Shown in pieces: positions 1 through 64,000 of a DNA stretch of 64,000 nucleotides. The first letter of the stretch is position 1, and each line of letters opens with the position of its first letter. The stretch comes from Pyramidobacter sp. YE332 (lineage in GTDB: Bacteria > Synergistota > Synergistia > Synergistales > Dethiosulfovibrionaceae), in NCBI RefSeq assembly GCF_033060595.1, contig NZ_CP133038.1, forward strand, positions 2,604,001 through 2,668,000, read 5' to 3'. Made by a program: the position numbers and the translations under genes. Under the pieces are notes generated by a model, which did not search any database, was not told where the DNA came from, and saw nothing but the letters and a program-made list of their open reading frames with translations.

Positions 1-616
1 CCTTGTAGCCGCCTGTGGAACAGATCACGACCTCTTCCCCGTTCTCCTTCTTCTCAAGACATTCGTCAAATTCACGATAGAGATCGACAACAGACTGGTT
101 GAAGCTCTCCTTGTCCCGAACGTCGATGGCGACCGGACGTATACCTCCCTTTTCGCCCTTTTTCCCCTCTTCGCAGACCAGCTTCTTGATTCTTCCTTTA
201 AAGCAGAGTCTGACCAGTCTTTCGAGAAATACCCGAACACAGAGCGCCGTCAGTTTCGACACCGCCGTTTCCGAGGGAAGCAGAAGGACGTGCAGCCGCT
301 CGAACGCAGCTTCGCCATCCCTCTCAAGGATGCGCCGCAGCCAGCGGTACAGCGTCTGCACTTCCGCCGAAGGGAAACGAAAATCCCGTTTGTCCAGCGC
401 CTTTTTTTCCTCGCCAGACAACGATGAAGAATCCAGTATCTTCATCAAAAGCTCCGTCTTGGGAGACGCCGAACCTCCGATAAGTTCCCTGACGCCTTTC
501 TCAGAAGCGTCGCAAAGGCGTTTCGCCTCCTGCTCCTTTTTTTCCGCACTCAGATTCTTGTCCAGCCAGAATGCAGCGGACATTCCCACCGTGCAAATCA
601 CCGTAACGCGCTTCAT
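1..616 (-). CDS. CARF-domain CRISPR ancillary protein, N-terminal part
   Basis: The frame is open from the ATG at 616 to the left edge, giving 205 residues; the C-terminus lies outside the window. Three features typical of CARF domains are visible: a first strand followed by TVGMSA (residues 9-14), LLLPSET at 111-117, and STGGYK at 200-205 as the TGG-F/Y-K motif. CARF domains bind cyclic oligoadenylates made by type III CRISPR Cas10, and usually switch on an attached effector. The effector domain, if any, is not in view. The gene is divergent from the CARF-RelE gene at 832, and the two share a 215-bp intergenic region, so they probably belong to one CRISPR ancillary locus that continues to the left. 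The CARF assignment rests on motifs only. The exact subfamily is unknown. Confidence 0.7.
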   Translation of the reverse strand, partial: MKRVTVICTVGMSAAFWLDKNLSAEKKEQEAKRLCDASEKGVRELIGGSASPKTELLMKILDSSSLSGEEKKALDKRDFRFPSAEVQTLYRWLRRILERDGEAAFERLHVLLLPSETAVSKLTALCVRVFLERLVRLCFKGRIKKLVCEEGKKGEKGGIRPVAIDVRDKESFNQSVVDLYREFDECLEKKENGEEVVICSTGGYK

Positions 617-765
617 ACGCTGCCCTTCTTCCTCGACGAGCCAGCCGTCCGACGACTGCCCGTTTCATGCCGTCGAAAACTTTTACAGTTACGCCGCTTC
701 AACAGACAAAAGGTTGTTTTTTCGTGATTTTTCAATCTTAAGCAGTTATACCTAATATATGTTAG

Positions 766-771
766 TATAAT
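766..771 (+). promoter_or_regulatory. -10 promoter element of the CARF-RelE gene
   Basis: A perfect TATAAT lies at 766-771, inside an AT-rich stretch between the two divergent CARF genes. I could not find a good -35 at the expected distance. A transcript starting about 7 bases downstream would begin after the ATG at 775, which supports the start at 832 for the downstream gene. Confidence 0.5.
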
Positions 772-831
772 ACTATGCGTCCAAACTTTTCTCAAGAAAA
801 AATTTTCATCGCGTTCGAAAGGATCGTGCTC

Positions 832-1950
832 ATGAGAACAATTTATGTGGTAACCTGCGGCACAAGCATTCTTACTAACGGGGCGTCGGAGACCGATCGG
901 ATTTTTCTGCGCGAAAACGCCAACAAGCTTGAACAGGACTATTCCCCGGAGGAGCGCGACCGGCTTGAAAATATCGCCGCTTCGCGGCGCGAGACTCTGC
1001 TCGGGGAAAGCGACGAAGCCCGGATATGCCGCTGTTCCGCCGAACTGAACGGCTTCCTCAACTACCGCCGCACCAGTCCCGCAGCGCAGAACAGCGCCGG
1101 AGACATGGCGTACTTCGTCTGTACCGACACGTTTCAGGGCAAACTGACCGCTCGAATCCTCGCCGACTGGAGCAGAAAACGCGGAATGGCAGCCGACGTC
1201 GTAAAAGTCGAGGACCTGAATACCGCTTCCGTCGAATCGTTTCACCGCGGCGTCAACAACCTCATCGAATGGTGCCGCACCACGCTGTCTGCAGCCCGGG
1301 AGAGCGGCTCCCGCATCGTTTTCAACCTGATCGGCGGTTTCAAAACGCTGCAGGGATACATGCAGACGCTGGGAATGATCTATGCTGACGAGATCTTCTA
1401 CATTTTTGAATCAGGGCACGAGATCATCACCATCCCCCGTCTGCCGCTCGACATCTCCTCCGCGGCCCAAAAGGCGATCCGCACCCACCTTGCCGTCGTA
1501 CGCCGCATGAATTACCGCGATCTGCCCGCCGCAGAGTGCGCCGGCCTGCCGGAAACCATGCTGACTGTCATGGACGGACAATGTATTCTGTCGGTATGGG
1601 GCAAAGTGATCTTCGACGAGGTCAAGAAAGAACTGTACCAAGAGAAACTGCAGCCGCCAATGATCGATTCGTTCGAGTTCTCCCCCGGGGCGAAAAATGA
1701 CGCCGAAAAGCTCGATCCGCAGCAAAGAAGAAGGCTGAATGACGCCATCGACAACTTCGGCGCCTGTCTGGAAACGGGACAAAATCTGCAAAGACTCGAC
1801 TTCCGCGCACTGAAAGGGAATCCCAAGCCTCCGTCCACGCACGAATTCAACATATGGAGCACGCAAAACGGCTGGCGCGCCTTCTGTCATTACGAACAAG
1901 ACCGTCGAAAATGGGTCATCGACCGCTTCGCCGTCGGCATCGGCCACTGA
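832..1950 (+). CDS. CARF-RelE fusion, Cami1-like CRISPR mRNA interferase
   Basis: The protein has 372 residues. The N-terminal part is a CARF domain: VTCGTS at 7-12, CTDTFQG at 97-103 and NLIGGFK at 165-171 are the ligand-binding motifs. Residues 285-372 resemble the RelE/ParE fold: a helical pair (residues 294-317), then LDFRALKG and HEFNIW strands, then WRAFCHYE and WVIDRF. CARF-RelE proteins of the Cami1 type are ribosome-dependent RNases switched on by cyclic tetra-adenylate during type III CRISPR defence. I chose the ATG at 832 rather than 775 because a conserved CARF strand begins there, AAAGGA precedes it, and the promoter -10 sits at 766-771. It is divergent from a second CARF gene. 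The function is inferred from architecture; catalytic residues were not verified by alignment. Confidence 0.72.
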   Translation: MRTIYVVTCGTSILTNGASETDRIFLRENANKLEQDYSPEERDRLENIAASRRETLLGESDEARICRCSAELNGFLNYRRTSPAAQNSAGDMAYFVCTDTFQGKLTARILADWSRKRGMAADVVKVEDLNTASVESFHRGVNNLIEWCRTTLSAARESGSRIVFNLIGGFKTLQGYMQTLGMIYADEIFYIFESGHEIITIPRLPLDISSAAQKAIRTHLAVVRRMNYRDLPAAECAGLPETMLTVMDGQCILSVWGKVIFDEVKKELYQEKLQPPMIDSFEFSPGAKNDAEKLDPQQRRRLNDAIDNFGACLETGQNLQRLDFRALKGNPKPPSTHEFNIWSTQNGWRAFCHYEQDRRKWVIDRFAVGIGH

Positions 1951-2802
1951 TACAGCGGCCGTGACGGGCGTGGCGCCTGAAAAAGAGTTCCAACGGAAAC
2001 AGCGCTTTCCGCAGGCAAAAGGAATCACTGCCACCAGATTCCCGTCCTCTGCAGCCCCGCTGAGGCAGACAGTTTGAAGCTCAAAATGCGGCAAGGCAAC
2101 GGAGAAGATCCATTTCGAAATATTCAGATATTACGCTTCCCACACGAACGACAAATACACAGAGTGGCTGTTATTTTTTCCTCTCTGTAACAGAGCGATC
2201 GGCAGTTCCATGCCGCCGCAACGAAAACAAAACAACAAACAAAGATAGAGACACGCGTCAATACGATCCGACAGAGTCTTGAATTTTTTACTTTCTCCAG
2301 GGAGCACTCTCCGAAAGAAGCGGGGCATCATATCCTTCAGCTTACAAACCGAAGATAAAACTCCGCTTACGCGGAGATGGACCTCTTTTGCCCGCAGCTT
2401 GAGCCGCTGCGGAGTCCAAACCTTCTTCTACGCGGAGACGAGAGACATCGGGAGGAAAACTGCATCGCGACGTAACGATGATCAGGCACGTTCTTTTGTG
2501 TAAGTCTCCGGAGCCGAAGCTCCGGAGACTTTTTCCGTATCGGAGTTTCCCGGAGGTTGTCCGCTGGCGGGGAACTCTATGCTGCGGCCGACGGTTGGCG
2601 GCGTTCATATAACGGAGGCAGAAGAATCTCTTCGCTCTTTCATGCCGCATGTCCGGTTTTCAGCCGCCTGGAAGCTGGCGATGCCGCGTCGATACAACGT
2701 GCCGTATTTCGCCGCCACGCTGACGACGTTCGGGTTCCGACGAAATATCCGGGAGATGATAAAATAAGGCGTCATCTGTTTTAGAAAAAGGAGACTGAGA
2801 AC
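1951..2802. other. Gene-poor intergenic region with a strong terminator
   Basis: This 850-base stretch holds no reading frame that I can support. Short open frames exist on both strands but none shows a recognisable domain or a good ribosome-binding site. From about 2355 to 2535 there are several GC-rich inverted repeats (for example CTCCGC/GCGGAG near 2360-2377) that end in a strong intrinsic terminator. This could mark a small RNA or the remains of a lost gene. The last 30 bases carry the AAAAAGGAGA ribosome-binding site of the next gene. Confidence 0.4.
2503..2534 (+). terminator. Intrinsic terminator
   Basis: An 11-bp perfect stem (AGTCTCCGGAG with its complement) closes a 6-base loop and is followed by a T run. 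It lies 550 bases after the CARF-RelE gene, so it may end that transcript or an unrecognised small RNA. Confidence 0.8.
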
Positions 2803-4521
2803 ATGTCATTCATGTCGTTGAAAAAGATCGCCGTTCCGGCTCTGGCTTTGCTGCTCGCGGCCGCGGGGACGGCCGGCGCGGAGGTGCCGCGCGGGAAGGT
2901 GCTGGGCGAGCTGATGCAGGTCCTCGACCTGCCGCTGAAGACGGGCAAGACCTTCGGCGACGTGGACGAGACGACGCCTTACGGGCCGGCGCTGCTGTCG
3001 GCGCTTTCGCTGGGGATCCTCTACCCGGCCGACGATTTTTCGCCGGAGATCGCCTGCACGAACGCCGAAGCGCTGATGTTCGCGTTTCAGGCCATGGGAT
3101 TCCGCCACGAGGCGGAAACGGCGGCCTGGGCGCTGCCGCCGGAGGATAAAAGTCTGCCGGCCTACATTTCCGGCTACGTAGCGCTGGCCAAGTCGGTCCG
3201 GCCGGCGGCACCGCGGAGCGTGTTTTCCAAACCGTGGGACAGCATCACCGAGGCGCAGCTGAGCGAAGTTCTGGAATGGGCGGGGCGCTGCCGCGCCAGT
3301 CTGGTCTGGGACCACGAGATCAAACGCCCCGAAGGCGCGCTGCGCATCCATCGCGAAAACGTCGGCCGCCCGCCGCAGGGCTGGCGCGTGCAGCTGGGCA
3401 TCTTCGACACGGAGGCGCAGGCCAGCGCTTTCGCGCGGAAAAAGACGAGCGAAGCCTGTCCGCTGAGCGTGCAGGAAGTCGATTTCAGCTACGGCGTTTT
3501 CACGCCGTTGGTGGCCGACCGCAGCCAGGCCTACGAATGGGCGACTCGCCTCGGCAAGGGATTCAGCGCCGTGATCCTGCCGGAGTCCGGCGACAGCAGC
3601 GCCCTGTTCTGGACGTCTTTCACGCCGGCTGATCCGGCCGACGCCGTGATCGGCATGAACCGCGCCGTCAGTTCCCAAACGCTCGCCAAGCTGTCGGAGA
3701 TCGCCGCCGCCCACAAGGCGCTCGCGGCTGTGAACGGCGGCTATTTCGGCGGCAACGGCCCCATCGGCACGCTGTTCGCCGGCGGACTGCCGGTGACGCT
3801 GCCCTATTACAACCGCTCCATGGCGGCATGGGACAAACGGGGCAAGATGTACTTCGGCGGCGGCGAATTCCGCATGCGCCTGTCGGTCAACGGCGGCCCG
3901 TTTGTGCCCGTGCTGCTCAATTCCAAGGTCGATTATGGCTCCACGGCGATCCTCACGCCCGCGCTGGGCGCGTCCGAGGCCCGCGCCGGCAACAACGGCT
4001 TCGTGGCCCGCGTGCACGACGGACTGGTGCAGGAGGCGGTGCCGGCGCTCCAATTCAGCCGCGACATGGGGCCCGACGAGTGGCTGATCGTCAGCCGCGA
4101 TCCCAGGTTCACGCTGCAGAAAGGCGACCGCGTTGCGCTCGAAACGCAGTGGCGCGAGACTCCGCCCATCGACGTCGCCAGCGCCGTGCAGGCGGGGCCG
4201 CTGCTGTACGCGCCCGGGCACCAGTTCTGGGACGAAATGCTGAGCCTGAGCATCCTCACGCTGCGCCATCCGCGCACGCTGCTTGGCTGGGACGGCAAGC
4301 GCATGGTCTGGATCGTAGTCGACGGCCGCTCGTCGTGGCACAGCCGCGGCCTGTTCCTGAACGAGGCCGAACAGCTCGGTCGTCAGCTGGGACTGACCGC
4401 CCTGCTCAATCTCGACGGCGGCGGCTCGTCGGAAATGTGGTGGGACGGTCACGTCGTCAACGCCGTCAGCGACGGGCGCGAACGCCGCATGCCCTACGGC
4501 CTGATGGTGCTGAAAAAGTAG
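2803..4521 (+). CDS. Secreted phosphodiester glycosidase (NAGPA domain) with SLH- and SPOR-like parts
   Basis: The 572-residue protein begins with a signal peptide (residues 1-26, ending AAAGTAGA). Residues 30-105 look like an S-layer homology segment (FGDVDETTPYGPAL, then LGILYP), which in diderm Synergistota and Negativicutes can anchor proteins to the envelope. Residues 190-260 (GWRVQLGIFDTEAQASAFA) look like a SPOR-type peptidoglycan-binding repeat. Residues 300-570 form a NAGPA phosphodiester glycosidase domain: VNGGYFG, RTLLGWDG, VVDGR and NLDGGGSSEMW. Such enzymes cleave N-acetylglucosamine-1-phosphodiester bonds in cell-wall or capsule polymers. The ATG at 2803 follows an AAGGAGA site at good spacing. 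The gene stands alone. The substrate is unknown. Confidence 0.85.
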   Translation: MSFMSLKKIAVPALALLLAAAGTAGAEVPRGKVLGELMQVLDLPLKTGKTFGDVDETTPYGPALLSALSLGILYPADDFSPEIACTNAEALMFAFQAMGFRHEAETAAWALPPEDKSLPAYISGYVALAKSVRPAAPRSVFSKPWDSITEAQLSEVLEWAGRCRASLVWDHEIKRPEGALRIHRENVGRPPQGWRVQLGIFDTEAQASAFARKKTSEACPLSVQEVDFSYGVFTPLVADRSQAYEWATRLGKGFSAVILPESGDSSALFWTSFTPADPADAVIGMNRAVSSQTLAKLSEIAAAHKALAAVNGGYFGGNGPIGTLFAGGLPVTLPYYNRSMAAWDKRGKMYFGGGEFRMRLSVNGGPFVPVLLNSKVDYGSTAILTPALGASEARAGNNGFVARVHDGLVQEAVPALQFSRDMGPDEWLIVSRDPRFTLQKGDRVALETQWRETPPIDVASAVQAGPLLYAPGHQFWDEMLSLSILTLRHPRTLLGWDGKRMVWIVVDGRSSWHSRGLFLNEAEQLGRQLGLTALLNLDGGGSSEMWWDGHVVNAVSDGRERRMPYGLMVLKK

Positions 4522-4635
4522 CGCCCGGAGAAGCGCGCCGCGCGTAACGGAGATCCGCCAGCGTCTTTCCGGCGAAAACGTCCCGCGCCGGACACGCGAC
4601 GATCTCTTCTTTGTCGTCAATGTCAATAGCCAATA

Positions 4636-6148
4636 AAAAAGTCACCATAACTGCTCATTGAAAAAGTCACCCCATCACACTCTCATCACAGCAAGACACC
4701 TCGAAAGAACTCCCCATCGTGCCGCCATAACAACGTCTACGCGAACGTACATTTATCCCGACATGTGCTATGATATCCCTGCCTTTTGACGACGCCACGC
4801 CGCCATGGGTGGTCCGGAGCGGGCTTGTGCGCTTTCACAAGCCCGCTTTTCCGTTTCTTTGCCGATGCCTCATCGGAGTCGACTCGTTTTTGACTTTCAA
4901 CCTCCTTCATCTCGATCCGTCTGCCCTTGGAAACACCCCAGATCCGCCCGGTCGACGTTTCACGCACCTCAACCGTCGTTTGGGCCATCCCGAGGCAATC
5001 GTCCGCCGCCGGAACGTACCGACGACCTCCGTAGGAGATCATGCCGCCGTGATCCGTCCTGCGAGATTCGCGACGCGCAAAGAGAAAATCCAAATCGACT
5101 TTTCCTTCCGGCTTCACATAAACGTCCTCTCCCTCAGCCGGCGTGACGGCAAACTTCCGATTGTGCCTGGCGATGAGCTTGGGCAAAACCTCGTTGGCCG
5201 CCGTGATATCCGAGACGCCAAGCAGCCTCAGCTCCCCGGCAGCCTGTCCTGCATCGTGTTCCAAAGACGTTCGACACGCCCCTTCGCCTCCGGCGTCAAG
5301 GCAAAGATCTGCCCGATCCCAAGATCCTTCAGCCCCCGTCCGAAACAACTTAACGGCTCCTCCTTCCCCGCCTCATTCCCTTCATTTTCTTCATTCCCTT
5401 CGATCCGATCCTCATCATCCTGCGCCCGTGCCTTTGGAGAGCGGAAAATCGTATGCCGGTCGCTGTAAATCGCCATCGGCAGCCCATACCCCTCGATCCC
5501 CATCCCCAGCGCGGCGACATAGCCCGCCATACATTCGTTCTCAGTGAAACAGGCGCCAGTCACGATCCCCGTCGCATCGTCAATATAAGCGTGCAGCGTC
5601 GCGCGCCCGTTCCCCCTGCCAAACCATTCAAACGACGTGGCGTCAGTCTGCCACAACATCCCCGCGGCCACCTTCCGCGGTCGGGAACGGTGAAGCTTCG
5701 GCCGCCGCCGCGCACTCTTCTTGCTCCTGATCCCCTCGTCCTTCAGAATGCGGACGACACTCGAACGGCTGATCCCGATCCCCTCCCGTTCGTTCAGGCA
5801 TTCCGCAAAGTGAGAGAAGTTGAAATCGTAATAGACCTCCTCATACGCCTTCAGCACCGACTCCCGAACCTCATCTCCGATCCTGCGCCGAGACGTTCTG
5901 CCGCGGTTGCCATGAACAAGCCCTGCCGCCCCTTGAGCGGCGAACCTCTTCTTGATCCTGATGATTTGCCGTTGACAGAGCCCCAGCTTTTCCGCCGCCT
6001 CCCTGTTCGTCATGCGTCCCTCGACAAGCGCTCCGATAATCCTGATACGATCCAGTTCCTTTTGTGACAATGTCATTCGCTCCTGTTTCATGAACGGTAT
6101 TATCTCAGAGTGACATTTTCTTGGAACAGTTATGGGTGACTTTATCAC
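4636..6148. mobile_element. IS1202-type insertion sequence, degenerate
   Basis: The element is about 1.5 kb and carries one transposase gene on the minus strand. Its ends form imperfect terminal inverted repeats of about 35 bp: the left end near 4636-4674 and the complement of the right end near 6110-6148 share AAAGTCACC, ATAACTG, and a GAAAA..GTCAC block. No target duplication could be seen with certainty. The transposase frame is broken, so the copy is likely inactive unless another copy supplies the enzyme. Confidence 0.7.
4737..6076 (-). pseudogene. IS1202/ISNCY-family transposase, frameshifted
   Basis: The N-terminal part (6076 to about 5237) has a helix-turn-helix (REAAEKLGLCQRQIIRIKKR) followed by the DDE integrase core: WQTDATSFEWFG, then YIDDATG and AIYSDRH. 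The C-terminal part continues in another frame from about 5237 to 4737 and ends with the KAHKPAPDHPWR tail common in this family. The two parts fit together if one G is restored in the run at about 5234-5237 (PG-ELRLLGVSD). The ATG at 6076 is preceded by CAGGAG. The shift is either a real inactivating deletion or a sequencing error. A programmed frameshift is less likely because no clear slippery heptamer is present. Confidence 0.8.
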
Positions 6149-6289
6149 TGAGCAACGACACAGATTCCGGCGGATGGTTGAATTCTGAATCGGGTTTTGA
6201 TAAACTGAAAGCAAATATATAAGAGTATATATGGAAGCTTATAGGCTCAGAATGTTCCTTCTCTAAAAATAAAAACAGGAGAAACAGTG

Positions 6290-7584
6290 ATGTACCAATT
6301 CAGAGACCCGATCCATGGTTTTATTGACATTTCCGACGATGAACTGAAAATTATAGATTCCGCTCCTTTTCAGCGTCTCCGAAACATACGCCAGTTGGCG
6401 ACCACGTATTTGGTATATCATGGAGCCGAACATTCCCGTTTTGGACATTCTATCGGCGTGATGCACCTGACTTCGCGAGTTTTCGATTCCGTGACGCGAA
6501 AAGTGCCGAATCTCTTTTCTGACGACGAAGAGGAAAACGCACATAAAACAGCATGGTACCGTCAGTTGCTGCGGCTTATCGGCTTGACCCACGATTTGGG
6601 GCACGCACCCTTTTCTCACGTATCGGAAGAGCTGTTCGAGCCCGGCAAGGAGCATGAGGATTTTACAAAGCTTGTGATCTGTGGGACGGAAATTTCGGGG
6701 TACATCCGCGAGATCGGCGCGAAATTCAAAAAGCAGCACGGTGACCGTTATGATATAACACCGGAACTTGTGTGGATGATCTACGAGGGAAAAGATATTC
6801 TGAACGAAGAATTCATTGTTCCGGATTTCTTTTTTTGAAAAATTTCATGGACGGCGAACTCGATTGTGACAAGATGGATTACCTGCTGCGCGACTCTTTG
6901 TATTGCGGCGTTACGTACGGCACTTACGATCTGGACAGGTTCATATCGACCCTGACGGCGTATAAACAGAATAATCAGCTTCAGCTCGCCATCGAAAGGG
7001 GCGGCGTTCAGGCTCTTGAAGAATTTATACTCGCCAGGTATTTCATGTTTATCCAGGTTTATTTCCATAAGACGCGCCGTTATTTGGACAAGGTTCTTGT
7101 TAAGAGTTTGAAAGCTGTCTTGCCGGGAGGAAAATATCCCGACGACGTTTCAGAATACCTGAGATGGAATGACGCGCGAATACTCGATCTGATTGCGAGA
7201 TCGGAAGATAGCGACGTCGTGCCCTTTAAGAACCGGGGGATCATGACCTGTGTATTTGAATCCAAAACCCATGCCGACCAGGTCGATAAACAGAACACAA
7301 AGCTGATCTTTAATCAGCTAAAAAGGAAGTACGGCGGTCGCGTGCTCTATGACAGCGTCGATAAAGCGGCGCACAGACTAGCGCCGGCACTATTGGCCCC
7401 ACAGGATGACAGCGGTAGGGGAATCATGATCCTTGACGAGGGGACGGGAGATGTCAAAAACATTATGGAGGAGTCCATTATTTGGGAGTCCATTGTAAAA
7501 CCGATCAGCATCAATCGGATCTATGCAGATAAAAATATAGCTGCTGAGGTTAGGAAGGAAATACAAAAGATTCGAAGCGAGTAA
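6290..7584 (+). pseudogene. YwfO-like HD-domain phosphohydrolase with a frameshift at a T7 run
   Basis: The first frame (6290-6838) carries the HD-domain hallmarks FRDPIHGFI, QRLRNIRQLA, EHSRFGHSIG and LTHDLGHAPFSH. The second frame, one base back, carries GELDCDKMDYLLRDS and runs to 7584. The shift falls in seven Ts at 6830-6836, directly before the zero-frame TGA at 6836-6838. Reading one base back joins PDFFF to LKNFMDGELD exactly, so a -1 slip would give a full protein of about 430 residues. Family members hydrolyse phosphate esters such as dNTPs. The next gene, ywgA-like, is also the usual neighbour in Bacillus. AGGAG lies 8 bases before the ATG; a GTG at 6287 is the alternative start. 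It may be broken, or expressed by slippage. Confidence 0.72.
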
Positions 7585-7608
7585 ATAATGTGAAATGGAG
7601 GGGAGCCC

Positions 7609-8103
7609 ATGGTTAACGAAGCGGCTGTCGTAAAAATCATCGACAGGATTTCTTGTAAGAGCGAGAATCCCTGCAAAAAAAAGCTCCAGAAAATCGTATT
7701 CCTTGTTGAAATGAAAGGAATAGATGTCGGCTGTGATTACGGCATTCATTTCTATGGGCCTTACAGTGCGGATCTCGATTTTGCGGTCAGGGAACTGAGC
7801 GATGAAGGTATTTTGAAGATCGACTATACGCCGACAGAGCACCGGATTTCCGTGAGAAAGAGTTCATTTGGCAACGACTATAACGATGAAACCGTTAACG
7901 AAATCGTCGACGAGTTTGCTAAAGAAACGCCCAGCAGGCTTGAACTGATCGCAACGGCGCTTTATGTTTACCTTCAGGTACATAAAAATCCTCAAAAGAT
8001 CTCGGCCGGCGTCAAAAAGATCAAGGGGAGCAAATATTCTGACGAGGAGATTGACGCCGCGATTGAACGGCTGAAATCCACGGGTTATATTACTGCGGCG
8101 TGA
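7609..8103 (+). CDS. YwgA-family protein
   Basis: The protein has 164 residues. It begins with a helical segment (MVNEAAVVKIIDRI), then KKKLQKIVFLVE and YGIHFYGPYSADLDFAVREL, which are the conserved features of YwgA-like and related SocA/Panacea-type proteins (winged-helix-like). The biochemical role is not known. It starts 24 bases after the HD hydrolase stop and is preceded by GGAGGGG, so the two are one transcription unit, as in Bacillus ywfO-ywgA. The proteins may act together. A strong terminator follows. Function cannot be stated beyond the conserved pairing. Confidence 0.7.
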   Translation: MVNEAAVVKIIDRISCKSENPCKKKLQKIVFLVEMKGIDVGCDYGIHFYGPYSADLDFAVRELSDEGILKIDYTPTEHRISVRKSSFGNDYNDETVNEIVDEFAKETPSRLELIATALYVYLQVHKNPQKISAGVKKIKGSKYSDEEIDAAIERLKSTGYITAA

Positions 8104-8117
8104 GAGGAAAAATACGC

Positions 8118-8171
8118 CGTCGGCGCAGTTTCGTTCCGGAGTGGCTGACGAAACCGAGCCGACGTTTTTTT
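8118..8171 (+). terminator. Terminator of the HD hydrolase-ywgA unit
   Basis: A long interrupted stem (CGTCGGC with GCCGACG, plus GTTTCGT with ACGAAAC) is followed by seven Ts at 8165-8171. Confidence 0.75.
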
Positions 8172-8196
8172 GCGCCGGGCGGAAAAAAAGAGGCGC

Positions 8197-8231
8197 TTGA
8201 CAGATCAAAAAATAGAATTAGAATAATTCTA
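8197..8231 (+). promoter_or_regulatory. Fur/PerR-type promoter and operator
   Basis: A consensus -35 TTGACA (8197-8202), a 16-base spacer and a -10 TAGAAT (8219-8224) form a strong promoter. The palindrome TAGAATAATTCTA (8219-8231) overlaps the -10 and resembles the PerR/Fur box type (TTATAATNATTATAA). This suggests that the Fur-family protein encoded 17 bases downstream represses itself. Confidence 0.65.
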
Positions 8232-8247
8232 GAAAAGAGGCGAGGCC

Positions 8248-8625
8248 ATGACAAAATACGCTCGGGGAATTCTCGACATCGTGAACGCTTCGCGCAGCCA
8301 CCTGACGGCGGAACAGATTTTCTGGGAGCTGAAAAAGACGCAGCCGAAGGTCGTTCTGGCGACGGTGTACAACAATCTCAACGCGCTCTGCGCGCAAAAG
8401 CTGATCCGCCGCGTTCACGTCGAGGGGTCGCCAGAGCGTTACGACCGGATCGAGAAGCACGATCATCTGATCTGCCAGAAATGCGGCAAGCTGGCGGACG
8501 TGACGCTGGCCGACCTGACCGGGGGGCTGGAAGAGCAGCTGGGGGAACGTGTCACGTCCTATGACCTCAAAGTCTTTTACGTCTGCCCCGAATGCCGCCG
8601 CAAGGCGGAGGGGACGGCGCCGTAA
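8248..8625 (+). CDS. Fur-family regulator, PerR-like
   Basis: The protein has 125 residues, slightly short for Fur but usual for compact PerR-type proteins. Residues 1-75 form the winged helix ([40 protein letters not shown]). The metal-binding half contains [17 protein letters not shown], and ends with [13 protein letters not shown], so two CXXC pairs can form the structural zinc site. It is followed by rubrerythrin in the same orientation, which is the usual context of the peroxide sensor PerR in anaerobes. An operator-like palindrome overlaps its own promoter. The metal and signal sensed cannot be told from sequence. A Fur (iron) role is the alternative. Confidence 0.85.
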
Positions 8626-8735
8626 GCGCGTGTGTGGGAAGGCTGGCGGTCCTGCCGGCAGCCAGGGGGAAATTTTCCTCCGTCCGGGGGGACGGAGGAA
8701 GACATGTTTTGAAAAGATCAGGGGGATCATTGGAA

Positions 8736-9278
8736 ATGGCGCAGAACAAGTATGAAGGCACCCAGACGCTCAAGAACCTGCAGGCGGCGTTCGCCGGCGA
8801 ATCGCAGGCGCGCAACAAGTACACCTATTTCGCCTCGGTCGCCAGGAAGGAAGGTTACGAGCAGATCTCGGCGCTGTTCCAGAAGACGGCCGACAACGAG
8901 AAGGAGCACGCCAAGATGTGGTTCAAGGAGCTGGACGGCATCGGCGACACCAAGGCCAATCTGGCCGCGGCCGCCGCGGGGGAGAACTACGAGTGGACCG
9001 ACATGTACGACGGCTTCGCCAAGACCGCGGAGGAAGAGGGGTTCCCCGCGCTGGCCGCCAAGTTCCGCCTTGTCGCCGTCATCGAAAAGCATCACGAGGA
9101 GCGCTACCGCGCCCTGCTCAAGAACGTGGAAAGCGGCGAGGTCTTCCAGAGGGGGGAAGTGAAGATCTGGGAGTGCCGCAACTGCGGCCACATCGTCGTC
9201 GGCGTCAAGGCGCCCGCCGTGTGCCCCGCCTGCGCCCATCCGCAGAGCTACTTCGAGATCCACGCCGAGAACTACTAG
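8736..9278 (+). CDS. rbr: Rubrerythrin
   Basis: The 180-residue protein is a peroxide reductase of anaerobes. The N-terminal ferritin-like four-helix domain shows the diiron ligands in [31 protein letters not shown] and [11 protein letters not shown]. The C-terminal rubredoxin domain has CRNCGH and CPACAHP for a single iron. It reduces hydrogen peroxide with electrons from rubredoxin or NADH, in the cytoplasm. The ATG at 8736 has a GGGGG site 10 bases upstream; a TTG two codons earlier is the alternative start. It lies 110 bases after the Fur-like gene and is probably controlled by it. A strong terminator follows at 9297-9348. Confidence 0.95.
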
Positions 9279-9296
9279 GGAAAAGGCGGAAAAGTG

Positions 9297-9348
9297 AAAA
9301 CGGCCGGAAGCTGACGAACGCCCATTCGTCGGCTTCCGGCCGTTTTTT
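9297..9348 (+). terminator. Terminator of rubrerythrin
   Basis: A long near-perfect stem (ACGGCCGGAAGC..GACGAA paired with TTCGTC..GCTTCCGGCCGT) is followed by six Ts. Confidence 0.9.
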
Positions 9349-9363
9349 GTTCCGCGTGGAACG
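9348..9363. promoter_or_regulatory. Weak parS-like site
   Basis: TGTTCCGCGTGGAACG differs at two of 16 positions from the parS form TGTTCCACGTGGAACA found at 36377. It overlaps the T run of the rubrerythrin terminator. It could be a secondary ParB site or chance. Confidence 0.25.
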
Positions 9364-9373
9364 CGGGTGTTTC

Positions 9374-10489
9374 ATACTATTTCTCATTTAAAGCACCTAA
9401 CAATCCATTGTCTTGCGGTAATACTCCTTATGGTCTGAGCGGTGAGATTTCTGATCGTGCGGCACAGACGCTCGACAACGTTCTCAAGCGTCGAAAAAAT
9501 CTCGTTTCGAAAGCCCTGACAGCGCAGCTCTCTCCAGATCTGCTCAATGGGGTTCATCTCGGGGGTATAGGGGGAATATGGAACAGGGTGATGTTGGCAG
9601 GAACCTGAAGCGCTTTGGACTTGTGCCAGGCAGCTCCGTCACAGCAGAGCAGAATATGGTCTTCCGGAAATCGGTGTGAAAGTTCCCGCAGGAAAACGTT
9701 CATGCAATCGCTGTCGCAGTTGGGCATGATCAGAAAGAGGCTTTCTCCCGTAAGCGGCTCTACGGCACCGTAAGCATAGCGGTATTCGCGGATGTGAAGG
9801 CAGGGAACGTTCGGTCGAATGCCTTTCCTGCACCAGCAGTATTTGGGCGTGTTGATTCTGCCGAAGCCGGCTTCGTCCTGAAACATCAGTCTGACGTTCC
9901 CTGTTGTGGATAACTCTTTTAATTCCTGAACTTGAGCGTTAATTTTTTGAGGCCTCGATGGCCTCCTCGTTCGCTTTCCTGGGGTGACGGCTGCGCGGCA
10001 TGACTTTTCTCCAGCCATGACGTTTCAGGACCGCGTAAATCTGAGTCGGACTGATAGTATGTCCCACCGCGGTCTGATAGGCTTGGGCTATTTCCGCCAC
10101 CGAAACGATTTCTCCTTTCCCGGCTTTCTCCAGGTAAGGAGCAAGTACGGCTTCTTCCTGCTCATAGGTCATGTTCCGATGGTTGCCGAGGTAATGGCAT
10201 TGCAGCACATACGAGAGACCGCGATGGATAAACTGCGAGATGATCTTGCTGACGTTCGTGAAGTGGTATTCCGTGATTTCGCTGATTTCTTTCAGGGTTT
10301 TCCCTTCGGCGCGCAAGCTGAGGATTCTCAGTTTGGCTTCGATCTTCTTGTTGCGATTCTTTTTCCGCGCTGCTTCGATTTCCGCCTGCTGTTCCGATGT
10401 GATCTCGTATTTTACGGGCATTCTCCATCACCTCGGGTGCATTATAACTGAGGTACGGATACTTTGGCTATACTATAATGAAATAGTAT
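9374..10489. mobile_element. IS630-family insertion sequence, degenerate
   Basis: The element is about 1.1 kb, bounded by ATACTATTTC at the left (9374) and its inverse GAAATAGTAT at the right (ending 10489), with TA at the edges as expected for IS630/Tc1-mariner insertion. It carries a disrupted transposase on the minus strand. The same end sequence is found on the three MITEs in this window, so this family probably mobilises them. Confidence 0.8.
9384..10421 (-). pseudogene. IS630-family transposase with two frameshifts
   Basis: The first part (10421 to about 9942) has the helix-turn-helix region (GKTLKEISEITEYHFTNVSKII) and a second one (HTISPTQIYAVLKRHGWRK). The frame then changes at a run of six As (near 9945) into the DDE part: LMFQDEAGFGRI and LLCCDGAAWHKSK. 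A second one-base change near 9568 breaks the third catalytic block; restoring it gives PPYTPEMNPIEQIWREL, then the tail to 9384. The A-run shift might be programmed, as in some IS630 members. The second shift is not at a slippery run of that kind and probably inactivates the gene. Confidence 0.85.
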
Positions 10490-10490
10490 C

Positions 10491-10641
10491 ATACTATTTC
10501 TTGATAAAAAGCACTAATATAGTTTGCAGGGCGCTGCGAGGGAGTTCAGTCGCTCAGAAGGAGCTCGACTGCTGCGCAGCTCGCCTTATGAATCTTCCTC
10601 TCAGCGCCTCTGCGTTCGGTATTTTAATTGAGAAATAGTAT
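10491..10641. mobile_element. MITE copy 1 of an IS630-derived family
   Basis: This 151-bp non-coding element has terminal inverted repeats ATACTATTTCT / AGAAATAGTAT identical to the ends of the neighbouring IS630 element. It contains GCGCTGCGAGGGAGTTCAGTCGCTC and a diverged inverse of that block, so it folds into a long hairpin. Related copies lie at 15149-15294 and 22456-22615. Its right end touches the stop codon of the ComB-like gene. Confidence 0.8.
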
Positions 10642-11336
10642 CAGCACGCGAGCGCGCTCATGCGGAACAGCCCGTCGCCGAGGCGCTGCGCGCGGATCAC
10701 GAAGTCGAAGCGGTCCGCGTCGACGCACATCCAGAAGTCGTCCTCGGGGAACACGTCCTGCCGGGCGGGATCGAAGAACTTCCGCCCCTCCGGGTCGGCG
10801 CGCACGGCGGCCAGTTCGCGTTCCATGTCCAGCGTTTCCCCCCTGAGCCGCGCCGCGATGCAGCGCGCGCACAGGCGGTCTTCCGGCGTGCCGGAGACGC
10901 CCGCCAGGCCCATCGCCACCAGCGACACCCGCTCGGGATCGCGGCTGCGGATATAGCGCGCCGTGGCCGCGGCGTTGACGAGGCTGCCGGCCACGATCTC
11001 GGCCGCGCCGGAAGCGGCCGCCAGCCCCTGCGTGCCGGCGCTGGTGGTGTGGATCACGGTCTTTCCGCGAAAATCCGCGCCGCGCGTCTGCGACGGCGAG
11101 TTGCCGAAGTCGAACCCCGGCAGGATCGCGCCGCCGCGCTCGCCGATCAGCACGGCGCCGGGATGTTCTGCTTTGAGGCGCCGGGCTTCGTATTCCGCGC
11201 CGACGGCGAAGATCGACGCCGCGCCGCGCGCGAACAGCCAGGCTTCCAGCGAAAAAGCGCGGAACACGTCGATGACGACCGTCAGCCCGCGGGCCCGCCG
11301 CGCGCCGTCGAGCAGTTCGAGAATTTGTATGTCCAT
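10641..11336 (-). CDS. comB: 2-phosphosulfolactate phosphatase family protein (ComB-like)
   Basis: The protein has 231 residues. Conserved ComB features are visible: VVIDVFRAFSLEAW (residues 20-33), GERGG, GFDFGNSPSQ, and HTTSAGTQGL. ComB removes phosphate from 2-phosphosulfolactate, a step of coenzyme M formation in archaea that also occurs in bacteria that make sulfolactate. The ATG at 11336 is preceded by GGGGGATC. No other coenzyme M gene is nearby, so the actual pathway here is unclear. The gene is alone on this strand and its stop codon overlaps the MITE end by one base, so the insertion may have replaced the original terminator. Confidence 0.8.
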   Translation of the reverse strand: MDIQILELLDGARRARGLTVVIDVFRAFSLEAWLFARGAASIFAVGAEYEARRLKAEHPGAVLIGERGGAILPGFDFGNSPSQTRGADFRGKTVIHTTSAGTQGLAAASGAAEIVAGSLVNAAATARYIRSRDPERVSLVAMGLAGVSGTPEDRLCARCIAARLRGETLDMERELAAVRADPEGRKFFDPARQDVFPEDDFWMCVDADRFDFVIRAQRLGDGLFRMSALAC

Positions 11337-11619
11337 CGGATCCCCCGCTTTCGTGGGATTGCGCCGCGTGAATCTCTTCCGGGAGCGCTTCCCGTCCATT
11401 ATATGATGAACGGCGCCGTCTGGGAATGGGGCTTTTGGGACGGGCGACGTACTCCGCGCCGAAAACCGTCCGGCGAAAACGCGGGCCGCCGCGTTTCTCG
11501 CTCTGGAGTAACGGCGCTGCGGCATAAAAACGGGGCAGGGCCTTTCAATTTCGTTGTTTTTTTGTATGATGATGCTGAGACGCGGGCGAATTTGCCTTCA
11601 AGGAAAGGGGGAACATCAT

Positions 11620-13203
11620 GTGAAAACGCTTGGAGCTCCGCAGGCGGTGACGGTGCGGCAGATCGCGCGGCTGCACAATTTCAAGAAATACACGCGCCTT
11701 GTCGCCGGCGAGAAAGGGCTCGACCGCACGGTAGCATATACCACTGTCTGGGAATCGCCGGAACTGGCGAGCCGCCTCGAAGGGCAGGAGTTTGTCTTCA
11801 GCGTGGGCTATTTGGCGCGAACCAATCCGCCTCTGGCGCTGGAAGGTTTTCGGGCGTTGACGAACGTTGTATCGGCGATGGGGTTCAAACTCGGGCCGCA
11901 TATCGACAAAATCCCCGCTGAGTTCATCAAGATCGCCGACGAGAAAAACGTCCCTCTGTTCGAGATTCGCGCAGACTGTCAGTTCAGGTGGCTCATCCAG
12001 TCCATCATGGCCGAGATCAATCTCTACCAGGCCAGCGTTTTGATGGAGGTGAACCAGTATTTTCACGACCTCTACGAACTGGCGATGAAAGACAGCCGGG
12101 ATTCCGTCCTTTTGTCGCAGCTCTCCGAGCGGATTCGCGCGCTCTGCTTTCTTCTTCCTCCCGACTTGCAGGGGCCCATATGGCCGCAAAAACGGCAGAT
12201 CGGGCGAGCTGAAAACACGCTTTTGCAGGGAGCGCACGAAGTCTTTCGCAAGGCCTGCGTGACGCAGGGAGAGTTTCATGAACCTCCGTGGCATATCTTC
12301 CCGCTGACAGGCAAGAACTATTGTCTTGGTTATCTGGTCGTGCATCATAAGCCGGCTCTGGGCGACAAGGAACGTTTGATGATCCAACAGCTGCAGATGA
12401 GACTGACGATGAAGTGGAACGAGCGCTTCGAGGATACGCGCCGGACGCTGATGAGCCTGTGGAACAGCCTGCTCTACAATCCCAAAGATAAAAGAGAGTT
12501 CATCAGCCATACGCTGGAACGTTGCGGACTGGACGCCGAACAAGCGTTCCGCGTGCTGGTGTTCTCGGCCCGTCCGGGACTGGACGAGGCGTTTCGGCGG
12601 GGAGCGCAGTTTACCATGGGGAGCCTTGGACGTCTGATCCCGCATAAGATATTGCTCTGGGTGACCCCATCGGAATGCGTGCTGCTGTGTTCGTCGACCG
12701 GCGGGCAGAAACTGCCTCAGTATATGATCAAGGCCAAAGAACTGCTGGCCCCCGATCCATCGGCCGTTTTATCGGTCGGACCGTCGGTAAGGAGGATCGA
12801 AGAGATCCGCGACAGCTACCGTATGGCGAAAAACTGTTTCCGCGCGGTCTGCAGCCGATATGACAGGCCGGAATCGCTCCTTTGCTGTGACGATTGGCTC
12901 TTCGAACTGTCCCAGATCGAAGGGGCGGATACGCTGGAGAGCCGCCTGCTCGTGAAGAAAGTTCTTGATCCTCTGCTTCGGTATGACCGCGACCACGGCA
13001 ATACCGCTTTTCAGGATACGTTGAGGGCAATGAACCGAACGGAGAACCTCAGCGAGGCTGCAGGGGTTCTTCACGTGCATGAAAACACGCTTCGTTACCG
13101 CGTGCAGCGCATGAAGGATTTGACGGGGCTCGATTTGTTCCGCTACAGAGACCGGGCGATGCTGGCCCGCGCGCTGTTCTGTTTTGAAATGAGCCGAGAA
13201 TGA
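11620..13203 (+). CDS. PucR-family transcriptional regulator
   Basis: The protein has 527 residues. The N-terminal PucR domain (residues 8-125) includes VAGEKGLDRTVAYTTVWESPE and a NVPLFEI segment. The C-terminal part has the PucR/CdaR helix-turn-helix: GNTAFQDTLRAMNRTENLSEAAGVLHVHENTLRYRVQRM, close to the end. PucR proteins activate genes for amine, purine or organic-acid use in response to the substrate. The GTG at 11620 follows AAAGGGGGA; an upstream ATG at 11618 would stop at once. It precedes an aminotransferase and TAXI TRAP genes in the same direction, and so is the likely regulator of them. A terminator closes it. Confidence 0.88.
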   Translation: MKTLGAPQAVTVRQIARLHNFKKYTRLVAGEKGLDRTVAYTTVWESPELASRLEGQEFVFSVGYLARTNPPLALEGFRALTNVVSAMGFKLGPHIDKIPAEFIKIADEKNVPLFEIRADCQFRWLIQSIMAEINLYQASVLMEVNQYFHDLYELAMKDSRDSVLLSQLSERIRALCFLLPPDLQGPIWPQKRQIGRAENTLLQGAHEVFRKACVTQGEFHEPPWHIFPLTGKNYCLGYLVVHHKPALGDKERLMIQQLQMRLTMKWNERFEDTRRTLMSLWNSLLYNPKDKREFISHTLERCGLDAEQAFRVLVFSARPGLDEAFRRGAQFTMGSLGRLIPHKILLWVTPSECVLLCSSTGGQKLPQYMIKAKELLAPDPSAVLSVGPSVRRIEEIRDSYRMAKNCFRAVCSRYDRPESLLCCDDWLFELSQIEGADTLESRLLVKKVLDPLLRYDRDHGNTAFQDTLRAMNRTENLSEAAGVLHVHENTLRYRVQRMKDLTGLDLFRYRDRAMLARALFCFEMSRE

Positions 13204-13306
13204 CCGACGTTCATTTCAGACGATGAAGACAGCCTTTGAAAACAGGAGAGATTACTTTCATTTTTTTACCTATGATGTGCGTCTGGTATTCTTGAGATGG
13301 TAATTA

Positions 13307-13351
13307 AAGAGGTCACTTCGGTTTATTCTCGAAGTGACCTCTTGTTGTTTT
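13307..13351 (+). terminator. Terminator of the PucR gene
   Basis: A perfect 14-bp stem (AAGAGGTCACTTCG and its complement) has a 9-base loop, followed by a T-rich tail. Confidence 0.85.
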
Positions 13352-13766
13352 CTACAAAATTTGTTTATTATTTCTGTTTGTTTGAATAAAGACTGCAGTT
13401 GTGTTTTCTATTAATATTAAACCAGCTATCTAAGTAATGAAATGAGTATGGGTCATGTAGAAAGAAAGCGGTAAGCGTACCATAAAATTGTTTGTGGCTC
13501 TGCTTTGAGTATCTTGGAGAGAGAAAATGTTTGTCGGTTTTGTTGATTAAATATGAATTATAGTATTATTTGTAGCGCCAAGAAGTCTCTCTCGCTAAAT
13601 GGCTGATTTCCCGATGACGATGAACAGCGAAGCTTTTGGTTTTGAAGGATGTCACGAGGTGTGAAAGAACTCTCAAACGAGAGGCGAGTTTGTCCTGCAT
13701 CACCATAAAGCGCATTCTTTGCAGGGGGCCATAAATCATAAGTCTTGGAAAGGAGTTGGAGCGAAG
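13352..13766. other. AT-rich intergenic region upstream of the aminotransferase
   Basis: No gene can be supported here. The stretch is clearly AT-richer than its surroundings and probably holds the promoter and the PucR target of the aminotransferase-TRAP genes. AAAGGAG at 13749-13755 is the ribosome-binding site of the next gene. Confidence 0.4.
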
Positions 13767-15104
13767 ATGACTGGCAAGTTGTTTCCGCGGAGTTTTAAGA
13801 CGGAATATCTCACGGCGGTCCAAGGCGAGGGTATTTATATTTATGACAAGGAAGGAAAGAAATATCTGGATGGATGCAGCGGAGCTCTGATCTGCAATTT
13901 GGGACACTGCAACGAAGAAGTTATCGAAGCTGTAGTGGCGCAAATGCACAAAATAGAGTTCGCCCACACGTCACGCTGGCGTCTGGACAGCGTCTCGGAG
14001 GCGGCAGAAGAAATGGCTTCGCTGGCACCGGAGGGTATGGAGTATGTGTGGTTTACCTGCGGAGGTTCCGAGGCTATCGAGGCGGCAGTCAAGCTAGCGC
14101 GCCAATACTACATCGAACGGGACGGAGGGTACTCCAGCAAGTCGACGATAATATCTCGGTGGAACGCTTATCACGGGAGTACTCTGGGCACTATGGCCAT
14201 CGGCGGCTCAATTCCCAGGCGGCGCATCTACGCCCCTCTCTTCAAAGAGAATCCCCATATTGTGCCTCACTATTGCTACCGCTGTCCTTTCGGTCTGGCG
14301 CATCCTTCCTGCGATATGCGCTGTGCCCGTCAGCTCGAGGAGGTCATCAAGCGCGTAGGCCCCGGCAATGTCATGGCGTTTATTGCTGAGCCTATCGTGG
14401 GCTCCTCTGTGGGGGCCTTGGTGCCGCCGGGCGAATATTGGCCTTTGGTGCGCGAGATCTGTACCAAATATGACATTTTGCTTATTGCCGACGAAGTGAT
14501 GACGGGCATGGGACGCACGGGGAAAAATTTCTGCGTCAATCACTGGGGAGTGAAGCCCGACATCATTGCGACCGCAAAAGGCATGGCGGCAGGTTACATT
14601 CCTACCGGCGGCGTGATTGCCTCGAACTGGATTGCTGAAGAGATCCAGAAAGGTACCGGGGCTTTTACTCATGGACACACCTACACGGGTAATCCGTTGA
14701 GCGGAGCTGCCACTGCGGCCGTGATCAAGTACATGAAGAAACATAAGCTTGTGGAGAACGTAGCTACATTGGGGATCAAATTTGGCGAGGGGCTCAAGAA
14801 AATTGGCGAAAGCAATCCTATCGTGGGCGATGTCCGCGGCAAAGGTTTCATGTGGGGCTTTGAACTGGTTCAGGACAAGGCTGCAAAGACGCCGTTTGCA
14901 AAGAATGTCGGCGCTGCTAACGTGGCAATGAAAGAATGCCTTGCCCGCGGGCTGGTCATCTATCCCGGCGGTGGCATGGTCGACTACATTGACGGCGACA
15001 ATTTCCTGGTAGCTCCGCCGCTGATCACCACGTCAGAGCAGATTGACGAGCTGCTTGAAAAACTTGAAATGGGACTTGCGGCCGCCGCAGCGAAGCTGGC
15101 ATAG
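13767..15104 (+). CDS. Class III (omega) aminotransferase, PLP-dependent
   Basis: The protein has 445 residues. FTCGGSEAIEAAVKLAR (residues 96-112) binds the cofactor phosphate, ADEVMTGMGRTG gives the cofactor Asp242, and TAKGMAAGYIPTGG gives the Schiff-base Lys271. A four-cysteine stretch (CYRCPFGLAHPSCDMRCA, residues 170-187) is typical of one subgroup of these enzymes. They move amino groups from omega-amino acids, amines or taurine-like compounds to a keto acid. The ATG at 13767 follows AAAGGAG; an upstream ATG at 13719 lacks such a site. With the PucR regulator upstream and the TRAP transporter downstream, it likely handles an imported amino compound. The substrate cannot be predicted. 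Confidence 0.9.
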   Translation: MTGKLFPRSFKTEYLTAVQGEGIYIYDKEGKKYLDGCSGALICNLGHCNEEVIEAVVAQMHKIEFAHTSRWRLDSVSEAAEEMASLAPEGMEYVWFTCGGSEAIEAAVKLARQYYIERDGGYSSKSTIISRWNAYHGSTLGTMAIGGSIPRRRIYAPLFKENPHIVPHYCYRCPFGLAHPSCDMRCARQLEEVIKRVGPGNVMAFIAEPIVGSSVGALVPPGEYWPLVREICTKYDILLIADEVMTGMGRTGKNFCVNHWGVKPDIIATAKGMAAGYIPTGGVIASNWIAEEIQKGTGAFTHGHTYTGNPLSGAATAAVIKYMKKHKLVENVATLGIKFGEGLKKIGESNPIVGDVRGKGFMWGFELVQDKAAKTPFAKNVGAANVAMKECLARGLVIYPGGGMVDYIDGDNFLVAPPLITTSEQIDELLEKLEMGLAAAAAKLA

Positions 15105-15148
15105 CTAAAGTCTTTCCCAGCGCCGAAAGGAATCGGGGAAGATGTCTT

Positions 15149-15294
15149 ATACTATTTCTCAATTAAAATGCCGAATACAGAGGCGCTGCGGGGGAGATTC
15201 ACAAAGCGAGCTGCGGTCGAAATAGTCCTGAGCGACTGAACTCCCCCGCAGCGCCCAGAAAACTATGCTAATACTTTCTATCAAGGATTAGTCT
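15149..15294. mobile_element. MITE copy 2, diverged right end
   Basis: The left end ATACTATTTCTC matches the other copies; the right end is diverged (inverse begins ACTAATCCTTGATAG). Internal GGCGCTGCGGGGGAG and its inverse CTCCCCCGCAGCGCC match copies 1 and 3. It separates the aminotransferase from the TRAP genes and has no coding content. Confidence 0.75.
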
Positions 15295-15391
15295 TATGCA
15301 CAAGAGACAAGAGGCATTTTTTTGCGCTTGATGGTCCATGAGTTCGAGAGTATCGTCCATTTATTCCATTTTTGAAGGAGGCATACTATCC

Positions 15392-16345
15392 ATGAGAAAG
15401 ACGAAGATTACGTTGATGGCGTGTGCATTGTTTTTTGCCATCGTAAATTCTGCCCTCGCTCTTGACTTCGTCACCATTGGCTCCGGCGGCGTGGGCGGCA
15501 CGTATTATCCACTGGGCGGTTCCATGGCGGAGATCTTGAACAACGCCAAAATTGACGTAAAAGCGACTTCCCGGGCCACTTCAGCCTCTCGCGAAAACTG
15601 CCGCCTGCTGGCTCGCGACGCCGTGCAGATAGGTATGGTTATGGGCTCCACGCTGTGGCAGGCCTATACGGGCACTGAAGCCTTCGAAAAGGATGGCAAG
15701 CTGGATCTCTACATCCTCATGAATATGTACGCGGCCCCCCAGCATATTGTTACTACCGGCAGGACGGGCATCAAAACCTTCGAAGACCTGAGAGGCAAGA
15801 GGGTCTCTGTAGGTGCCCCCGGCGGCGGAGATCAGGTGTTGACCAACCTCATTCTTGCAGCGGCTGGATGGGATCCAGAGAAGGATATCAAGCGGGAGCA
15901 GCTGACCCAACCCGAGGGCGCTACCGCTTTGGTAGATGGCAACATCGATGCGGTATTCTGGAACTTCGCGGCTCCCGGTTCGGCGGTGCTCGAAGTGGCA
16001 GCGGTACGCGACGTAGTATTGATTCCGATTCCTGAGGACGTGGTCAAGAAAGTATGCGAGGCGAATCCTTTCCTGTTTTCTTACACTATTGACAAGAATA
16101 TATACAATCAGGCAGAAGACTGCCTGACCGTGGCAGATGGCAACTTCCTGGTGGTCAACGGCAAAATGAAGGAAGACCTCTCCTATCGTCTCGTCAAGAC
16201 CATCGTGGAAAACCGCGAGGCTTTTAAAAAGGTAACGACCCAGGCGGAGCACTTCAATCCCAAAGAGGCCAGCGTGGGTATCATTCGCTTCGCTTCTGGC
16301 GCCGTAAAGTATTTCAAAGAGCAGGGGTTTGACACTCTCAAATAA
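15392..16345 (+). CDS. TAXI-family TRAP transporter solute-binding protein
   Basis: The protein has 317 residues with a signal peptide (residues 1-23, ending NSALA). The mature part begins LDFVTIGSGGVGGTYYPLGG, the hallmark of TAXI binding proteins, and continues with TFEDLRGKRVSVGAPGGGDQV. It captures an organic acid or amino acid such as glutamate outside the inner membrane for the fused permease encoded next. The ATG at 15392 follows GAAGGAGG; an upstream ATG at 15338 would place extra residues before the signal peptide. A terminator-like hairpin separates it from the permease gene, which would give more binding protein than permease. Confidence 0.92.
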   Translation: MRKTKITLMACALFFAIVNSALALDFVTIGSGGVGGTYYPLGGSMAEILNNAKIDVKATSRATSASRENCRLLARDAVQIGMVMGSTLWQAYTGTEAFEKDGKLDLYILMNMYAAPQHIVTTGRTGIKTFEDLRGKRVSVGAPGGGDQVLTNLILAAAGWDPEKDIKREQLTQPEGATALVDGNIDAVFWNFAAPGSAVLEVAAVRDVVLIPIPEDVVKKVCEANPFLFSYTIDKNIYNQAEDCLTVADGNFLVVNGKMKEDLSYRLVKTIVENREAFKKVTTQAEHFNPKEASVGIIRFASGAVKYFKEQGFDTLK

Positions 16346-16387
16346 AACGTGCCAGCCTTCGCAAGTGAGCAAGATTCGGTGTCCCGG

Positions 16388-16428
16388 AAGGGGGCTGGAA
16401 AACTCTCCCGGCCCCCTCTTAATTTTTT
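16388..16428 (+). terminator. Hairpin between binding protein and permease genes
   Basis: AAGGGGGCTGG pairs with CCGGCCCCCT (two G-U pairs), followed by a T-rich run ending in six Ts. It probably acts as a partial terminator that lowers permease expression relative to the binding protein. Confidence 0.7.
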
Positions 16429-16441
16429 AAGGAGGCATTTC

Positions 16442-18400
16442 ATGGTAGAACCGCGTTTGCAGGAGAGGGAGTCTCAAATCGATCCTCCAAAGGCCGAGAG
16501 GGTAAAAATAGACAACCCCGAGGAAGCCAAGTTTCGAATTCTGTCGGGCTGGCAAAACTACTTGCTGTGCGGGTTAGCTCTTTGTGCGTCCTGTTTTCAC
16601 CTTTATACGGCCTATTTTGGCCAGCTTTCGGCCATGTATCAACGAGGGTGGCACTGGATGTTCATCAGCGCCATGCTCTTTTTGCGCTATCCCTGTACGA
16701 AGAGTCGCCCCAAGAACAAGGTCGACCTTTGGGATTGGGTGCTGATCGCCCTTTCCATCGCAGGATGCCTCAATATCCTCCTCAATTTTGAGGATATCGC
16801 CATGCGCGAGGGAATGGCGATTCCTTCGGATATCTGGATAGGCACAATCATGACGCTGTTGGTGCTTGATGGCGCTCGGCGTTCCATGGGCTGGCCTCTG
16901 CCCATCATGGCTGCTGTGGCTTTGGCCTATGCATTTTGGGGCCCCTATTTCCCGGGTATGCTGGCCCACGGGGGGTTTCCCCTGGAGGAAATAGCCCCCT
17001 TCCTCTATCTGAGAACCGATGGGATTTTTGGCACTCCCTTAGGCGTATCGGCCTCGTTCATCTTTCTGTTCGTGCTTTTCGGAGCGTTTTTGAACTTGTC
17101 CGGAGCCGGGCAATTCTTCATCGATTTGGCCGTAGCGGTAGCGGGACGCAGTCGTGGCGGTTCCGGCAAGGCCGCGGTAATTGCCTCCGGCCTTATGGGC
17201 ATGGTATCGGGGAGTTCTTGCGCCAATACAGTGACCACCGGCGCTTTTACCATCCCTTTGATGAAACAGTCGGGCTATAAGTCTAATTTCGCAGGGGCTA
17301 TCGTAGCGGCGGCCTCCACGGGAGGGCAAGTCATGCCACCGGTCATGGGCGCGGCTGCCTTCATCATGGCTCAATTTTTGGGAATCGCTTATTGGGATAT
17401 CGTGGTGGCGGCAGCCATTCCTGCTACGCTTTACTTCATCTCCATCATTGCCATGGTGCACTTTCGTGCCGGCAAACAACGTATGGCAAGCCTTAATGCC
17501 GACGAAGTGCCCAGCATCCTGAAACCCCTTAAGGAAGGATGGTTTCTGCTGGCGCCCATCATCGTACTGGTCATGTTTCTTGGCAAGGGGTTCTCGCCTG
17601 TCAAGGCTGTGTTCTGGTCCATCGTGATGCTCATTGTCGTATCCTGGTTCGGCAAGCCTGAACACCGTCTGACGCCTGCCCGGATACTTCAGGCTCTCAT
17701 TGCGGGAGGTCTCGGCGCAATCGAGGTGGCGGCGGCCTGTGCGTGTTCCGGCATTGTCATAGGCGTGATCTCCATTACTGGCGTGGGACTGGCTTTTTCG
17801 TCCTACGTGCTGAGTCTTTCCCGCGGTATCCTGCCGCTGGCGCTATTTCTTACCATGATAGGCTCCATCATACTGGGCATGGGCATCCCAACCACGGCGC
17901 AGTATATCATCACCTCTACGTTGGCAGCTCCGGCGCTCTACGAGATGGGAGTTCCGATGATATCGGCCCACTTGTTCTGTCTCTATTTTGGCGTTTTGGC
18001 CGATGTGTCGCCTCCTGTGGCGCTCGCTACCTACGCGGCAGCCGGCATAGCGAAGTCAAACCCCATGAAAACGGGTTATACTGCCTTGGTGACTGCGGTG
18101 GCAGGTTTTTTGGTTCCCTATATGTTTGTCTACAATCCCTATTTACTGCTCCAGGGTGATATTTGGCACATCATTATCGGTTGCGGTACCGCCTTGGTTG
18201 GCATTGTAGGACTTTCAGCGGGCGTCCAAGGTTTTTTGGTTGACGATCTGAACGTTTTGCAGCGAATGGCTCTTGTCTCCGTGCCGTTTTTTATCATCTA
18301 TCCCACGCTGACCAGCAATGTCATAGGCTGCGCCATTATCGCCACCCTCTTCCTGTGGCAGAAGTACCGCCAGCGTGTAAATCTTGCAGTGGAAAAATAA
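16442..18400 (+). CDS. TRAP transporter fused permease (4TM/12TM)
   Basis: The protein has 652 residues and many membrane segments. Residues 40-170 match the small DctQ-like unit, and the rest the large DctM-like unit, as in fused permeases that pair with TAXI binding proteins. Family motifs include LMGMVSGSSCANTVTTGAFTIPLM, ASTGGQVMPPVMGAAAFIMA and LGMGIPTTAQYIITSTLAAP. It uses an ion gradient, often sodium, to import the ligand delivered by the preceding TAXI protein. The ATG at 16442 follows AAGGAGG. The ATG is 97 bases after the binding-protein stop. It ends 34 bases before the CoA transferase gene, so the ato-like genes could be co-transcribed. Confidence 0.92.
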   Translation: MVEPRLQERESQIDPPKAERVKIDNPEEAKFRILSGWQNYLLCGLALCASCFHLYTAYFGQLSAMYQRGWHWMFISAMLFLRYPCTKSRPKNKVDLWDWVLIALSIAGCLNILLNFEDIAMREGMAIPSDIWIGTIMTLLVLDGARRSMGWPLPIMAAVALAYAFWGPYFPGMLAHGGFPLEEIAPFLYLRTDGIFGTPLGVSASFIFLFVLFGAFLNLSGAGQFFIDLAVAVAGRSRGGSGKAAVIASGLMGMVSGSSCANTVTTGAFTIPLMKQSGYKSNFAGAIVAAASTGGQVMPPVMGAAAFIMAQFLGIAYWDIVVAAAIPATLYFISIIAMVHFRAGKQRMASLNADEVPSILKPLKEGWFLLAPIIVLVMFLGKGFSPVKAVFWSIVMLIVVSWFGKPEHRLTPARILQALIAGGLGAIEVAAACACSGIVIGVISITGVGLAFSSYVLSLSRGILPLALFLTMIGSIILGMGIPTTAQYIITSTLAAPALYEMGVPMISAHLFCLYFGVLADVSPPVALATYAAAGIAKSNPMKTGYTALVTAVAGFLVPYMFVYNPYLLLQGDIWHIIIGCGTALVGIVGLSAGVQGFLVDDLNVLQRMALVSVPFFIIYPTLTSNVIGCAIIATLFLWQKYRQRVNLAVEK

Positions 18401-18434
18401 GGGGTTCTCAAAGATCGGACTAAGGAGGAAGAAT

Positions 18435-19124
18435 ATGGCACGAAATGTGATCAAGCCGGTCATGTCGGCCAATGAAGCCGTTAAAAACGTCAAAGACGGC
18501 ATGTCCGTCATGATCGGAGGATTCAACTTCGGCGGCGTTCCTTACACGCTCGTCGAAGCGCTTGAAAAAGCCGGCACCGGCGGATTGACCATGATCTCCA
18601 ACGACACGAGTTACGCCGACGTCGGCCACGGCCGGCTCGTGGCCGCGGGGCAGATCAAAAAAGTCATCGCCTCGCATATCGGCATCAACAAGAAGACCGG
18701 CGAGCAGTACAACGCCGGCACGCTCGAACTGGAACTCGTTCCCCAGGGGACTTTCGTCGAGCGCATCCGCGCCGGCGGCTTCGGTCTGGGCGGATTCCTG
18801 ACGCCTACCGGCGTCGGCACCAAAGTGGAGGAGGGCAAGCAAGTCATTGAAGTGAACGGCAAAAAATATCTGCTCGAACTGCCGCTGCGCGCCGACGTGG
18901 CGTTGATCCGGGGCCACAGGGCCGATCGCATGGGCAACCTGACCTATTTCGGCACGAACCGCAACTTCAATCCCACCATGGCCACCGCGGCCGATCTGGT
19001 GATTGCCGAAGTCGATTCGATCGTCGACGTGGGCGAGCTCGACCCCGACAACGTCGTGACCCCCGGCATCCTGGTGGATATTCTGGTCGTGAAGGGAGAC
19101 AACTACTATGCTGCCCGTACTTAA
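18435..19124 (+). CDS. CoA transferase subunit A (AtoD-like)
   Basis: The protein has 229 residues. VMIGGFNFGGVPYTLVEAL near residue 30 is the glycine-rich CoA-binding segment of the alpha subunit, followed by GGFLTPTGVGT and ADVALIRGHRADRMGNLTY. With the B subunit it moves CoA between acyl-CoA and a free short-chain acid such as acetoacetate or butyrate. It overlaps the B gene by 17 bases. AAGGAGGA precedes the ATG at 18435. The base composition is richer in GC than the TRAP genes just upstream, so the two blocks may have different histories. Confidence 0.9.
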   Translation: MARNVIKPVMSANEAVKNVKDGMSVMIGGFNFGGVPYTLVEALEKAGTGGLTMISNDTSYADVGHGRLVAAGQIKKVIASHIGINKKTGEQYNAGTLELELVPQGTFVERIRAGGFGLGGFLTPTGVGTKVEEGKQVIEVNGKKYLLELPLRADVALIRGHRADRMGNLTYFGTNRNFNPTMATAADLVIAEVDSIVDVGELDPDNVVTPGILVDILVVKGDNYYAART

Positions 19125-19806
19125 CGAAGACGTCGTCCGCAATCGCATCGCCAAACGCATCGCGCTGGAGTTTGAAGACGGCGACGTGGTCAATCTCGGC
19201 ATCGGCATCCCCACGCTGGTTTCCAACTTTGTGCCCGAAGGGCGCCGCCTCGTCATCCAGACCGAAAACGGCTGTCTCGGCGCCGGCCCCGAACCCGAGC
19301 AGAAAGATTACCGCTTCATCGGCGCCGGCGGACGTTTTATCACGCCGCTGCCCGGCTGCTCGTTCTTCGGCAGCGACATGAGCTTCGGCCTGATCCGCGG
19401 CGGACACGTCGATGCCACCGTGCTCGGCACGCTGGAAGTCGATCAGGAAGGCAATCTCGCCAACTGGATCATCCCCGGCAAACTGCTGCCCGGCATGGGC
19501 GGCGCGATGGATCTCGTCGTCGGCGCCAAACGCGTTATCGTCGCCACCACCCACTGCGATAAAAAAGGCCATCCCAAGATCCTCAAAAAGTGCCGCCTGC
19601 CCCTGACGGCAGTAGGCGTGGTTTCCCTGATCGTCACGGAGTTCGCCGTGTTCTCCATCGAGGACGGCACGATGACCTTGCTGGAGATCGCGCCCGAAGT
19701 GACCAAGGAAGACGTTCGCTCTCACACCGAAGCGAACTATGTCGAGGCTGAAAATATCACGCAGATGAAAGGCACGGAAGTGTCAGAAACGGAGGCGGTG
19801 AAATAA
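19108..19806 (+). CDS. CoA transferase subunit B (AtoA-like)
   Basis: The protein has 232 residues. VVNLGIGIPTLVSNF and TENGCLG carry the catalytic glutamate (Glu53), which forms the glutamyl-CoA intermediate in this enzyme family. GSDMSFGLIRGGHVDATVLG and GMGGAMDLVVGAK are also conserved. The start is inside the A gene (17-base overlap) with GAAGGGAG ahead of it. It ends one base before the thiolase ATG, so A, B and thiolase form a tight operon for short-chain acyl-CoA conversion. Confidence 0.92.
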   Translation: MLPVLNEDVVRNRIAKRIALEFEDGDVVNLGIGIPTLVSNFVPEGRRLVIQTENGCLGAGPEPEQKDYRFIGAGGRFITPLPGCSFFGSDMSFGLIRGGHVDATVLGTLEVDQEGNLANWIIPGKLLPGMGGAMDLVVGAKRVIVATTHCDKKGHPKILKKCRLPLTAVGVVSLIVTEFAVFSIEDGTMTLLEIAPEVTKEDVRSHTEANYVEAENITQMKGTEVSETEAVK

Positions 19807-19807
19807 A

Positions 19808-20992
19808 ATGAGCAACCCTGTCATTATCAGCGCAGCGCGTACGGCCGGGGGAAAGTTCGGCGGCACGCTTTCCAAGCTGAGCGGCCCCGAGTTGGGAGCC
19901 GTCGCACTGAAAGCGGCCGTTCAGCGTGCCGGCGTCAAAGGCGAAGACGTCGACGAGGTGATCCTCGGCACCGGCTGGCAGGCCGGCGTCGGCGCCAACC
20001 CCGCCCGTATCGCCATGTACGGCGCCGGCATCCCCAGCTCCGTTCCCGCGTTCACCGTGAACATCCGCTGCGGTTCCGGCCTGCGCGCCATCATGCTGGC
20101 GGCCGACCGCATCCGCCTCGGCGACGCCAAAGTCATCGTCGCCGGCGGCATGGAGAGCGCCTCGAACGTCCCCTACCTTTTGCCCAAGGCGCGCTGGGGC
20201 TATCGCATGGGCGAACAGAAAGTCCTCGACGCCCTGCACAAAGACGGCTTCTTCTGCCCCGTCGCTCAGCACCTGATGGGAGAACTCTGCGAAGAAATCG
20301 CCGCCGAGTACGAAATCTCGCGCCGGGAACAGGACGAGTTCGCGCTCGCCTCTCATCAAAAGGCCGCCGCCGCGACGGCAGCCGGGCTTTTCAAGAACGA
20401 GATCGTCCCCGTCGCCGTCAAGGACAAAAAGATGGGCGAGATCGTCTGCGACACCGACGAGATCTTCCGCACCGATACCTCGCTGGAGAAACTCGCCAAA
20501 CTCCCTCCCATCTACAAAAAAGACGGCGGCACCATCACCGCCGGCAGCAGTTCGGCCCTGTGCGACAACGGCGCGATCGTCATCGTTGCCGACCGCGAAT
20601 GGGCGAAAGAACGCGGGCTCAAGCCGCTGGCCGAGATCCTTGGCTACAGCGCCGCAGCGCTCGACGCCGAGCGTTTCCCGCTTGGCCCCGTCGTCGCCAT
20701 GCCCAAGGCGCTGTCCAAAGCCGGACTGAAACTGAGCGACATGGAACTGATCGAGATCAACGAAGCGTTCGCGGCTCAGGTCATCGCCTGTCACCGCGAA
20801 ATGCCGTTCGACATGGAAAAGCTGAACGTCCACGGCGGCGCGATCGCCCTCGGTCACCCCATCGGCGCGACCGGCGCCAAGATCGCGACCACGCTGATCA
20901 ACGCGCTCGGTCAGCGGGGCAAGGAGCTCGGCATCGCTTCCGCCTGCATCGGCGGCGGCCAGGGCGTGGCTATGGTGGTGCGCAAACTGTAA
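19808..20992 (+). CDS. Acetyl-CoA acetyltransferase (thiolase)
   Basis: The protein has 394 residues, the normal length. NIRCGSGLRAI holds the nucleophile Cys88, NEAFAAQ and GHPIGATGA hold the active-site His, and CIGGGQG the second Cys. It joins two acetyl-CoA, or cleaves acetoacetyl-CoA. With the CoA transferase and the fatty-acid carrier it forms an ato-like set for acetoacetate or butyrate metabolism. A hairpin follows, so the carrier gene may be expressed at a lower level. Confidence 0.94.
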   Translation: MSNPVIISAARTAGGKFGGTLSKLSGPELGAVALKAAVQRAGVKGEDVDEVILGTGWQAGVGANPARIAMYGAGIPSSVPAFTVNIRCGSGLRAIMLAADRIRLGDAKVIVAGGMESASNVPYLLPKARWGYRMGEQKVLDALHKDGFFCPVAQHLMGELCEEIAAEYEISRREQDEFALASHQKAAAATAAGLFKNEIVPVAVKDKKMGEIVCDTDEIFRTDTSLEKLAKLPPIYKKDGGTITAGSSSALCDNGAIVIVADREWAKERGLKPLAEILGYSAAALDAERFPLGPVVAMPKALSKAGLKLSDMELIEINEAFAAQVIACHREMPFDMEKLNVHGGAIALGHPIGATGAKIATTLINALGQRGKELGIASACIGGGQGVAMVVRKL

Positions 20993-21003
20993 GATGCTCT
21001 TTT

Positions 21004-21037
21004 CTGATGCCGTCTTTGTGACGGCATCAGAATAAAA
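21004..21037 (+). terminator. Hairpin after thiolase
   Basis: CTGATGCCGTC pairs perfectly with GACGGCATCAG around a 5-base loop. The tail is AT-rich but has only short T runs, so it may be an attenuator. Confidence 0.55.
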
Positions 21038-21073
21038 ATTGTTTCGGTTCCCCCACAGAAGGAGAAAACAATA

Positions 21074-22435
21074 GTGAGAAAGTTTCTGCAGGCAATGACC
21101 AATGTGTTTATTAGCTTAGTCCAGCGCTGGCTTCCCCGCCCATTTACCCTTTCCATTATCCTCAGCGGACTTGTCGGCGTGCTGGGGATGATGATTTGCG
21201 GCAAGTCCGCAGCTGATATGGTAAATTACTGGGGTAAGGGCTTTTTTGGACTGTTCCCCTTTACTATGCAGATGGTGCTGATCGTCGTAACAGGGCACGC
21301 ACTGGCAAGCGCGCCGGTTGTGCAGAGTATGCTTGGCGCTCTCGCCTCCGTACCGCGCGGGCCAAAATCTGCAATCTTCATTGTCGGTTTTATTTCCTGC
21401 CTTGTCAGTTATATCAACTGGGGTTTCGGACTGGTGATTGGAGCTCTTATCGCCAAGGAAGTGGCAATCAAGAAACGCGGCATGGGCATCCATTATCCGC
21501 TTATGATCGCTGCGGTCTACGGCGGCAATGTGCTTCGCGGCCCCTCATCGGCAATCCCCCTGTCGATCGCGACACCTGGACATTTCCTGGAGAAAGTGTG
21601 CGGCATCATCCCTGTTTCCGATACGTTGTTCAGCAGCTGGAACATGTTTATTACGGTAGTGCTGTTTTTCATCATCCCCGGGCTGTGTGCCCTGTTGTCT
21701 CCGAGCAAAAATGACAAGTATCCGCCTGTGGAACTCGATTCCGCCATCATTGAGGCAGAGTTAAAACGCCAGGAAAAAGAGCGGGCTGGGCGTATCAAGA
21801 AAGCGGACAGAAGTCCGGCCGAACGTCTTGATAATAGTGTCATTATCATGATTCTTCTTGTCGCTGCAGGCTTCTGGTATCTGTATAATTTCTTTGCCGG
21901 CCAGCAGAAATTCAATCTCAACCTGAATACCATCAACTTTGCGTTCATGATGCTCGGACTGCTGGTGCACGGTTCGCCCGCGAGATATTCCGAAGCAGTC
22001 GGCGAAGCGGTGAAAAGCGTCGGCGGCATCATCCTGCAGTTCCCGTTTTATGCGGGCATGATGGGAATGATGAGAGATTCCGGTCTGACAGTAGCGATCG
22101 CCAATTTCTTTGTGAGTATCTCTTCGGCTAAGACGCTTCCGTTATTTACGTTCTGGAGCGGCGGTCTGATCAACGTCTTTATCCCGTCCGGCGGCGGTCA
22201 ATGGGCTGTTCAGGGGCCGATCATGATGGAGGCGGCACGGGCACTGAACGCCGACGGAGCAAAAGTCGCGATGGCTCTGTGCTGGGGAGACAGCTGGACG
22301 AACCAGATTCAGCCGTTCTGGGCTTTGACAATCCTTGCCATTGCGGGATTGGGCGTACGGGATATCATGGGATATTGCTTGTCGATCGCATTGTTGGTAG
22401 GAATTTTTATCTCGGCGGCTTTTATTCTGTTATAG
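21074..22435 (+). CDS. atoE: Short-chain fatty acid transporter (AtoE family)
   Basis: The protein has 453 residues and about ten membrane segments. The N-terminus LVQRWLPRPFTLSIILS and the repeats NWGFGLVIGALIAKEVA, IPSGGGQWAVQGPIM and CWGDSWTNQIQPFWAL are typical of AtoE. It moves short-chain acids such as butyrate or acetoacetate across the inner membrane. The start is GTG at 21074 with an AGGAGAAAA site. It completes the ato-like operon after CoA transferase and thiolase. A MITE lies directly behind it and may have displaced its terminator. Confidence 0.92.
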   Translation: MRKFLQAMTNVFISLVQRWLPRPFTLSIILSGLVGVLGMMICGKSAADMVNYWGKGFFGLFPFTMQMVLIVVTGHALASAPVVQSMLGALASVPRGPKSAIFIVGFISCLVSYINWGFGLVIGALIAKEVAIKKRGMGIHYPLMIAAVYGGNVLRGPSSAIPLSIATPGHFLEKVCGIIPVSDTLFSSWNMFITVVLFFIIPGLCALLSPSKNDKYPPVELDSAIIEAELKRQEKERAGRIKKADRSPAERLDNSVIIMILLVAAGFWYLYNFFAGQQKFNLNLNTINFAFMMLGLLVHGSPARYSEAVGEAVKSVGGIILQFPFYAGMMGMMRDSGLTVAIANFFVSISSAKTLPLFTFWSGGLINVFIPSGGGQWAVQGPIMMEAARALNADGAKVAMALCWGDSWTNQIQPFWALTILAIAGLGVRDIMGYCLSIALLVGIFISAAFILL

Positions 22436-22455
22436 CTATAGATTTAACGATTGTT

Positions 22456-22615
22456 ATACTATTTCTTAATTAAAATACCGAACACAGAGGCGCTGCGAGG
22501 GAGATTCACAAAGCGAGGTGCGCAGACTGCGCAGCAGTCGAAGTAGCTCTGAGCGGCTGAACTCCCTCGCAGCGCCTTGCAAATTATGTTAGTGCTTTTT
22601 ATCGAGAAATAGTAT
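22456..22615. mobile_element. MITE copy 3
   Basis: This 160-bp element has ATACTATTTCT / AGAAATAGTAT ends, and the internal GCGCTGCGAGGGAG block with its inverse CTCCCTCGCAGCGC. It is the best-conserved copy and shares its ends with the IS630 element at 9374-10489. It lies between two convergent genes. Confidence 0.85.
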
Positions 22616-22644
22616 GATATTGTCATCTCTTTTAGGTGAAGATT

Positions 22645-22682
22645 TCCGGCCGGTTCTTATCTGGAAAAATTACTGGTACAGC
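22645..22682. repeat. 38-bp direct repeat, copy A
   Basis: This copy, TCCGGCCG followed by TTATCTGGAAAAAT and GGTACAGC, matches copy B at 26249-26285 in all but about four positions. It covers the last codons and stop of the URO-D-family gene. The two copies flank the whole amino-acid ABC operon in the same orientation. Confidence 0.75.
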
Positions 22683-23773
22683 TTAAACGTTTCGCTTCCC
22701 TGTCCCGTTGTTCTCAGTTCCTCCATGACTTCCCGCCAAATGTAAAAGCGGTGGCTCGCGCCGATCGTCCAGTCGCATCCGCCGGAGACGATGAGGTCCC
22801 GCCCCGCCTGCTCCGTCGCGCGGCGGATTTTTTCCAGCAGGCGGGTTTTGATTTCTTCGCGGGACGCGCCCGCGAGGTCTCGGAAACGATCCAGACCGCC
22901 AACGAGGATCTTTTCGGTTGCCGCTCTGACGTCGGCCAGCGAAGGATTGCCCGGCTGCCGGTCGTCCCAGTTGAAGGCGTCGACGGGATAGTCAAGCACC
23001 CAGTCCATGCGGAGTTTGCCGACGCCGCACACGTGGAGGATGTTGAACAGCGAGTCCTTGCGCACGGAATCCAGGATCCGAAGGTCGTACCTTTTCTCGA
23101 AATCTTCGAAAACGGTTCGGTCGGTCCACAGATCCCTGGCGTACTCGGTACAGTAGAAAAATCCCGAAACGCCGTCGGACAGCAGCGCCTCCATGTATCG
23201 TTGGTTGAGCTCCGCAAAGCGGTCAAGCGCGGGGCGAACGTGGCGTTCATGACCCGTCAGATATCGTTCCAAAAGCGGGATATAGGAACCGAACTGATCC
23301 ATATCCTCGCTCCGCAGCGACGAGTACGCGATCCACATGGCGGGAGTGAAGATGGTCGCGAGGACGGGGACCGTGCCTTGATAATGCCCGATCACGCGGC
23401 GGATCGCTTCCCTCTCCCGCGCCAGGCTGCCGGCGTTCACGTCCGGAAATGCGATGGTCCCCCAGTCTTTCGGAGAAGGGACAAGCAGCCGGTTCGAACG
23501 TGTGACGCACTGGTCGTAGCGCTCTGGGGCATTCAGAAGAATCCCCATGTCCTCCAGCAGGTAATAGGGGTTTGACATGATTTTGATGAAGTCGAAATCG
23601 TTGGCGTCTTGAAAGTCAATCGTCGCCTTGGCAAAATCTTTGGCGTTTCGGTCGCAGAAGTTCATTACGTGTCCCCACGCGGAAAAGAGCGGGCGATCCA
23701 ACGATTTTCCGTGCAGCAGATTTTGCAGCCGTTCCGTATGTGTTGCCGGAGCGTCGTCAGTCGAGCTCTTCAC
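22670..23773 (-). CDS. URO-D-superfamily protein, zinc methyltransferase-like
   Basis: The protein has 367 residues when read from the GTG at 23773; a GTG at 23782 is also possible. The fold family is that of uroporphyrinogen decarboxylase, but NILHVCGVGKLRM (His-X-Cys-Gly) and the later SGGCDWT match the zinc ligands of the MtaA/MtbA-type methyltransferases that act with corrinoid proteins. The heme-pathway signature of true HemE (an N-terminal FRQAGRY-like block) is not visible. It overlaps the ABC ATPase gene by 17 bases, so it is the last gene of an amino-acid ABC operon and may process the imported compound. The substrate is unknown. Confidence 0.72.
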   Translation of the reverse strand: MKSSTDDAPATHTERLQNLLHGKSLDRPLFSAWGHVMNFCDRNAKDFAKATIDFQDANDFDFIKIMSNPYYLLEDMGILLNAPERYDQCVTRSNRLLVPSPKDWGTIAFPDVNAGSLAREREAIRRVIGHYQGTVPVLATIFTPAMWIAYSSLRSEDMDQFGSYIPLLERYLTGHERHVRPALDRFAELNQRYMEALLSDGVSGFFYCTEYARDLWTDRTVFEDFEKRYDLRILDSVRKDSLFNILHVCGVGKLRMDWVLDYPVDAFNWDDRQPGNPSLADVRAATEKILVGGLDRFRDLAGASREEIKTRLLEKIRRATEQAGRDLIVSGGCDWTIGASHRFYIWREVMEELRTTGQGSETFKLYQ

Positions 23774-24527
23774 AGCGTTCACCGCCTCCCGTTCCCCGAT
23801 AGTATTGCAGGAACTGACGCGTTCGCGCGTCTTCCGGACAATGAAAAAGTTTCTTCGGAGGCGCGTCTTCCACGATGATCCCGTCGTCCATATAAAGAAC
23901 TCTGTCCGCCACGTCGCGTGCAAACTGCATCTCGTGAGTGACGATCAGCATGGCGACGCTGTGCTTCATGGCGAGGCGTTTGATGACGGCGAGGACTTCT
24001 TCCACCAAACAGGGATCCAGAGCGGAGGTCGGCTCGTCGAAGAGCATCACTTTCGTGCCCAGCGCCATTGCCCGTCCGATGGCGGCCCGCTGCTGCTGAC
24101 CGCCGGAGAGCGTCGAGGGATAGCTGTCCCTCTTGCCGCTTAGGCCGACCTGGCCCAGAACGTCTTCCGCGCGCCGGATCGCCTGATCGCGGCCGAGCTT
24201 CTGAACGACCTTCAGCGCCAGCGTGATATTTTGCAGGACCGTCATGTTGCTGAACAAATTGAAGTTTTGGAAAATCATGGCGGCGCGCTTCCGCAGTTCA
24301 TAGACTTGCTGGCGGGTATGGTCTCCGGCTTGGAGCTCCAGGCCGTCGATGGCGACGGAACCGGCCGTCGGCTCGTCCAGAAAGTTGATGCACCGCAGAA
24401 GCGTGGTCTTGCCCGTTCCCGATGGGCCGATGATCGCGATGACTTCGCCTTTCGCGACGTCCAGATCGATCCCCTTCAGGATCTCCAACGGGCCAAACTG
24501 CTTGCGAAGCCCTCGGATGCTGATCAT
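23757..24527 (-). CDS. Amino-acid ABC transporter ATP-binding protein
   Basis: The 256-residue ATPase has Walker A IGPSGTGKTTLL, Q-loop IFQNFNLFSNMTV, signature TLSGGQQQRAAIGRA, Walker B VMLFDEPTSALDP and H-loop IVTHEMQFA. The wording of these motifs is that of the polar amino-acid (GlnQ/HisP) group. It powers uptake through the permease encoded just upstream. The start codon shares one base with the permease stop codon (TGATG). It is followed by the URO-D-family gene, which overlaps its end. Confidence 0.94.
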   Translation of the reverse strand: MISIRGLRKQFGPLEILKGIDLDVAKGEVIAIIGPSGTGKTTLLRCINFLDEPTAGSVAIDGLELQAGDHTRQQVYELRKRAAMIFQNFNLFSNMTVLQNITLALKVVQKLGRDQAIRRAEDVLGQVGLSGKRDSYPSTLSGGQQQRAAIGRAMALGTKVMLFDEPTSALDPCLVEEVLAVIKRLAMKHSVAMLIVTHEMQFARDVADRVLYMDDGIIVEDAPPKKLFHCPEDARTRQFLQYYRGTGGGERCEELD

Positions 24528-25201
24528 CACACGCCGCCTCTCTGCCTGTTCAGACGCCTTTCCAGCCTTTTCTGCGCGAGGGAAATCAGCTTGCACAGAA
24601 TGAAGTAGATGATGAAGGCGTCCATATAGGTCTCCATGTAACGACTGCTGGAAGTGCCCAGCAGCGAGGCTTCGGCCATGATTTCCCGCACGCCGAGGGT
24701 AAAGGCCATCGACGAGTTTTTCACGAGGGAAACGAACTCGTTGCCCAGGACGGGAAGGGCGACTTTGGCGGCCTGCGGCAAGATGATATGGCGCATTACT
24801 TGCAGATCTGTCATGCCGACGGAAAGCCCGCCGTCGATCTGGCCCTGTGGTACGGACTCGAGCGCGCCGCGCATGTCTTCGGTCATGTACGACGCCGCGT
24901 TCAGCGTCAGGCCGATAACGGCCGCCGTATAACCGGAGAGCTTCACGAAGACTGGGAAGATCTGCGGGAGGCCATAATAGATGAAAAACAGCTGCACTAA
25001 AAGCGGCGTGTCGCGGAACAGATCGACGTAAACGTCGACGACGGTGCACCATCCCCGAATTCGATAATAACGGACGAGGGTGATCACCAGTGAAAGCGCC
25101 AGAGTACACAGCATGGAGACAACGGCAATCTTGAACGTCATGCCTGCGTATTTGAAGATGGTCGGGAATTGTCGAATGGCATAAGCCGAATTAAAATTCA
25201 T
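24527..25201 (-). CDS. Amino-acid ABC transporter permease
   Basis: The protein has 224 residues and about five membrane segments. DTPLLVQLFFIYYGLP near residue 65 and the EAA loop (residues 135-160) EVPQGQIDGG / LSVGMTDLQVMRHIILPQA are typical of His/Glu/Gln/Arg/opine permeases. A single permease gene suggests that it works as a homodimer with the ATPase. It lies 106 bases behind the binding-protein gene, so the three transport genes are one operon. Confidence 0.93.
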   Translation of the reverse strand: MNFNSAYAIRQFPTIFKYAGMTFKIAVVSMLCTLALSLVITLVRYYRIRGWCTVVDVYVDLFRDTPLLVQLFFIYYGLPQIFPVFVKLSGYTAAVIGLTLNAASYMTEDMRGALESVPQGQIDGGLSVGMTDLQVMRHIILPQAAKVALPVLGNEFVSLVKNSSMAFTLGVREIMAEASLLGTSSSRYMETYMDAFIIYFILCKLISLAQKRLERRLNRQRGGV

Positions 25202-25307
25202 GATTTATCAATTCTCCTGAATCTCTGGTCCCGTAAAAAAGCGGGACTCCTCGGAGCCCCGCTGTACGTTGTACCTTCCTGCGGCGTACGATACGCGATA
25301 CGTCCTT

Positions 25308-26108
25308 CTATTCGACGCGGGAGATGTCGACGCCGAGCCACTTGACGCACAGCGCTTTCAGCGTGCCGTCTTTGGCCATCTCCGCCAGAGTGTCCGAAAA
25401 AATCTGCGCCAGCAGCCGACCGCGCTCCGTATCCTTGCGGAAGGGGTAGGCGCATCGAGCCGCCATAAAGGCGGGGCAAGACGCGACGGCGAGGTTCATG
25501 TTGCCCTTATTGCTCATATCCATGCCGGCGACGGGATTCATGTAAGACGCGTCAATTCTCCCAATAGAAACGTCGTAGGCGTTGGTAGACGTTTCGTAGG
25601 GCGCGATCTCAAACTGCACGCCCTGTTCCTTCTGAATGGCCAGCAGCTGATTGTAAGCGGACTGGCCGCTGGCAACGCCGATTTTCTTTCCCGCCAGATC
25701 CTTGAAGGAAGAGATGGAATCCTCTTTTCCCGCCCTGACCAGGAAGCGGTTGCTATCCTCGATATAGCTTTTCGAAAAAACGTATTTCGCCTGCCTCTCC
25801 TCGGTGATCGTGATCGTTTCGGCGACGGTATCGATGCGTCCCGAGTCCAGCTGGCCGAACATGCTGTTCCATGCGGTGACCTGGCACTGGATGTCGAGAC
25901 CGTTTCTTTTGGCGATTTCTTTCATGACGGCGACTTCAAAACCGTCCACTTCGTCTTTGTTGTTCAGGTAGCAATACGGGGGATACGCTCCGTCGATGCC
26001 GGCCCGGACGATACCGAGATCCTTTTTCGCCAAAGCGGCTTCCGCGTTTTCGCACACGAGGGCTCCCATTAACAGAGCCAGCACCGCGACCATTTTTTTG
26101 CGACCCAT
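25308..26108 (-). CDS. Amino-acid ABC transporter substrate-binding protein
   Basis: The protein has 266 residues with a signal peptide (residues 1-24, ending ENAEA). The mature part has VRAGIDGAYPPYCYLN, DEVDGFEVAVMKEIAKRNGL and TITEERQAKYVFSKSY, the signature of family 3 periplasmic binding proteins for polar amino acids. It delivers its ligand to the permease and ATPase encoded next. The ATG at 26108 follows GGAGGAAATCC. The ligand is not predictable. A methylated amino acid would suit the methyltransferase-like gene at the end of the operon, but this is a guess. Confidence 0.92.
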   Translation of the reverse strand: MGRKKMVAVLALLMGALVCENAEAALAKKDLGIVRAGIDGAYPPYCYLNNKDEVDGFEVAVMKEIAKRNGLDIQCQVTAWNSMFGQLDSGRIDTVAETITITEERQAKYVFSKSYIEDSNRFLVRAGKEDSISSFKDLAGKKIGVASGQSAYNQLLAIQKEQGVQFEIAPYETSTNAYDVSIGRIDASYMNPVAGMDMSNKGNMNLAVASCPAFMAARCAYPFRKDTERGRLLAQIFSDTLAEMAKDGTLKALCVKWLGVDISRVE

Positions 26109-26248
26109 TTGGATTTCCTCCTTGATGATCGATCAATACAAAACTAGCGGCTGCCGTTCGATGACGGCGGCGCTTCCGAGCCGTCCGAGGCGCTGGCCAG
26201 CGAGGGAAAAGCGTTCACCTCCTCTTGCGAGCCTTTCTGAAAACGTCG

Positions 26249-26285
26249 TCCGGCCGTTTTTTATCTGGAAAAATACCGGTACAGC
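26249..26285. repeat. 37-bp direct repeat, copy B
   Basis: This is the second copy of the repeat at 22645-22682, covering the last codons and the stop of the AOR gene. Its position at the 3' end of AOR, with the other copy at the 3' end of the URO-D gene 3.6 kb away, suggests that an AOR end was duplicated when the intervening block was inserted. Confidence 0.75.
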
Positions 26286-27820
26286 ACTTTGGTGAACGAA
26301 GGAATGTTGGTCTGGGGCGCTGCGGCGCCGTTGGCGGCGGTGTAGGCGCTCTCCGCGGCGAGGCAGTTCGCGGCATCGGCGATCAGTGTTGCGCCAGTGA
26401 CGCCGGAAAGCCCCGTTTTGCAACGGAAGAGGCGGGCCAGCAGCTCGACGGCTTCCATGCTGCTCACGAGGGCGAAGGCGGCGAACATGCAGATGCCGAG
26501 GTTCTCGAGGACGAAGATCTGACGGTACATCAGTGTCATGTCGTCGACTCCGGTGAGTTCTTCGTAGGCGAGGTCCATTTTCACGGTGAAGCTTTTCTCG
26601 TCGGTGATGGCCGGCCGATCCGTCAGCTTGCGCAGCGCCGGGTTATCGGGAAAGGCGGCGGCGATACCTTCCGTGCGGGAACCGATTAGACGCCCGGCTT
26701 TGCTGCCGCGTTCGATCTCGTCGACGAGCGCGAGCAGCGCCGGCTGGCTGGGAGCGAGTCCCTTGGCGGCGAAGTAGCTTCTGGCGGCCGTAACGAACTC
26801 GGGAAGCACTAGGCACAGGCTGCGGAGCCGTCGCTGGAGCCGCCGCGTGAAATCTTCGTCGTCGATCCCGAAGCAGTTTTTGAGGGCGGCGACGAGTTCG
26901 CTCTGATCCGGCGCGTCGTAGGTCGCGCCGTCGGCAGCGCTGTGCCGGTTGAGGCAGCCGATCACGCACATGGGGGCGCAGCAGTAATTTTTCTTTCGGG
27001 ACGACGGGCGCTTTTCAGACGCGGCGACGCGCGGCGGGGGAGGCGATTTCTCCATCGCGCCGCCGCTTTTGAGCAGGCGCAGCAGCGTGATCGAACCGTG
27101 TGCGGGTAGAGCGGAACCGCAGATTTCGTTGCGGACGATGAGCGAAGCCAACTCTTTTCCGGTGCGGGCGAACTCCTCCGGCGCGGCGCATTCGCGCGAA
27201 AAGTAGGCGCTGCCGGTGACGACGACCGCGCGCAGTCCCTTGCTTCCCGGGATGTCTCCGAAGCCGCTGCGCGGGCAGCTGTACTCGGGTTCACCGTCGG
27301 GGTACGTGCAGAAAAAGGTGGAAAGCGGCATTCTCATGTCACCGGCCATTCCCGTGCCGACGATGGCCGCTTCGCGGCCGAAACGGGATTTGAGCGCGGT
27401 GACGAGGTCGTCGGTGTAGAGAGCACCAAGCTCGGGCATATGAAGCAGTTCTGCCCCGTCTTCGCCGATGTGCAGCACGGCATTGCCGTCGCGGTCCGCG
27501 CCCTTGATGACTACCGCGCAGACATTCAGCGAGCCAAGTTTCTGCGGCATGTTGCCCGTCACGTTGCAGACCTGGATCGAGGTCTCGCCGCCTTTGGCGA
27601 GAACGGTCATCCGCCCGGCGCTGGGGGCGCGGCAGCCGGCGAACAGCCCCGGCGCGAAAACCAGCGCATTCTCCGGCGCATAGCGGCCCGTTTTCAGCGG
27701 TGTCTCCGCGGCCAGCAGTGCCACTGCCAGCCCGCGGCCGTAGAGCTTTTCCCTGCGGATGTCGTATTCTCTGTGTTCGATGCGTCCCGTCGAGAGGTCT
27801 ACGGTATAGATTTTTTCCAC
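26261..27820 (-). CDS. Aldehyde:ferredoxin oxidoreductase family protein
   Basis: The protein has 519 residues, shorter than the usual 600. The N-terminal AOR domain shows YTVDLSTGRIE, YGRGLAVALL, VFAPGLFAGCRAPSAGRM and GNMPQKLGSLN. The iron-sulfur motif is CAPMCVIGC near residue 286, with spacing CX3CX3C rather than the usual CX2CX3C, and a later Cys lies in LFRCKTGLSGVTGATL. The family uses a tungsten or molybdenum bis-pterin cofactor to oxidise aldehydes to acids and reduce ferredoxin. It is read in the same direction as, and 6 bases after, the FecE-type ATPase gene, which suggests that the transporter supplies its metal. Confidence 0.85.
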   Translation of the reverse strand: MEKIYTVDLSTGRIEHREYDIRREKLYGRGLAVALLAAETPLKTGRYAPENALVFAPGLFAGCRAPSAGRMTVLAKGGETSIQVCNVTGNMPQKLGSLNVCAVVIKGADRDGNAVLHIGEDGAELLHMPELGALYTDDLVTALKSRFGREAAIVGTGMAGDMRMPLSTFFCTYPDGEPEYSCPRSGFGDIPGSKGLRAVVVTGSAYFSRECAAPEEFARTGKELASLIVRNEICGSALPAHGSITLLRLLKSGGAMEKSPPPPRVAASEKRPSSRKKNYCCAPMCVIGCLNRHSAADGATYDAPDQSELVAALKNCFGIDDEDFTRRLQRRLRSLCLVLPEFVTAARSYFAAKGLAPSQPALLALVDEIERGSKAGRLIGSRTEGIAAAFPDNPALRKLTDRPAITDEKSFTVKMDLAYEELTGVDDMTLMYRQIFVLENLGICMFAAFALVSSMEAVELLARLFRCKTGLSGVTGATLIADAANCLAAESAYTAANGAAAPQTNIPSFTKVLYRYFSR

Positions 27821-27826
27821 GGACGT

Positions 27827-28615
27827 TCACTCTTTTCGTGTGGTATTGGGGGCCATGAAGAAGCCGTGGCTGCAGGGGAACAGCTCAATGTCTCCGTAGA
27901 CGAGGGACAGTTTTTCTCTGAGTTCCTCGCGCGAAGCGTCCTTCATGGTGATCTCGCCGGTCAGAGCGCCCGCTTTGAGCAGCAGCAAGCGGTCGCAGTA
28001 GCGCATGGCGAAGTTGGGGTCGTGTAGGGTGATCAGTCCCGCTTTGCGTTCGCTGTGGATGACCGATCGGATCTTTTCCAGTACCATCTGGCGGTTCAGA
28101 AAGTCCAGAGCGCTGTCGGGTTCGTCCATGAGCATCACCGGCGTGTTCTGAACGAGGCAGCGGGCGAGGATTACGATCTGCCGCTGTCCCTGGCTCAGCG
28201 CGGCGAAATCCCGGCGCGCGAACGCGGCGCAGCCGAGACGGTCCAGAGTGACTAGCGCGGCCTGCTTCTGTGCTTTCGAGGGAGATTCGAACAGTCCCAG
28301 CTGCGTGTTAAAACCCATCATGACGATTTCGAGCGCCGTTTTGCCGGCCATGACGCCGCAGTTCTGCGGGATAAAGGCGATCAGCCGCGCGCGTTCTCTC
28401 TCGTTCATGGCGGAGCAATCCTGCCCGTTCACAGCGCAGCTTCCGGACATCGGCAGTAGGCCGCAGGAAGCGTGCAGGATCGTCGTCTTGCCGCTGCCGT
28501 TGAGTCCGAGCAGCGCGCAGAACTCGCCGGCGCGAATGTCGAAGCTCACGCTGTGGATGATCTCGTCGCGGGCGTAGGCGATGCGCAGCCCGCGCAGGGA
28601 AAAGATCCTGCTCAC
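27827..28615 (-). CDS. FecE-type ABC transporter ATP-binding protein
   Basis: The protein has 262 residues. It has Walker A LGLNGSGKTTIL, signature ALSQGQRQIVILAR, Walker B VMLMDEPDSALD and H-loop ITLHDPNFA. It belongs to the group that powers uptake of siderophores, heme, cobalamin and, in the MolC branch, molybdate or tungstate. The start is GTG at 28615, which overlaps the permease stop by three bases. It is followed after 6 bases by AOR. The context favours a metal or metallocofactor needed by AOR, which is an inference. Confidence 0.92.
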   Translation of the reverse strand: MSRIFSLRGLRIAYARDEIIHSVSFDIRAGEFCALLGLNGSGKTTILHASCGLLPMSGSCAVNGQDCSAMNERERARLIAFIPQNCGVMAGKTALEIVMMGFNTQLGLFESPSKAQKQAALVTLDRLGCAAFARRDFAALSQGQRQIVILARCLVQNTPVMLMDEPDSALDFLNRQMVLEKIRSVIHSERKAGLITLHDPNFAMRYCDRLLLLKAGALTGEITMKDASREELREKLSLVYGDIELFPCSHGFFMAPNTTRKE

Positions 28616-29634
28616 AGCAGACGCTCTCTTCCGATGCACATGAAGTAGAGCAGCAGCGGCACGCCGATTACCGTGGTGAGGATGGAGATGGGCAGCTCGG
28701 CACTGTAGAGCACGCGCGCGAGGATGTCCGCGGCGAGTACGATGAAAGCGCCCGTTGCGCCGCTCATGCAGAGCGTCGTCGAGTTGTTCCGCCTGAGCAT
28801 AAGCCGCGCGGTGTGCGGCGCGATCAGCCCGGCGAAAGCGACCAGTCCCGTCACGCTGACGATCGACGCCACCAGCAGTGTGGAGAGGATCAGTACGGCG
28901 ATTCGCGTGGGCTTCAGGCGCACACCCAGCGCGCGGCATTCGTCCTCGCTCAGTCCCATCAGGTCGATCTGACGCCGCAGCAGGATCAGCCCGGCGAGCC
29001 CGGCCGCGAACATCGGCAGCACTGCCAGCAGCTTGGCGCGGGTGATGTTGCCGAAGGTCCCCATCTCCCAGTACTCCATGGCTGCCAGCTCGTTTTCCGG
29101 GTCGGCGAAGTATTTCAGCGCCATGATCATGGCGCGCGACAGAGCGTTGATCACGATGCCCGCGAGAACGTAGGTGGAGGTGGAGTGCGAGCGCGTCACC
29201 CTGACCAGCAGCATGACGCCCGCGACGGCGGCAAATCCGCCGGTGAACGCGCCGACGGCGATGGCGGGCACGCTGAGGGCCGACATGGCGACAATGGCCG
29301 CCGCAGCGCCGAGATTCGCGCCGCCGGCCACGCCGATGATGTCGGGCGAGGCCAGCGGGTTTTTGAAAATCGTCTGGTAGACGCTGCCGGCGAAGCCGAG
29401 CCCGACTCCGGCCAGCATGGCCATCAGCGTCCGCGGCAGGCGCAGCGTGAAAAACACCTTGCGGGTCATCGCGGGTACGTCGGCGCTGCCACGGAACATG
29501 GCGAGTATCTCGCCGGGAAAGATGCGGTATTTCCCCACGCAGATCGAGGTCGCCGCCGCGACCAGAATCGCCAGAAGCGTCAGGATGAAGAATGGCGCGA
29601 CCGGCCTTTCCAGAGGTTCGGAAGCGTTCATCAA
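28612..29634 (-). CDS. FecCD-type ABC transporter permease
   Basis: The protein has 340 residues and about nine to ten membrane segments. RLPRTLMAMLAGVGLGFAGSVYQTIFKNPLASPDIIGVAGGAN is the hallmark region of FecCD/BtuC permeases, and VTGLVAFAGLIAPHTARLML is the cytoplasmic coupling region. One permease gene suggests a homodimer. It overlaps the binding-protein gene at ATGA (29631-29634) and the ATPase gene at its end, so the three form a tight operon. Confidence 0.95.
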   Translation of the reverse strand: MMNASEPLERPVAPFFILTLLAILVAAATSICVGKYRIFPGEILAMFRGSADVPAMTRKVFFTLRLPRTLMAMLAGVGLGFAGSVYQTIFKNPLASPDIIGVAGGANLGAAAAIVAMSALSVPAIAVGAFTGGFAAVAGVMLLVRVTRSHSTSTYVLAGIVINALSRAMIMALKYFADPENELAAMEYWEMGTFGNITRAKLLAVLPMFAAGLAGLILLRRQIDLMGLSEDECRALGVRLKPTRIAVLILSTLLVASIVSVTGLVAFAGLIAPHTARLMLRRNNSTTLCMSGATGAFIVLAADILARVLYSAELPISILTTVIGVPLLLYFMCIGRERLL

Positions 29635-30728
29635 GCGACGTTGCGCCCTGCGCCCCGCATGCCGAGGAAGGCGACGGGTGCGTCCTGTTTTCGGGGCGCG
29701 AGGTTCGAGGCGTCCATGTCGAAGCCGTAGAAGGTCTTGTAGAAATTGGCCGCGTCCGCCGCAAACTCAGCCGCGGAATAAAGCTTGGGGTGCAGCGCCG
29801 AAACCATCCAGAGCATGCCAAGCACGCCCGACGGTACAGGCGAGTCCCAGGCCTCGAAGCCTGTCGGCATGTTGTACACCATGCCGTTCTTGACGGCCTT
29901 GACCTCGGCGAGGTGTTCGTCCGCGGAAATCTCTGCGGCCGTGAAGCCAGGCTGTCCGCTGGCCATGTTGTTGGTCGGGATGATAATGACATCGGGATTC
30001 ATAGCGAGGATCTGCTCGTAGGACACTTTGGTCCACGAGTCGCCGTCGAGGACGCTGCCTGCGTTTTTCCCGCCAGCCGAGGCGATCAGCGAAGCCTGGT
30101 ACATGTCGCGCGGGGCGGTGCTCAGGTACGAAGCGGGGCTGCAGAGATAGACCGAGGGTTTCTGGCCGTCGGGAATCGCGGCGGTCAGCTTCTTGACCTT
30201 GGCGCTGATCTCGTCGTAACGGGCGATCAGCTTTTTGGCTGCATCGGCGGTTCCGGTCGCCCGGCCGATGAGCGTGATCATCTCGACGAGGCGGCGGTGG
30301 TTCTCGGGATTGACGACGAGCACGGGGACGTCCATCTCCGCAAGGGTGGCGGCGTAATCCTTGCCCCGCTTGGGCAGGATGACGAGGTCGGGTTTGGCGG
30401 CGATGCAGGCCTCCAGGTCAAAGTTTTTGGCGGATCCAACGTTGCCCACGGTTCCGATCAGCTCGGGCGCGGCCAGTTTGTAAATAGGGCGCACCTCAAT
30501 CTTCTCCTCAAGGGCGGCCAGGCGGGGTTTGAGTCCGAGCGCCAGACAGGCGGAAGAAGAAATGTAATAGCCGGAAACGATGCGTTTCGGAAGCGCTTTC
30601 AGCGTGACCGTCCTTCCGATTTGATCCGTGACTGTGAGCGGAAATTCCGAAACGTTTGGCTGCGCGACCGCCGCACTCGCGCCGAAAAACGCCAGCGTTG
30701 CCAAGAGCTGTACCGCGATTCTTTTCAT
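29631..30728 (-). CDS. FecB/BtuF-type ABC transporter binding protein
   Basis: The protein has 365 residues with a signal peptide (residues 1-22, ending AAVA). It has the class III binding-protein layout: VTDQIGRTVTLKALPKRIVSGYY, then AAKPDLVILPKRG, and a second lobe with YEQILAMNPDVIIIPTNN. No lipobox cysteine follows the signal sequence, so it is likely free in the periplasm. It delivers iron chelate, cobalamin, or molybdate/tungstate to the FecCD permease. The ATG at 30728 follows AAAGGAGAATTC. The AOR gene downstream makes a tungstate or molybdate role attractive but unproven. Confidence 0.9.
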   Translation of the reverse strand: MKRIAVQLLATLAFFGASAAVAQPNVSEFPLTVTDQIGRTVTLKALPKRIVSGYYISSSACLALGLKPRLAALEEKIEVRPIYKLAAPELIGTVGNVGSAKNFDLEACIAAKPDLVILPKRGKDYAATLAEMDVPVLVVNPENHRRLVEMITLIGRATGTADAAKKLIARYDEISAKVKKLTAAIPDGQKPSVYLCSPASYLSTAPRDMYQASLIASAGGKNAGSVLDGDSWTKVSYEQILAMNPDVIIIPTNNMASGQPGFTAAEISADEHLAEVKAVKNGMVYNMPTGFEAWDSPVPSGVLGMLWMVSALHPKLYSAAEFAADAANFYKTFYGFDMDASNLAPRKQDAPVAFLGMRGAGRNVA

Positions 30729-30924
30729 GGTGCCGAATTCTCCTTTTCTTGTTTCTCGGAGCGCGTGTTTCGTTCGCCCCGGGGATCCCTTTTGAATAAC
30801 GCGTTTCAATGAATTTATCCGCGTTGGTCGAGCGGCATGTTTAAAATTATTTTCAGTAGTGAGTATAACGTAAAGGAATCTTAAGCGCAAGGTGGAAAGA
30901 CTCTCTTGAAAAAGCTCTTCACTC

Positions 30925-30977
30925 TAAAAAACGGCGGCCGGAACCGATAATTTTTTATCGGATTCCGACCGCCGTTT
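30925..30977 (-). terminator. Bidirectional terminator
   Basis: A stem of about 21 pairs (ACGGCGG..CGGAA..CGATAA) lies between the DUF2207 stop and the binding-protein start. On the minus strand it is followed by six Ts, so it ends the DUF2207 transcript. Confidence 0.85.
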
Positions 30978-31013
30978 CGCGTCGTCTTTCCTGGCGTTTT
31001 TATATGAAACGCA

Positions 31014-32993
31014 TTACCATCCGCGTCCCCCGCCGCCGCCTCCCCCGCCGCCGGAAAAGCCGCCGCCGGACGAGCCTCCGAAGCTGCCGCCGGAGGACGA
31101 GCCGGGGGCGCACGAGGCGGCGCCGAGGCTGGACGAGAAGCCTTTGGAGAAATCGCTCAGCCCGCGGGCGATGCCGTCGCTTCTCCAGAGGGCGTGCGCG
31201 GCGCCCGAGCGCCAGGCGGAGCCGTCGCTCCACGAAGGCTGCCAGGCCGCGGCGGCGAGGACTTTCTCGAAGCGGTTCGCCCACGTTTGGGCGCAGTCCA
31301 TGGCGACGGCGTAGGGGAGCAGTTCCTCGAAGAGCTGCGGCGTGTCGTCGGGGGCGTTCAGCATCTCCAGGCGGTCTTTTTCCGCGGCGGTGATGAACAT
31401 TTTCAGTCCCAGCGCCTGCTCGAACTGTTTCCGTCCTTTGTCCGTCCAGAAGATCAGCTTTTTCCCCAGAGGCAGTCCCAGCAGCGCCAGCGCTGCGCCC
31501 GCGAAGGTAAGGGGACGGTCGCTGCTGTGCGCCGCGGCCATCGCCAGCAATGCCGCAACGAGGACGCCCGCCTGCGCCGCAAAGAAGCCCTTCAGGCCGA
31601 AGGAGTTTCGCAGCGAGCGCGCGAAGCTTCGCGGCGCGAGCGTGGGCTCTCGCCGCGCATGCCGCAGCGACAGGAGCGCCAGCGCGCCCAGGAGCAGGGC
31701 GACGGCTCCCCACTCGGCGGAGACGGCCTCGGTCAGCAGGAACAACGCCCCCGCCGCCGCGCCGGCCAGCAAAGCCGAATAAGCGCGGCGCAGCGGCGCG
31801 CGCCGGTCGAGAAAGTTGCTTTCGGCGCGTTTTTGGGCGTCGCCTTTGATCAGTTCGAGCGACTTTTCGAAACGTTTGCGATGGGCGTTGGTCACGTTCA
31901 GCGCCTCCTGGGAGGAAGAAGGGAAGAGCGTGTCCATCAGCGCGGCGGGCAATCCGTCGGACGGCGCGCCGCCGGTCTTTTCGAGGCGGTAGCCGCTGCG
32001 CCGGTCGCCGCTGATTTTCAGCGCACCGTTTACCGCCAGGGCGATCAGCTCGGCGCCGAGGCTGGCAAAGTCGTCGGTCCCGCGCGTGAGGCGCCGCGCC
32101 AGCGAGGGCGTCATGTCCCTGGGCGCGTGAAAGAGCGGGATCACGGTGATCTCGCCGCTGTGCTTGCCGCGGGCGCGCAGCGCGCCCCAAGCGAGGCAGA
32201 TGGCGGCCAGCGCCGTGCCGGCCCACATCAGCCCTCTGGCAATGGCGTCGCCGTGGGCGGAGACGAAATCCCCGAAGCGCTCGCCGAAGGAAGGCTGCGG
32301 CGGCGCGACGACGCCTTTCGGCCACGAATAGACGACGGTCAGTCCTTCGCCGGGCTGCAACGCCCGTGTGGTGACGACGGCGCGGGAATCGTCGAGACGC
32401 GCGCCGTCGCTCGACGTGCTGCCGTAGCGCCCCGCGTACCAGCCGACGCGGCTGAATCCATCGCCCGCTGACTTGCCCGGCAGGGCGAGGCGGAATGAGG
32501 CGTTCTGAATGGGCAGGGCCCAGTCGTTGCCGGTCACGTTCCAGTACAGTTCGTCGTGGTCGGCGAAAAACCCCAGCTGCTTTGTGGTGCGGTAGGTCAG
32601 CGACAGACGGTGGACGCCGGGTGAAAGCGTCCGTTTGGGGTCGCCGATGCGGATAAAACGGCCGCGCCCTTCGTTTGATTCTTTCCACGGCAGTTCGACC
32701 CCGTCGACGGAGGTGGACAGCACCTTCAGCCCCACGGCGACGGGACGGCCGTTCTCGTCGCGATAGCGGACGGGGATGCCGCGAATGATGCCGCGGCTGA
32801 TCTTGACTCCCATGGCGATGAACTCGAGGTCTTCGCGCACGGTCAGCGAAGCGTCTTCGTTGACCGTGGCGCCGACGTCGAAGCGGAGGATGCGCTCGCG
32901 CCGCGGCTCGCCTGCCGCCTGCGCCGCGCCGCCGAGACAGAGCGCGCCAAGCAGCGCGAGAAGCCGCACAAAGGAGGAACGGCGGGCGCTCAT
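31014..32993 (-). CDS. DUF2207 membrane protein
   Basis: The protein has 659 residues. It has a signal peptide (residues 1-26), a large outside domain (residues 35-250) with ILRFDVGATVNEDASLTVREDLEF and GIIRGIPVRY, a membrane segment near 255-270, a cytoplasmic part with HAPRDMTPSLARRL, two more membrane segments near 410-440, and another pair near 465-500. It ends with a Gly/Ser-rich tail (GGGGGGGGGRGW), all of which is typical of DUF2207 proteins. Their function is unknown. The start is 3 bases from the stop of the EEP-nuclease gene upstream, so the two form an operon. Confidence 0.85.
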   Translation of the reverse strand: MSARRSSFVRLLALLGALCLGGAAQAAGEPRRERILRFDVGATVNEDASLTVREDLEFIAMGVKISRGIIRGIPVRYRDENGRPVAVGLKVLSTSVDGVELPWKESNEGRGRFIRIGDPKRTLSPGVHRLSLTYRTTKQLGFFADHDELYWNVTGNDWALPIQNASFRLALPGKSAGDGFSRVGWYAGRYGSTSSDGARLDDSRAVVTTRALQPGEGLTVVYSWPKGVVAPPQPSFGERFGDFVSAHGDAIARGLMWAGTALAAICLAWGALRARGKHSGEITVIPLFHAPRDMTPSLARRLTRGTDDFASLGAELIALAVNGALKISGDRRSGYRLEKTGGAPSDGLPAALMDTLFPSSSQEALNVTNAHRKRFEKSLELIKGDAQKRAESNFLDRRAPLRRAYSALLAGAAAGALFLLTEAVSAEWGAVALLLGALALLSLRHARREPTLAPRSFARSLRNSFGLKGFFAAQAGVLVAALLAMAAAHSSDRPLTFAGAALALLGLPLGKKLIFWTDKGRKQFEQALGLKMFITAAEKDRLEMLNAPDDTPQLFEELLPYAVAMDCAQTWANRFEKVLAAAAWQPSWSDGSAWRSGAAHALWRSDGIARGLSDFSKGFSSSLGAASCAPGSSSGGSFGGSSGGGFSGGGGGGGGGRGW

Positions 32994-32996
32994 GGC

Positions 32997-33845
32997 CTAA
33001 TCCCGGATCTCGACGGCGATAATGTCGTGGTCTGGATGATCCTTGCGCCTCGTGGAGCGGTGGCGGATGCGCGTCTCGGTCTCCTTCACCTCGCCCAGCT
33101 TGTCGCGGCCGATGCCGACATAGCCGATGTAGTCGAGATTGTTGTTCCAGTTGTCGAAGCTGTAGCCGTGCCGCAGCCCCAGCAGCGGGAAGCTCACTTC
33201 CTTCTGCGGATCGGGGCTGTTGTAGTCGCCGAGGATGAACAGCGGGCCTTCCATGCGGGCGGCAAGCTCGTTGAGTTTTTCCGTCTGCGCGGCGCGCTTG
33301 GCAAGGTTGTAGCGCTGGGCGGCTTCGGCGTCGCTCTTGCCGACGGTGGTCATACTCTTGAGATGGACGGCCGCGAGCGTGTAGATCCTGCCCGAGGCGT
33401 TGTCCTTGAAGCGCGCTACCAGCGGCGGGCGGTCGAAGAGCTTGAACTTGCGCCCTTCGAAAATCCCCGTGCGGTTGGCGTAATACAGCTGGGGCGTCCC
33501 GACCAGCGTGACCTTGGCCGGGTTCCAGAGGAAGAACAGGTCCTGCGTGCCGTCGGTGTCGTTGCCGAAATATTTCCAGCCCGGCAGCGCCGTGGCGGTG
33601 AAAAAGCGCATCGTGGCGTTGCCCTCGATCTCCTGCAGCGCCAGCACGTCGGCGCCGCTGCGGCGGATCGAATCCGCCAGCTCGCGCATGTCCGCGGGCG
33701 TGTAGGGCTGGGAGCGGTCTTCGCTGGAACCGCTCATGGTGAAGAATTCGATGTTGAACGTGCCGATCGTCATGGCGAAAACCGGCGCGGCGCTTAGAAG
33801 CATGGCGAACGCGGCGGCCAGAGCGCGGCGGAACGTTTTGTTCAC
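32997..33845 (-). CDS. Secreted endonuclease/exonuclease/phosphatase family protein
   Basis: The protein has 282 residues and a signal peptide (residues 1-24, ending PVFA). The EEP-fold motifs are visible: IGTFNIEFF, VLALQEIEG (metal-binding Glu), AAVHLKS, FILGDYNSPDP (Asp/Asn pair) and DHPDHDIIAVEI (the final His). Members cut DNA, RNA or phosphate esters. Secretion suggests nutrient scavenging or extracellular DNA degradation. It is the first gene of a two-gene operon with the DUF2207 gene. The ATG at 33845 follows AAGGAGGAAT. Confidence 0.9.
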   Translation of the reverse strand: MNKTFRRALAAAFAMLLSAAPVFAMTIGTFNIEFFTMSGSSEDRSQPYTPADMRELADSIRRSGADVLALQEIEGNATMRFFTATALPGWKYFGNDTDGTQDLFFLWNPAKVTLVGTPQLYYANRTGIFEGRKFKLFDRPPLVARFKDNASGRIYTLAAVHLKSMTTVGKSDAEAAQRYNLAKRAAQTEKLNELAARMEGPLFILGDYNSPDPQKEVSFPLLGLRHGYSFDNWNNNLDYIGYVGIGRDKLGEVKETETRIRHRSTRRKDHPDHDIIAVEIRD

Positions 33846-34017
33846 GGTGATTCCTCCTTAAGGCAAAAAATCTTAAAATCTATTCTAGCACAGACGGCGT
33901 CCGCGGAAGCGTCCGTTTGGAATTTGCCTTAACGCGCGCAGATGGGTATAATCAAAAAAGGTTCCGGGATTTTTCCCGTGAAGTTCATATCGGTCATTCC
34001 AAGGAGGCAGCATCACA

Positions 34018-34389
34018 ATGAAAAGCGCAGTCGCAACGACAAAAGCTCCCGGCGCTATCGGTCCCTATTCGCAGGGCATCGCCACTGATTGCATGGTTTA
34101 CACATCCGGCCAGCTCGGCCTGACGCCCGACGGCAAACTGCCCGAGACGATCGAAGAGCAGGCCAGGCAGTCGCTCGAAAACGTCAAGGCCGTGCTCGAA
34201 GCCGCCGGCAGTTCGATGGACAAGGTCGTCAAGACCACCGTCTTCCTCAAGGACATGAACGACTTCGCCGTCATGAACGGCATTTACGCCCAGTACTTCA
34301 AGGAGCCGTTCCCCGCCCGCAGCGCCGTGCAGGTCGCCAAACTGCCCAAGGACGGCAAGGTCGAGATCGAGGTCGTGGCCGTCAAGTAA
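34018..34389 (+). CDS. ridA: RidA-family deaminase
   Basis: The protein has 123 residues, the normal length. KAPGAIGPYSQGI near the start, TSGQLGLTPDG, ENVKAVLEAAG and the FPARSAVQVAKLPKDGKVEIEVVAVK end are typical. FPARSAVQV contains the arginine that binds the imine carboxylate. The enzyme hydrolyses reactive enamines and imines made by PLP enzymes, in the cytoplasm. The ATG at 34018 follows CAAGGAGG. It stands alone with its own terminator. Confidence 0.95.
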   Translation: MKSAVATTKAPGAIGPYSQGIATDCMVYTSGQLGLTPDGKLPETIEEQARQSLENVKAVLEAAGSSMDKVVKTTVFLKDMNDFAVMNGIYAQYFKEPFPARSAVQVAKLPKDGKVEIEVVAVK

Positions 34390-34449
34390 CGTCGTGTCGC
34401 ACGGCTTTGAAACAAAGGGCACAGAGACGCGGAGGAAATTTTTTAACAG

Positions 34450-34503
34450 AAAGCGCGAGTCTCGACGTCGGCGTGTATTTCGACGTTGAGACTCGCGCTT
34501 TTA
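34450..34503. terminator. Bidirectional terminator between RidA and LUD genes
   Basis: A perfect stem (AAAGCGCGAGTCTC..CGACG and its inverse with one mismatch) closes a 10-base loop and is flanked by A and T runs, so it can serve both convergent genes. Confidence 0.85.
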
Positions 34504-34574
34504 TTTGTCGATATCGATGGTCTTTTGCTTTTTTTTCGTGTTTTGGCGCTTCCGCGGTGGAATTTGTTCCGAAT

Positions 34575-35177
34575 TCAGTACCCCAGTTTTTCGCCGACGA
34601 TCACCGCTTCCATGTCCATCGACTTCTCCTTTTTCATGTACACGACCAGCGTGTTGCAGATGCGGTCGGGCGACGAGCAGTCGTAACATCTGTCTCCTCT
34701 GGCGGCGCACGGCGTCTTGAAGCCGAAGCGCGAGGCGTTGATCACCGCCGCCGTGTTGCGGGCGCGGAAGATCGCCGCTTCCAGCGTCGGCTCGATCTTG
34801 TCGGCGCTGAAGACGAAATAGACTTTTTCGTGCCCCCACAGCGAGCCGGCGACGCGGTTGCCTGAACTGTCGATGTTGACCAGTTCACCCGTTTCCGCGG
34901 CGGCGTTGACCGACAGCATGAAGACGTCCGCCGTCATGGCCCGGTCCGCCGCGGCCTTGAATTCGGCGCCGGAAAGCGGCGTGGGATCGTAAACGACGTT
35001 GTGCTCGCGCAGCCGTTCGGCCAGCCCCATCTCCAGCAGCGTGTGCGAGTCGCCGAAGCCGACGGTCTTGTTCCGCACCCGAGAAGCCAGATAGTCGGCG
35101 GCCTCGGCGGCGGCGGCGAAATAAACGGCCTGAAAACGGTTGCGGCGCAGATTGGCGATGAATTCTTCACAGGGCAT
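34575..35177 (-). CDS. LUD-domain protein (LutC/YkgG-like)
   Basis: The protein has 200 residues. NKTVGFGDSHTLLEMGL (a phosphate-loop-like turn), ADVFMLSVNAAAETGELVNIDSSGNR and VYFVFSADKIEPTLEAAIFRAR are the conserved features of the LUD family. CAARGDRCYDCSSPDRIC near residue 155 gives four cysteines that could bind a metal. LutC-type proteins support lactate oxidation, but stand-alone members like this one have no proven role. The start is followed by the typical leader MPCEEFIANLRRNRFQAVYF; GGAGGTGAGC precedes it. Confidence 0.88.
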   Translation of the reverse strand: MPCEEFIANLRRNRFQAVYFAAAAEAADYLASRVRNKTVGFGDSHTLLEMGLAERLREHNVVYDPTPLSGAEFKAAADRAMTADVFMLSVNAAAETGELVNIDSSGNRVAGSLWGHEKVYFVFSADKIEPTLEAAIFRARNTAAVINASRFGFKTPCAARGDRCYDCSSPDRICNTLVVYMKKEKSMDMEAVIVGEKLGY

Positions 35178-35389
35178 GGGCTCACCTCCGAAAGTTTTTT
35201 TGCGGCAGCGCCGACGGTGCCTCTATTATAAAAGGATTCGGCCGCGAGGCAAGCCGGTTTTGCCTCGGTGCGAAAAAAATGAACCGACGCGTCGAGCGCG
35301 GTTGAATAATTTCTCCGCGCGCCGTTTTTATGCTATCATATCCCGGTTGACTCGTTAAAATTATTTTCGCTCTGCAAGGGGGCATGTCC

Positions 35390-36274
35390 ATGGATAAACG
35401 GTTGAAAATCGGCGGGCTGGCGCTTCGGGCGGCCTGCCGGCGGGAGCTGGGGACGTTTTTGAACGTTACCGTCGGCACGCTGCTCATCTGTCTCTGCATC
35501 GCCGCGCTGATCGAACCCTATCAGTTCGCCAGCACCGGCGTGACCGGCGTCGGCCTGATCACCAACTACCTCTGGGGAATTTCGCCCGTCTGGGTGCTCA
35601 CGGGCGGCAACGCGCTGCTGCTTGCCTGGGGCTGGAAAGCCCTGTCGCCGCGCTTCGCTCTCTGGACGCTGTACAACACCCTGCTCACCTCGCTGGCGCT
35701 GCCGCTGTTCGAGATGTTCCGTTATCCGCTGATCAGCAACACGATCCTGGCCGCGCTGTTCGGCGGCGTCGTCGGCGGCCTCGGCATGGGCATCCTCTTT
35801 CGCGAGGGCGCTTCGTCCGGCGGCATGGACGTGGCGGCTGCCGTGGCGAAAAAACGCTGGGGCGTGGACGTCGGCTCGGCGTCGTTCTTCGTCAACGTCG
35901 GCATCCTCGTGCTGTCCTTCGTGGCCGTCGATTTCGAGCGCATCCTCATGGGCGCTTTCAGCCTCTATGTGGAGTCAGTCGTCATCGACTGGGTGATCAA
36001 GTCGTTCGACCGCCGCACGCAGGTCATGGTCATCAGCGGCAAGACCGACGAGATCACCCGTTTCATCATGGACTCGCTGGAACGCACGGCCACGCTCGTG
36101 GCCGCCAAAGGAGCGTATCGCCGCGCTCCCATGGAGATGGTCATGGTCATCCTCACGCGCCGTCAGGCCGTGGAACTGAAGCGCTTCGTGCGCTCCATCG
36201 ACCCGGCCGCGTTCCTGATCCTCAGCGACGTCTCCGAAGTCGTCGGCGAAGGTTTCAAGAAGTGGGAGTCGTAG
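35390..36274 (+). CDS. YitT-family membrane protein
   Basis: The protein has 294 residues. About five or six membrane segments lie in residues 20-190, with ASTGVTGVGLITNYLWGI and FREGASSGGMDVAAAVAKKRWG as the conserved DUF161 motifs. A cytoplasmic DUF2179 domain follows (QVMVISGKTDEITRFIM, GAYRRAPMEMVMVILTRRQ, DPAAFLILSDVSEVVGEGF). The transported substrate is unknown. The ATG at 35390 has better spacing to CAAGGGGGC than the one at 35384. A terminator and a parS-like site follow. Confidence 0.92.
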   Translation: MDKRLKIGGLALRAACRRELGTFLNVTVGTLLICLCIAALIEPYQFASTGVTGVGLITNYLWGISPVWVLTGGNALLLAWGWKALSPRFALWTLYNTLLTSLALPLFEMFRYPLISNTILAALFGGVVGGLGMGILFREGASSGGMDVAAAVAKKRWGVDVGSASFFVNVGILVLSFVAVDFERILMGAFSLYVESVVIDWVIKSFDRRTQVMVISGKTDEITRFIMDSLERTATLVAAKGAYRRAPMEMVMVILTRRQAVELKRFVRSIDPAAFLILSDVSEVVGEGFKKWES

Positions 36275-36334
36275 CGCCGCCGTTTTCAAAAAAACGACGG
36301 CAGACAAAAAACGCGAATATCCGAACATAAAGCA

Positions 36335-36368
36335 ACGCCCGACAGCCGCTGAGCTGCCGGGCGTTTTT
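36335..36368 (+). terminator. Terminator of the YitT gene
   Basis: AACGCCCG.CAGC pairs with GCTG.CGGGCGTT and is followed by five Ts. Confidence 0.85.
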
Positions 36369-36400
36369 CGCGCCGATGTTCCACGTGGAACATCGGCGCG
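36369..36400. promoter_or_regulatory. parS-like centromere site
   Basis: The core TGTTCCACGTGGAACA (36377-36392) matches the general bacterial parS form (TGTTNCACGTGNAACA). It sits in the centre of a perfect 32-bp palindrome. ParB binds such sites to start chromosome partition, usually near the replication origin. It lies between two convergent genes, just after the terminator of YitT. A role as second terminator hairpin is possible but does not explain the exact core. Confidence 0.7.
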
Positions 36401-36468
36401 GTCATTTTTATAAGGAAAAGTTTTCCGCCCCGATCGGGAACGGAGACGGGCGGAAGCGTCGTGGCGTC

Positions 36469-37935
36469 TCAGCGTCTCCACGTGTCGGGCACGAACAGCA
36501 GCAGCACGGTGGTGAGTTCCAGGCGGCCGACGAGCATGGCGAAGGCCAGGACCCATTTGCCGGCGGCGGGGACGGAGGCGTAGTTGCTGGCGGGGCCGAA
36601 GGCGCCCAGCCCGGGGCCGACGTTGCTGACGCAGGCCAGCGCGCCTGAAAAGGACGAAAGCAGGTCGATGCCGAGAGCGGCCAAAAACAGGCTGACGGCG
36701 ATGAGGATAACGATGTAGCACACGAAAAACGAGAGCACTGTGCTGACCACTCGGCTCTCCTGCGGCTTGCCGTTGACGCGCACGCAGAGCACGCGATGCG
36801 GCTGGAGCGAGCGGATCATGTCGTTTTTGGCGTGGCGCGCGGCGATCATGAAGCGCACGACCTTGATGCCGCCCGAGGTGGATCCGGCGCAGCCGCCGAC
36901 GAGCATGATCGCCAGCAGCGCCATCTGGGCGAAGTACGGCCACTGCAGCGTGTCGGTGACCATGAAACCGGTCGTGGTCATCAGCGTTGTGGTCTGGAAC
37001 GCGGCGTGGCGCAGCGCCTGGCCGAAGGGCATGTCCATGCCGCTTTTCAGCGCCGAGCAGGCGACGGCCGCGGCGACGATCAGGATGATGCGGACGTACC
37101 AGCGGAACTCGTCGTCCTTGAAATAGGCGCCGAAGCAGCCGCGCAGGAACAGATAGTGCAGCGAAAAATTCACGCCGGCCAGAAACGTGAACGCGGTGAC
37201 GACCCACTCGACGGCGGGGCTGCGAAAGTGGGCGATGCTGTCGTTGTAGATGGAGAAGCCGCCGGTGGCGACGGTGGCGAACGCGTGGGTGACGCCCTCG
37301 TAGAACGAAGTGCCGCACAGCATCAGCGCGCCGACCTCCAGCGCGGTGAGGAAGATGTAGATCTCCCATAGGATCGCGGCCGTCTGCTGCAGGCGGGGGG
37401 TGAGCTTTTCCGGCAGCGGCCCCGGCGATTCGGCCTTGAAAAGCTGCATACCGCCGCCGCCGATGAAGGGCAGGATGGTGAGGCTGAGGACGATGATGCC
37501 CATGCCGCCGAGCCAGTGCGTGAGCGCGCGCCAGAGCAGGATGCCGCGGGGATTTCCCTCGATGTTGACGAGGATGGACGCCCCTGTGGTCGTGAAGCCC
37601 GACATGGCCTCGAAGAACGCGTCGGTGAAGTTCGCCGTCGTGCCGTGGAGCACGTAAGGCAGCGCGCCGATGACGGAAGCCACGACCCACGAGAAGGAGA
37701 CGATGGCGAACGCCTCGCGCACGCCGATGTCGCTACGGCCGGGAGCGCTTTTGCGCGAAGGGCGCGTGACCAGCGCCAGCGCGACGCAGGCGGCCAGCGA
37801 AAAGACCGCGCAGCGCAGCAGCACGGCGGCGTCGGGCGTGCCGTCGAACCACGCCCAGGCGGCGGGCAGGAACATGCTGCCGGAGACGATCGAACCGATC
37901 AGCGAAAGCACGAAAAGGACAACGCGGAAATTCAT
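36469..37935 (-). CDS. trkH: Potassium uptake protein TrkH
   Basis: The protein has 488 residues with about ten membrane helices. Four pore loops with the selectivity-filter glycines are visible: MSGFTTTGAS, TVATGGFSIYN, MTTTGFM and SNVGPGLG. It is the membrane part of a K+ channel-like transporter that is gated by TrkA. The ATG at 37935 overlaps the TrkA stop (ATGA), so the two are translated together with trkA first. No terminator was recognised between the stop and the parS-like site. Confidence 0.95.
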   Translation of the reverse strand: MNFRVVLFVLSLIGSIVSGSMFLPAAWAWFDGTPDAAVLLRCAVFSLAACVALALVTRPSRKSAPGRSDIGVREAFAIVSFSWVVASVIGALPYVLHGTTANFTDAFFEAMSGFTTTGASILVNIEGNPRGILLWRALTHWLGGMGIIVLSLTILPFIGGGGMQLFKAESPGPLPEKLTPRLQQTAAILWEIYIFLTALEVGALMLCGTSFYEGVTHAFATVATGGFSIYNDSIAHFRSPAVEWVVTAFTFLAGVNFSLHYLFLRGCFGAYFKDDEFRWYVRIILIVAAAVACSALKSGMDMPFGQALRHAAFQTTTLMTTTGFMVTDTLQWPYFAQMALLAIMLVGGCAGSTSGGIKVVRFMIAARHAKNDMIRSLQPHRVLCVRVNGKPQESRVVSTVLSFFVCYIVILIAVSLFLAALGIDLLSSFSGALACVSNVGPGLGAFGPASNYASVPAAGKWVLAFAMLVGRLELTTVLLLFVPDTWRR

Positions 37936-39302
37936 GCCTGATCGACCTTGAAGAAGCGCATCGCTTCGGGCATCATCTCGGCCATGGCGAAGACGGAGAT
38001 CACGTCGCCCTCCAGCAGCACCTCCGCGCCGCCGGGCACGAGGTACTTGCCGCCGCGCTTGATGATGGCGATCAGGATCCCCTTGCGCAGATTCAAATCC
38101 ATGATGCGTTTGCCGACGGCGGGATTGCCGGGGCGCAGCAGGAACTCGAGCATCTCCGCGCCGATGCGGTCGATCAGCGAGAGCATGCCGGCCGAATTGG
38201 GATAGCGGATGTAGCGCAGGAACGTGGACGCCAGCGTCTTGTTGGGATTGACCAGCACGTCCACGGGCAGCTTGTCCTCCAGATCCTCGTACACGTCCTT
38301 GCGCACGACGGCGATGGTCTTCACGTCTTCCTGCACGTTGGCCAGCGCGGCGATGATCACGTTCATCTCGTCGTTGGACGTGGCGGCCACGACTCCGTTG
38401 GCCTTGTCCACGCCGAGCTGGAGCATCAGATCCTTGTCCATGCCGTCGCCGTTGATGACCTTCACGTCGGGGAACTCGCGGGCCAGACGCGCGCATTTTT
38501 CCAGATCCTTTTCGACCAGCGTCGTCTCCACGTGCGGCACGTTGGAGCTGAGACGGTGCGCCAGATTGGTCCCCAGCTTGCCGCCGCCGACGATGATGAC
38601 GCGCGACAGCCGTTTGTGATGCTCCACGTCGAACAGCCGCATCAGCGACGGCACGCGCTCGTGCAGCGTCACGGCGAAGCACAGGTCGCCCTCGCGCGCC
38701 GTCCAGTCGCCGGAGGGCACGAAGCCGTCGTCGCCGCGTTCCACGTAGACGATGATGGCCCCCAGCCCCGGATACTTGACGCCCAACTCGCGCAGGCTCA
38801 TGCCGCAGATCGGCGAATCGGCCTCGACGCGGAACGCGAAGCTGCCGGCGCGGCCGTTGAACAGCTCCGACGAATGGACGGCGGCGTTGAAGCGCAGCAG
38901 CGACGCGATCTCGCGCGACAGCGAACGTTCCGGCGAAGCCAGCACGTCGATGCCGAGGTCTTCGGCCCAGTCGGGCGTGTCGGTGAATTCCAGATCTCTG
39001 ACGCGCGCCAGCACCTGCCGCACGCCGGCGCGTTTGCCCAGCCAGCAGGCCATCAGGTTCGTCTCGTCGCGATCGGTGCAGGCGATCAGCGCGTCCACAT
39101 CGCCGCCTTTGACGACGCCGGCCTTTTCCAGCACGGCGGGACGCGCGCCGTTGCCGCGGACGACGCTGACGTCCTGTTCCTCTTCGAGACGGGCGGCGGT
39201 CTCGGCGTCGCGCTCGATGATCACCACGTCCCGCCCTTCGGCGGACAGGGTGCGCGCCACCGTATACCCCACGTTGCCCGCGCCTACGACCACTATCTTC
39301 AT
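37932..39302 (-). CDS. trkA: Trk system regulatory protein TrkA
   Basis: The protein has 456 residues and two RCK units. Each starts with a nucleotide-binding turn: VVGAGNVGYTVARTL (residues 4-18) and IVGGGKLGTNLAHRL (about 235-250). Each is followed by a TrkA-C domain; the last ends PGGAEVLLEGDVISVFAM. It binds NAD(H) or ATP and controls TrkH from the cytoplasm. It is the first gene of the trkA-trkH pair. No unusual residue was noticed. Confidence 0.95.
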   Translation of the reverse strand: MKIVVVGAGNVGYTVARTLSAEGRDVVIIERDAETAARLEEEQDVSVVRGNGARPAVLEKAGVVKGGDVDALIACTDRDETNLMACWLGKRAGVRQVLARVRDLEFTDTPDWAEDLGIDVLASPERSLSREIASLLRFNAAVHSSELFNGRAGSFAFRVEADSPICGMSLRELGVKYPGLGAIIVYVERGDDGFVPSGDWTAREGDLCFAVTLHERVPSLMRLFDVEHHKRLSRVIIVGGGKLGTNLAHRLSSNVPHVETTLVEKDLEKCARLAREFPDVKVINGDGMDKDLMLQLGVDKANGVVAATSNDEMNVIIAALANVQEDVKTIAVVRKDVYEDLEDKLPVDVLVNPNKTLASTFLRYIRYPNSAGMLSLIDRIGAEMLEFLLRPGNPAVGKRIMDLNLRKGILIAIIKRGGKYLVPGGAEVLLEGDVISVFAMAEMMPEAMRFFKVDQA

Positions 39303-39453
39303 GATCTCACGCTCCTGCGCCGCAGCGGAAAAAAACCGCTTCGCGGCGTTCTTTTCTTTGTAATATCAGACAGTTCGGGAACTCCGGTTCAGATTATAGC
39401 ATAGAGCGACTGCGCCGACGAAGAGGCGGCGCTTGAAGCGGAAAAATTTTTGT

Positions 39454-39490
39454 AAAAAAATCCCCTCGCCGCGGCGAGAGGATTTTTTTT
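39454..39490 (-). terminator. Terminator of the TctABC operon
   Basis: ATCCCCTCGCCG pairs with CGGCGAGAGGAT with one mismatch, flanked by A and T runs of seven or more, so it is active on both strands. It follows the TctA stop. Confidence 0.85.
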
Positions 39491-39497
39491 GCGCGAA

Positions 39498-40964
39498 TCA
39501 AGCCGTTTTCTTTTTTGTGCGGAACGCGGGCAACAGAAGCAGGACGATCAGCGCCCATAGCACGATACAGAGCGGGCGCGTGAAGAAGATCGCCGGCGAG
39601 CCGTTGGAGATCGCCAGCGCGCCGCCGAAGCCCTCCTCCGTGATGCGCCCGAGGATCAGCCCCAGAACCACTGCGCCGAGATCGAACCCCATGCGGTGCA
39701 GGAAGTAACCGCCGACGCCGAAAGCCAGCATCGTCCAGACGTCGAACATCATGTTGCGCATCGCGAAGCTGCCCACCACCGAGAGCACGGCGATCGCCGG
39801 CACCAGCAGCGAGTTGGGCGCCGTGGAGATGCGCGCGAAAAACGGCGCCAGGTAGATGCCGAGGAACAGGAACACGACGTTGGCGAGAAACAGCGAGAGA
39901 ATGAAGCCGTAGGTGATCGTGCCGTACTTGGTGAACAGCTCCGGCCCCGGGATCAGGTTGTTGATCGTCAGGCCGCCCATCAGACAGGCCGCCACCGAGT
40001 TGCCGGGAATGCCCAGCGTCAGCATCGGCACCAGCGAGCCGCCGACGCAGCCGTTGTTGGCGCTCTCCGACGCGGCCACGCCCTTCGGGTTGCCGTGGCC
40101 GAACGTCTCCGGTTCCCTGTCGAGCGACTTGGCCGTGTTGTAGGAGATGAAGGCCGAGATCGTCGCGCCCGCGCCGGGGAGCATGCCGACGATCGTGCCG
40201 ATGACGCCGCCGCGCGCGATCGTCGGCGCCAGCCCCTTGGGCAGCTTGTTGTCCTTCAGCGTCGAAACGTCGGCCGCCAGCTCCTGCACGATGCTGGCTT
40301 CGCCGGTCAGGTCGAGCAGCTGGCTGACCGAGAACAGGCCGATCAGCGCGGGAATGTCCTTGACGCCGTCGAACAGCTCCGGCACGCTGCCGGCGAAGCG
40401 CGGATAGGCGTCCATCGGATCCATGCCGATCGAAGCGATCAGCAGACCGATCACGCCCGAGATCAGCCCCTTGATCAGATTGCCGCTCGTCAGCGTGACG
40501 ATGCTCGTCAGCCCCATGACGGCGAGCAGAAAGTTCTCCGGCGGTCCGAAGCGCAGCGAGAACTTGGCCAGCACCGGCGCCACCAGCAGCAGCGCCAGTG
40601 TGGAGATGATGCCGCCCCAGAAGCTGGCCACCGTGGCGATCGTGATCGCCACGCCGCCTTTGCCCTTGCGGGTCATCGGGTAGCCGTCGAGCGCCGTGGC
40701 CGCCGCGGCCGGAGTGCCGGGCGTGGACAGCAGGATCGACGAGATCGCGCCGCCGAACATGCCGCCGGAATAGACGCCGCCCATCAGCGCCAGACCGACG
40801 ACGGGATTCATGCCGAACGTGACGGGGATCAGCAGCGCCACGGCCATCGTCGCCGTCAGACCGGGAATGGCGCCGATGATGACGCCTCCCAGCGTGCCCG
40901 CGACGATGGCGAGCAGCGGCGCGGGAGCGAACAGGCTCAGCGCCGCCTCAATGATCATTTCCAT
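39498..40964 (-). CDS. tctA: Tripartite tricarboxylate transporter large permease TctA
   Basis: The protein has 488 residues and about eleven membrane segments. GTLGGVIIGAIPGLTATMAVALLIPVTFGM, STPGTPAAAATALDGYPMTRKGKGG and LGIPGNSVAACLMGGL are the repeated TctA signatures. With TctB in the membrane and TctC outside, it imports citrate or another carboxylate using an ion gradient. It starts 16 bases behind TctB. A terminator follows. Confidence 0.95.
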   Translation of the reverse strand: MEMIIEAALSLFAPAPLLAIVAGTLGGVIIGAIPGLTATMAVALLIPVTFGMNPVVGLALMGGVYSGGMFGGAISSILLSTPGTPAAAATALDGYPMTRKGKGGVAITIATVASFWGGIISTLALLLVAPVLAKFSLRFGPPENFLLAVMGLTSIVTLTSGNLIKGLISGVIGLLIASIGMDPMDAYPRFAGSVPELFDGVKDIPALIGLFSVSQLLDLTGEASIVQELAADVSTLKDNKLPKGLAPTIARGGVIGTIVGMLPGAGATISAFISYNTAKSLDREPETFGHGNPKGVAASESANNGCVGGSLVPMLTLGIPGNSVAACLMGGLTINNLIPGPELFTKYGTITYGFILSLFLANVVFLFLGIYLAPFFARISTAPNSLLVPAIAVLSVVGSFAMRNMMFDVWTMLAFGVGGYFLHRMGFDLGAVVLGLILGRITEEGFGGALAISNGSPAIFFTRPLCIVLWALIVLLLLPAFRTKKKTA

Positions 40965-40980
40965 AGACCGTCACTCCCCT

Positions 40981-41484
40981 TCACAGAAGCGCCAGAGCCG
41001 CTCTGGCCTTGGCGAGCGAGCCGGGCACGTCGGCGAACGTGAATTCCTCGAAGATCCCCAGCGGCACCGGCACGCCGAGGAAGCGCACGAACACCCCGTA
41101 CACCAGCGCCAGCAGCACGACCGCGCTGGCAATTAGCAGCAGCGGCCGGCGCAGCCCCAGCAGGAACGCCAAGACGAGCATATAAACGGCGCTGGCAACG
41201 TAAAATCCCGCGTATTTGAGCGACAGCACATAAACGAGCGTCAGCGCCACCGTGGCGGTAAACGCTCCGGGAGCCTTCACCCACTGCGGTTTGCCGGGAT
41301 CCGCGCCGCGCAGCGACGCGGCGATCAGCAGAGCGCAGAGGATCGCCATCACCGCCAGCAGGAATTTGACGTACTGCGAAGCGTGCACGGCGTACGCCGG
41401 AAATTTGAGAACTTCGGAATAGATGGCGCCGGCGAGGAAAATCCCCGCGGCGCCGGAAAGGATGCTGACCGTTTTCTTGTTCAT
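40981..41484 (-). CDS. tctB: Tripartite tricarboxylate transporter small permease TctB
   Basis: The protein has 167 residues and four predicted membrane segments, at about 8-24, 40-58, 80-100 and 115-145. The family is weakly conserved in sequence, so the call rests on size, topology and position between TctC and TctA. It begins 27 bases after the TctC stop. Confidence 0.88.
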   Translation of the reverse strand: MNKKTVSILSGAAGIFLAGAIYSEVLKFPAYAVHASQYVKFLLAVMAILCALLIAASLRGADPGKPQWVKAPGAFTATVALTLVYVLSLKYAGFYVASAVYMLVLAFLLGLRRPLLLIASAVVLLALVYGVFVRFLGVPVPLGIFEEFTFADVPGSLAKARAALALL

Positions 41485-41511
41485 AAGGATTCGGATGTCT
41501 GCGGCGAAAAT

Positions 41512-42456
41512 TTACCAGGGCGCGACTTCGTAGGCCTTGTCGGTCGCCGCCTGCAGCGCTTCGAGATACGCCTTGTACTCGTCGCCGTTCATCTCGTTGA
41601 TCAGCAGCACGCCCTTGGCGGCTTCCTGGAACTCGGGATCGGCGATCGTCTTGGTGAACATCTCGCGGATCTTGGCGAGCGCCTCGGCATCCATGCCGGC
41701 GGGGGCGGCGAAGCCGCGCGAAGAGTCGGAGACCATCGTCGGATAGCCGAGCTCGGCCGTGCAGGGCACGTCGGGCATCATGTCGCTGCGCTTGCCCGCC
41801 ATCACGGCCAGACAGCGCATCTCGCCGGAGCGGACCTGCGCCTCGACCTGGGAGACGTTCATGAAACCCACCGTGACGTGTCCGCCCATGACGTTGGCCT
41901 TGGCCGCGGACGAACCCTTGGAGGGCACGGGGCGCAGCTTGATGTCGAGAGAGGCCTCCGTGGCCAGGCGGGCGAAATCGTCGTCGCCGCCGGGGCCGGA
42001 CGTGGAGGCCGTGCAATTCTCGTTGTTCTTGACGTATTCGGCCAGCCCCTTCAGATCCATGATCGGGCTGTTGCCGGGCACGACGATCGCGCCCGGATCG
42101 GTGACGAGATTGCCGACGTAGTCGAAGCTTGCCAGCGTGTACTGCGCGCGCTTGGCGGAGACGTGGGCCGTCAGGTGCGGCGTGTAGAGACAGCCGAACG
42201 TGTAGCCGTCCTTCTTGGCGTTGGCGATGGCCTGGAATCCGATCTGGCCGCCGGCGCCCGGCAGGTTGTCGATCACCATCGGCGCGCCCAGATACTTCTC
42301 GCCGAACTTGGCCAGCAGGCGGGCCATCGTGTCGGTGCCGCCGCCCGCCTCGGAGGGGACGATCACGTGCACCGGCTTTTCGGGATAGGCGGCCGCGGCC
42401 GCGCCGGCGCAGCCCACCGCAGCGACGAAAGCGAGAACAGCAAACAGTTTCTTCAT
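41512..42456 (-). CDS. tctC: Tripartite tricarboxylate transporter binding protein TctC
   Basis: The protein has 314 residues with a signal peptide (residues 1-22, ending AAAAA). YPEKPVHVIVPSEAGGGTDTMARLLA, GAPMVIDNLPGAGGQIG and YPTMVSDSSRGFAAPAGM are the family signatures; the Gly-Gly-Gly-Thr-Asp turn binds the ligand carboxylate. It delivers the carboxylate to TctAB. The ATG at 42456 follows AACGGAGTG. The natural ligand cannot be predicted because this family has many paralogues. Confidence 0.93.
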   Translation of the reverse strand: MKKLFAVLAFVAAVGCAGAAAAAYPEKPVHVIVPSEAGGGTDTMARLLAKFGEKYLGAPMVIDNLPGAGGQIGFQAIANAKKDGYTFGCLYTPHLTAHVSAKRAQYTLASFDYVGNLVTDPGAIVVPGNSPIMDLKGLAEYVKNNENCTASTSGPGGDDDFARLATEASLDIKLRPVPSKGSSAAKANVMGGHVTVGFMNVSQVEAQVRSGEMRCLAVMAGKRSDMMPDVPCTAELGYPTMVSDSSRGFAAPAGMDAEALAKIREMFTKTIADPEFQEAAKGVLLINEMNGDEYKAYLEALQAATDKAYEVAPW

Positions 42457-42788
42457 GAAACGATCACTCCGTTCTTTGGATATGATGTTGGTGAAACAAA
42501 CCGCTTCTCTATTGTACAATTCAGAGAGTTTTTTTTCAAAGGAAAGTTGACGGAAAAAAGAATTTCTTTTGGAAATCGAAAAACGATCCCGCCGTCGGCG
42601 CCTTCGAGGCGGAAAAGCGGCGGCGCTTCGTCCGATGCAGAAGCGCCGCCGCTCTTTATGTCGAAATCGTTTAGGGATGAATAATTAGGCCAAATACAAC
42701 GAAGCAGAGGGAATATTTGCATGCGGTCCCTCTCGGGATCGGGTTTGGGTCGCGGTCTCAAAAGGCAGATGCGGGGAATGGCGTTTTT
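42457..42788. other. Intergenic region between TctC and the Fbp-type ATPase
   Basis: This 330-base stretch holds the promoter side of TctC and the 3' side of the ABC ATPase. I see no gene in it. It includes a hairpin at 42612-42657 (AGCGGCGGCGCTTC with its inverse), followed on the minus strand by TTTT, which probably ends the ABC transporter transcript. Confidence 0.5.
42612..42657 (-). terminator. Terminator of the Fbp-type ABC operon
   Basis: A perfect 14-bp stem around a 10-base loop is followed on the minus strand by TTTT. Confidence 0.7.
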
Positions 42789-43895
42789 TCAGCGCGGCTC
42801 CGCTTCCACGGGCAGGACTTTGGCCGCCTCTTCGGAGATGGTCACGGCGCAGCGCTCGCCTTCGCGGTAGATCCTGTGCGCGTGCGGGTCGTCGATCTGC
42901 ACGAGGATTTCCGCGCCCCGGTCGTCCTTCAGGTACGTCTCCATGCTGTGGCCGAGGTACACGTTCGTGTTCACCGCGGCGTCGATAAAGCCCGCGCCCG
43001 GCTCGGCCACGCCCATCGACTCGGGGCGGCACATCACGGAACATTCGTCGCCGGCTTTCAGCTCTTTCGACCAGCGCGGGAACAGGCGCGTCTGCCCGCA
43101 CACTTCGACGGCGCAGCCGTCCGCTTCGATCGCGTTCACGCGGCCGCGGAAGAACGTGACCTTGCCGCAGAACTCGGCCACGAACGCCGAAACGGGATCG
43201 AGGTAGATCTCGTATGGCGTGCCGATCTGGGCGATCCGCCCCTTCCTCATGACGATGATGCGGTCGGACAGGCTCATGGCCTCGACGCGGTCGTGCGTGA
43301 CGTAGACGGCGGTGATGCCGAGGCCGCGCTGGATGCGGCGGATCTCGACGCGCATCTGTTCGCGCAGCAGCGCGTCGAGGTTGGAAAGCGGCTCGTCGAG
43401 CAGCAGCACGCCGGGATTGACGATCAGCGAGCGGGCCAGCGCCACGCGCTGCTGCTGGCCGCCGGACAGGCGGGACGGCGGGCGCAGCGCCAGCTCTTCC
43501 AGCCCGACGAGCTTCAGATACTCGCCGACGCGCGAGGCGATCTCCGCGGCGGGGACTTTGCGCAGCCGCAGGCCGTAGGCCACGTTGTCGAACACGTTCA
43601 TGTGCGGGAACAGGCCGTAGCTCTGAAACACCATGGCCGTGTCGCGCTGGTTGGGCGGCAGGGCCGTGACGTCGCCGCCGCCGATAAGGACGCGCCCCGT
43701 CGTGGGCAGCTCGAAACCGCCGATCATGCGCAGCATGGTGGTCTTGCCGCAGCCCGACGGACCCAGCAGCGTCACCAGTTCGCCCGGTTCGATCGTGAAA
43801 TCGCAGGGGGCCACGGCGGCGACGTCGCGCCCCGTCTGCGTGTCGTGAAAAACTTTCGAGACCCCTTCCAGAGTCACCGAGATGCTTCGTCTCAT
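42789..43895 (-). CDS. FbpC/PotA-type ABC transporter ATP-binding protein
   Basis: The protein has 368 residues. Walker A LGPSGCGKTTMLR, signature RLSGGQQQRVALARSL, Walker B VLLLDEPLSNLDALLR and H-loop VYVTHDRVEAMSLSD (usual wording is THDQ-E-A) are all present. The C-terminal 120 residues form a TOBE domain (FRGRVNAIE, YLGHSMETYL). It drives import of ferric iron, spermidine or phosphonate-type ligands. The ATG at 43895 follows CGGAGGA. It lies 30 bases behind the permease gene, so this is a three-gene operon. Confidence 0.92.
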   Translation of the reverse strand: MRRSISVTLEGVSKVFHDTQTGRDVAAVAPCDFTIEPGELVTLLGPSGCGKTTMLRMIGGFELPTTGRVLIGGGDVTALPPNQRDTAMVFQSYGLFPHMNVFDNVAYGLRLRKVPAAEIASRVGEYLKLVGLEELALRPPSRLSGGQQQRVALARSLIVNPGVLLLDEPLSNLDALLREQMRVEIRRIQRGLGITAVYVTHDRVEAMSLSDRIIVMRKGRIAQIGTPYEIYLDPVSAFVAEFCGKVTFFRGRVNAIEADGCAVEVCGQTRLFPRWSKELKAGDECSVMCRPESMGVAEPGAGFIDAAVNTNVYLGHSMETYLKDDRGAEILVQIDDPHAHRIYREGERCAVTISEEAAKVLPVEAEPR

Positions 43896-43925
43896 GGAAA
43901 TCCTCCGTTTACGGCTCAAAGGAAC

Positions 43926-46103
43926 CTAGACCAGGTTCTTTTCCAGGTTTTCGTTTTTGCGCACGATCACGCGCATCAGCCCGAAAGCCGCCAGCACGAT
44001 GACGATCAGCACCGTGGAGAGCACGCTGGCGTAGCCGAAGCGCAGATTCTCGGAAAAGTTCAGGATCAGCACCGTAAGGTGGTTCCACCTGGCCGAGATC
44101 AGGAAGATGATGGCGCTGACGGCGGTCATTGCGCGCACGAACGTGTAGGAAAGACTCGACAAAAAGGCGGGACGCAGCAGCGGCAGCACGACGGTCTTGA
44201 AGACCACGGCGCTGTTCGCGCCCAGATCCTGCGCGGCCTCCTCGATGGACGGGTCGATCTGGCGCAGCGAGGCCACGCCGCCTTCGATGCCCACGGGCAG
44301 TTCGCGCACCACGTAGTTGACGACGATGATCGCCCCGGTGCCGACCAGCAGCAGCGGATGCTTGTTGAAGGCGAGGATGTAGCTGATGCCGATCAGAGTC
44401 CCCGGCAGCGCGAAGGGAGTCATCAGCAGCGCTTCGAGCAGGCGCTTGCCGTGGAACTTCCGCCGCACGAGGATCACCGCCGCCAGCATCGCCAGCAGAC
44501 CGGCGATCGGCGTGGCGCAGGATGCCAGCGTCATCGTGTCGGCGAAGGCGTCCTTGGCGCGCGACAGCGCCTCGGCGATGTTGTCGAGCGAGAACGTGTA
44601 GTCGATGCCCCAGTTCTTGACGAAGCAGCCGGCCACGATCGTGCCGTAGAGGGCGATCAGGAAGAACGAGATGGCCCACACGCCGGCCGTGAGCGCGCGC
44701 TTGCAGCCCGGCGACGTGATCTCGCGCAGGCGGCCCGATGGCTTGCCCGTCACCGTTACGAACGACGTGCGCGCCACCCAGAAACGCTGCGCGAGAAAAG
44801 CCGTCAGCGTCGGCAGCAGAAGCAGCAGCGACAGCGCCGCGCCTTCGCCGAGGCGGTTCATGCCCGTCACCTCGAGATAGGCTTCGACCGACAGCACCTT
44901 GAGGCTGCCGGCGAGGATCATCGGATTGGCGAAGTCGGCCAGCGAGTTGGTGAACACCAGCAGCCAGGCGCTGAGGATGCCCGGGGCCGAGAGCGGCAGC
45001 GTCACCGTGCGGAACGTCGTCCAGCGCGTGGCGCTGAGGTCGAGCGCCACGTCCTCCAGCGTCGAGTCGATCGCTTCGAGCACCCCCGACAGCGTTAAAA
45101 ACGCGATCGGGAACATGCCCATCGTCTGCACCACCGTCAGCCCGCCGAGGCCGTAGATGCTCGCGTTCGTCCAGCCCAGCGCCTTGGAGATCAGGCCGTT
45201 GTTGCCGAAGAGCAAAATGATCGACAGCGTCAGCGAAAACGGCGGCGAGATCACCGGCAGCGTCGCCATCGCGCCGAGGAACCTGCGCCCCTTCACGTGC
45301 GTGCGCGTCAGCACGAAGGCGAAGAGAAAGCCGACCAGCGTCGACAGCGTCGCCGTGCAGACGCCAAGCTTCAGCGATCCGAACAGCGCCTCCAGCGAGC
45401 TTTTGCTGGAAAGGACGCCCCGCCACACGCGCAGGTCGAACCGGCCGTCGGGCATGAACGTCAGCCGCACGGCCGCATAAAGCGGGTAGACGATAAAGAC
45501 CAGCGCGATCAGCACCAGCCCCAGCACGGAGAAGCTCAGGAACGAATCGCGGCTGAGACGGCCGATGCACAGCAGCGCCGCGAACAGGCAGAAGCCGCCG
45601 ACGGCGAACAGCGTCAGCAGATGCTGGTATTTCGCGCCGGAGGCCACGTCGAAGCTGAACAGCGCCACGCCGGAAACGTAACGTTCGGCGTCGTACACGG
45701 GCGCGAACAGCAGCTGCCGCGGCGAACCGCCCACCTCGAAGCGCCCGGCGTCGAAGATCTCCTCGTATTCGGCGGACTCGAAACCGCGCCGGAAAAGCGG
45801 CGACTCCCTGCGCGCGCCGTAAAATTCCGCCAGTTCCGCGCTGCCGCTCTGCGCCTCGCCCGCGCCGAGCGGGACGTAGAGCAGGTCGAAGCCGCTTTTC
45901 TGCTCCTTGAGACGCGCGAGCCAGAGCGCGATCTCCCCCGGCTTTCCCGGCACGCCGGCCAGAGCGCTCTGGATCGCGCTCTTCTGCTGAGACGCCGTCA
46001 GCGAGGCGAACGAACCGGAAAGGCTGCTCCACACCCACCAGACGCAGCCGCCGAACAGGATCAGCGCGGCCAGAAGCGGCGGAAGCTTTTTCTTGTACGT
46101 CAC
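43926..46103 (-). CDS. FbpB-type double permease with an N-terminal Cache-like domain
   Basis: The protein has 725 residues, about 170 more than a normal FbpB. A first membrane helix (residues 9-28) is followed by an outside domain (30-165) with QKSGFDLLYVPLG and RQLLFAPVYDAERYVSGVALFSFD, which resembles the last strands of a Cache sensor domain. A second helix (170-187) leads into the normal fused permease with two transport units; EAA loops occur near 340-370 and 600-640 (DLSATRWTTFRTVTLPLSAPG, DLGANSAVVFKTVVLPLLRPA). The added domain may sense the ligand or the binding protein. It works with the FbpA-like protein encoded upstream and the ATPase downstream. Confidence 0.85.
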   Translation of the reverse strand: MTYKKKLPPLLAALILFGGCVWWVWSSLSGSFASLTASQQKSAIQSALAGVPGKPGEIALWLARLKEQKSGFDLLYVPLGAGEAQSGSAELAEFYGARRESPLFRRGFESAEYEEIFDAGRFEVGGSPRQLLFAPVYDAERYVSGVALFSFDVASGAKYQHLLTLFAVGGFCLFAALLCIGRLSRDSFLSFSVLGLVLIALVFIVYPLYAAVRLTFMPDGRFDLRVWRGVLSSKSSLEALFGSLKLGVCTATLSTLVGFLFAFVLTRTHVKGRRFLGAMATLPVISPPFSLTLSIILLFGNNGLISKALGWTNASIYGLGGLTVVQTMGMFPIAFLTLSGVLEAIDSTLEDVALDLSATRWTTFRTVTLPLSAPGILSAWLLVFTNSLADFANPMILAGSLKVLSVEAYLEVTGMNRLGEGAALSLLLLLPTLTAFLAQRFWVARTSFVTVTGKPSGRLREITSPGCKRALTAGVWAISFFLIALYGTIVAGCFVKNWGIDYTFSLDNIAEALSRAKDAFADTMTLASCATPIAGLLAMLAAVILVRRKFHGKRLLEALLMTPFALPGTLIGISYILAFNKHPLLLVGTGAIIVVNYVVRELPVGIEGGVASLRQIDPSIEEAAQDLGANSAVVFKTVVLPLLRPAFLSSLSYTFVRAMTAVSAIIFLISARWNHLTVLILNFSENLRFGYASVLSTVLIVIVLAAFGLMRVIVRKNENLEKNLV

Positions 46104-46202
46104 GGGATCACTTCCTTATTGTATAAAAGCGCGCGACGAACCCGAGATACGAAAGACGGGACAAAGGATTCGCCTTGTCCCGTCACAGCGGTTCGGATTC
46201 GA

Positions 46203-47201
46203 TTACTTCGCGTCGGGAACTTCGGCGTTCCAGCGGGCCAGCAGGCGATCCTTGTTGGCGGCGTCCCACACGTCGTCCTGATCGACGAACTTCAGCTCGG
46301 AGACTTTCTTGCCGAGCACCGGGATCTCCGCGTCCGCGCCGAGCGGGATCACGTACCAGCCGCCGATGATCTTCTGTCCCTTGGGGCTGAGCACCCAGTC
46401 GTAGAGCTTCTTGGCCTCGACCGGTTCGGGCCCGTTCTTGAGCAGCGACATCGAGGCCGTCTCGTAGCCAGCGCCCTCTTCGGGCACGGCCAGCGTCATC
46501 GGCGCGCCGTTGACGACCAGCTTGATCAGGTCGTGCAGATAGCCGATGGCGATGGGCACCTCGCCGATCGCGCAGGACTTGCCGGGTGCGGAACCGGACT
46601 TGGTGTACTGATCCATGGCGGCGTTCATCTTCTTGAGGAACTCGAAGCCCTTGTCCTCGTCGTTGCCGTTGATGCGGATCACGTTGGTGACCACGTTGTA
46701 GCCTGTGCCGGAGGTGGCGGGATTGGCGACGCGCACCATCCCGGCGTACTCGGGCTTGAGCAGGTCGGCCCACTTCGTGGGCGCGGCGACGTTCAGCGCC
46801 CTGGCGCGGTCGTTGTTGGTGGCGAAAGCGATGCAGCCGAGGTACAGCCCCGACCAGCAGTTGTCGGGATCGCGGAAACGCGCGGGCACGTTCTCGGCCG
46901 CCACGCGCGAGCGGTACGGCGCCGTCAGACCCTTGTTCTTGGCGTTGATGTGCAGCGTGCCGACGCCGCCCACCCAGATGGAAGCCTGCGGGTTCTCCTT
47001 CTCCGCCTCGATGCGGGCCACGGCCTCGCCGCTGGCCAGACGCACCCACTCCACCTTGATGCCCGTGTCGGCCTCGAAGGCGTCGAAAATCTCCTTCGCG
47101 AAAACTTCTTCCAGCGTCGTGTAGGCGCGCACCTTGTCCGCCGCCAGAGCGGGAACGCAAAGCGCCGTCACGCACAGCAGCGCGGCCAAAAACTTTTTCA
47201 T
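46203..47201 (-). CDS. FbpA/AfuA-type ABC transporter binding protein
   Basis: The protein has 332 residues with a signal peptide (residues 1-20, ending ALA). AYTTLEEVFAKEIFDAFEADTGIKVEWVRLASGEAVARIEAE and LKPEYAGMVRVANPATSGTGYNVV are typical of type II binding proteins for ferric iron, 2-aminoethylphosphonate or phosphoglycerate. The usual pair of adjacent tyrosines that binds iron in FbpA is not obvious; GWYVIPLGAD is near the C-terminus. A non-iron ligand is therefore quite possible. The ATG at 47201 follows AAAGGACG. It is the first gene of the ABC operon. Confidence 0.9.
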   Translation of the reverse strand: MKKFLAALLCVTALCVPALAADKVRAYTTLEEVFAKEIFDAFEADTGIKVEWVRLASGEAVARIEAEKENPQASIWVGGVGTLHINAKNKGLTAPYRSRVAAENVPARFRDPDNCWSGLYLGCIAFATNNDRARALNVAAPTKWADLLKPEYAGMVRVANPATSGTGYNVVTNVIRINGNDEDKGFEFLKKMNAAMDQYTKSGSAPGKSCAIGEVPIAIGYLHDLIKLVVNGAPMTLAVPEEGAGYETASMSLLKNGPEPVEAKKLYDWVLSPKGQKIIGGWYVIPLGADAEIPVLGKKVSELKFVDQDDVWDAANKDRLLARWNAEVPDAK

Positions 47202-47342
47202 GAGATCTCGTCCTTTCGAAAAGATTTTCTCTTGAAATTGCCCTGTTGAAGGAGCAACTTCATAAAACGAACTTTTACTAACCAATATGATTTTATCATA
47301 GAAAACGAAGAAATAAACCATTCAACTGCGTAGAGAAAGGAG

Positions 47343-47378
47343 CGAGGCCGTCTCAATTGACTGTTGAGACGGCCTCGG
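47343..47378. terminator. Hairpin after the TetR-GrdB fusion gene
   Basis: A perfect 13-bp stem (GAGGCCGTCTCAA and its inverse) lies 30 bases behind the fusion gene. The T run after it on the minus strand is short and interrupted, so termination strength is uncertain. Confidence 0.6.
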
Positions 47379-47407
47379 CATAGTGAGTAGGAAGCGCAGA
47401 TGAATCT

Positions 47408-48985
47408 CTACAACGCCAATGAGGCGACAAGACAGGAATTGTCTTCAGGCACAGCTTTCATCAATTCCAACCCTTTTTTGAAAAGAGAAAGACGATAGAT
47501 GCGTTCCTGTTTAGGAGAGAGGTCAGGGCGGCCGAAAGGACAGCTGACACTATTGCCTTGCAGGATACGACTGCATCCTACTCCTTCGGATATCTGAATA
47601 AGGTTGGTAACATGTACGACAGGGATGCCTAACTGCTCAATACTGCAGGCAATGTAGGCACCGCAACGAGTACTGGTACCACAGGTGGAAATAAGGAATA
47701 TGCCATCAACGTCATTCTTGGCCACAGCGGCGGCAATTTTACAGCCCAGTTGTTTGCTTCGCTCTACGGAGACCATAACGCCAGTGGTGGAATAGAAGGA
47801 CTCGGAAACTTCTCGGATCTGTCCGGCGAATTCAAGGATACGAGCGGCGTCTAACGGTACAAGACGGTTAGGATCTTCAAGCACAAATCGGTTGTCATAA
47901 CCCTGGTGGCTGATCTCGTAATCCTCGGGCAATAGACTGCGTTTTTCCTTGAAGGAGTAGACATAGAAACGGTCGGCATTGATAGGAACAAGATTGTCAG
48001 GATTGCCGCGAGGGACGAGTCCTCCATCGGTGACAAAAGCAATCCGGGTATCGCTAAGCTTTTTCTTCAGTACAGGCGCGGGCTGGAACTGCGGGCAAAC
48101 GATGGGGACTTCGCTTCGGAATTTCCGGCCGCGAAATTTGGCCAGCAGCATGTTGATGCCGCGCTGCGCTGCGGGAATGTGGTAATCAATGACAGGAACA
48201 GATTGGCAGGAAGGATTGGCGCTGCATTTTGCGCAGGATGAGTTACTGTTGAGGGAACGGCAACGTTTGATGCATTTAAAATGGGAACCGTCAACGATCT
48301 GAGTCTGATGTTCCCCTAGAGCGGGGGAAAAGGCAAAAAGCAGTTGTTTCAGCTGAGAGAAGGAACTGGCGTGGGCCGTATTGAGTTCCTGCAGGCTGTT
48401 CTGGATGGCGGCATAGCTCTGGCTTCCGGCCATACCGAGAAGCATGATGGAAAGTTTAGGCTTAATGGAGTTTAACTTTTCGAAGCGAGAAATCCCCTCG
48501 GCACGCATGCCGCCTTTGATCCAGTCTCCAATGGTGCCAGCGAAGGCATGGGAATACATACGAGCTACAATAGATAGCTGTTCCTCATTGATATGGTTGC
48601 CGGTCTGTCGGCTGGTGCTGGAGATATAAGTCTTCATCAGTTCGAAATAGATATTCTCGAGGGCGTCGAACAGGGAGTTCTGACCTGTATAGTGGAAGAC
48701 TTCCGAATAGAATTTACGATCTTTGTAGAGATGATGGCAGAGAGCAATGAAGCCGTCCCAGCTGCCTTCGAGGGAAGACGAACTGTCAATGAGGGGCAGC
48801 GCTTCGGAACAGAAGATCCAGTTCACTAAGTCGTATTTGTCGTGGAAATGGTAATAAAAAGCGTTCCGACTGACTTGGCACCGAGCGGAGATATCCTTGA
48901 TAGTGACTTGACTGAACTCCTTTTCTTTCATGAGTTCTCGCAGGGAAGCTGCTAAGGCAGACTTGGTGATCTCATTTCTCGACAT
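47408..48985 (-). CDS. TetR DNA-binding domain fused to a GrdB-like domain with Cys in place of Sec
   Basis: The protein has 525 residues. Residues 1-60 are a TetR helix-turn-helix (TIKDISARCQVSRNAFYYHFHDKYDLVNWIF), and residues 60-220 a helical TetR C-terminal domain of the DhaS-like type. Residues 238-260 hold five cysteines (CX3CX8CX2CX5C), a possible metal site. From 265 to 515 the sequence runs parallel to residues 179-430 of the GrdB-like selenoprotein encoded in the same cluster: VIDYHIPAAQRGINMLLAK, VTDGGLVPRGNPD, EISHQGYDNRFVL, DPNRLVPLDA, then STCGTSTRCG where GrdB has ST-Sec-GTSSRGG. So Cys435 replaces Sec, and Cys441 is extra. The N-terminal half of GrdB is missing. I infer a repressor that senses substrate or redox state through a copy of the enzyme site. 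It starts 104 bases behind the DsbA-like gene; the ATG at 48985 follows AAGGAGT. Confidence 0.85.
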   Translation of the reverse strand: MSRNEITKSALAASLRELMKEKEFSQVTIKDISARCQVSRNAFYYHFHDKYDLVNWIFCSEALPLIDSSSSLEGSWDGFIALCHHLYKDRKFYSEVFHYTGQNSLFDALENIYFELMKTYISSTSRQTGNHINEEQLSIVARMYSHAFAGTIGDWIKGGMRAEGISRFEKLNSIKPKLSIMLLGMAGSQSYAAIQNSLQELNTAHASSFSQLKQLLFAFSPALGEHQTQIVDGSHFKCIKRCRSLNSNSSCAKCSANPSCQSVPVIDYHIPAAQRGINMLLAKFRGRKFRSEVPIVCPQFQPAPVLKKKLSDTRIAFVTDGGLVPRGNPDNLVPINADRFYVYSFKEKRSLLPEDYEISHQGYDNRFVLEDPNRLVPLDAARILEFAGQIREVSESFYSTTGVMVSVERSKQLGCKIAAAVAKNDVDGIFLISTCGTSTRCGAYIACSIEQLGIPVVHVTNLIQISEGVGCSRILQGNSVSCPFGRPDLSPKQERIYRLSLFKKGLELMKAVPEDNSCLVASLAL

Positions 48986-49089
48986 GAGGGACTCCTTTAT
49001 ATTGAAAGGAACTGGAGATGTATGCAGCGGTAATACGTTGAAGCCATAGAGAACTAAATATCATGTTCCTATTATGTATGGCTCTAAAG

Positions 49090-49698
49090 TTATTTCATTT
49101 CTTTGTTGTCTCTGAGAATTTTATCAAACAACTGCGCCCATGTAGCACGGGACTGTACACCGGTGAGGAGATATTCATCGTTGACGATGAAAGCGGGAAC
49201 GCTCTTTGTGTCATAGGCAAGGCTGAGCTGGTAATTATGTTCCAGCACATCAGCATAATGTGGGTCAGAAAAGGCCTGCTGAATGCCGGCGGGAGGAATT
49301 CCCACGCCCAGAGCCAGTTCTGCCACTTGCTCCGGCGTGCTGATGTCGTGCCCTTGTTTCATGTATGCATCCCACACAGACCGCAGGAAAGAGCCCCCCT
49401 TGCCTGCCTCGCGGGCATAGATCATCATCAGCAGCGCATGATGTGTATTGGCAAAGTGCTCTTTGCAGGCGAGCTCAAGGCCGTAAGGAGCGCCCAGTTC
49501 ATTGAGAACCTTAAAAAAGTGCTTGTAGCGAATGTTGTGCTGCTTCATCGGTATTCCCAAAGGTGGGGTCTCTGGGTGAATCTCGTACCAGAGACAATCA
49601 ACTTTAAAATCATAGGAGTCATGAAGAGTATCCAATATATTCCAAGCTAGATAACACCACTCGCATATAATATCGGTAAACATCTTTATTTGAATCAT
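49090..49698 (-). CDS. DsbA-family thiol oxidoreductase (FrnE-like)
   Basis: The protein has 202 residues and no signal peptide, so it is cytoplasmic. FTDIICEWCYLAW (residues 7-19) has the CXXC redox pair as CEWC, and KSVPAFIVN near residue 166 is the usual cis-proline loop. EIHPETPPLGIPM and the central helical insert fit the FrnE/2-hydroxychromene-isomerase-like branch. In this cluster it could reduce or oxidise the selenocysteine of the GrdB-like protein, or the cysteines of the TetR fusion. It lies between the two. The ATG at 49698 follows AGGAGGAATTCC. A perfect 16-bp palindrome lies 22 bases upstream. Confidence 0.88.
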   Translation of the reverse strand: MIQIKMFTDIICEWCYLAWNILDTLHDSYDFKVDCLWYEIHPETPPLGIPMKQHNIRYKHFFKVLNELGAPYGLELACKEHFANTHHALLMMIYAREAGKGGSFLRSVWDAYMKQGHDISTPEQVAELALGVGIPPAGIQQAFSDPHYADVLEHNYQLSLAYDTKSVPAFIVNDEYLLTGVQSRATWAQLFDKILRDNKEMK

Positions 49699-49720
49699 GG
49701 AATTCCTCCTGAGAATGCGT

Positions 49721-49736
49721 CATGTTTATAAACATG
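49721..49736. promoter_or_regulatory. Candidate operator palindrome
   Basis: CATGTTTATAAACATG is a perfect 16-bp palindrome 22 bases upstream of the DsbA-like gene. TetR-type proteins bind palindromes of about this size. The half-site CATGTT also occurs at 49062-49067 upstream of the fusion gene, and AACATGTT occurs in the region upstream of the MFS gene (near 53845). The link to the TetR-GrdB protein is inferred. Confidence 0.45.
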
Positions 49737-49742
49737 CGAAAC

Positions 49743-49786
49743 GCACGGGCAGCCGAAAGAAGGCTGTCCGTGCTCTTTTTGTTTTT
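49743..49786. terminator. Hairpin between the GrdB-like and DsbA-like genes
   Basis: GCACGGGCAGCC pairs with GGCTGTCCGTGC around a short loop. The T-rich run is on the plus-strand side; on the minus strand, where the genes lie, the tail is only weakly T-rich. It could attenuate transcription between the two genes. Confidence 0.45.
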
Positions 49787-49798
49787 CTTCTGGTTCCT

Positions 49799-51112
49799 TT
49801 ATTCTTCGACGATGGCCGTTTTGCCTTCCGCGGGAGTCTTTTCAAGAAGGTCAAGCGCCTGCTTTACCTTCTCTTCGCGGAAGTTCTGCTCACTGGACAA
49901 AGGCAGCGAGGGATCTCCAAAAACGTGGAGAACGCTATTACCGCGAAGGATTCTATTTGCGCCGATACCTTCAGCAATCTTGGTAAGATTGGTAACTTGG
50001 ACAACGGGAATGCCCGCGCGCTGAATTTCTTTTGTAATCATGGACCCGCCACGACTTGAAGTGCCTCAGGTGCTTGTCTCTATCACCGCGTCGACGCCTT
50101 CTTTTTTCAAGAGCTCGGCGATGCCTTCGCCGAACGACTTGCATTTTTCCATGGGCGTCATAACGCCTGCGGTGGAGAAGATCGTGTCGTTAACGGAACC
50201 GATGACCCCGGCCTTGGCTAAGCGACGCAAGGCGTCGATAGGAACGAGGCGGTTAGGGTCAGCAAGAACAAAGGCATTATTATAGCCCTGATGGCTGACC
50301 TCCCAATCCTTGGCCTGGAGACTGTCCATTCCTGCCACGGAATATTCCTTGAACGCCTTGGAATTTGTGGGGACCTGACCGTCGGGATTGCCTTTGGGAA
50401 CCAGACCGCCATCGGTCACCACAGCAATACGGCATTCGGACAGTGGCTTATTCAGTGTGGGGACAGGGATCTGTTCATGGTTAGGCATAATAACTTCGGT
50501 ATGGTAAGGTTTTCCGGCAACTTTGGCCAACAGCATGTCGATGCCGCGGACGGCCGCGGGAGTAGAGTAATCAATGACAACCGCGGGACCGCTGCCGTGG
50601 TAGTGTTCTTCCTTGCCGTCGCGGATCGCGTCGCCGGAGACAAGACGCTTTGCGAATTCAGCGATCTGTTTTAGGACTTCTGCCATTTGATGTGCGTTAT
50701 TGCTGGTCTGTAAAATGTAACAACGATTCTTGTAAAGATCCGTACCGGGGTTCTCGGAGTAGAGAGCCGTTACCGCGGGAATGCGAAGCTGTTCCGTGAC
50801 GGCTGCGGTAGCGCTGCCGCACCCCAGGCCGTAACGTCCGGCGTTGAATCCGGGGCCGGCGACAAAGAGGTCGGCACCCGCATCTTTTACGGCCTGTACA
50901 ATCTGAGGCAGGATGACTTCGGCCTTTTCAGCGATGGTATTGTCGCCGCAGATGATCGTCTTGACAATCTCATACTCATCGCCCAAAGCGGCTTTGAGGG
51001 CGAGCCCCGGGCCGACGGGACCGTCCTTGACCGACAATCCGATACTGGCTTCCGTTTCGCCGCCGATGCCGGCGTAAAACTGATTAATGTAATGCACTAC
51101 TTTCTTGGTCAT
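49799..51112 (-). CDS. GrdB/GrdF/GrdH-type selenoprotein B of an amino-acid reductase-like complex
   Basis: Read through the in-frame TGA at 50068-50066, the gene gives 437 residues with selenocysteine at 349, the normal length and Sec position for GrdB. Conserved blocks are HYINQFYAGIGGE, ICGDNTIAE, AGPGFNAGRYGLGCG, VVTDGGLVPKGNPDG, EVSHQGYNNAF, then ST-Sec-GTSSRGGSM and PVVQVTNLTKIAEGIGANRI. In glycine, sarcosine and betaine reductases this subunit binds the substrate and passes its carboxymethyl group to selenoprotein A. Here GrdA, C and D are absent from the window. The start is 2 bases after the GrdE-like stop; AGGAGGTTTAATC precedes the ATG at 51112. Ordinary gene callers would split it in two. 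The substrate type cannot be decided. Confidence 0.92.
50020..50068 (-). promoter_or_regulatory. Sec UGA codon and probable SECIS region
   Basis: The UGA at 50068-50066 is followed at once by GGCACTTCAAGTCGTGGCGG, in which short inverted segments (CAC/GTG, and ACC/GGGT across the UGA) could form the small apical-loop hairpin needed by bacterial SelB. The structure was not folded. Confidence 0.5.
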
Positions 51113-51114
51113 GA

Positions 51115-52383
51115 TTAAACCTCCTTAACAGCGGGGATAATGTCACTATCGGTAGTCACGTAACAGTCGCCAAGCTGAGACCAAATCCCCTGATAACAGA
51201 AGTTCGTGGTGTGAATGAAGGGTCCCCAAGGATCGACGCCGAGCAGGCACGGGACGTTGGAATGTTCTCCGATCAGACGCTCAACTCTGGGATGGTGCAG
51301 ATCCCAGTTGCGCCCGCTGTTGATAACGGCATCGACATTGGGATCGGCGATGACCAACATGTCGCCGGGCTGGTCGTTGGAAACGGCGGAAAGGTTCAAA
51401 GCGGCGGGCATGCCGAGTTTCTGGCACCAGTTGAACGCTAGAGCGGAGTCGAGCTGGCAGTGCCCCATCCCGGATTTGTTCAACATGACGCAGTCGGCTC
51501 CCAGCGTATCCTTGCATAAAGTGGCGGCGATCATGCCCATCGTGTCCTTGCCGTCGATCTTCATGACATTGTTGGCAAAAACGATGCCCACGAACTCCAG
51601 ATCCTTGCCGTGGCGTTTCATCAGTTCCTTGATGTAAACCTCATTCTGCAGGAAGTAATTAGGTTCCCAGTAGCGCCAAATCATAGCGCCGTCAAGAATC
51701 TCCGTAGGCTGCACGATCATGGGCAGGAAATTCAACGCGCTCTGGCCGTAGTACAGGAAATTCCACGTGTCGTGCGACGCCATATGAGTGACGAGATAGG
51801 CGACTTTAGGCAGATGTTTTGAAGGATCCACGGACTTGCGCTCGTAAACCTCCGTCTCGTCGGGCTTGAGTTCGATGGCCAGCTTGGCCAGATAAACGTT
51901 CAGCGACAGCGAGGCGTGCTTGAGAGCCTCGGCATACGTCACGTCGGCTACCCCTTCGCCGGGAGTGGCGTCAATACAGATATGGATGTGACGGGAGAAA
52001 TTGCTGTATTTAGCGCATTCTCCGCCCATGTCCATGTAATACTTGATGTTGCACTTTGCATAGTAGATGTCGGAGATGACAACACCTTTCAGCGCCACCG
52101 TGCGTCCCTCGCCGGCGGGGGCCAGTTTGCCCCAGATGCCAGGATAGGACTCTTCGGGATGATCTGCCTTGCAGCGAGGCTGCATAACATCGTGAATACT
52201 CAGGATTCGGCAACTTTCGCCGGGCTTGGCAATCTTGAGATCGATCGTACCGAATAAATCGCTGCTGACGATCTTCATTGCCTCTTCCTTGTTAATGGTC
52301 AGCACACCGTTGACAAGGGAAGTTTTTTCACCAAACTGTACGTCGCGGACGTGAACATAGTCGATCTGCAATCTCTTACCCAT
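51115..52383 (-). CDS. GrdE-like component B subunit, lacking the pyruvoyl-site cysteine
   Basis: The protein has 422 residues, near the GrdE/GrdG/GrdI length of 428. The N-terminus (FGEKTSLVNGVLTINKEEA), HDVMQPRCKAD, VALKGVVISDI, and the second half (IKELMKRHGKDLEFVGIVFANN, LGADCVMLNKSGMGH) match this family. In GrdE the chain is cleaved before a cysteine, just ahead of the EELYRRHGKDL block, and that cysteine becomes a pyruvoyl group. Here the matching stretch LDGAMIWRYWEPNYF (residues 230-244) has no cysteine, so cleavage and pyruvoyl formation are unlikely. It lies 87 bases behind the MFS gene and 2 bases before the GrdB-like gene. The ATG at 52383 follows GAGAGGAAG. Confidence 0.85.
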   Translation of the reverse strand: MGKRLQIDYVHVRDVQFGEKTSLVNGVLTINKEEAMKIVSSDLFGTIDLKIAKPGESCRILSIHDVMQPRCKADHPEESYPGIWGKLAPAGEGRTVALKGVVISDIYYAKCNIKYYMDMGGECAKYSNFSRHIHICIDATPGEGVADVTYAEALKHASLSLNVYLAKLAIELKPDETEVYERKSVDPSKHLPKVAYLVTHMASHDTWNFLYYGQSALNFLPMIVQPTEILDGAMIWRYWEPNYFLQNEVYIKELMKRHGKDLEFVGIVFANNVMKIDGKDTMGMIAATLCKDTLGADCVMLNKSGMGHCQLDSALAFNWCQKLGMPAALNLSAVSNDQPGDMLVIADPNVDAVINSGRNWDLHHPRVERLIGEHSNVPCLLGVDPWGPFIHTTNFCYQGIWSQLGDCYVTTDSDIIPAVKEV

Positions 52384-52470
52384 AATTTGCACTTCCTCTC
52401 CAGAAATCCTCTTCCTCCATTTAAGAGGAGGAAGGGAGGCTGTAATCACCAAAATCCAACGAACGACGAA

Positions 52471-53664
52471 CTAGGCCTCGGCCTTTCTTGCACTTGGAAG
52501 GGCGAGGACCAGCAGGATACCAATGACAGCTACGGTACCGGCACAGGTGAAAGCGGCAGTGGTGCCGAGCATCTTGGCGGCGATAGAGCTGGCGATGGAA
52601 CCGGTGCCGAATCCGATCATCGTCAGAGACAAAATGGTGCCGACGTTCTTGGTGCCGAAACGGTCGGCGGCGATCGGCGCAAAGCAGGCCTGGCATCCGC
52701 CGAAGGAGAAACTCAAAAGGCCGAAGCAGGTCACGTACAGAGTTCCCGTCGCCACGCTGAGCAGAGCAACGCCTCCGGCCGTGATCAGAAAACTGAGGGC
52801 AAAGGCAGCTTTGCGTCCGATCTTGTCGCTGATAGTAGGGATAAGGAAGCGGCCCCCGACTTGGCACATGGAAGCAACACTGACACCAAGCGTGGCAAGC
52901 GCAGGAGTCAGCCCCCTGTCGGCGCCGTAGCTGACAAAGATAGCGCTGAGCAGCAGATAGGCGGGGACAGCGCAGAAATATAACCCCATAATGATCCAGA
53001 ATTCTTTGAGGCGAAGCACTTCGCCGACCTCATACTGTTTCTTGGAGGTAACCACAGGCCCCGTGCCCACATAGTCGGACATGAAGCCCGCAGGCGGCAA
53101 TTTCATTGTGATGGTTCCGAGCACGCCGACGCCGGCATAGATGGCGGCGACGATAAGAAAAGCGGTCGTGTAGCCGTAGGTCTTAAGCCAGCTGCTGACG
53201 AAAGGGCTGAAGACAGTTGCGGACATGCCGAGCATCGCCATGGTCAGGCCGGAAGCAAGCCCCTTGCGGTCAACGAACCATTTAGGCATCAGTGAGACAA
53301 TGACGTTGTAGACGATCCCGTCGCCGATACCGAAGAGACCTCCAAAGGTTATGTACATAGCCGAGAACATGTCGGCGGGCAGATAAGCGGAGATGAGCCA
53401 GCCGAGGACCATCAAAACGTAACCGACGACCAGCGTTCTCTTGATGCTGTATTTCTGCTGCATGCGGCCGCCGACAAAGTTGCCGATACAGAAAATGGCG
53501 ATGAAGATGGTAAATGGCAGACTCGCCGTGGGAGAATCCACGTTGAAGTGCTGCATGATGTAGGGTTGAAAGAGGCTGTATGTGTAGCACACTCCCATGA
53601 TCAACATGCAGATCATGCCGAAAAACAATATTGCCCACCTGTTGGAACCGTTTCCCTGGTTCAT
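52471..53664 (-). CDS. MFS transporter (oxalate/formate antiporter-like)
   Basis: The protein has 397 residues with twelve membrane segments. NRWAILFFGMICMLIMGVCYTYSLFQPYI and FGGLFGIGDGIVYNVIVSLMPKWFVDRKGLASGLTMAMLG are typical of the OFA group, which moves small carboxylates. Loop 2-3 reads GGRMQQKYSIKR, and the repeat unit between helices 8 and 9 reads ISDKIGRKAA. It heads the cluster of GrdE-like, GrdB-like, DsbA-like and TetR-GrdB genes, so it likely imports the substrate of that system. The ATG at 53664 follows GGGAGGAAAA. The substrate is probably a small carboxylate or zwitterion. Confidence 0.88.
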   Translation of the reverse strand: MNQGNGSNRWAILFFGMICMLIMGVCYTYSLFQPYIMQHFNVDSPTASLPFTIFIAIFCIGNFVGGRMQQKYSIKRTLVVGYVLMVLGWLISAYLPADMFSAMYITFGGLFGIGDGIVYNVIVSLMPKWFVDRKGLASGLTMAMLGMSATVFSPFVSSWLKTYGYTTAFLIVAAIYAGVGVLGTITMKLPPAGFMSDYVGTGPVVTSKKQYEVGEVLRLKEFWIIMGLYFCAVPAYLLLSAIFVSYGADRGLTPALATLGVSVASMCQVGGRFLIPTISDKIGRKAAFALSFLITAGGVALLSVATGTLYVTCFGLLSFSFGGCQACFAPIAADRFGTKNVGTILSLTMIGFGTGSIASSIAAKMLGTTAAFTCAGTVAVIGILLVLALPSARKAEA

Positions 53665-54191
53665 GATGTTTTCCTCCCGTAACTTGAGATAAGACAAAAG
53701 ACACCTTAGAGGGACGTAAAGTTTTTAGATATAGTGGCATAATGGCAGAATTTTTGCTGCGTTATAAATTTATATATGCTCTATCTACCTCCCGTTTATT
53801 CCCGAACAGCACGTCAAATCGGCCGATCCATTACTTTATGCATGAACATGTTATCCGCTAAAGTTTAAAAATTCATTTTACAAATGCCGCATAATGTAAA
53901 AAAAAAGATACATTTATGGGCGATTGTGAAGTATCTGGCGGAAGGAAAACGTATGTCTTTGGAAAAAAAATTGCTTGACGATGATAATCTTGCAATAAAA
54001 ATTGAAGCAATATTTATTTTCACGTGATATAGGAAAATTATTATTTTCGTAAAGATATCTTGCGGATGATGTCTTTAGCCATGATGAAATCTCATGATAG
54101 AGTATAAAAAGATGAAATTTGTTTTTATGGAAGAATGCAGTTATAGTAGCAAATAGAATATTTTATCCTTCAGTAAAAGCGGGGTGCTTGC
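53665..54191. other. AT-rich divergent intergenic region
   Basis: This 527-base stretch separates the reductase cluster (minus) from the hydratase gene (plus). It is far richer in A and T than both sides. It contains a 12-bp palindrome TATAAATTTATA at about 53763, the sequence AACATGTT near 53845, and two copies of GCATAATG (near 53738 and 53889). Promoters for both directions must lie here. A 24-codon open frame at 53954-54028 has a ribosome-binding site but no recognisable content. Confidence 0.5.
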
Positions 54192-56504
54192 ATGATTACT
54201 TTGATCGACAGGCCGGTGACGCTGTTCGGGGGAACGGCGCTGGTGCCCGAGGCGGAAAAACTCGAGGCGCGGGAACTGAACGCGCGGCTCGCGGAAAAAG
54301 GAATTCACTACGGAGGCGCGCTGCCCGTCGGAAGCGGCGAGGGCACGATGGCCCGCCGCATCGTCGCCGCGCACGATTCCGCTCGGGGCGACGGTCTGAT
54401 GCATTTGAAGTTCGACGCGCTGACTTCGCACGACATCACCTACGTGGCGGCGCTGCAGACGGCCGTCGCCTGCGGGCTGGAGAAGTTCCCCGTGCCCTAC
54501 GTGCTCACCAACTGCCACAACAGCCTCTGCGCCGTGGGCGGCACGATCAACGAGGACGATCACATGTTCGGCCTTACGGCGGCGCGGAAGTTCGGCGGCA
54601 TTTTCGTGCCCCGTCACCTGGCCGTGATCCACCAGTACATGCGCGAGGCCGTGGCCAAAAGCGGCGGCATGATCCTCGGCACCGACAGCCACACCCGCTA
54701 CGGCGCGCTGGGGACGCTGGCCGTCGGCGAAGGCGGGCCGGAAATGGTCAAGCAGCTTCTCGGCCGCACCTACGACTTCGCCTGGCCGGGCGTGATCGCC
54801 GTCTATCTGACCGGCGCGCCACGTCCCGGCGTGGGGCCTCACGACGTGGCGCTGGCGATTTGCGGCGCGGTGTTTAAAAACGGATTCGTGAAAAACAAAG
54901 CGATGGAGTTCGTCGGCCCCGGCGTCTCCAGCTTGAGCGCCGAGTTCCGCCTCGGCGTCGACGTGATGACCACGGAGACGGCCTGCTGGAGTTCGATCTG
55001 GCGCACCGACGAGAAGATCGCCGAATTCTTCCGCGTCCACGGCCGCCCTCAGGACTACGCCCCGCTCGAACCCGACGCGGCGGCCCGTTACGACGGCGCG
55101 CTCGTCGTCGACCTGAGCGCCGTCGAGCCGATGATCGCCGTGCCGTTCCATCCCAGCAACGCCTACACCATCGCCGACTTCAAGGCCAACGCCGGCGACA
55201 TTCTGCGTCAGGCCGAACGGGACGCGCGCGAACTGATGGACAATCCCGAGCTGGACATCGACCTGACCGGCAAGCTGCGCGGCGGAACGTTTCACGTCGA
55301 ACAGGGCGTGATCTGCGGCTGCGCCGGCGGCAACTTCGAAAACCTCGTCGCCGCGGCGCAGATCCTCGACGGCGGCAGCACCGGCTGCGGCAGCTTCGGC
55401 CTCAGCGTCTATCCGTCCAGCATGCCCGTCGGCGAGGCGCTGATGAACGGCGGCTGGATGCAGAAACTACTAAGCGCCGGAGCGGTCAACTATCCGGCCT
55501 TCTGCGGCCCCTGCTTCGGCGCCGGCGAAACGCCCTGCAACCAGGGCTTCAGCGTCAGACACACGACGCGCAACTTCCCCAATCGCGAAGGTTCCAAGCC
55601 CAACGCCGGCCAGTGGTCGGCCGTGGCCCTCATGGACGCGCGCAGCATCGCCGCCACGGCGGCCAACGGCGGCGTGCTCACCAGCGCTTTCGAGTTCGCC
55701 GACCGCCTCGCGGGACACGAGCCGTACGTCTTCGACGGCGAAATTTACGCCAAACGCGTCTATAACGGCTTCGGCAGGCCGCGGCCGGAGACGGCGCTCC
55801 GCTACGGCCCCAACATCAAGCCGTGGCCCGAGATCGCCCCGCTGCCGGAGAACCAGCTGCTGCTGGTCGCCTCGGTGATCGACGATCCCGTCACCACCAC
55901 CGACGAGCTGATCCCTTCCGGCGAAACTTCGTCGCTGCGCAGCAACCCGCTCAAGCTGGCCGAGTTCACGCTGCAGCGCAAGGATCCAAATTACGTGCCC
56001 GCGGCCAAGAGGGCGAAAGCGCTCGAAGAAGCGCGCGCCGCGGCGGTGAAAGACGGCGGCGAGATGCCCGCGGAGCTGAAAAAACTGCTCGACCTCGCCG
56101 GGATCGCCGCCGAACGCGTCGGCCTCGGCAGCCTCGTCTGCGCCGTCAAACCCGGCGACGGCTCGGCGCGCGAGCAGGCCGCCAGCAGCCAGAAAATGCT
56201 GGGCGGCCAGGCCAACGTGGCCCGCGAGTACGCCACCAAGCGCTACCGCAGCAACCTCGTCAACTGGGGCATGGCCCCGTGGATCGTCGGCGACGCAGAC
56301 CGCGCCAAGTTCAAAACCGGCGCCTGGCTTTTCATCCCCGGCGTGAAGGCGTTCGTGAGCGGCGACGGCACGGAGATCGAAGCCGAACTGCTCGACGGCG
56401 GAACGCGCCTCCCCGTGACGCTGTCGCTGCCCGGCGTCACGCGCGGCGAACGGGACATGCTCCTCGCCGGCTGTCTGATGAACGCGTATCGCAACGACAA
56501 GTAG
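54192..56504 (+). CDS. Aconitase-family hydratase (YbhJ-like)
   Basis: The protein has 770 residues. Iron-sulfur and substrate motifs of the aconitase superfamily are visible: LTSHDITYVAAL, ILGTDSHTRYGALGTLAVGEGG (residues 173-196), VICGCAGGNFENL near 376, and FCGPCFGAGETP near 434, which give the three cluster cysteines. RSNPLKLAEF is the C-terminal swivel-domain segment. It is related to the uncharacterised hydratase YbhJ rather than AcnA/AcnB. The substrate is probably a hydroxy-acid. The ATG at 54192 has only GCGGGG as a weak ribosome-binding site. A strong terminator follows. Confidence 0.87.
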   Translation: MITLIDRPVTLFGGTALVPEAEKLEARELNARLAEKGIHYGGALPVGSGEGTMARRIVAAHDSARGDGLMHLKFDALTSHDITYVAALQTAVACGLEKFPVPYVLTNCHNSLCAVGGTINEDDHMFGLTAARKFGGIFVPRHLAVIHQYMREAVAKSGGMILGTDSHTRYGALGTLAVGEGGPEMVKQLLGRTYDFAWPGVIAVYLTGAPRPGVGPHDVALAICGAVFKNGFVKNKAMEFVGPGVSSLSAEFRLGVDVMTTETACWSSIWRTDEKIAEFFRVHGRPQDYAPLEPDAAARYDGALVVDLSAVEPMIAVPFHPSNAYTIADFKANAGDILRQAERDARELMDNPELDIDLTGKLRGGTFHVEQGVICGCAGGNFENLVAAAQILDGGSTGCGSFGLSVYPSSMPVGEALMNGGWMQKLLSAGAVNYPAFCGPCFGAGETPCNQGFSVRHTTRNFPNREGSKPNAGQWSAVALMDARSIAATAANGGVLTSAFEFADRLAGHEPYVFDGEIYAKRVYNGFGRPRPETALRYGPNIKPWPEIAPLPENQLLLVASVIDDPVTTTDELIPSGETSSLRSNPLKLAEFTLQRKDPNYVPAAKRAKALEEARAAAVKDGGEMPAELKKLLDLAGIAAERVGLGSLVCAVKPGDGSAREQAASSQKMLGGQANVAREYATKRYRSNLVNWGMAPWIVGDADRAKFKTGAWLFIPGVKAFVSGDGTEIEAELLDGGTRLPVTLSLPGVTRGERDMLLAGCLMNAYRNDK

Positions 56505-56520
56505 CCATAGCAGAGGAAAT

Positions 56521-56571
56521 AAAAGCCGAAGCTTCCGGAGGATAAAATAATCTCTGAAAGCTTCGGCTTTT
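56521..56571 (+). terminator. Terminator of the hydratase gene
   Basis: AAAAGCCGAAGCTT pairs with AAGCTTCGGCTTTT; the T tract follows. Confidence 0.8.
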
Positions 56572-56748
56572 CGAAGACCATGCCTATGGCTGCTCCGGCT
56601 CCTGCTTGTGCTTACGGCGCCGCTGGCTTTACGATGAAAAAGTACACCAAAATGGGATGGTTCTCCCGCGTACTCAAGGCGGTCGTTTTTGTTCTCTGGG
56701 CGCCGTTGGTTTTGAACTATCTCCATCAGGACGAGATACTTTGTGAAA

Positions 56749-56805
56749 ACAACACGTTCCCCCAATGCTGCCGATCGGCAGCGTTGGGGGAACGTGTTGT
56801 TTTTG
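56749..56805. terminator. Strong bidirectional terminator
   Basis: A stem of about 20 pairs (AACACGTTCCCCCAA.GCTGCC) closes a small loop and is followed by TTTTT on the plus side and by A/T-rich sequence on the other. It lies behind the LysR gene. Confidence 0.8.
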
Positions 56806-56887
56806 GTCGACCCCTCTCGAATGATGCGACGTTTCTTTTCGCGAAAGCGCCGCGGCGATTTCAAAATATCACAGCGGGGGTGGAAAA

Positions 56888-57766
56888 TCAATTTTCGCTC
56901 CGCTGGCCCCGTTCGCGCAGAAAATCCCAGAAGGCTCTGACGGCGCGAAGCTGCAGCGAGGCGGCGCGGCAGTAAGCCCGCGTGTCGCGGCGCAGTTCGC
57001 GTTTGCCGGAAGCGAAAACGAGCCGCGCGCGGAACAGATCCGGGCAGCCCTGTACGTCGAGCCCGGAAAGCAGGCTGTAGCCCAGCCCGCGCCGCACCAT
57101 CTCCACGCAGATGTCGGAACGATCGACGACGGTGGAAACGCGCGGCGGCCGGCGGTAGCGCTCCGTCCACCAGCGGTGCAGTTCAGCTTCCAGCGGCGCG
57201 TCGGTGGTGATGCGGATCTGGGGCAGGTCGGGCAGGCGCTCCAGCTCGACGGGCGCGGCGCTGACGATATAATAGTAAGGATCGGCGTCGAGAGGCAAAC
57301 TTTCTTCCGGCCAATCGAACGGTCCGCGCACGATGGCCACGTGGACTTCACCCGCGCTCAGGCGGCGCGCCTGAGCGGCGCTGTGCCCGGTGACGACGTG
57401 GACGTCCGCGCCGCGGCAGCGGGCGGAGAATTCTTTGAGGATCCCCGGCAGGCAGGCTCGCGCGTAGGCGTTGGCGCAGGCCAGGCGGATCGTGCCGCGC
57501 ACGTCGGCGCCGCGGTTGTCGATGTATTCGCGCAGCGCCTGCAAACGCTGCAGTTCCTCGGCGGCGTAACGGGCCAGCGCTTCGCCTTCGGCGCTCAGCT
57601 CGACGCCGCGCGCTCCGCGGACGACGATAGCGCAGTTCAGCTCCCGCTCGATCTGCTGGATGCGCCGCGTCACGGCCGGCTGGGTGACGTACAGCCTCTG
57701 CGCCGCGCGCGTGAGATTTTTTTCCGCCGCCAGCGCCGTCAGCAGTGTCCAATCCTTCTCGTTCAT
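56888..57766 (-). CDS. LysR-family transcriptional regulator
   Basis: The protein has 292 residues. Residues 1-60 are the helix-turn-helix (DWTLLTALAAEKNLTRAAQRLYVTQPAVTRRIQQIERELN), and the rest is the effector-binding domain starting at GTIRLACANAYARACLPGIL. LysR proteins sense small metabolites and often regulate a divergent neighbour. The divergent neighbour here is the GNAT gene at 57939, but the function of that is unknown. The ATG at 57766 follows AGGAGGCGAGG. Confidence 0.92.
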   Translation of the reverse strand: MNEKDWTLLTALAAEKNLTRAAQRLYVTQPAVTRRIQQIERELNCAIVVRGARGVELSAEGEALARYAAEELQRLQALREYIDNRGADVRGTIRLACANAYARACLPGILKEFSARCRGADVHVVTGHSAAQARRLSAGEVHVAIVRGPFDWPEESLPLDADPYYYIVSAAPVELERLPDLPQIRITTDAPLEAELHRWWTERYRRPPRVSTVVDRSDICVEMVRRGLGYSLLSGLDVQGCPDLFRARLVFASGKRELRRDTRAYCRAASLQLRAVRAFWDFLRERGQRSEN

Positions 57767-57938
57767 GCACCTCGCCTCCTTTTTTCCGCTTCATTGTAGC
57801 AGTCTTTCCTCCAAACGGCGCTATTGCGCCAAACGGAAAAGAAGGATGACGTCGGCATGGGGGCGCGCCGCGCCCGGTTCCCTTCCGCGTCCTTTCGTGC
57901 TAAACTGGGCGCAGTCTGCGAAGGGGGGCGAGTTCCGC

Positions 57939-58529
57939 ATGATACGAAGAGCGACGGGACGCGACATCGACGCGGTGCAGCAGATCTACATGGAGCTGTT
58001 CGCCTGGGAGCGCCGTCACGAGGCGTACTCCAAATGGGTGTCGGGCGTTTATCCCGACCGCACGACGGTGCGCCGCGCCGTCGCCAAGCAGGAAATGTAC
58101 GCGCTCTGGGACGAGAAGGGCGAGGGCAAAAAAATTTACGCGGCCATGGCGATCAGCCGGGAGCAGCCCGAGGACTACGCCCGCGTGAACTGGAAGTTCC
58201 GCGCTCTGCCGCGGTCGGTTGTGGTTGTGCGGGCGCTGTGCGTTTCGCCGCTGCGCTTTCGCGAAGGGCTGGGCACGCAGATGATGCACTTCGTCATGGA
58301 GACGGCTTCCCGCATGCGCTGCCGTGCCGTGAGATTCGACGTGTGGTCGGGCAACGTGCCCGCCGTGAGTCTGTGCGAAAAGCTGGGCTTCCGTTGCGCC
58401 GGCAGGAAGAACGCGGTGCGCTTCGGAGCCGGAGCCGACGAGCGGGCCTATTACGAATGGGCGCCCGCGGGCGGCGAAGGGAACGGGACCGGAAGGGCCT
58501 CCTTCGTGGGTTCGCGGGGAAACGCCTGA
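57939..58529 (+). CDS. GNAT-family N-acetyltransferase
   Basis: The protein has 196 residues. IRRATGRDIDAVQQIYMELF is the typical first strand and helix, VVVVRALCVSPLRFREGLGTQMMHFVME holds the acetyl-CoA loop (RxxGxG-like, here REGLGTQ), and FDVWSGNVPAVSLCEKLGFRCAGR is the last motif. It transfers an acetyl group to an unknown amine. The ATG at 57939 follows AAGGGGGGCGAG. It is divergent from the LysR gene and has its own terminator. Confidence 0.88.
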   Translation: MIRRATGRDIDAVQQIYMELFAWERRHEAYSKWVSGVYPDRTTVRRAVAKQEMYALWDEKGEGKKIYAAMAISREQPEDYARVNWKFRALPRSVVVVRALCVSPLRFREGLGTQMMHFVMETASRMRCRAVRFDVWSGNVPAVSLCEKLGFRCAGRKNAVRFGAGADERAYYEWAPAGGEGNGTGRASFVGSRGNA

Positions 58530-58609
58530 AAAAGGCTCGCCATGCCATAACGTTCCGCATCGGGCGTTCGCCGGGGCGGATCGGGTGCTGGCTGCGACGA
58601 AAACGACAA

Positions 58610-58651
58610 AACCGCGCTCCGAAATTTTGTTTTTCGGGGCGCGGTTTTTTG
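58610..58651 (+). terminator. Terminator of the GNAT gene
   Basis: ACCGCGC.CCGAAA pairs with TTTCGG.GCGCGGT and is followed by six Ts. Confidence 0.85.
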
Positions 58652-58815
58652 CGCGGCGGGGCGTGTCTCTGCCGCCGATGAAGAACTCGGCGCCGGCATG
58701 GCTTTTTCGATTGCGGAATTGAAGGGGAGCGTGTAGAATAACGACACTGGGCTGAAACAAAAATTTAAATACGATCGGATAATCTTTTAAGAGTTTATTT
58801 TAAGGAGGTTGGGTG

Positions 58816-60000
58816 ATGGATCCGAAACAGAAAATTGCCGCTGCGGTGGAACGTCTTGCCCCCGAGCTGATCGCGCTGAGCCATGAGGTACACGCTCATC
58901 CCGAGCTGGGCATGCGGGAACGCCAGGCCGTGGCCTGGCAGAAGACGCTGCTGGAAAAATACGGCTTCGTCGTCGAAAATCCCTGCTGCGGGCTCGACAC
59001 GGCGTACCGCGCCGTTAAGGGCACGCCGGGCAAAGGGCCGCAGATCGGCTTTCTGTCCGAATACGACGCGCTCAACGGCCTTGGTCACGCCTGCGGACAC
59101 AACATGATCTGCGCGGCCTCCTGCGGCGCGGCTATCGCGCTGGCCGAAGCGCTGGAAGGCAGGGAGGGCGCGGTCGTCCTCTTCGGCACGCCGGCCGAGG
59201 AGACGAGCGGCGGCAAGATCGCCATGGCCGACGCCGGGGCGTTCGACGGGCTCGACTGCGCCATGATGTTCCATCCCAGTCCCAGCGAAAATCTCGTCGG
59301 CGCCGGCAGCCTGGCCGTCACCGACGTGTTCGTCGAGTTTCACGGCACGTCGGCCCATTCCTCGCGCCCCGCTCTCGGCGTCAACGCGCTGACCTCGACG
59401 CTGCACCTGTTTGCGGCCGTCAACGCCCAGCTCCATCTCTGGCCCAACAAGAGCAAGATCAACGGCATCATCACCGCCGGCGGCACGGCCCCGAACATCA
59501 TCCCCGAGTTCAGCGCCTGCGCGTTCTCCATTCGCGCCGAGAAGCTGAACCAGCTCAGGCCGATGTACGCCGATCTCGAGCGTCTGGCGCGGGCCGCCGC
59601 GGCCATGACCGGAGCGGAGCTGAAGATCGTCCATACGCCGTTCTGCTCCGAGCGCTATCCGAACCGGCCGCTGGACGAGACTTTCAAGGCCAACATGGAA
59701 GCGCTGGGCGAGCCCATGTCATGGCCCGAGCCCGACCGCATGAGCGGCTCGTCGGACATCGGCAACGTGTCGGTGCGCACGCCGTCGATCCATCCCTATC
59801 TGTCGCTGCACGCGCCTGGCGTCGGCGGCCACACGACCGAGCTGCGCGAAGCCGCCGTGTCTCGCCGCGCCGACGAGGTGGTGCTGCTGGCCGCCAAGGG
59901 GCTGGCCATGACCGGCCTCGACGTGTTCCAGTCGCCGGAGCTGCGCGCCGCGATGAAGGCCGATTTCGAGCGGAACGCCCTGCCGAACAAGGCGCGCTGA
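58816..60000 (+). CDS. M20-family amidohydrolase (AbgB-like)
   Basis: The protein has 394 residues. ALSHEVHAHPELGMRE, the metal-binding GLGHACGHNMICAASCGAA and GTPAEETSGGKIAM are in order, with a dimerisation domain from FHGTSAHSSRPALGVNALTS on, and SGSSDIGNVS and HTTELREAA in the last part. Members remove acyl groups from amino acids or p-aminobenzoyl-glutamate. It likely serves in use of peptides or acylated amino acids. The ATG at 58816 follows AAGGAGGT; a GTG at 58813 is one codon upstream. A second M20 gene begins beyond the right end of the window. Confidence 0.93.
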   Translation: MDPKQKIAAAVERLAPELIALSHEVHAHPELGMRERQAVAWQKTLLEKYGFVVENPCCGLDTAYRAVKGTPGKGPQIGFLSEYDALNGLGHACGHNMICAASCGAAIALAEALEGREGAVVLFGTPAEETSGGKIAMADAGAFDGLDCAMMFHPSPSENLVGAGSLAVTDVFVEFHGTSAHSSRPALGVNALTSTLHLFAAVNAQLHLWPNKSKINGIITAGGTAPNIIPEFSACAFSIRAEKLNQLRPMYADLERLARAAAAMTGAELKIVHTPFCSERYPNRPLDETFKANMEALGEPMSWPEPDRMSGSSDIGNVSVRTPSIHPYLSLHAPGVGGHTTELREAAVSRRADEVVLLAAKGLAMTGLDVFQSPELRAAMKADFERNALPNKAR

Positions 60001-60093
60001 ATCTTTGAGAAGCGCGGCGATCTTGTGAGCGGCCGACATCGTCGCGACAGCGCCGGAAAATGATTTGCCGGCGCTGCCGTGACGATTTATAAT

Positions 60094-60656
60094 TCAATGG
60101 GTGAGGATTTCGTAAGCTTGGTCGATCTGCGCCAGCCGCCGTTCGCCGGTTCCGTCGGGGGCGGCGCCGGACGCAGGACGATCGGCATGTTCCGCGGCGA
60201 CGAGCTCGCGATAGCGCCTTTTGATGTCGCTTTGCGAAGCGTCGCTGCCGAGGCCGAAAATCCCCAGCGCCCACCGGCGCGAAGCGAAGCGCGGCGCTCC
60301 GGCGTCGAATTTTCTTCGGGAGCGCGCGGCGCTGGGGAGGCGCCGCCGCTTTTGCGGGGCGGCGAAGTTCCGGCGCACGCGTTGAGCAGGGAGATGCCGA
60401 CCCAAACGCCGGCGGCGGCGATGAGCAGCCACATGACGACGGTACCGACGACGCCGAAAAGGGCGAAAAAGCCGCTGCAGAGCTTCCAGGCGAGTCCGAG
60501 CAGGCCGAAGAGCCCGTCGACGACGATCAGATGAAGCAGGCGGAACGGCAGCTTGACCAGGAACCAGACGAGGCTGAAAAAAACGCTCACGAGCGTGGGG
60601 ATCAGCCAGAGAACGAAGAGCACGCCGACGATGCCGCCGAGGAGTCCAAGACGCAT
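60094..60656 (-). pseudogene. Membrane-anchored J-domain protein, frameshifted
   Basis: The first frame (from 60656) has two hydrophobic segments, LLGGIVGVLFVLWLIPTLVS and VVGTVVMWLLIAAAGVWVGI, then a Pro/Ala/Ser-rich linker. The J domain continues in another frame: LGIFGLGSDASQSDIKRRYRELVAAEHADR to QIDQAYEILTH at 60094. The one-base change lies between about 60260 and 60370. Even if the frame is restored, the central HPD triplet that stimulates DnaK reads HAD. The protein is therefore either a pseudogene or a degenerate J protein. The ribosome-binding site AAAGGAG lies before a TTG at 60659 and the ATG at 60656. Confidence 0.65.
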
Positions 60657-60807
60657 CAAGGGAACCACTCCTTTGGAGGAGACTAAGGGAAACGGCCTCT
60701 ATTGTAGCGTAAAGTGGAACGAAAAAGAATCTTTCCGGCCGGCGCAGCGGCGGTTTGCCGCCGCCCGCATCGGGATGATGGCGCGTATCTGAACGGAGGA
60801 TGCCCCG

Positions 60808-61572
60808 GTGAACAAAAGAGAGTTCCTCGCCCTGCTGCGGCGCAAGGCGGCGGGATTGGCGGCGGTGGTCGTGGCGGCTTGCGCGATCGCGGCGGCGATG
60901 TTCGCCGTGTATGAGGCGGCGTTGTGGCTGCTGCCCGAAGATGTTGCCGGGCGATGGCAGTCGTTCGTCGGGCAGTTTTTCGCCGATCCGCGGAGTTTTC
61001 GCGACCTGCTGCTGCGCAAGGGCGGGGCGGCGCCGTGGTTTTTTGTCGGCGTACAGGTGCTGCAGGTGTTGTTCGCGCCGATCCCCGGCCAGGCAGTGGC
61101 GCTGGCCGGCGGTTTCGTGTTCGGCTTCTGGAAAGGCTGGGCGCTGACGACGCTGGGACTGGCGCTGGGCAGTCTGCTCGCCATGCTGTTGGCGCGTCTG
61201 CTGGGAGAGAGATTCGTGCGCCGCCTTGTGCCCGACGGCGTGATGAAGCGTTTCGACTCGCTGCTGACGAAAGGCGGCTACACGATGTTCTTCATGATCT
61301 TCCTGCTGCCGGCGCTGCCCGACGACGCGGTGTGTTTCATCGCCGGCATGACGAAACTGAGACTGCTGCCGCTGTCGCTGGTCTGCCTGCTGGGGCGCGC
61401 TCCCGGCATGGCGGTGCTGTCGCTGCTGGGGTCCGAGCTGACCTCGGGGCTGACGGTGGGCGTGAAGGTCCTGTTCACGGCGCTGATGGTCCTTTCGATC
61501 CCGCTGTGGATCTTCTGGGAGATCATCGAAGAAAAGATCCGCGCGTTGGTCATAAAGCCGCGCCGGAAGTAA
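60808..61572 (+). CDS. TVP38/TMEM64-family membrane protein
   Basis: The protein has 254 residues with about five to six membrane segments. APIPGQAVALAGGFVFGFWKGWALTTLGLALGSLLAMLLARLLG is the family core, with FLLPALPDDAVCFIAGMTKLRLLPLSLVCLLGRAPGM as the second half; both form the re-entrant loops of the DedA/VTT fold. Related proteins move phospholipids or support envelope homeostasis. The start is GTG at 60808 after CGGAGGATG. It is divergent from the J-domain gene. The role is not known. Confidence 0.9.
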   Translation: MNKREFLALLRRKAAGLAAVVVAACAIAAAMFAVYEAALWLLPEDVAGRWQSFVGQFFADPRSFRDLLLRKGGAAPWFFVGVQVLQVLFAPIPGQAVALAGGFVFGFWKGWALTTLGLALGSLLAMLLARLLGERFVRRLVPDGVMKRFDSLLTKGGYTMFFMIFLLPALPDDAVCFIAGMTKLRLLPLSLVCLLGRAPGMAVLSLLGSELTSGLTVGVKVLFTALMVLSIPLWIFWEIIEEKIRALVIKPRRK

Positions 61573-61707
61573 CGCCTTGCGGAGCGGTACTTCCAAGACA
61601 GACACGTCGGCTTCGCCCCTTGTCCGAAAACGGGGCTCGGTCAATCGCGCCGAGGTCGTTGCGCTCTGCGAGGGAACGCCGCTTTATCTCAGGCCGCACT
61701 CAACCGA

Positions 61708-61768
61708 TTTTAAAACGACGTCGGACGCTGGCTGGCTCATGCAGCCGTCGTCCGACGTCGTTTATTTA
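61708..61768 (-). terminator. Terminator of the DUF4143 ATPase gene
   Basis: A 15-bp stem (AAACGACGTCGGACG and its inverse) with an 18-base loop is followed on the minus strand by TTTT. Confidence 0.75.
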
Positions 61769-61786
61769 CGGCACTCTGGCTTTGCT

Positions 61787-63133
61787 TCAAAGGAAGATCG
61801 ACATGTACAGAGGCACATGGACGACGCCGCCTTTGACCATCACGTCTTTGGGATACAGCACGTAGCCCTGGCCGAGCCGGCCTCTGAATTTCTTCATGAA
61901 TTTATCGAGCGAGGAGTGTTTGCGGTAGGCGGCGGACTTGACTTCAACGGGACAGATTTTCCGGTCGCGGCGAATCAGAAAATCGATTTCCATGTGGTTT
62001 TCGCGGTGATCCGTGTCCGCTCTCGAATAAAAGAACAGTTTGTGTCCGGCGCTGCGGAACGTTTGGGCGACGGCATTCTCCATGACCATGCCTTCATTGA
62101 CGTTGATCTTGTCGAAAAGGATGTCCCGGTACAGCCGGTTGTCCGCGAAGGAGTCGTCCACGAAGGTCTGAGTCACCAGCAGTCCCGTGTCGGCCATGTA
62201 GCATTTCTGCGTCGTATGATCGCGGCTCAGCGACAGTCCTACCGTCGGATCGGTGGCGTTGACGCACGTGTTGACGATCATGGCTTCGCTGAGCCAGACG
62301 AACGCGTCTTCATATTCTCGGAAACGCGCCTTTTTGTTCAGCGACGTCAGACGGTATTTTTTGTCCTTTTTTGACAGCTGTCCGGGAATCTCGTCGAAAA
62401 TGGCGTAGACTCGGCTTTCATAGCCTCGGGCGAATTTCGAGACGTCTTCGCGGTACAGATTGAGGATCCTTTTTTTGATCCGGTCAGCCTGCGCGAAATC
62501 TTTGTTCCCTGCGTATGCGGCGACGGCTTGCGGCATCCCTCCGACCAGCATGTACTGGCGGAAATCGTTCATGATCTTGCGGTGCAGTGCCTGTCCTACC
62601 GGCGTCAGGGTGTCAAAACGCTCTTTCAGGAACGGGATGGTCGTTTCGTCTCCCAGCGCCCAGAGAAACTCCTCGAAGTCCAGCGGGAACATCTCGAGAT
62701 GCTCCTCTTCCGAGGGGATGACGATGTCCCGCACGTTTTGTTTCAGCGTCAGCAGCGAACCGGTCTCGATGTAATCGTATCGCCCGTCCTGTACGAGGTA
62801 CTTGACGAGCTGGCGCGCGGACGGGCACATCTGCACTTCGTCGAAGATCAGCGCCGAATCGCGCTCGTGCAAAGGCGTTCCATAGTAGGCGGACAGCTTG
62901 CCGAACAACAGGTCTAGGTCGTCCGCGTCTTCGTCGAAGAGATCTTTGATCGTCTGCGGCGCTTTGGCGAAGTCGATGAGAATATACGAACGGTACTCGC
63001 TCCTCGCAAATTTTTCGGCGATATAGCTCTTGCCGACACGCCGGGCGCCGTCGATCAGAAGCGCGCTGGCGCCGCGGTTGCGGCGCTTCCACTCGAGCAT
63101 CCGGTCATAAATTTTTCGTCTGATGTCCGCCAT
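61787..63133 (-). CDS. AAA ATPase with DUF4143 domain
   Basis: The protein has 448 residues. Residues 23-37 have a Walker A-like turn DGARRVGKSYIA (GxxRVGKS), and ALIFDEVQMCPS is Walker B with the sensor region ETGSLL. The C-terminal DUF4143 half has VWLSEAMIVNTC, KCYMADTGLLV and a nuclease-like EIDFLIRRDRKICPVEVKS (E-X-D...ExK), as in many predicted restriction-like ATPases. They are common in anaerobes and their role is unknown; some may act in defence. The ATG at 63133 follows GGAGGAAATC. Three direct repeats of exact 33-bp period precede it. Confidence 0.88.
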   Translation of the reverse strand: MADIRRKIYDRMLEWKRRNRGASALLIDGARRVGKSYIAEKFARSEYRSYILIDFAKAPQTIKDLFDEDADDLDLLFGKLSAYYGTPLHERDSALIFDEVQMCPSARQLVKYLVQDGRYDYIETGSLLTLKQNVRDIVIPSEEEHLEMFPLDFEEFLWALGDETTIPFLKERFDTLTPVGQALHRKIMNDFRQYMLVGGMPQAVAAYAGNKDFAQADRIKKRILNLYREDVSKFARGYESRVYAIFDEIPGQLSKKDKKYRLTSLNKKARFREYEDAFVWLSEAMIVNTCVNATDPTVGLSLSRDHTTQKCYMADTGLLVTQTFVDDSFADNRLYRDILFDKINVNEGMVMENAVAQTFRSAGHKLFFYSRADTDHRENHMEIDFLIRRDRKICPVEVKSAAYRKHSSLDKFMKKFRGRLGQGYVLYPKDVMVKGGVVHVPLYMSIFL

Positions 63134-63184
63134 GATTTCCTCCTTCCACACGTCGCTGTTTAAAAGCGAGCAGTCGTTGTGCAT

Positions 63185-63262
63185 CACGAAAAGGCACTTT
63201 GTTTGTTCCCATTTTATCACGAAAAGGCACTTTATAGATGGCAGTTTTCTCACGAAAAGGCA
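63185..63262 (-). repeat. Three direct repeats at 33-bp spacing upstream of the DUF4143 ATPase
   Basis: CACGAAAAGGCACTTT begins at 63185 and 63218, and CACGAAAAGGCA at 63251, so the period is exactly 33 bp, which is about three helical turns. On the gene strand each unit reads TGCCTTTTCGTG. They end 50 bases before the start codon. They look like binding sites on one face of the helix for a regulator of this gene. Confidence 0.65.
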
Positions 63263-63282
63263 GATAACACTACGGGACGCAC

Positions 63283-63338
63283 GGCGCGAGGCTGCCTTTT
63301 GATCCGCTTGAGAGCGGGAAAAAAGGCAGCCTCGCGCT
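63283..63338 (-). terminator. Hairpin between the M20 gene and the DUF4143 ATPase gene
   Basis: GCGCGAGGCTGCCTTTT pairs with AAAAGGCAGCCTCGCGC around an 18-base loop. There is no clear T run after the stem outside it, so termination may use the internal T stretch, or the hairpin may serve another purpose. Confidence 0.55.
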
Positions 63339-63349
63339 GCATTCATGCT

Positions 63350-64000
63350 TTATTTCGTTTTCGCTTCCAGAAATTTGCACGCCGTGGCGACGACGGCGGC
63401 GGCGCAGGTTTTGAGGATGGCGTCGTTGGTGCGGAACTGGGGCGAGTGGTGGGCGGCGGCGTAGGGCGTGCCGGGGCCGCCCATGCCGACGTTGAAGTAG
63501 ACGGACGGGCGTTCGGCGGAGTAGAAGTTGAAGTCGTCGGAGCCGGAGGAGATGGGGACGCGCTTCACTTTTTCGGCGCCGAACAGTTCGCCGGCCGCCT
63601 CTTCGAGCAGCTGGCACATGGCTTCGTCGTTGACGATGCTGGGATAGACGGGGATGAAGCGGAAATCGGTGCGGCAGCGCATGGCCAGGCCGACTCCTTT
63701 GGCGATGCGTTCGATGCGTTCGGGCAGCGCGGCGCGGATATCGGGGTTGGTGGTGCGGATGTTGCCGGCGATCTCGCACTTTTCGGGGATGACGTTGACG
63801 GCGCTGCCGCTTTTGAGCGTGCCGATGCTGACGACGACGCGCTCTCCGGGCGGGATCTCGCGGCTGACGACGGTCTGCAGGGCGCAGATGATCTGCGCGG
63901 CGGCGACGGTGGGGTCGACGGCGTCCTGCGGGCGGCTGCCGTGGCCGCCCTTGCCGATGACGTCGAGTTCCCAGATGTCGCCGGAAGTGGTGGCGGCCCC
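63350..64000 (-). CDS. M20-family amidohydrolase, C-terminal part
   Basis: The frame enters from the right edge and ends at 63350, with about 216 residues in view. The visible part starts within the dimerisation domain (IWELDVIGKGGHGSRPQDAVDP), continues with IGTLKSGSAVNVIPEKCEIAGNIRT, and ends with the catalytic-domain tail ISSGSDDFNFYSAERPSVYFNVGMG and YAAAHHSPQFRTND. The last His, in HHSPQF, is a metal ligand in this family. It is similar to IAA-amino-acid or hippurate hydrolases. The start codon is outside the window. Confidence 0.9.
   Translation of the reverse strand, partial: GAATTSGDIWELDVIGKGGHGSRPQDAVDPTVAAAQIICALQTVVSREIPPGERVVVSIGTLKSGSAVNVIPEKCEIAGNIRTTNPDIRAALPERIERIAKGVGLAMRCRTDFRFIPVYPSIVNDEAMCQLLEEAAGELFGAEKVKRVPISSGSDDFNFYSAERPSVYFNVGMGGPGTPYAAAHHSPQFRTNDAILKTCAAAVVATACKFLEAKTK

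What the first reader, a model, noticed from the sequence alone, without database searches (positions are those of the whole stretch)
47408..48985. TetR regulator fused to the catalytic half of GrdB, with Sec changed to Cys
Residues 1-220 are a TetR-type protein and residues 265-515 align block by block with residues 179-430 of the GrdB-like selenoprotein encoded 0.8 kb upstream in the same cluster. The Sec position is Cys435, and a second Cys441 creates a CX5C pair; five more cysteines lie in the linker. The GrdB N-terminal half is absent. This looks like a transcription factor that uses a copy of the enzyme active site to sense the substrate, an intermediate or the redox state. I know of no described regulator built this way.
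Basis: partly seen in the sequence, partly recalled or inferred. Interest (0 to 1): 0.85.

Follow-up and report, generated by a model that had tools for sequence, protein, structure and literature searches.

The report
Selenoenzyme-derived sensor fused to TetR regulator
Next to the genes with which a rumen bacterium destroys the plant poison fluoroacetate sits a DNA-binding protein joined to a Cys-for-selenocysteine copy of the detoxifying enzyme's active half, and nine related gene clusters keep the same two parts as neighbouring genes, so this is probably the switch that senses the poison or a related compound and turns the pathway on.

Summary
One 525-codon gene on the minus strand (48985→47408) joins a DhaS-type TetR regulator (1–190) to the C-terminal half of a GrdB-type selenoprotein (265–518), 49% identical to the neighbouring GrdB. 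Sec349 is replaced by Cys435. The cluster is a fluoroacetate-reductase (farA-farE-farB) locus in a genome whose size equals that of Pyramidobacter sp. YE332. The far operon was published as about 5,000-fold inducible by fluoroacetate; I found no described sensor. Nine more loci, in Synergistota and Lachnospiraceae, carry the same TetR and short Cys-GrdB as adjacent separate genes, all beside far-type genes. The Cys-GrdBs form a sister lineage of FarB, keep 97% of enzyme-invariant positions and are under purifying selection. So this is a conserved two-protein regulatory module; the window has its only fused version found. It works most like DhaS/DhaQ, a TetR-type activator with an enzyme-paralogue co-activator. 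Corrections: Cys441 is an ancestral GrdB cysteine lost from FarB, not a new one; the five linker cysteines lie in a disordered stretch unique to this fusion; and the fusion rests on a PacBio-only assembly. DNA binding, ligand and direction of control are inferred, not shown.

The parts
47408..48985 (-). Fused gene: TetR (DhaS-type) + C-terminal half of GrdB/FarB with Cys at the Sec position, 525 aa
48821..48940 (-). TetR_N helix-turn-helix domain, residues 16-55
   Evidence: Pfam PF00440, 38.8 bits, E 8.2e-10
48500..48757 (-). TetR_C_8 domain, residues 77-162; residues 1-192 fold like DhaS-type regulators
   Evidence: Pfam PF14278 61.6 bits; 4mk6 Z 17.5, 2iu5 DhaS Z 16.0, next 13.6
48194..48427 (-). 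Linker, residues 187-264, with five cysteines; disordered in the model from 201 on; unique to the fusion
47432..48193 (-). GrdB C-terminal half, residues 265-518 (sensor domain)
   Evidence: 49% identity to FarB 179-434; 29 enzyme-invariant columns 97% kept across eight sensors
47681..47683 (-). Cys435 codon TGT, at the place of the active-site selenocysteine; start of helix 436-450 in the model
47663..47665 (-). Cys441 codon TGC, ancestral GrdB cysteine, kept in all short Cys-GrdBs and lost in true FarB
47343..47377 (-). Terminator-like stem of 14 pairs after the fused gene
49090..49698 (-). DsbA-like thioredoxin-fold gene directly upstream of the fusion, possibly the same transcription unit
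   Evidence: Pfam PF01323 94.6 bits; no terminator found in the 104-bp gap
49721..49736 (.). 16-bp perfect palindrome CATGTTTATAAACATG upstream of the DsbA-like gene; only a candidate operator
   Evidence: single copy in the window
49743..49773 (.). Terminator-like stem between farB and the DsbA-like gene
49799..51112 (-). farB, GrdB-type selenoprotein, Sec349 encoded by TGA at 50066-50068
51115..52386 (-). farE, fluoroacetate reductase subunit
   Evidence: NF053623 869.6 bits, cut-off 675
52471..53664 (-). farA, MFS transporter (oxalate/formate-lactate type), 77% identical to the transporter of the far cluster of G137

Best explanation
The protein is the dedicated regulator of the farA-farE-farB (fluoroacetate reductase) genes. 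The N-terminal DhaS-type TetR domain binds DNA. The C-terminal domain is a FarB-derived pseudo-enzyme that keeps the active-site positions and has Cys in place of the catalytic Sec; it binds the small halocarboxylate substrate, or a close analogue, and signals to the TetR domain, most likely to activate transcription as DhaQ does for DhaS. In relatives the same two parts are separate proteins made from adjacent, often overlapping genes and presumably form a complex; here they are one chain. Shown by sequence: the architecture, the link to far genes, common ancestry with FarB, conservation of the active-site positions, and purifying selection on the split relatives. Inferred: DNA binding at the far promoters, the ligand, activation rather than repression, and whether Cys435 is alkylated by the substrate or only lines the pocket.
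For: (1) FarE in the same cluster scores 869.6 bits (cut-off 675) as fluoroacetate reductase subunit. The C. porcorum far operon is induced on average about 5,000-fold by fluoroacetate and not highly by glycine (PMC10838667). (2) The TetR + short Cys-GrdB pair lies beside far-type genes at all ten places found, in two phyla. Of seven Synergistota genomes with FarE above the cut-off, six carry the pair. A DNA pattern for the Cys motif hits only these seven loci in 188 genomes. (3) The two halves are fused once and adjacent nine times, which suggests that the proteins act together. (4) Sensors and FarB form one clade (100/99) apart from 31 other GrdBs; sensors form one side of a branch at 85/97; the pair's TetRs also do, at 93/91. 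(5) The 29 enzyme-invariant columns are 97% kept and Sec to Cys is the one systematic change. dN/dS is 0.14 for the short GrdB and 0.05 for the TetR between two Pyramidobacter copies. (6) The TetR domain is closest in sequence and fold to DhaS-type regulators, whose known member is an activator that uses an enzyme paralogue as co-activator (own knowledge, Christen et al. 2006).
Against: No operator shared between the far promoters was found; a dyad search gave no more than chance. Some far-type clusters lack the module: G127 has none, and two Clostridia clusters lie beside a PocR-AraC gene and a PAS-sigma54 gene. The N-terminal half of GrdB and FarE may be needed to form a complete substrate site, so the half-domain alone might not bind substrate. 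The published far transcriptome is from a different species, and the paper's text describes no regulator gene as part of the induced operon. Clusters of the second type carry a different transporter (L-lactate permease), so the natural ligand may not be fluoroacetate.
Confidence: 0.6

Rival explanations
1. Thiol redox sensor: Cys435 and Cys441 form a disulfide on oxidation and switch DNA binding; the GrdB fold is only a scaffold and the signal is redox state.
For: The CX5C pair is present in every short Cys-GrdB; a DsbA-like gene precedes the fusion.
Against: Cys441 is an ancestral GrdB residue, so its presence needs no new function. The other enzyme-invariant positions are also kept, which a pure redox switch would not need. 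DsbA-like genes were found only at the Pyramidobacter loci.
Confidence: 0.15
2. Sensor of the enzyme system rather than of the free substrate: the half-GrdB docks on FarE or on the carboxymethylated protein A (GrdA) and reports flux or subunit supply.
For: The half kept is the one that carries the active-site residue; FarB is proposed to work in a complex with FarE and to hand its product to protein A (PMC10838667).
Against: The N-terminal half of GrdB is missing, and there are no interaction data.
Confidence: 0.12
3. The fusion is a sequencing artefact: in reality two overlapping genes, as in the relatives, joined by one missing or extra base in the linker.
For: PacBio-only assembly; nine relatives are split and several overlap by a few bases; possible starts exist in another frame within the linker (ATG at gene nt 710 and 758).
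Against: The linker frame has no stop over 82 codons (about 5% by chance) and scores above the other two frames; no run of five or more identical bases lies between the candidate starts and the GrdB part.
Confidence: 0.12
4. The GrdB part is still an enzyme (a Cys version of FarB lacking the N-terminal half) and the TetR part is a bystander.
For: Active-site positions conserved.
Against: Sec to Cys, loss of the whole N-terminal half, and the company of a TetR at all ten places found point to regulation.
Confidence: 0.05

Closest known systems
DhaS/DhaQ of Lactococcus lactis (TetR-type activator plus DhaK-paralogue co-activator; Christen et al. 2006, own knowledge; PDB 2iu5, 2iu4, 2iu6)
   Same: TetR domain closest to DhaS by HMM (100.6 bits), by sequence (4mk6, 2iu5) and by fold (Z 17.5 and 16.0); the partner is an altered paralogue of the enzyme subunit that handles the substrate, encoded nearby; two separate proteins in most relatives.
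   Different: Partner is a truncated GrdB/FarB with Sec replaced by Cys instead of a DhaK paralogue; below the curated DhaS cut-off (129 bits); no Dak1 gene in this genome; fused in the window.
MocR/GabR regulators (GntR-type DNA-binding domain fused to an aminotransferase-like sensor; PMC5734734, PMC5320631)
   Same: DNA-binding domain fused to an enzyme-fold sensor domain.
   Different: Unrelated folds in both halves; PLP chemistry; no Sec to Cys exchange; no split form known to me.
FarB, fluoroacetate reductase GrdB-type selenoprotein (PMC10838667)
   Same: 49% identical over the C-terminal half; one clade with the sensors.
   Different: Full-length, Sec in the active site, lacks the second Cys; an enzyme.
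GrdB/GrdF/GrdH, glycine, sarcosine and betaine reductase selenoprotein B
   Same: Family PF07355, same active-site motif around Sec/Cys.
   Different: About 34-41% identity, Sec with further cysteines in the motif, no regulator domain; 31 examples fall outside the sensor/FarB clade.

Membership tests
TetR/AcrR regulators (TetR_N + TetR_C_8) | TetR_N helix-turn-helix above Pfam cut-off | tested here: met
   38.8 bits against cut-off 24
TetR/AcrR regulators (TetR_N + TetR_C_8) | TetR-type all-helical fold | tested here: met
   Residues 1-192 match 4mk6 at Z 17.5, rmsd 2.9
DhaS (TIGR02366 equivalog) | Score above the curated cut-off | tested here: not met
   100.6 bits against 129; relatives 97.1 and 124.6
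DhaS (TIGR02366 equivalog) | Company of dihydroxyacetone kinase genes | tested here: not met
   No Dak1 (PF02733) in this genome
DhaS/DhaQ-type mechanism | Enzyme paralogue acts as ligand-binding co-activator | not testable with these tools
   Architecture and adjacency fit; needs biochemistry
GrdB/FarB selenoprotein B (PF07355) | Sequence similarity to the family profile | tested here: met
   145.6 bits, profile 184-347
GrdB/FarB selenoprotein B (PF07355) | Full length with both halves | tested here: not met
   Profile positions 1-183 not matched; short relatives likewise start at 181
GrdB/FarB selenoprotein B (PF07355) | In-frame UGA/selenocysteine at the active site | tested here: not met
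   TGT (Cys435) here, TGC or TGT in relatives
far (fluoroacetate reductase) locus | FarE above NF053623 cut-off next to a FarB-type selenoprotein | tested here: met
   869.6 bits against 675
far (fluoroacetate reductase) locus | Fluoroacetate reduction by this strain | not testable with these tools
   Shown in PMC10838667 for C. porcorum, C. evryensis and P. piscolens, not for this strain

The most novel reading that the evidence does not exclude
A regulator class in which a retired selenoenzyme active site serves as a covalent chemosensor: Cys435 attacks the C-F (or C-X) carbon of the substrate once, and the resulting S-carboxymethyl-cysteine switches the TetR partner. It would be a biological fluoroacetate-responsive regulator built from the detoxifying enzyme itself.
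Probability: 0.2. Interest if true: 0.87.

Novelty: new variant of a known kind. Interest (0 to 1): 0.7.

Why it matters
The far operon is an anaerobic route for breaking the C–F bond of fluoroacetate and is induced about 5,000-fold, yet I found no described sensor. This work names a candidate regulator conserved across two phyla, shows that it descends from the enzyme's own lineage, and supplies a one-chain version that is easy to express and test. It offers a starting point for a fluoroacetate biosensor, and a second case of the DhaS/DhaQ principle with an unrelated enzyme would show that TetR-type regulators with enzyme-paralogue co-sensors are a recurring design. The Sec to Cys change also allows study of what a selenoenzyme pocket does when catalysis is removed.

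Tried and rejected
Operator search: palindromes and dyad motifs in the upstream regions gave nothing above shuffled sequence; the 16-bp palindrome at 49721-49736 is unique in the window. Decay of the GrdB part: rejected. Newly gained second Cys: rejected by the motif table. Module near other GrdB types: not found; other DhaS-like TetRs (L044-L094) have no GrdB nearby. Viral contigs: no relatives. Spirochaetota, 296 genomes: none at the threshold used, with no positive control. FarB structure from three sequences was too poor to use (mean pLDDT 60.9). The fold of the GrdB half was not matched separately, since TetR chains filled the list. No solved structure of GrdB by sequence. Literature: full text of the DhaS/DhaQ paper not held; no paper held combines fluoroacetate, glycine reductase and 'transcriptional regulator' since 2020. 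Genome identity rests on equal size only.

Full report
What is there. The gene runs on the minus strand from 48985 to 47408 and encodes 525 residues. Residues 16–55 are TetR_N, 77–162 TetR_C_8, and 271–434 match profile positions 184–347 of the 347-position GRDB model. Residues 265–520 align without gaps to residues 179–434 of the GrdB-like selenoprotein encoded upstream at 51112–49799, with 49% identity, and Cys435 stands opposite its selenocysteine 349. The AlphaFold model has two well-ordered domains (TetR 1–180 and most of 300–515) joined by a disordered stretch (201–266); Cys435 lies between strand 428–433 and helix 436–450.

What the cluster is. The subunit gene next to the selenoprotein scores 869.6 bits as FarE, fluoroacetate reductase (cut-off 675). 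With the MFS transporter (77% identical to the one in the far cluster of G137) the order is farA-farE-farB, then a DsbA-like gene, then the fusion. The genome has 2,795,328 bases, exactly the size published for Pyramidobacter sp. YE332 (PMC11008178), so I take it to be that strain; this rests on size alone. In C. porcorum MFA1 the farACEB operon is induced on average about 5,000-fold by fluoroacetate and not highly by glycine (PMC10838667). The legend of Figure 3 in that paper mentions fadR and acrR genes in clusters similar to farB, but the text describes no sensor.

The decisive comparison. Searching 188 Synergistota genomes with the fused protein gave, besides ordinary selenocysteine GrdBs, a small set of hits without an internal stop. 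Each is a short GrdB with only the C-terminal half, Cys at the Sec position, next to a DhaS-type TetR gene and far-type genes. They lie in G136, G137, G098, G116, G118, in this genome's own second far-type cluster (C1:360–364 kb), and in a Dorea MAG contig (G188). Two further loci were found among 397 genomes of the family of that MAG (G1135, G1068), each with TetR, short GrdB, farE and farB in a row. That makes ten places in nine genomes. In eight of the nine split cases TetR comes directly before the short GrdB on the same strand, with overlapping stop and start in five; in G188 they are divergent. Only the window has them fused. A DNA pattern for the Cys motif hits seven places in 188 genomes, all of them this module. 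FarE exceeds its cut-off in seven Synergistota genomes, and six of these carry the module; G127 does not. Two Clostridia far-type clusters lie beside other regulators, a PocR-AraC protein and a PAS-sigma54 protein. So the module is common but not obligatory.

Origin and constraint. In a tree of 49 C-halves, sensors and FarBs form one clade (100/99) apart from 31 other GrdBs, and the window sensor groups with those of G136 and G137. With more sensors added they form one side of a branch at 85/97, which is not firm support. The module's TetRs form a group at 93/91. Of 29 columns invariant in the enzymes, 97% are kept in the sensors, and the Sec-to-Cys change is the one systematic difference. Between two Pyramidobacter copies dN/dS is 0.14 for the short GrdB and 0.05 for the TetR. 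This excludes a decaying remnant.

The cysteines. Ordinary GrdBs read STUGTCTRCGA, FarB-like enzymes STUGTS[ST]RCGA, true FarB STUGTSSRGGS, sensors S[TA]CGTS[ST]RCG. The second cysteine is therefore ancestral; FarB lost it and the sensors kept it. The five linker cysteines are not conserved.

Mechanism. The TetR domain is closest to DhaS-type regulators by profile, sequence and fold (4mk6 Z 17.5, DhaS Z 16.0, next 13.6). DhaS is named an activator in the PDB; from own knowledge (Christen et al. 2006), its co-activator DhaQ is a paralogue of the DhaK substrate-binding subunit that binds dihydroxyacetone without turning it over. The present module repeats that plan with a different enzyme. I therefore propose that the FarB-derived half binds the halocarboxylate substrate and drives the TetR half to activate the far genes. 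DNA binding, ligand and direction are inferred. No common operator was found. The TetR here is not a DhaS by the curated cut-off, and the genome has no Dak1 gene: it works like DhaS/DhaQ but is not filed as DhaS.

Is the fusion real. The linker frame is open for 82 codons (about 5% by chance) and codon scores favour it. Frame 0 has no start codon between residues 186 and 278, so the GrdB part could not start on its own shortly before its core. The assembly used PacBio RS II reads, and the search of the announcement found no second read type or polishing. A one-base error could therefore hide two overlapping genes as in relatives. I give the artefact about 12%. The module itself does not depend on this.

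Novelty. A regulator with an enzyme-derived sensor is a known kind (DhaS/DhaQ; MocR, PMC5734734). A sensor made from a GrdB/FarB half with Sec replaced by Cys, alone or fused to TetR, was not found in the library searched. I rate it a new variant of a known kind.

Noticed in passing
window 47000-54000: The far cluster with its regulator has 47-55% GC against mostly 60-67% on both sides, as expected of a horizontally acquired island.
   Followed up: partly
L009:8000-12350 (G000:C1:360-364 kb): The same genome has a second far-type cluster with farE (935.5 bits), farB-like, and TetR and short Cys-GrdB as overlapping separate genes, beside an L-lactate permease and an alpha/beta hydrolase, so its substrate may be a different small acid.
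   Followed up: partly
window 49090-49698; L009:3123-3707; L098; L099: A DsbA-like protein (CEWC motif) lies between farB and the regulator; a 41% identical one lies within about 5 kb of the second cluster in Pyramidobacter genomes but was not found in the G136 and G137 loci.
   Followed up: no
window 49721-49736: Perfect 16-bp palindrome CATGTTTATAAACATG 22 bp before the DsbA-like start, single copy in the window; possible operator of the dsbA-regulator unit.
   Followed up: partly
L123:6141-7286 and L124:14811-16355: Far-type clusters in Clostridia lie near a PocR-AraC regulator gene or a PAS-sigma54 regulator gene instead, so control of far genes was probably recruited several times.
   Followed up: partly
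L099:12238-12250: In G118 the TetR reading frame lacks the first residues and its usual start, although the rest is nearly identical to the copy in L009; probably a small indel or draft error.
   Followed up: no
L125 (contig CAMSTW010000085.1): In a Dorea MAG the short Cys-GrdB is the first gene before farA, with TetR divergent, and the contig ends right after farA; the genome also has ordinary GrdBs.
   Followed up: partly
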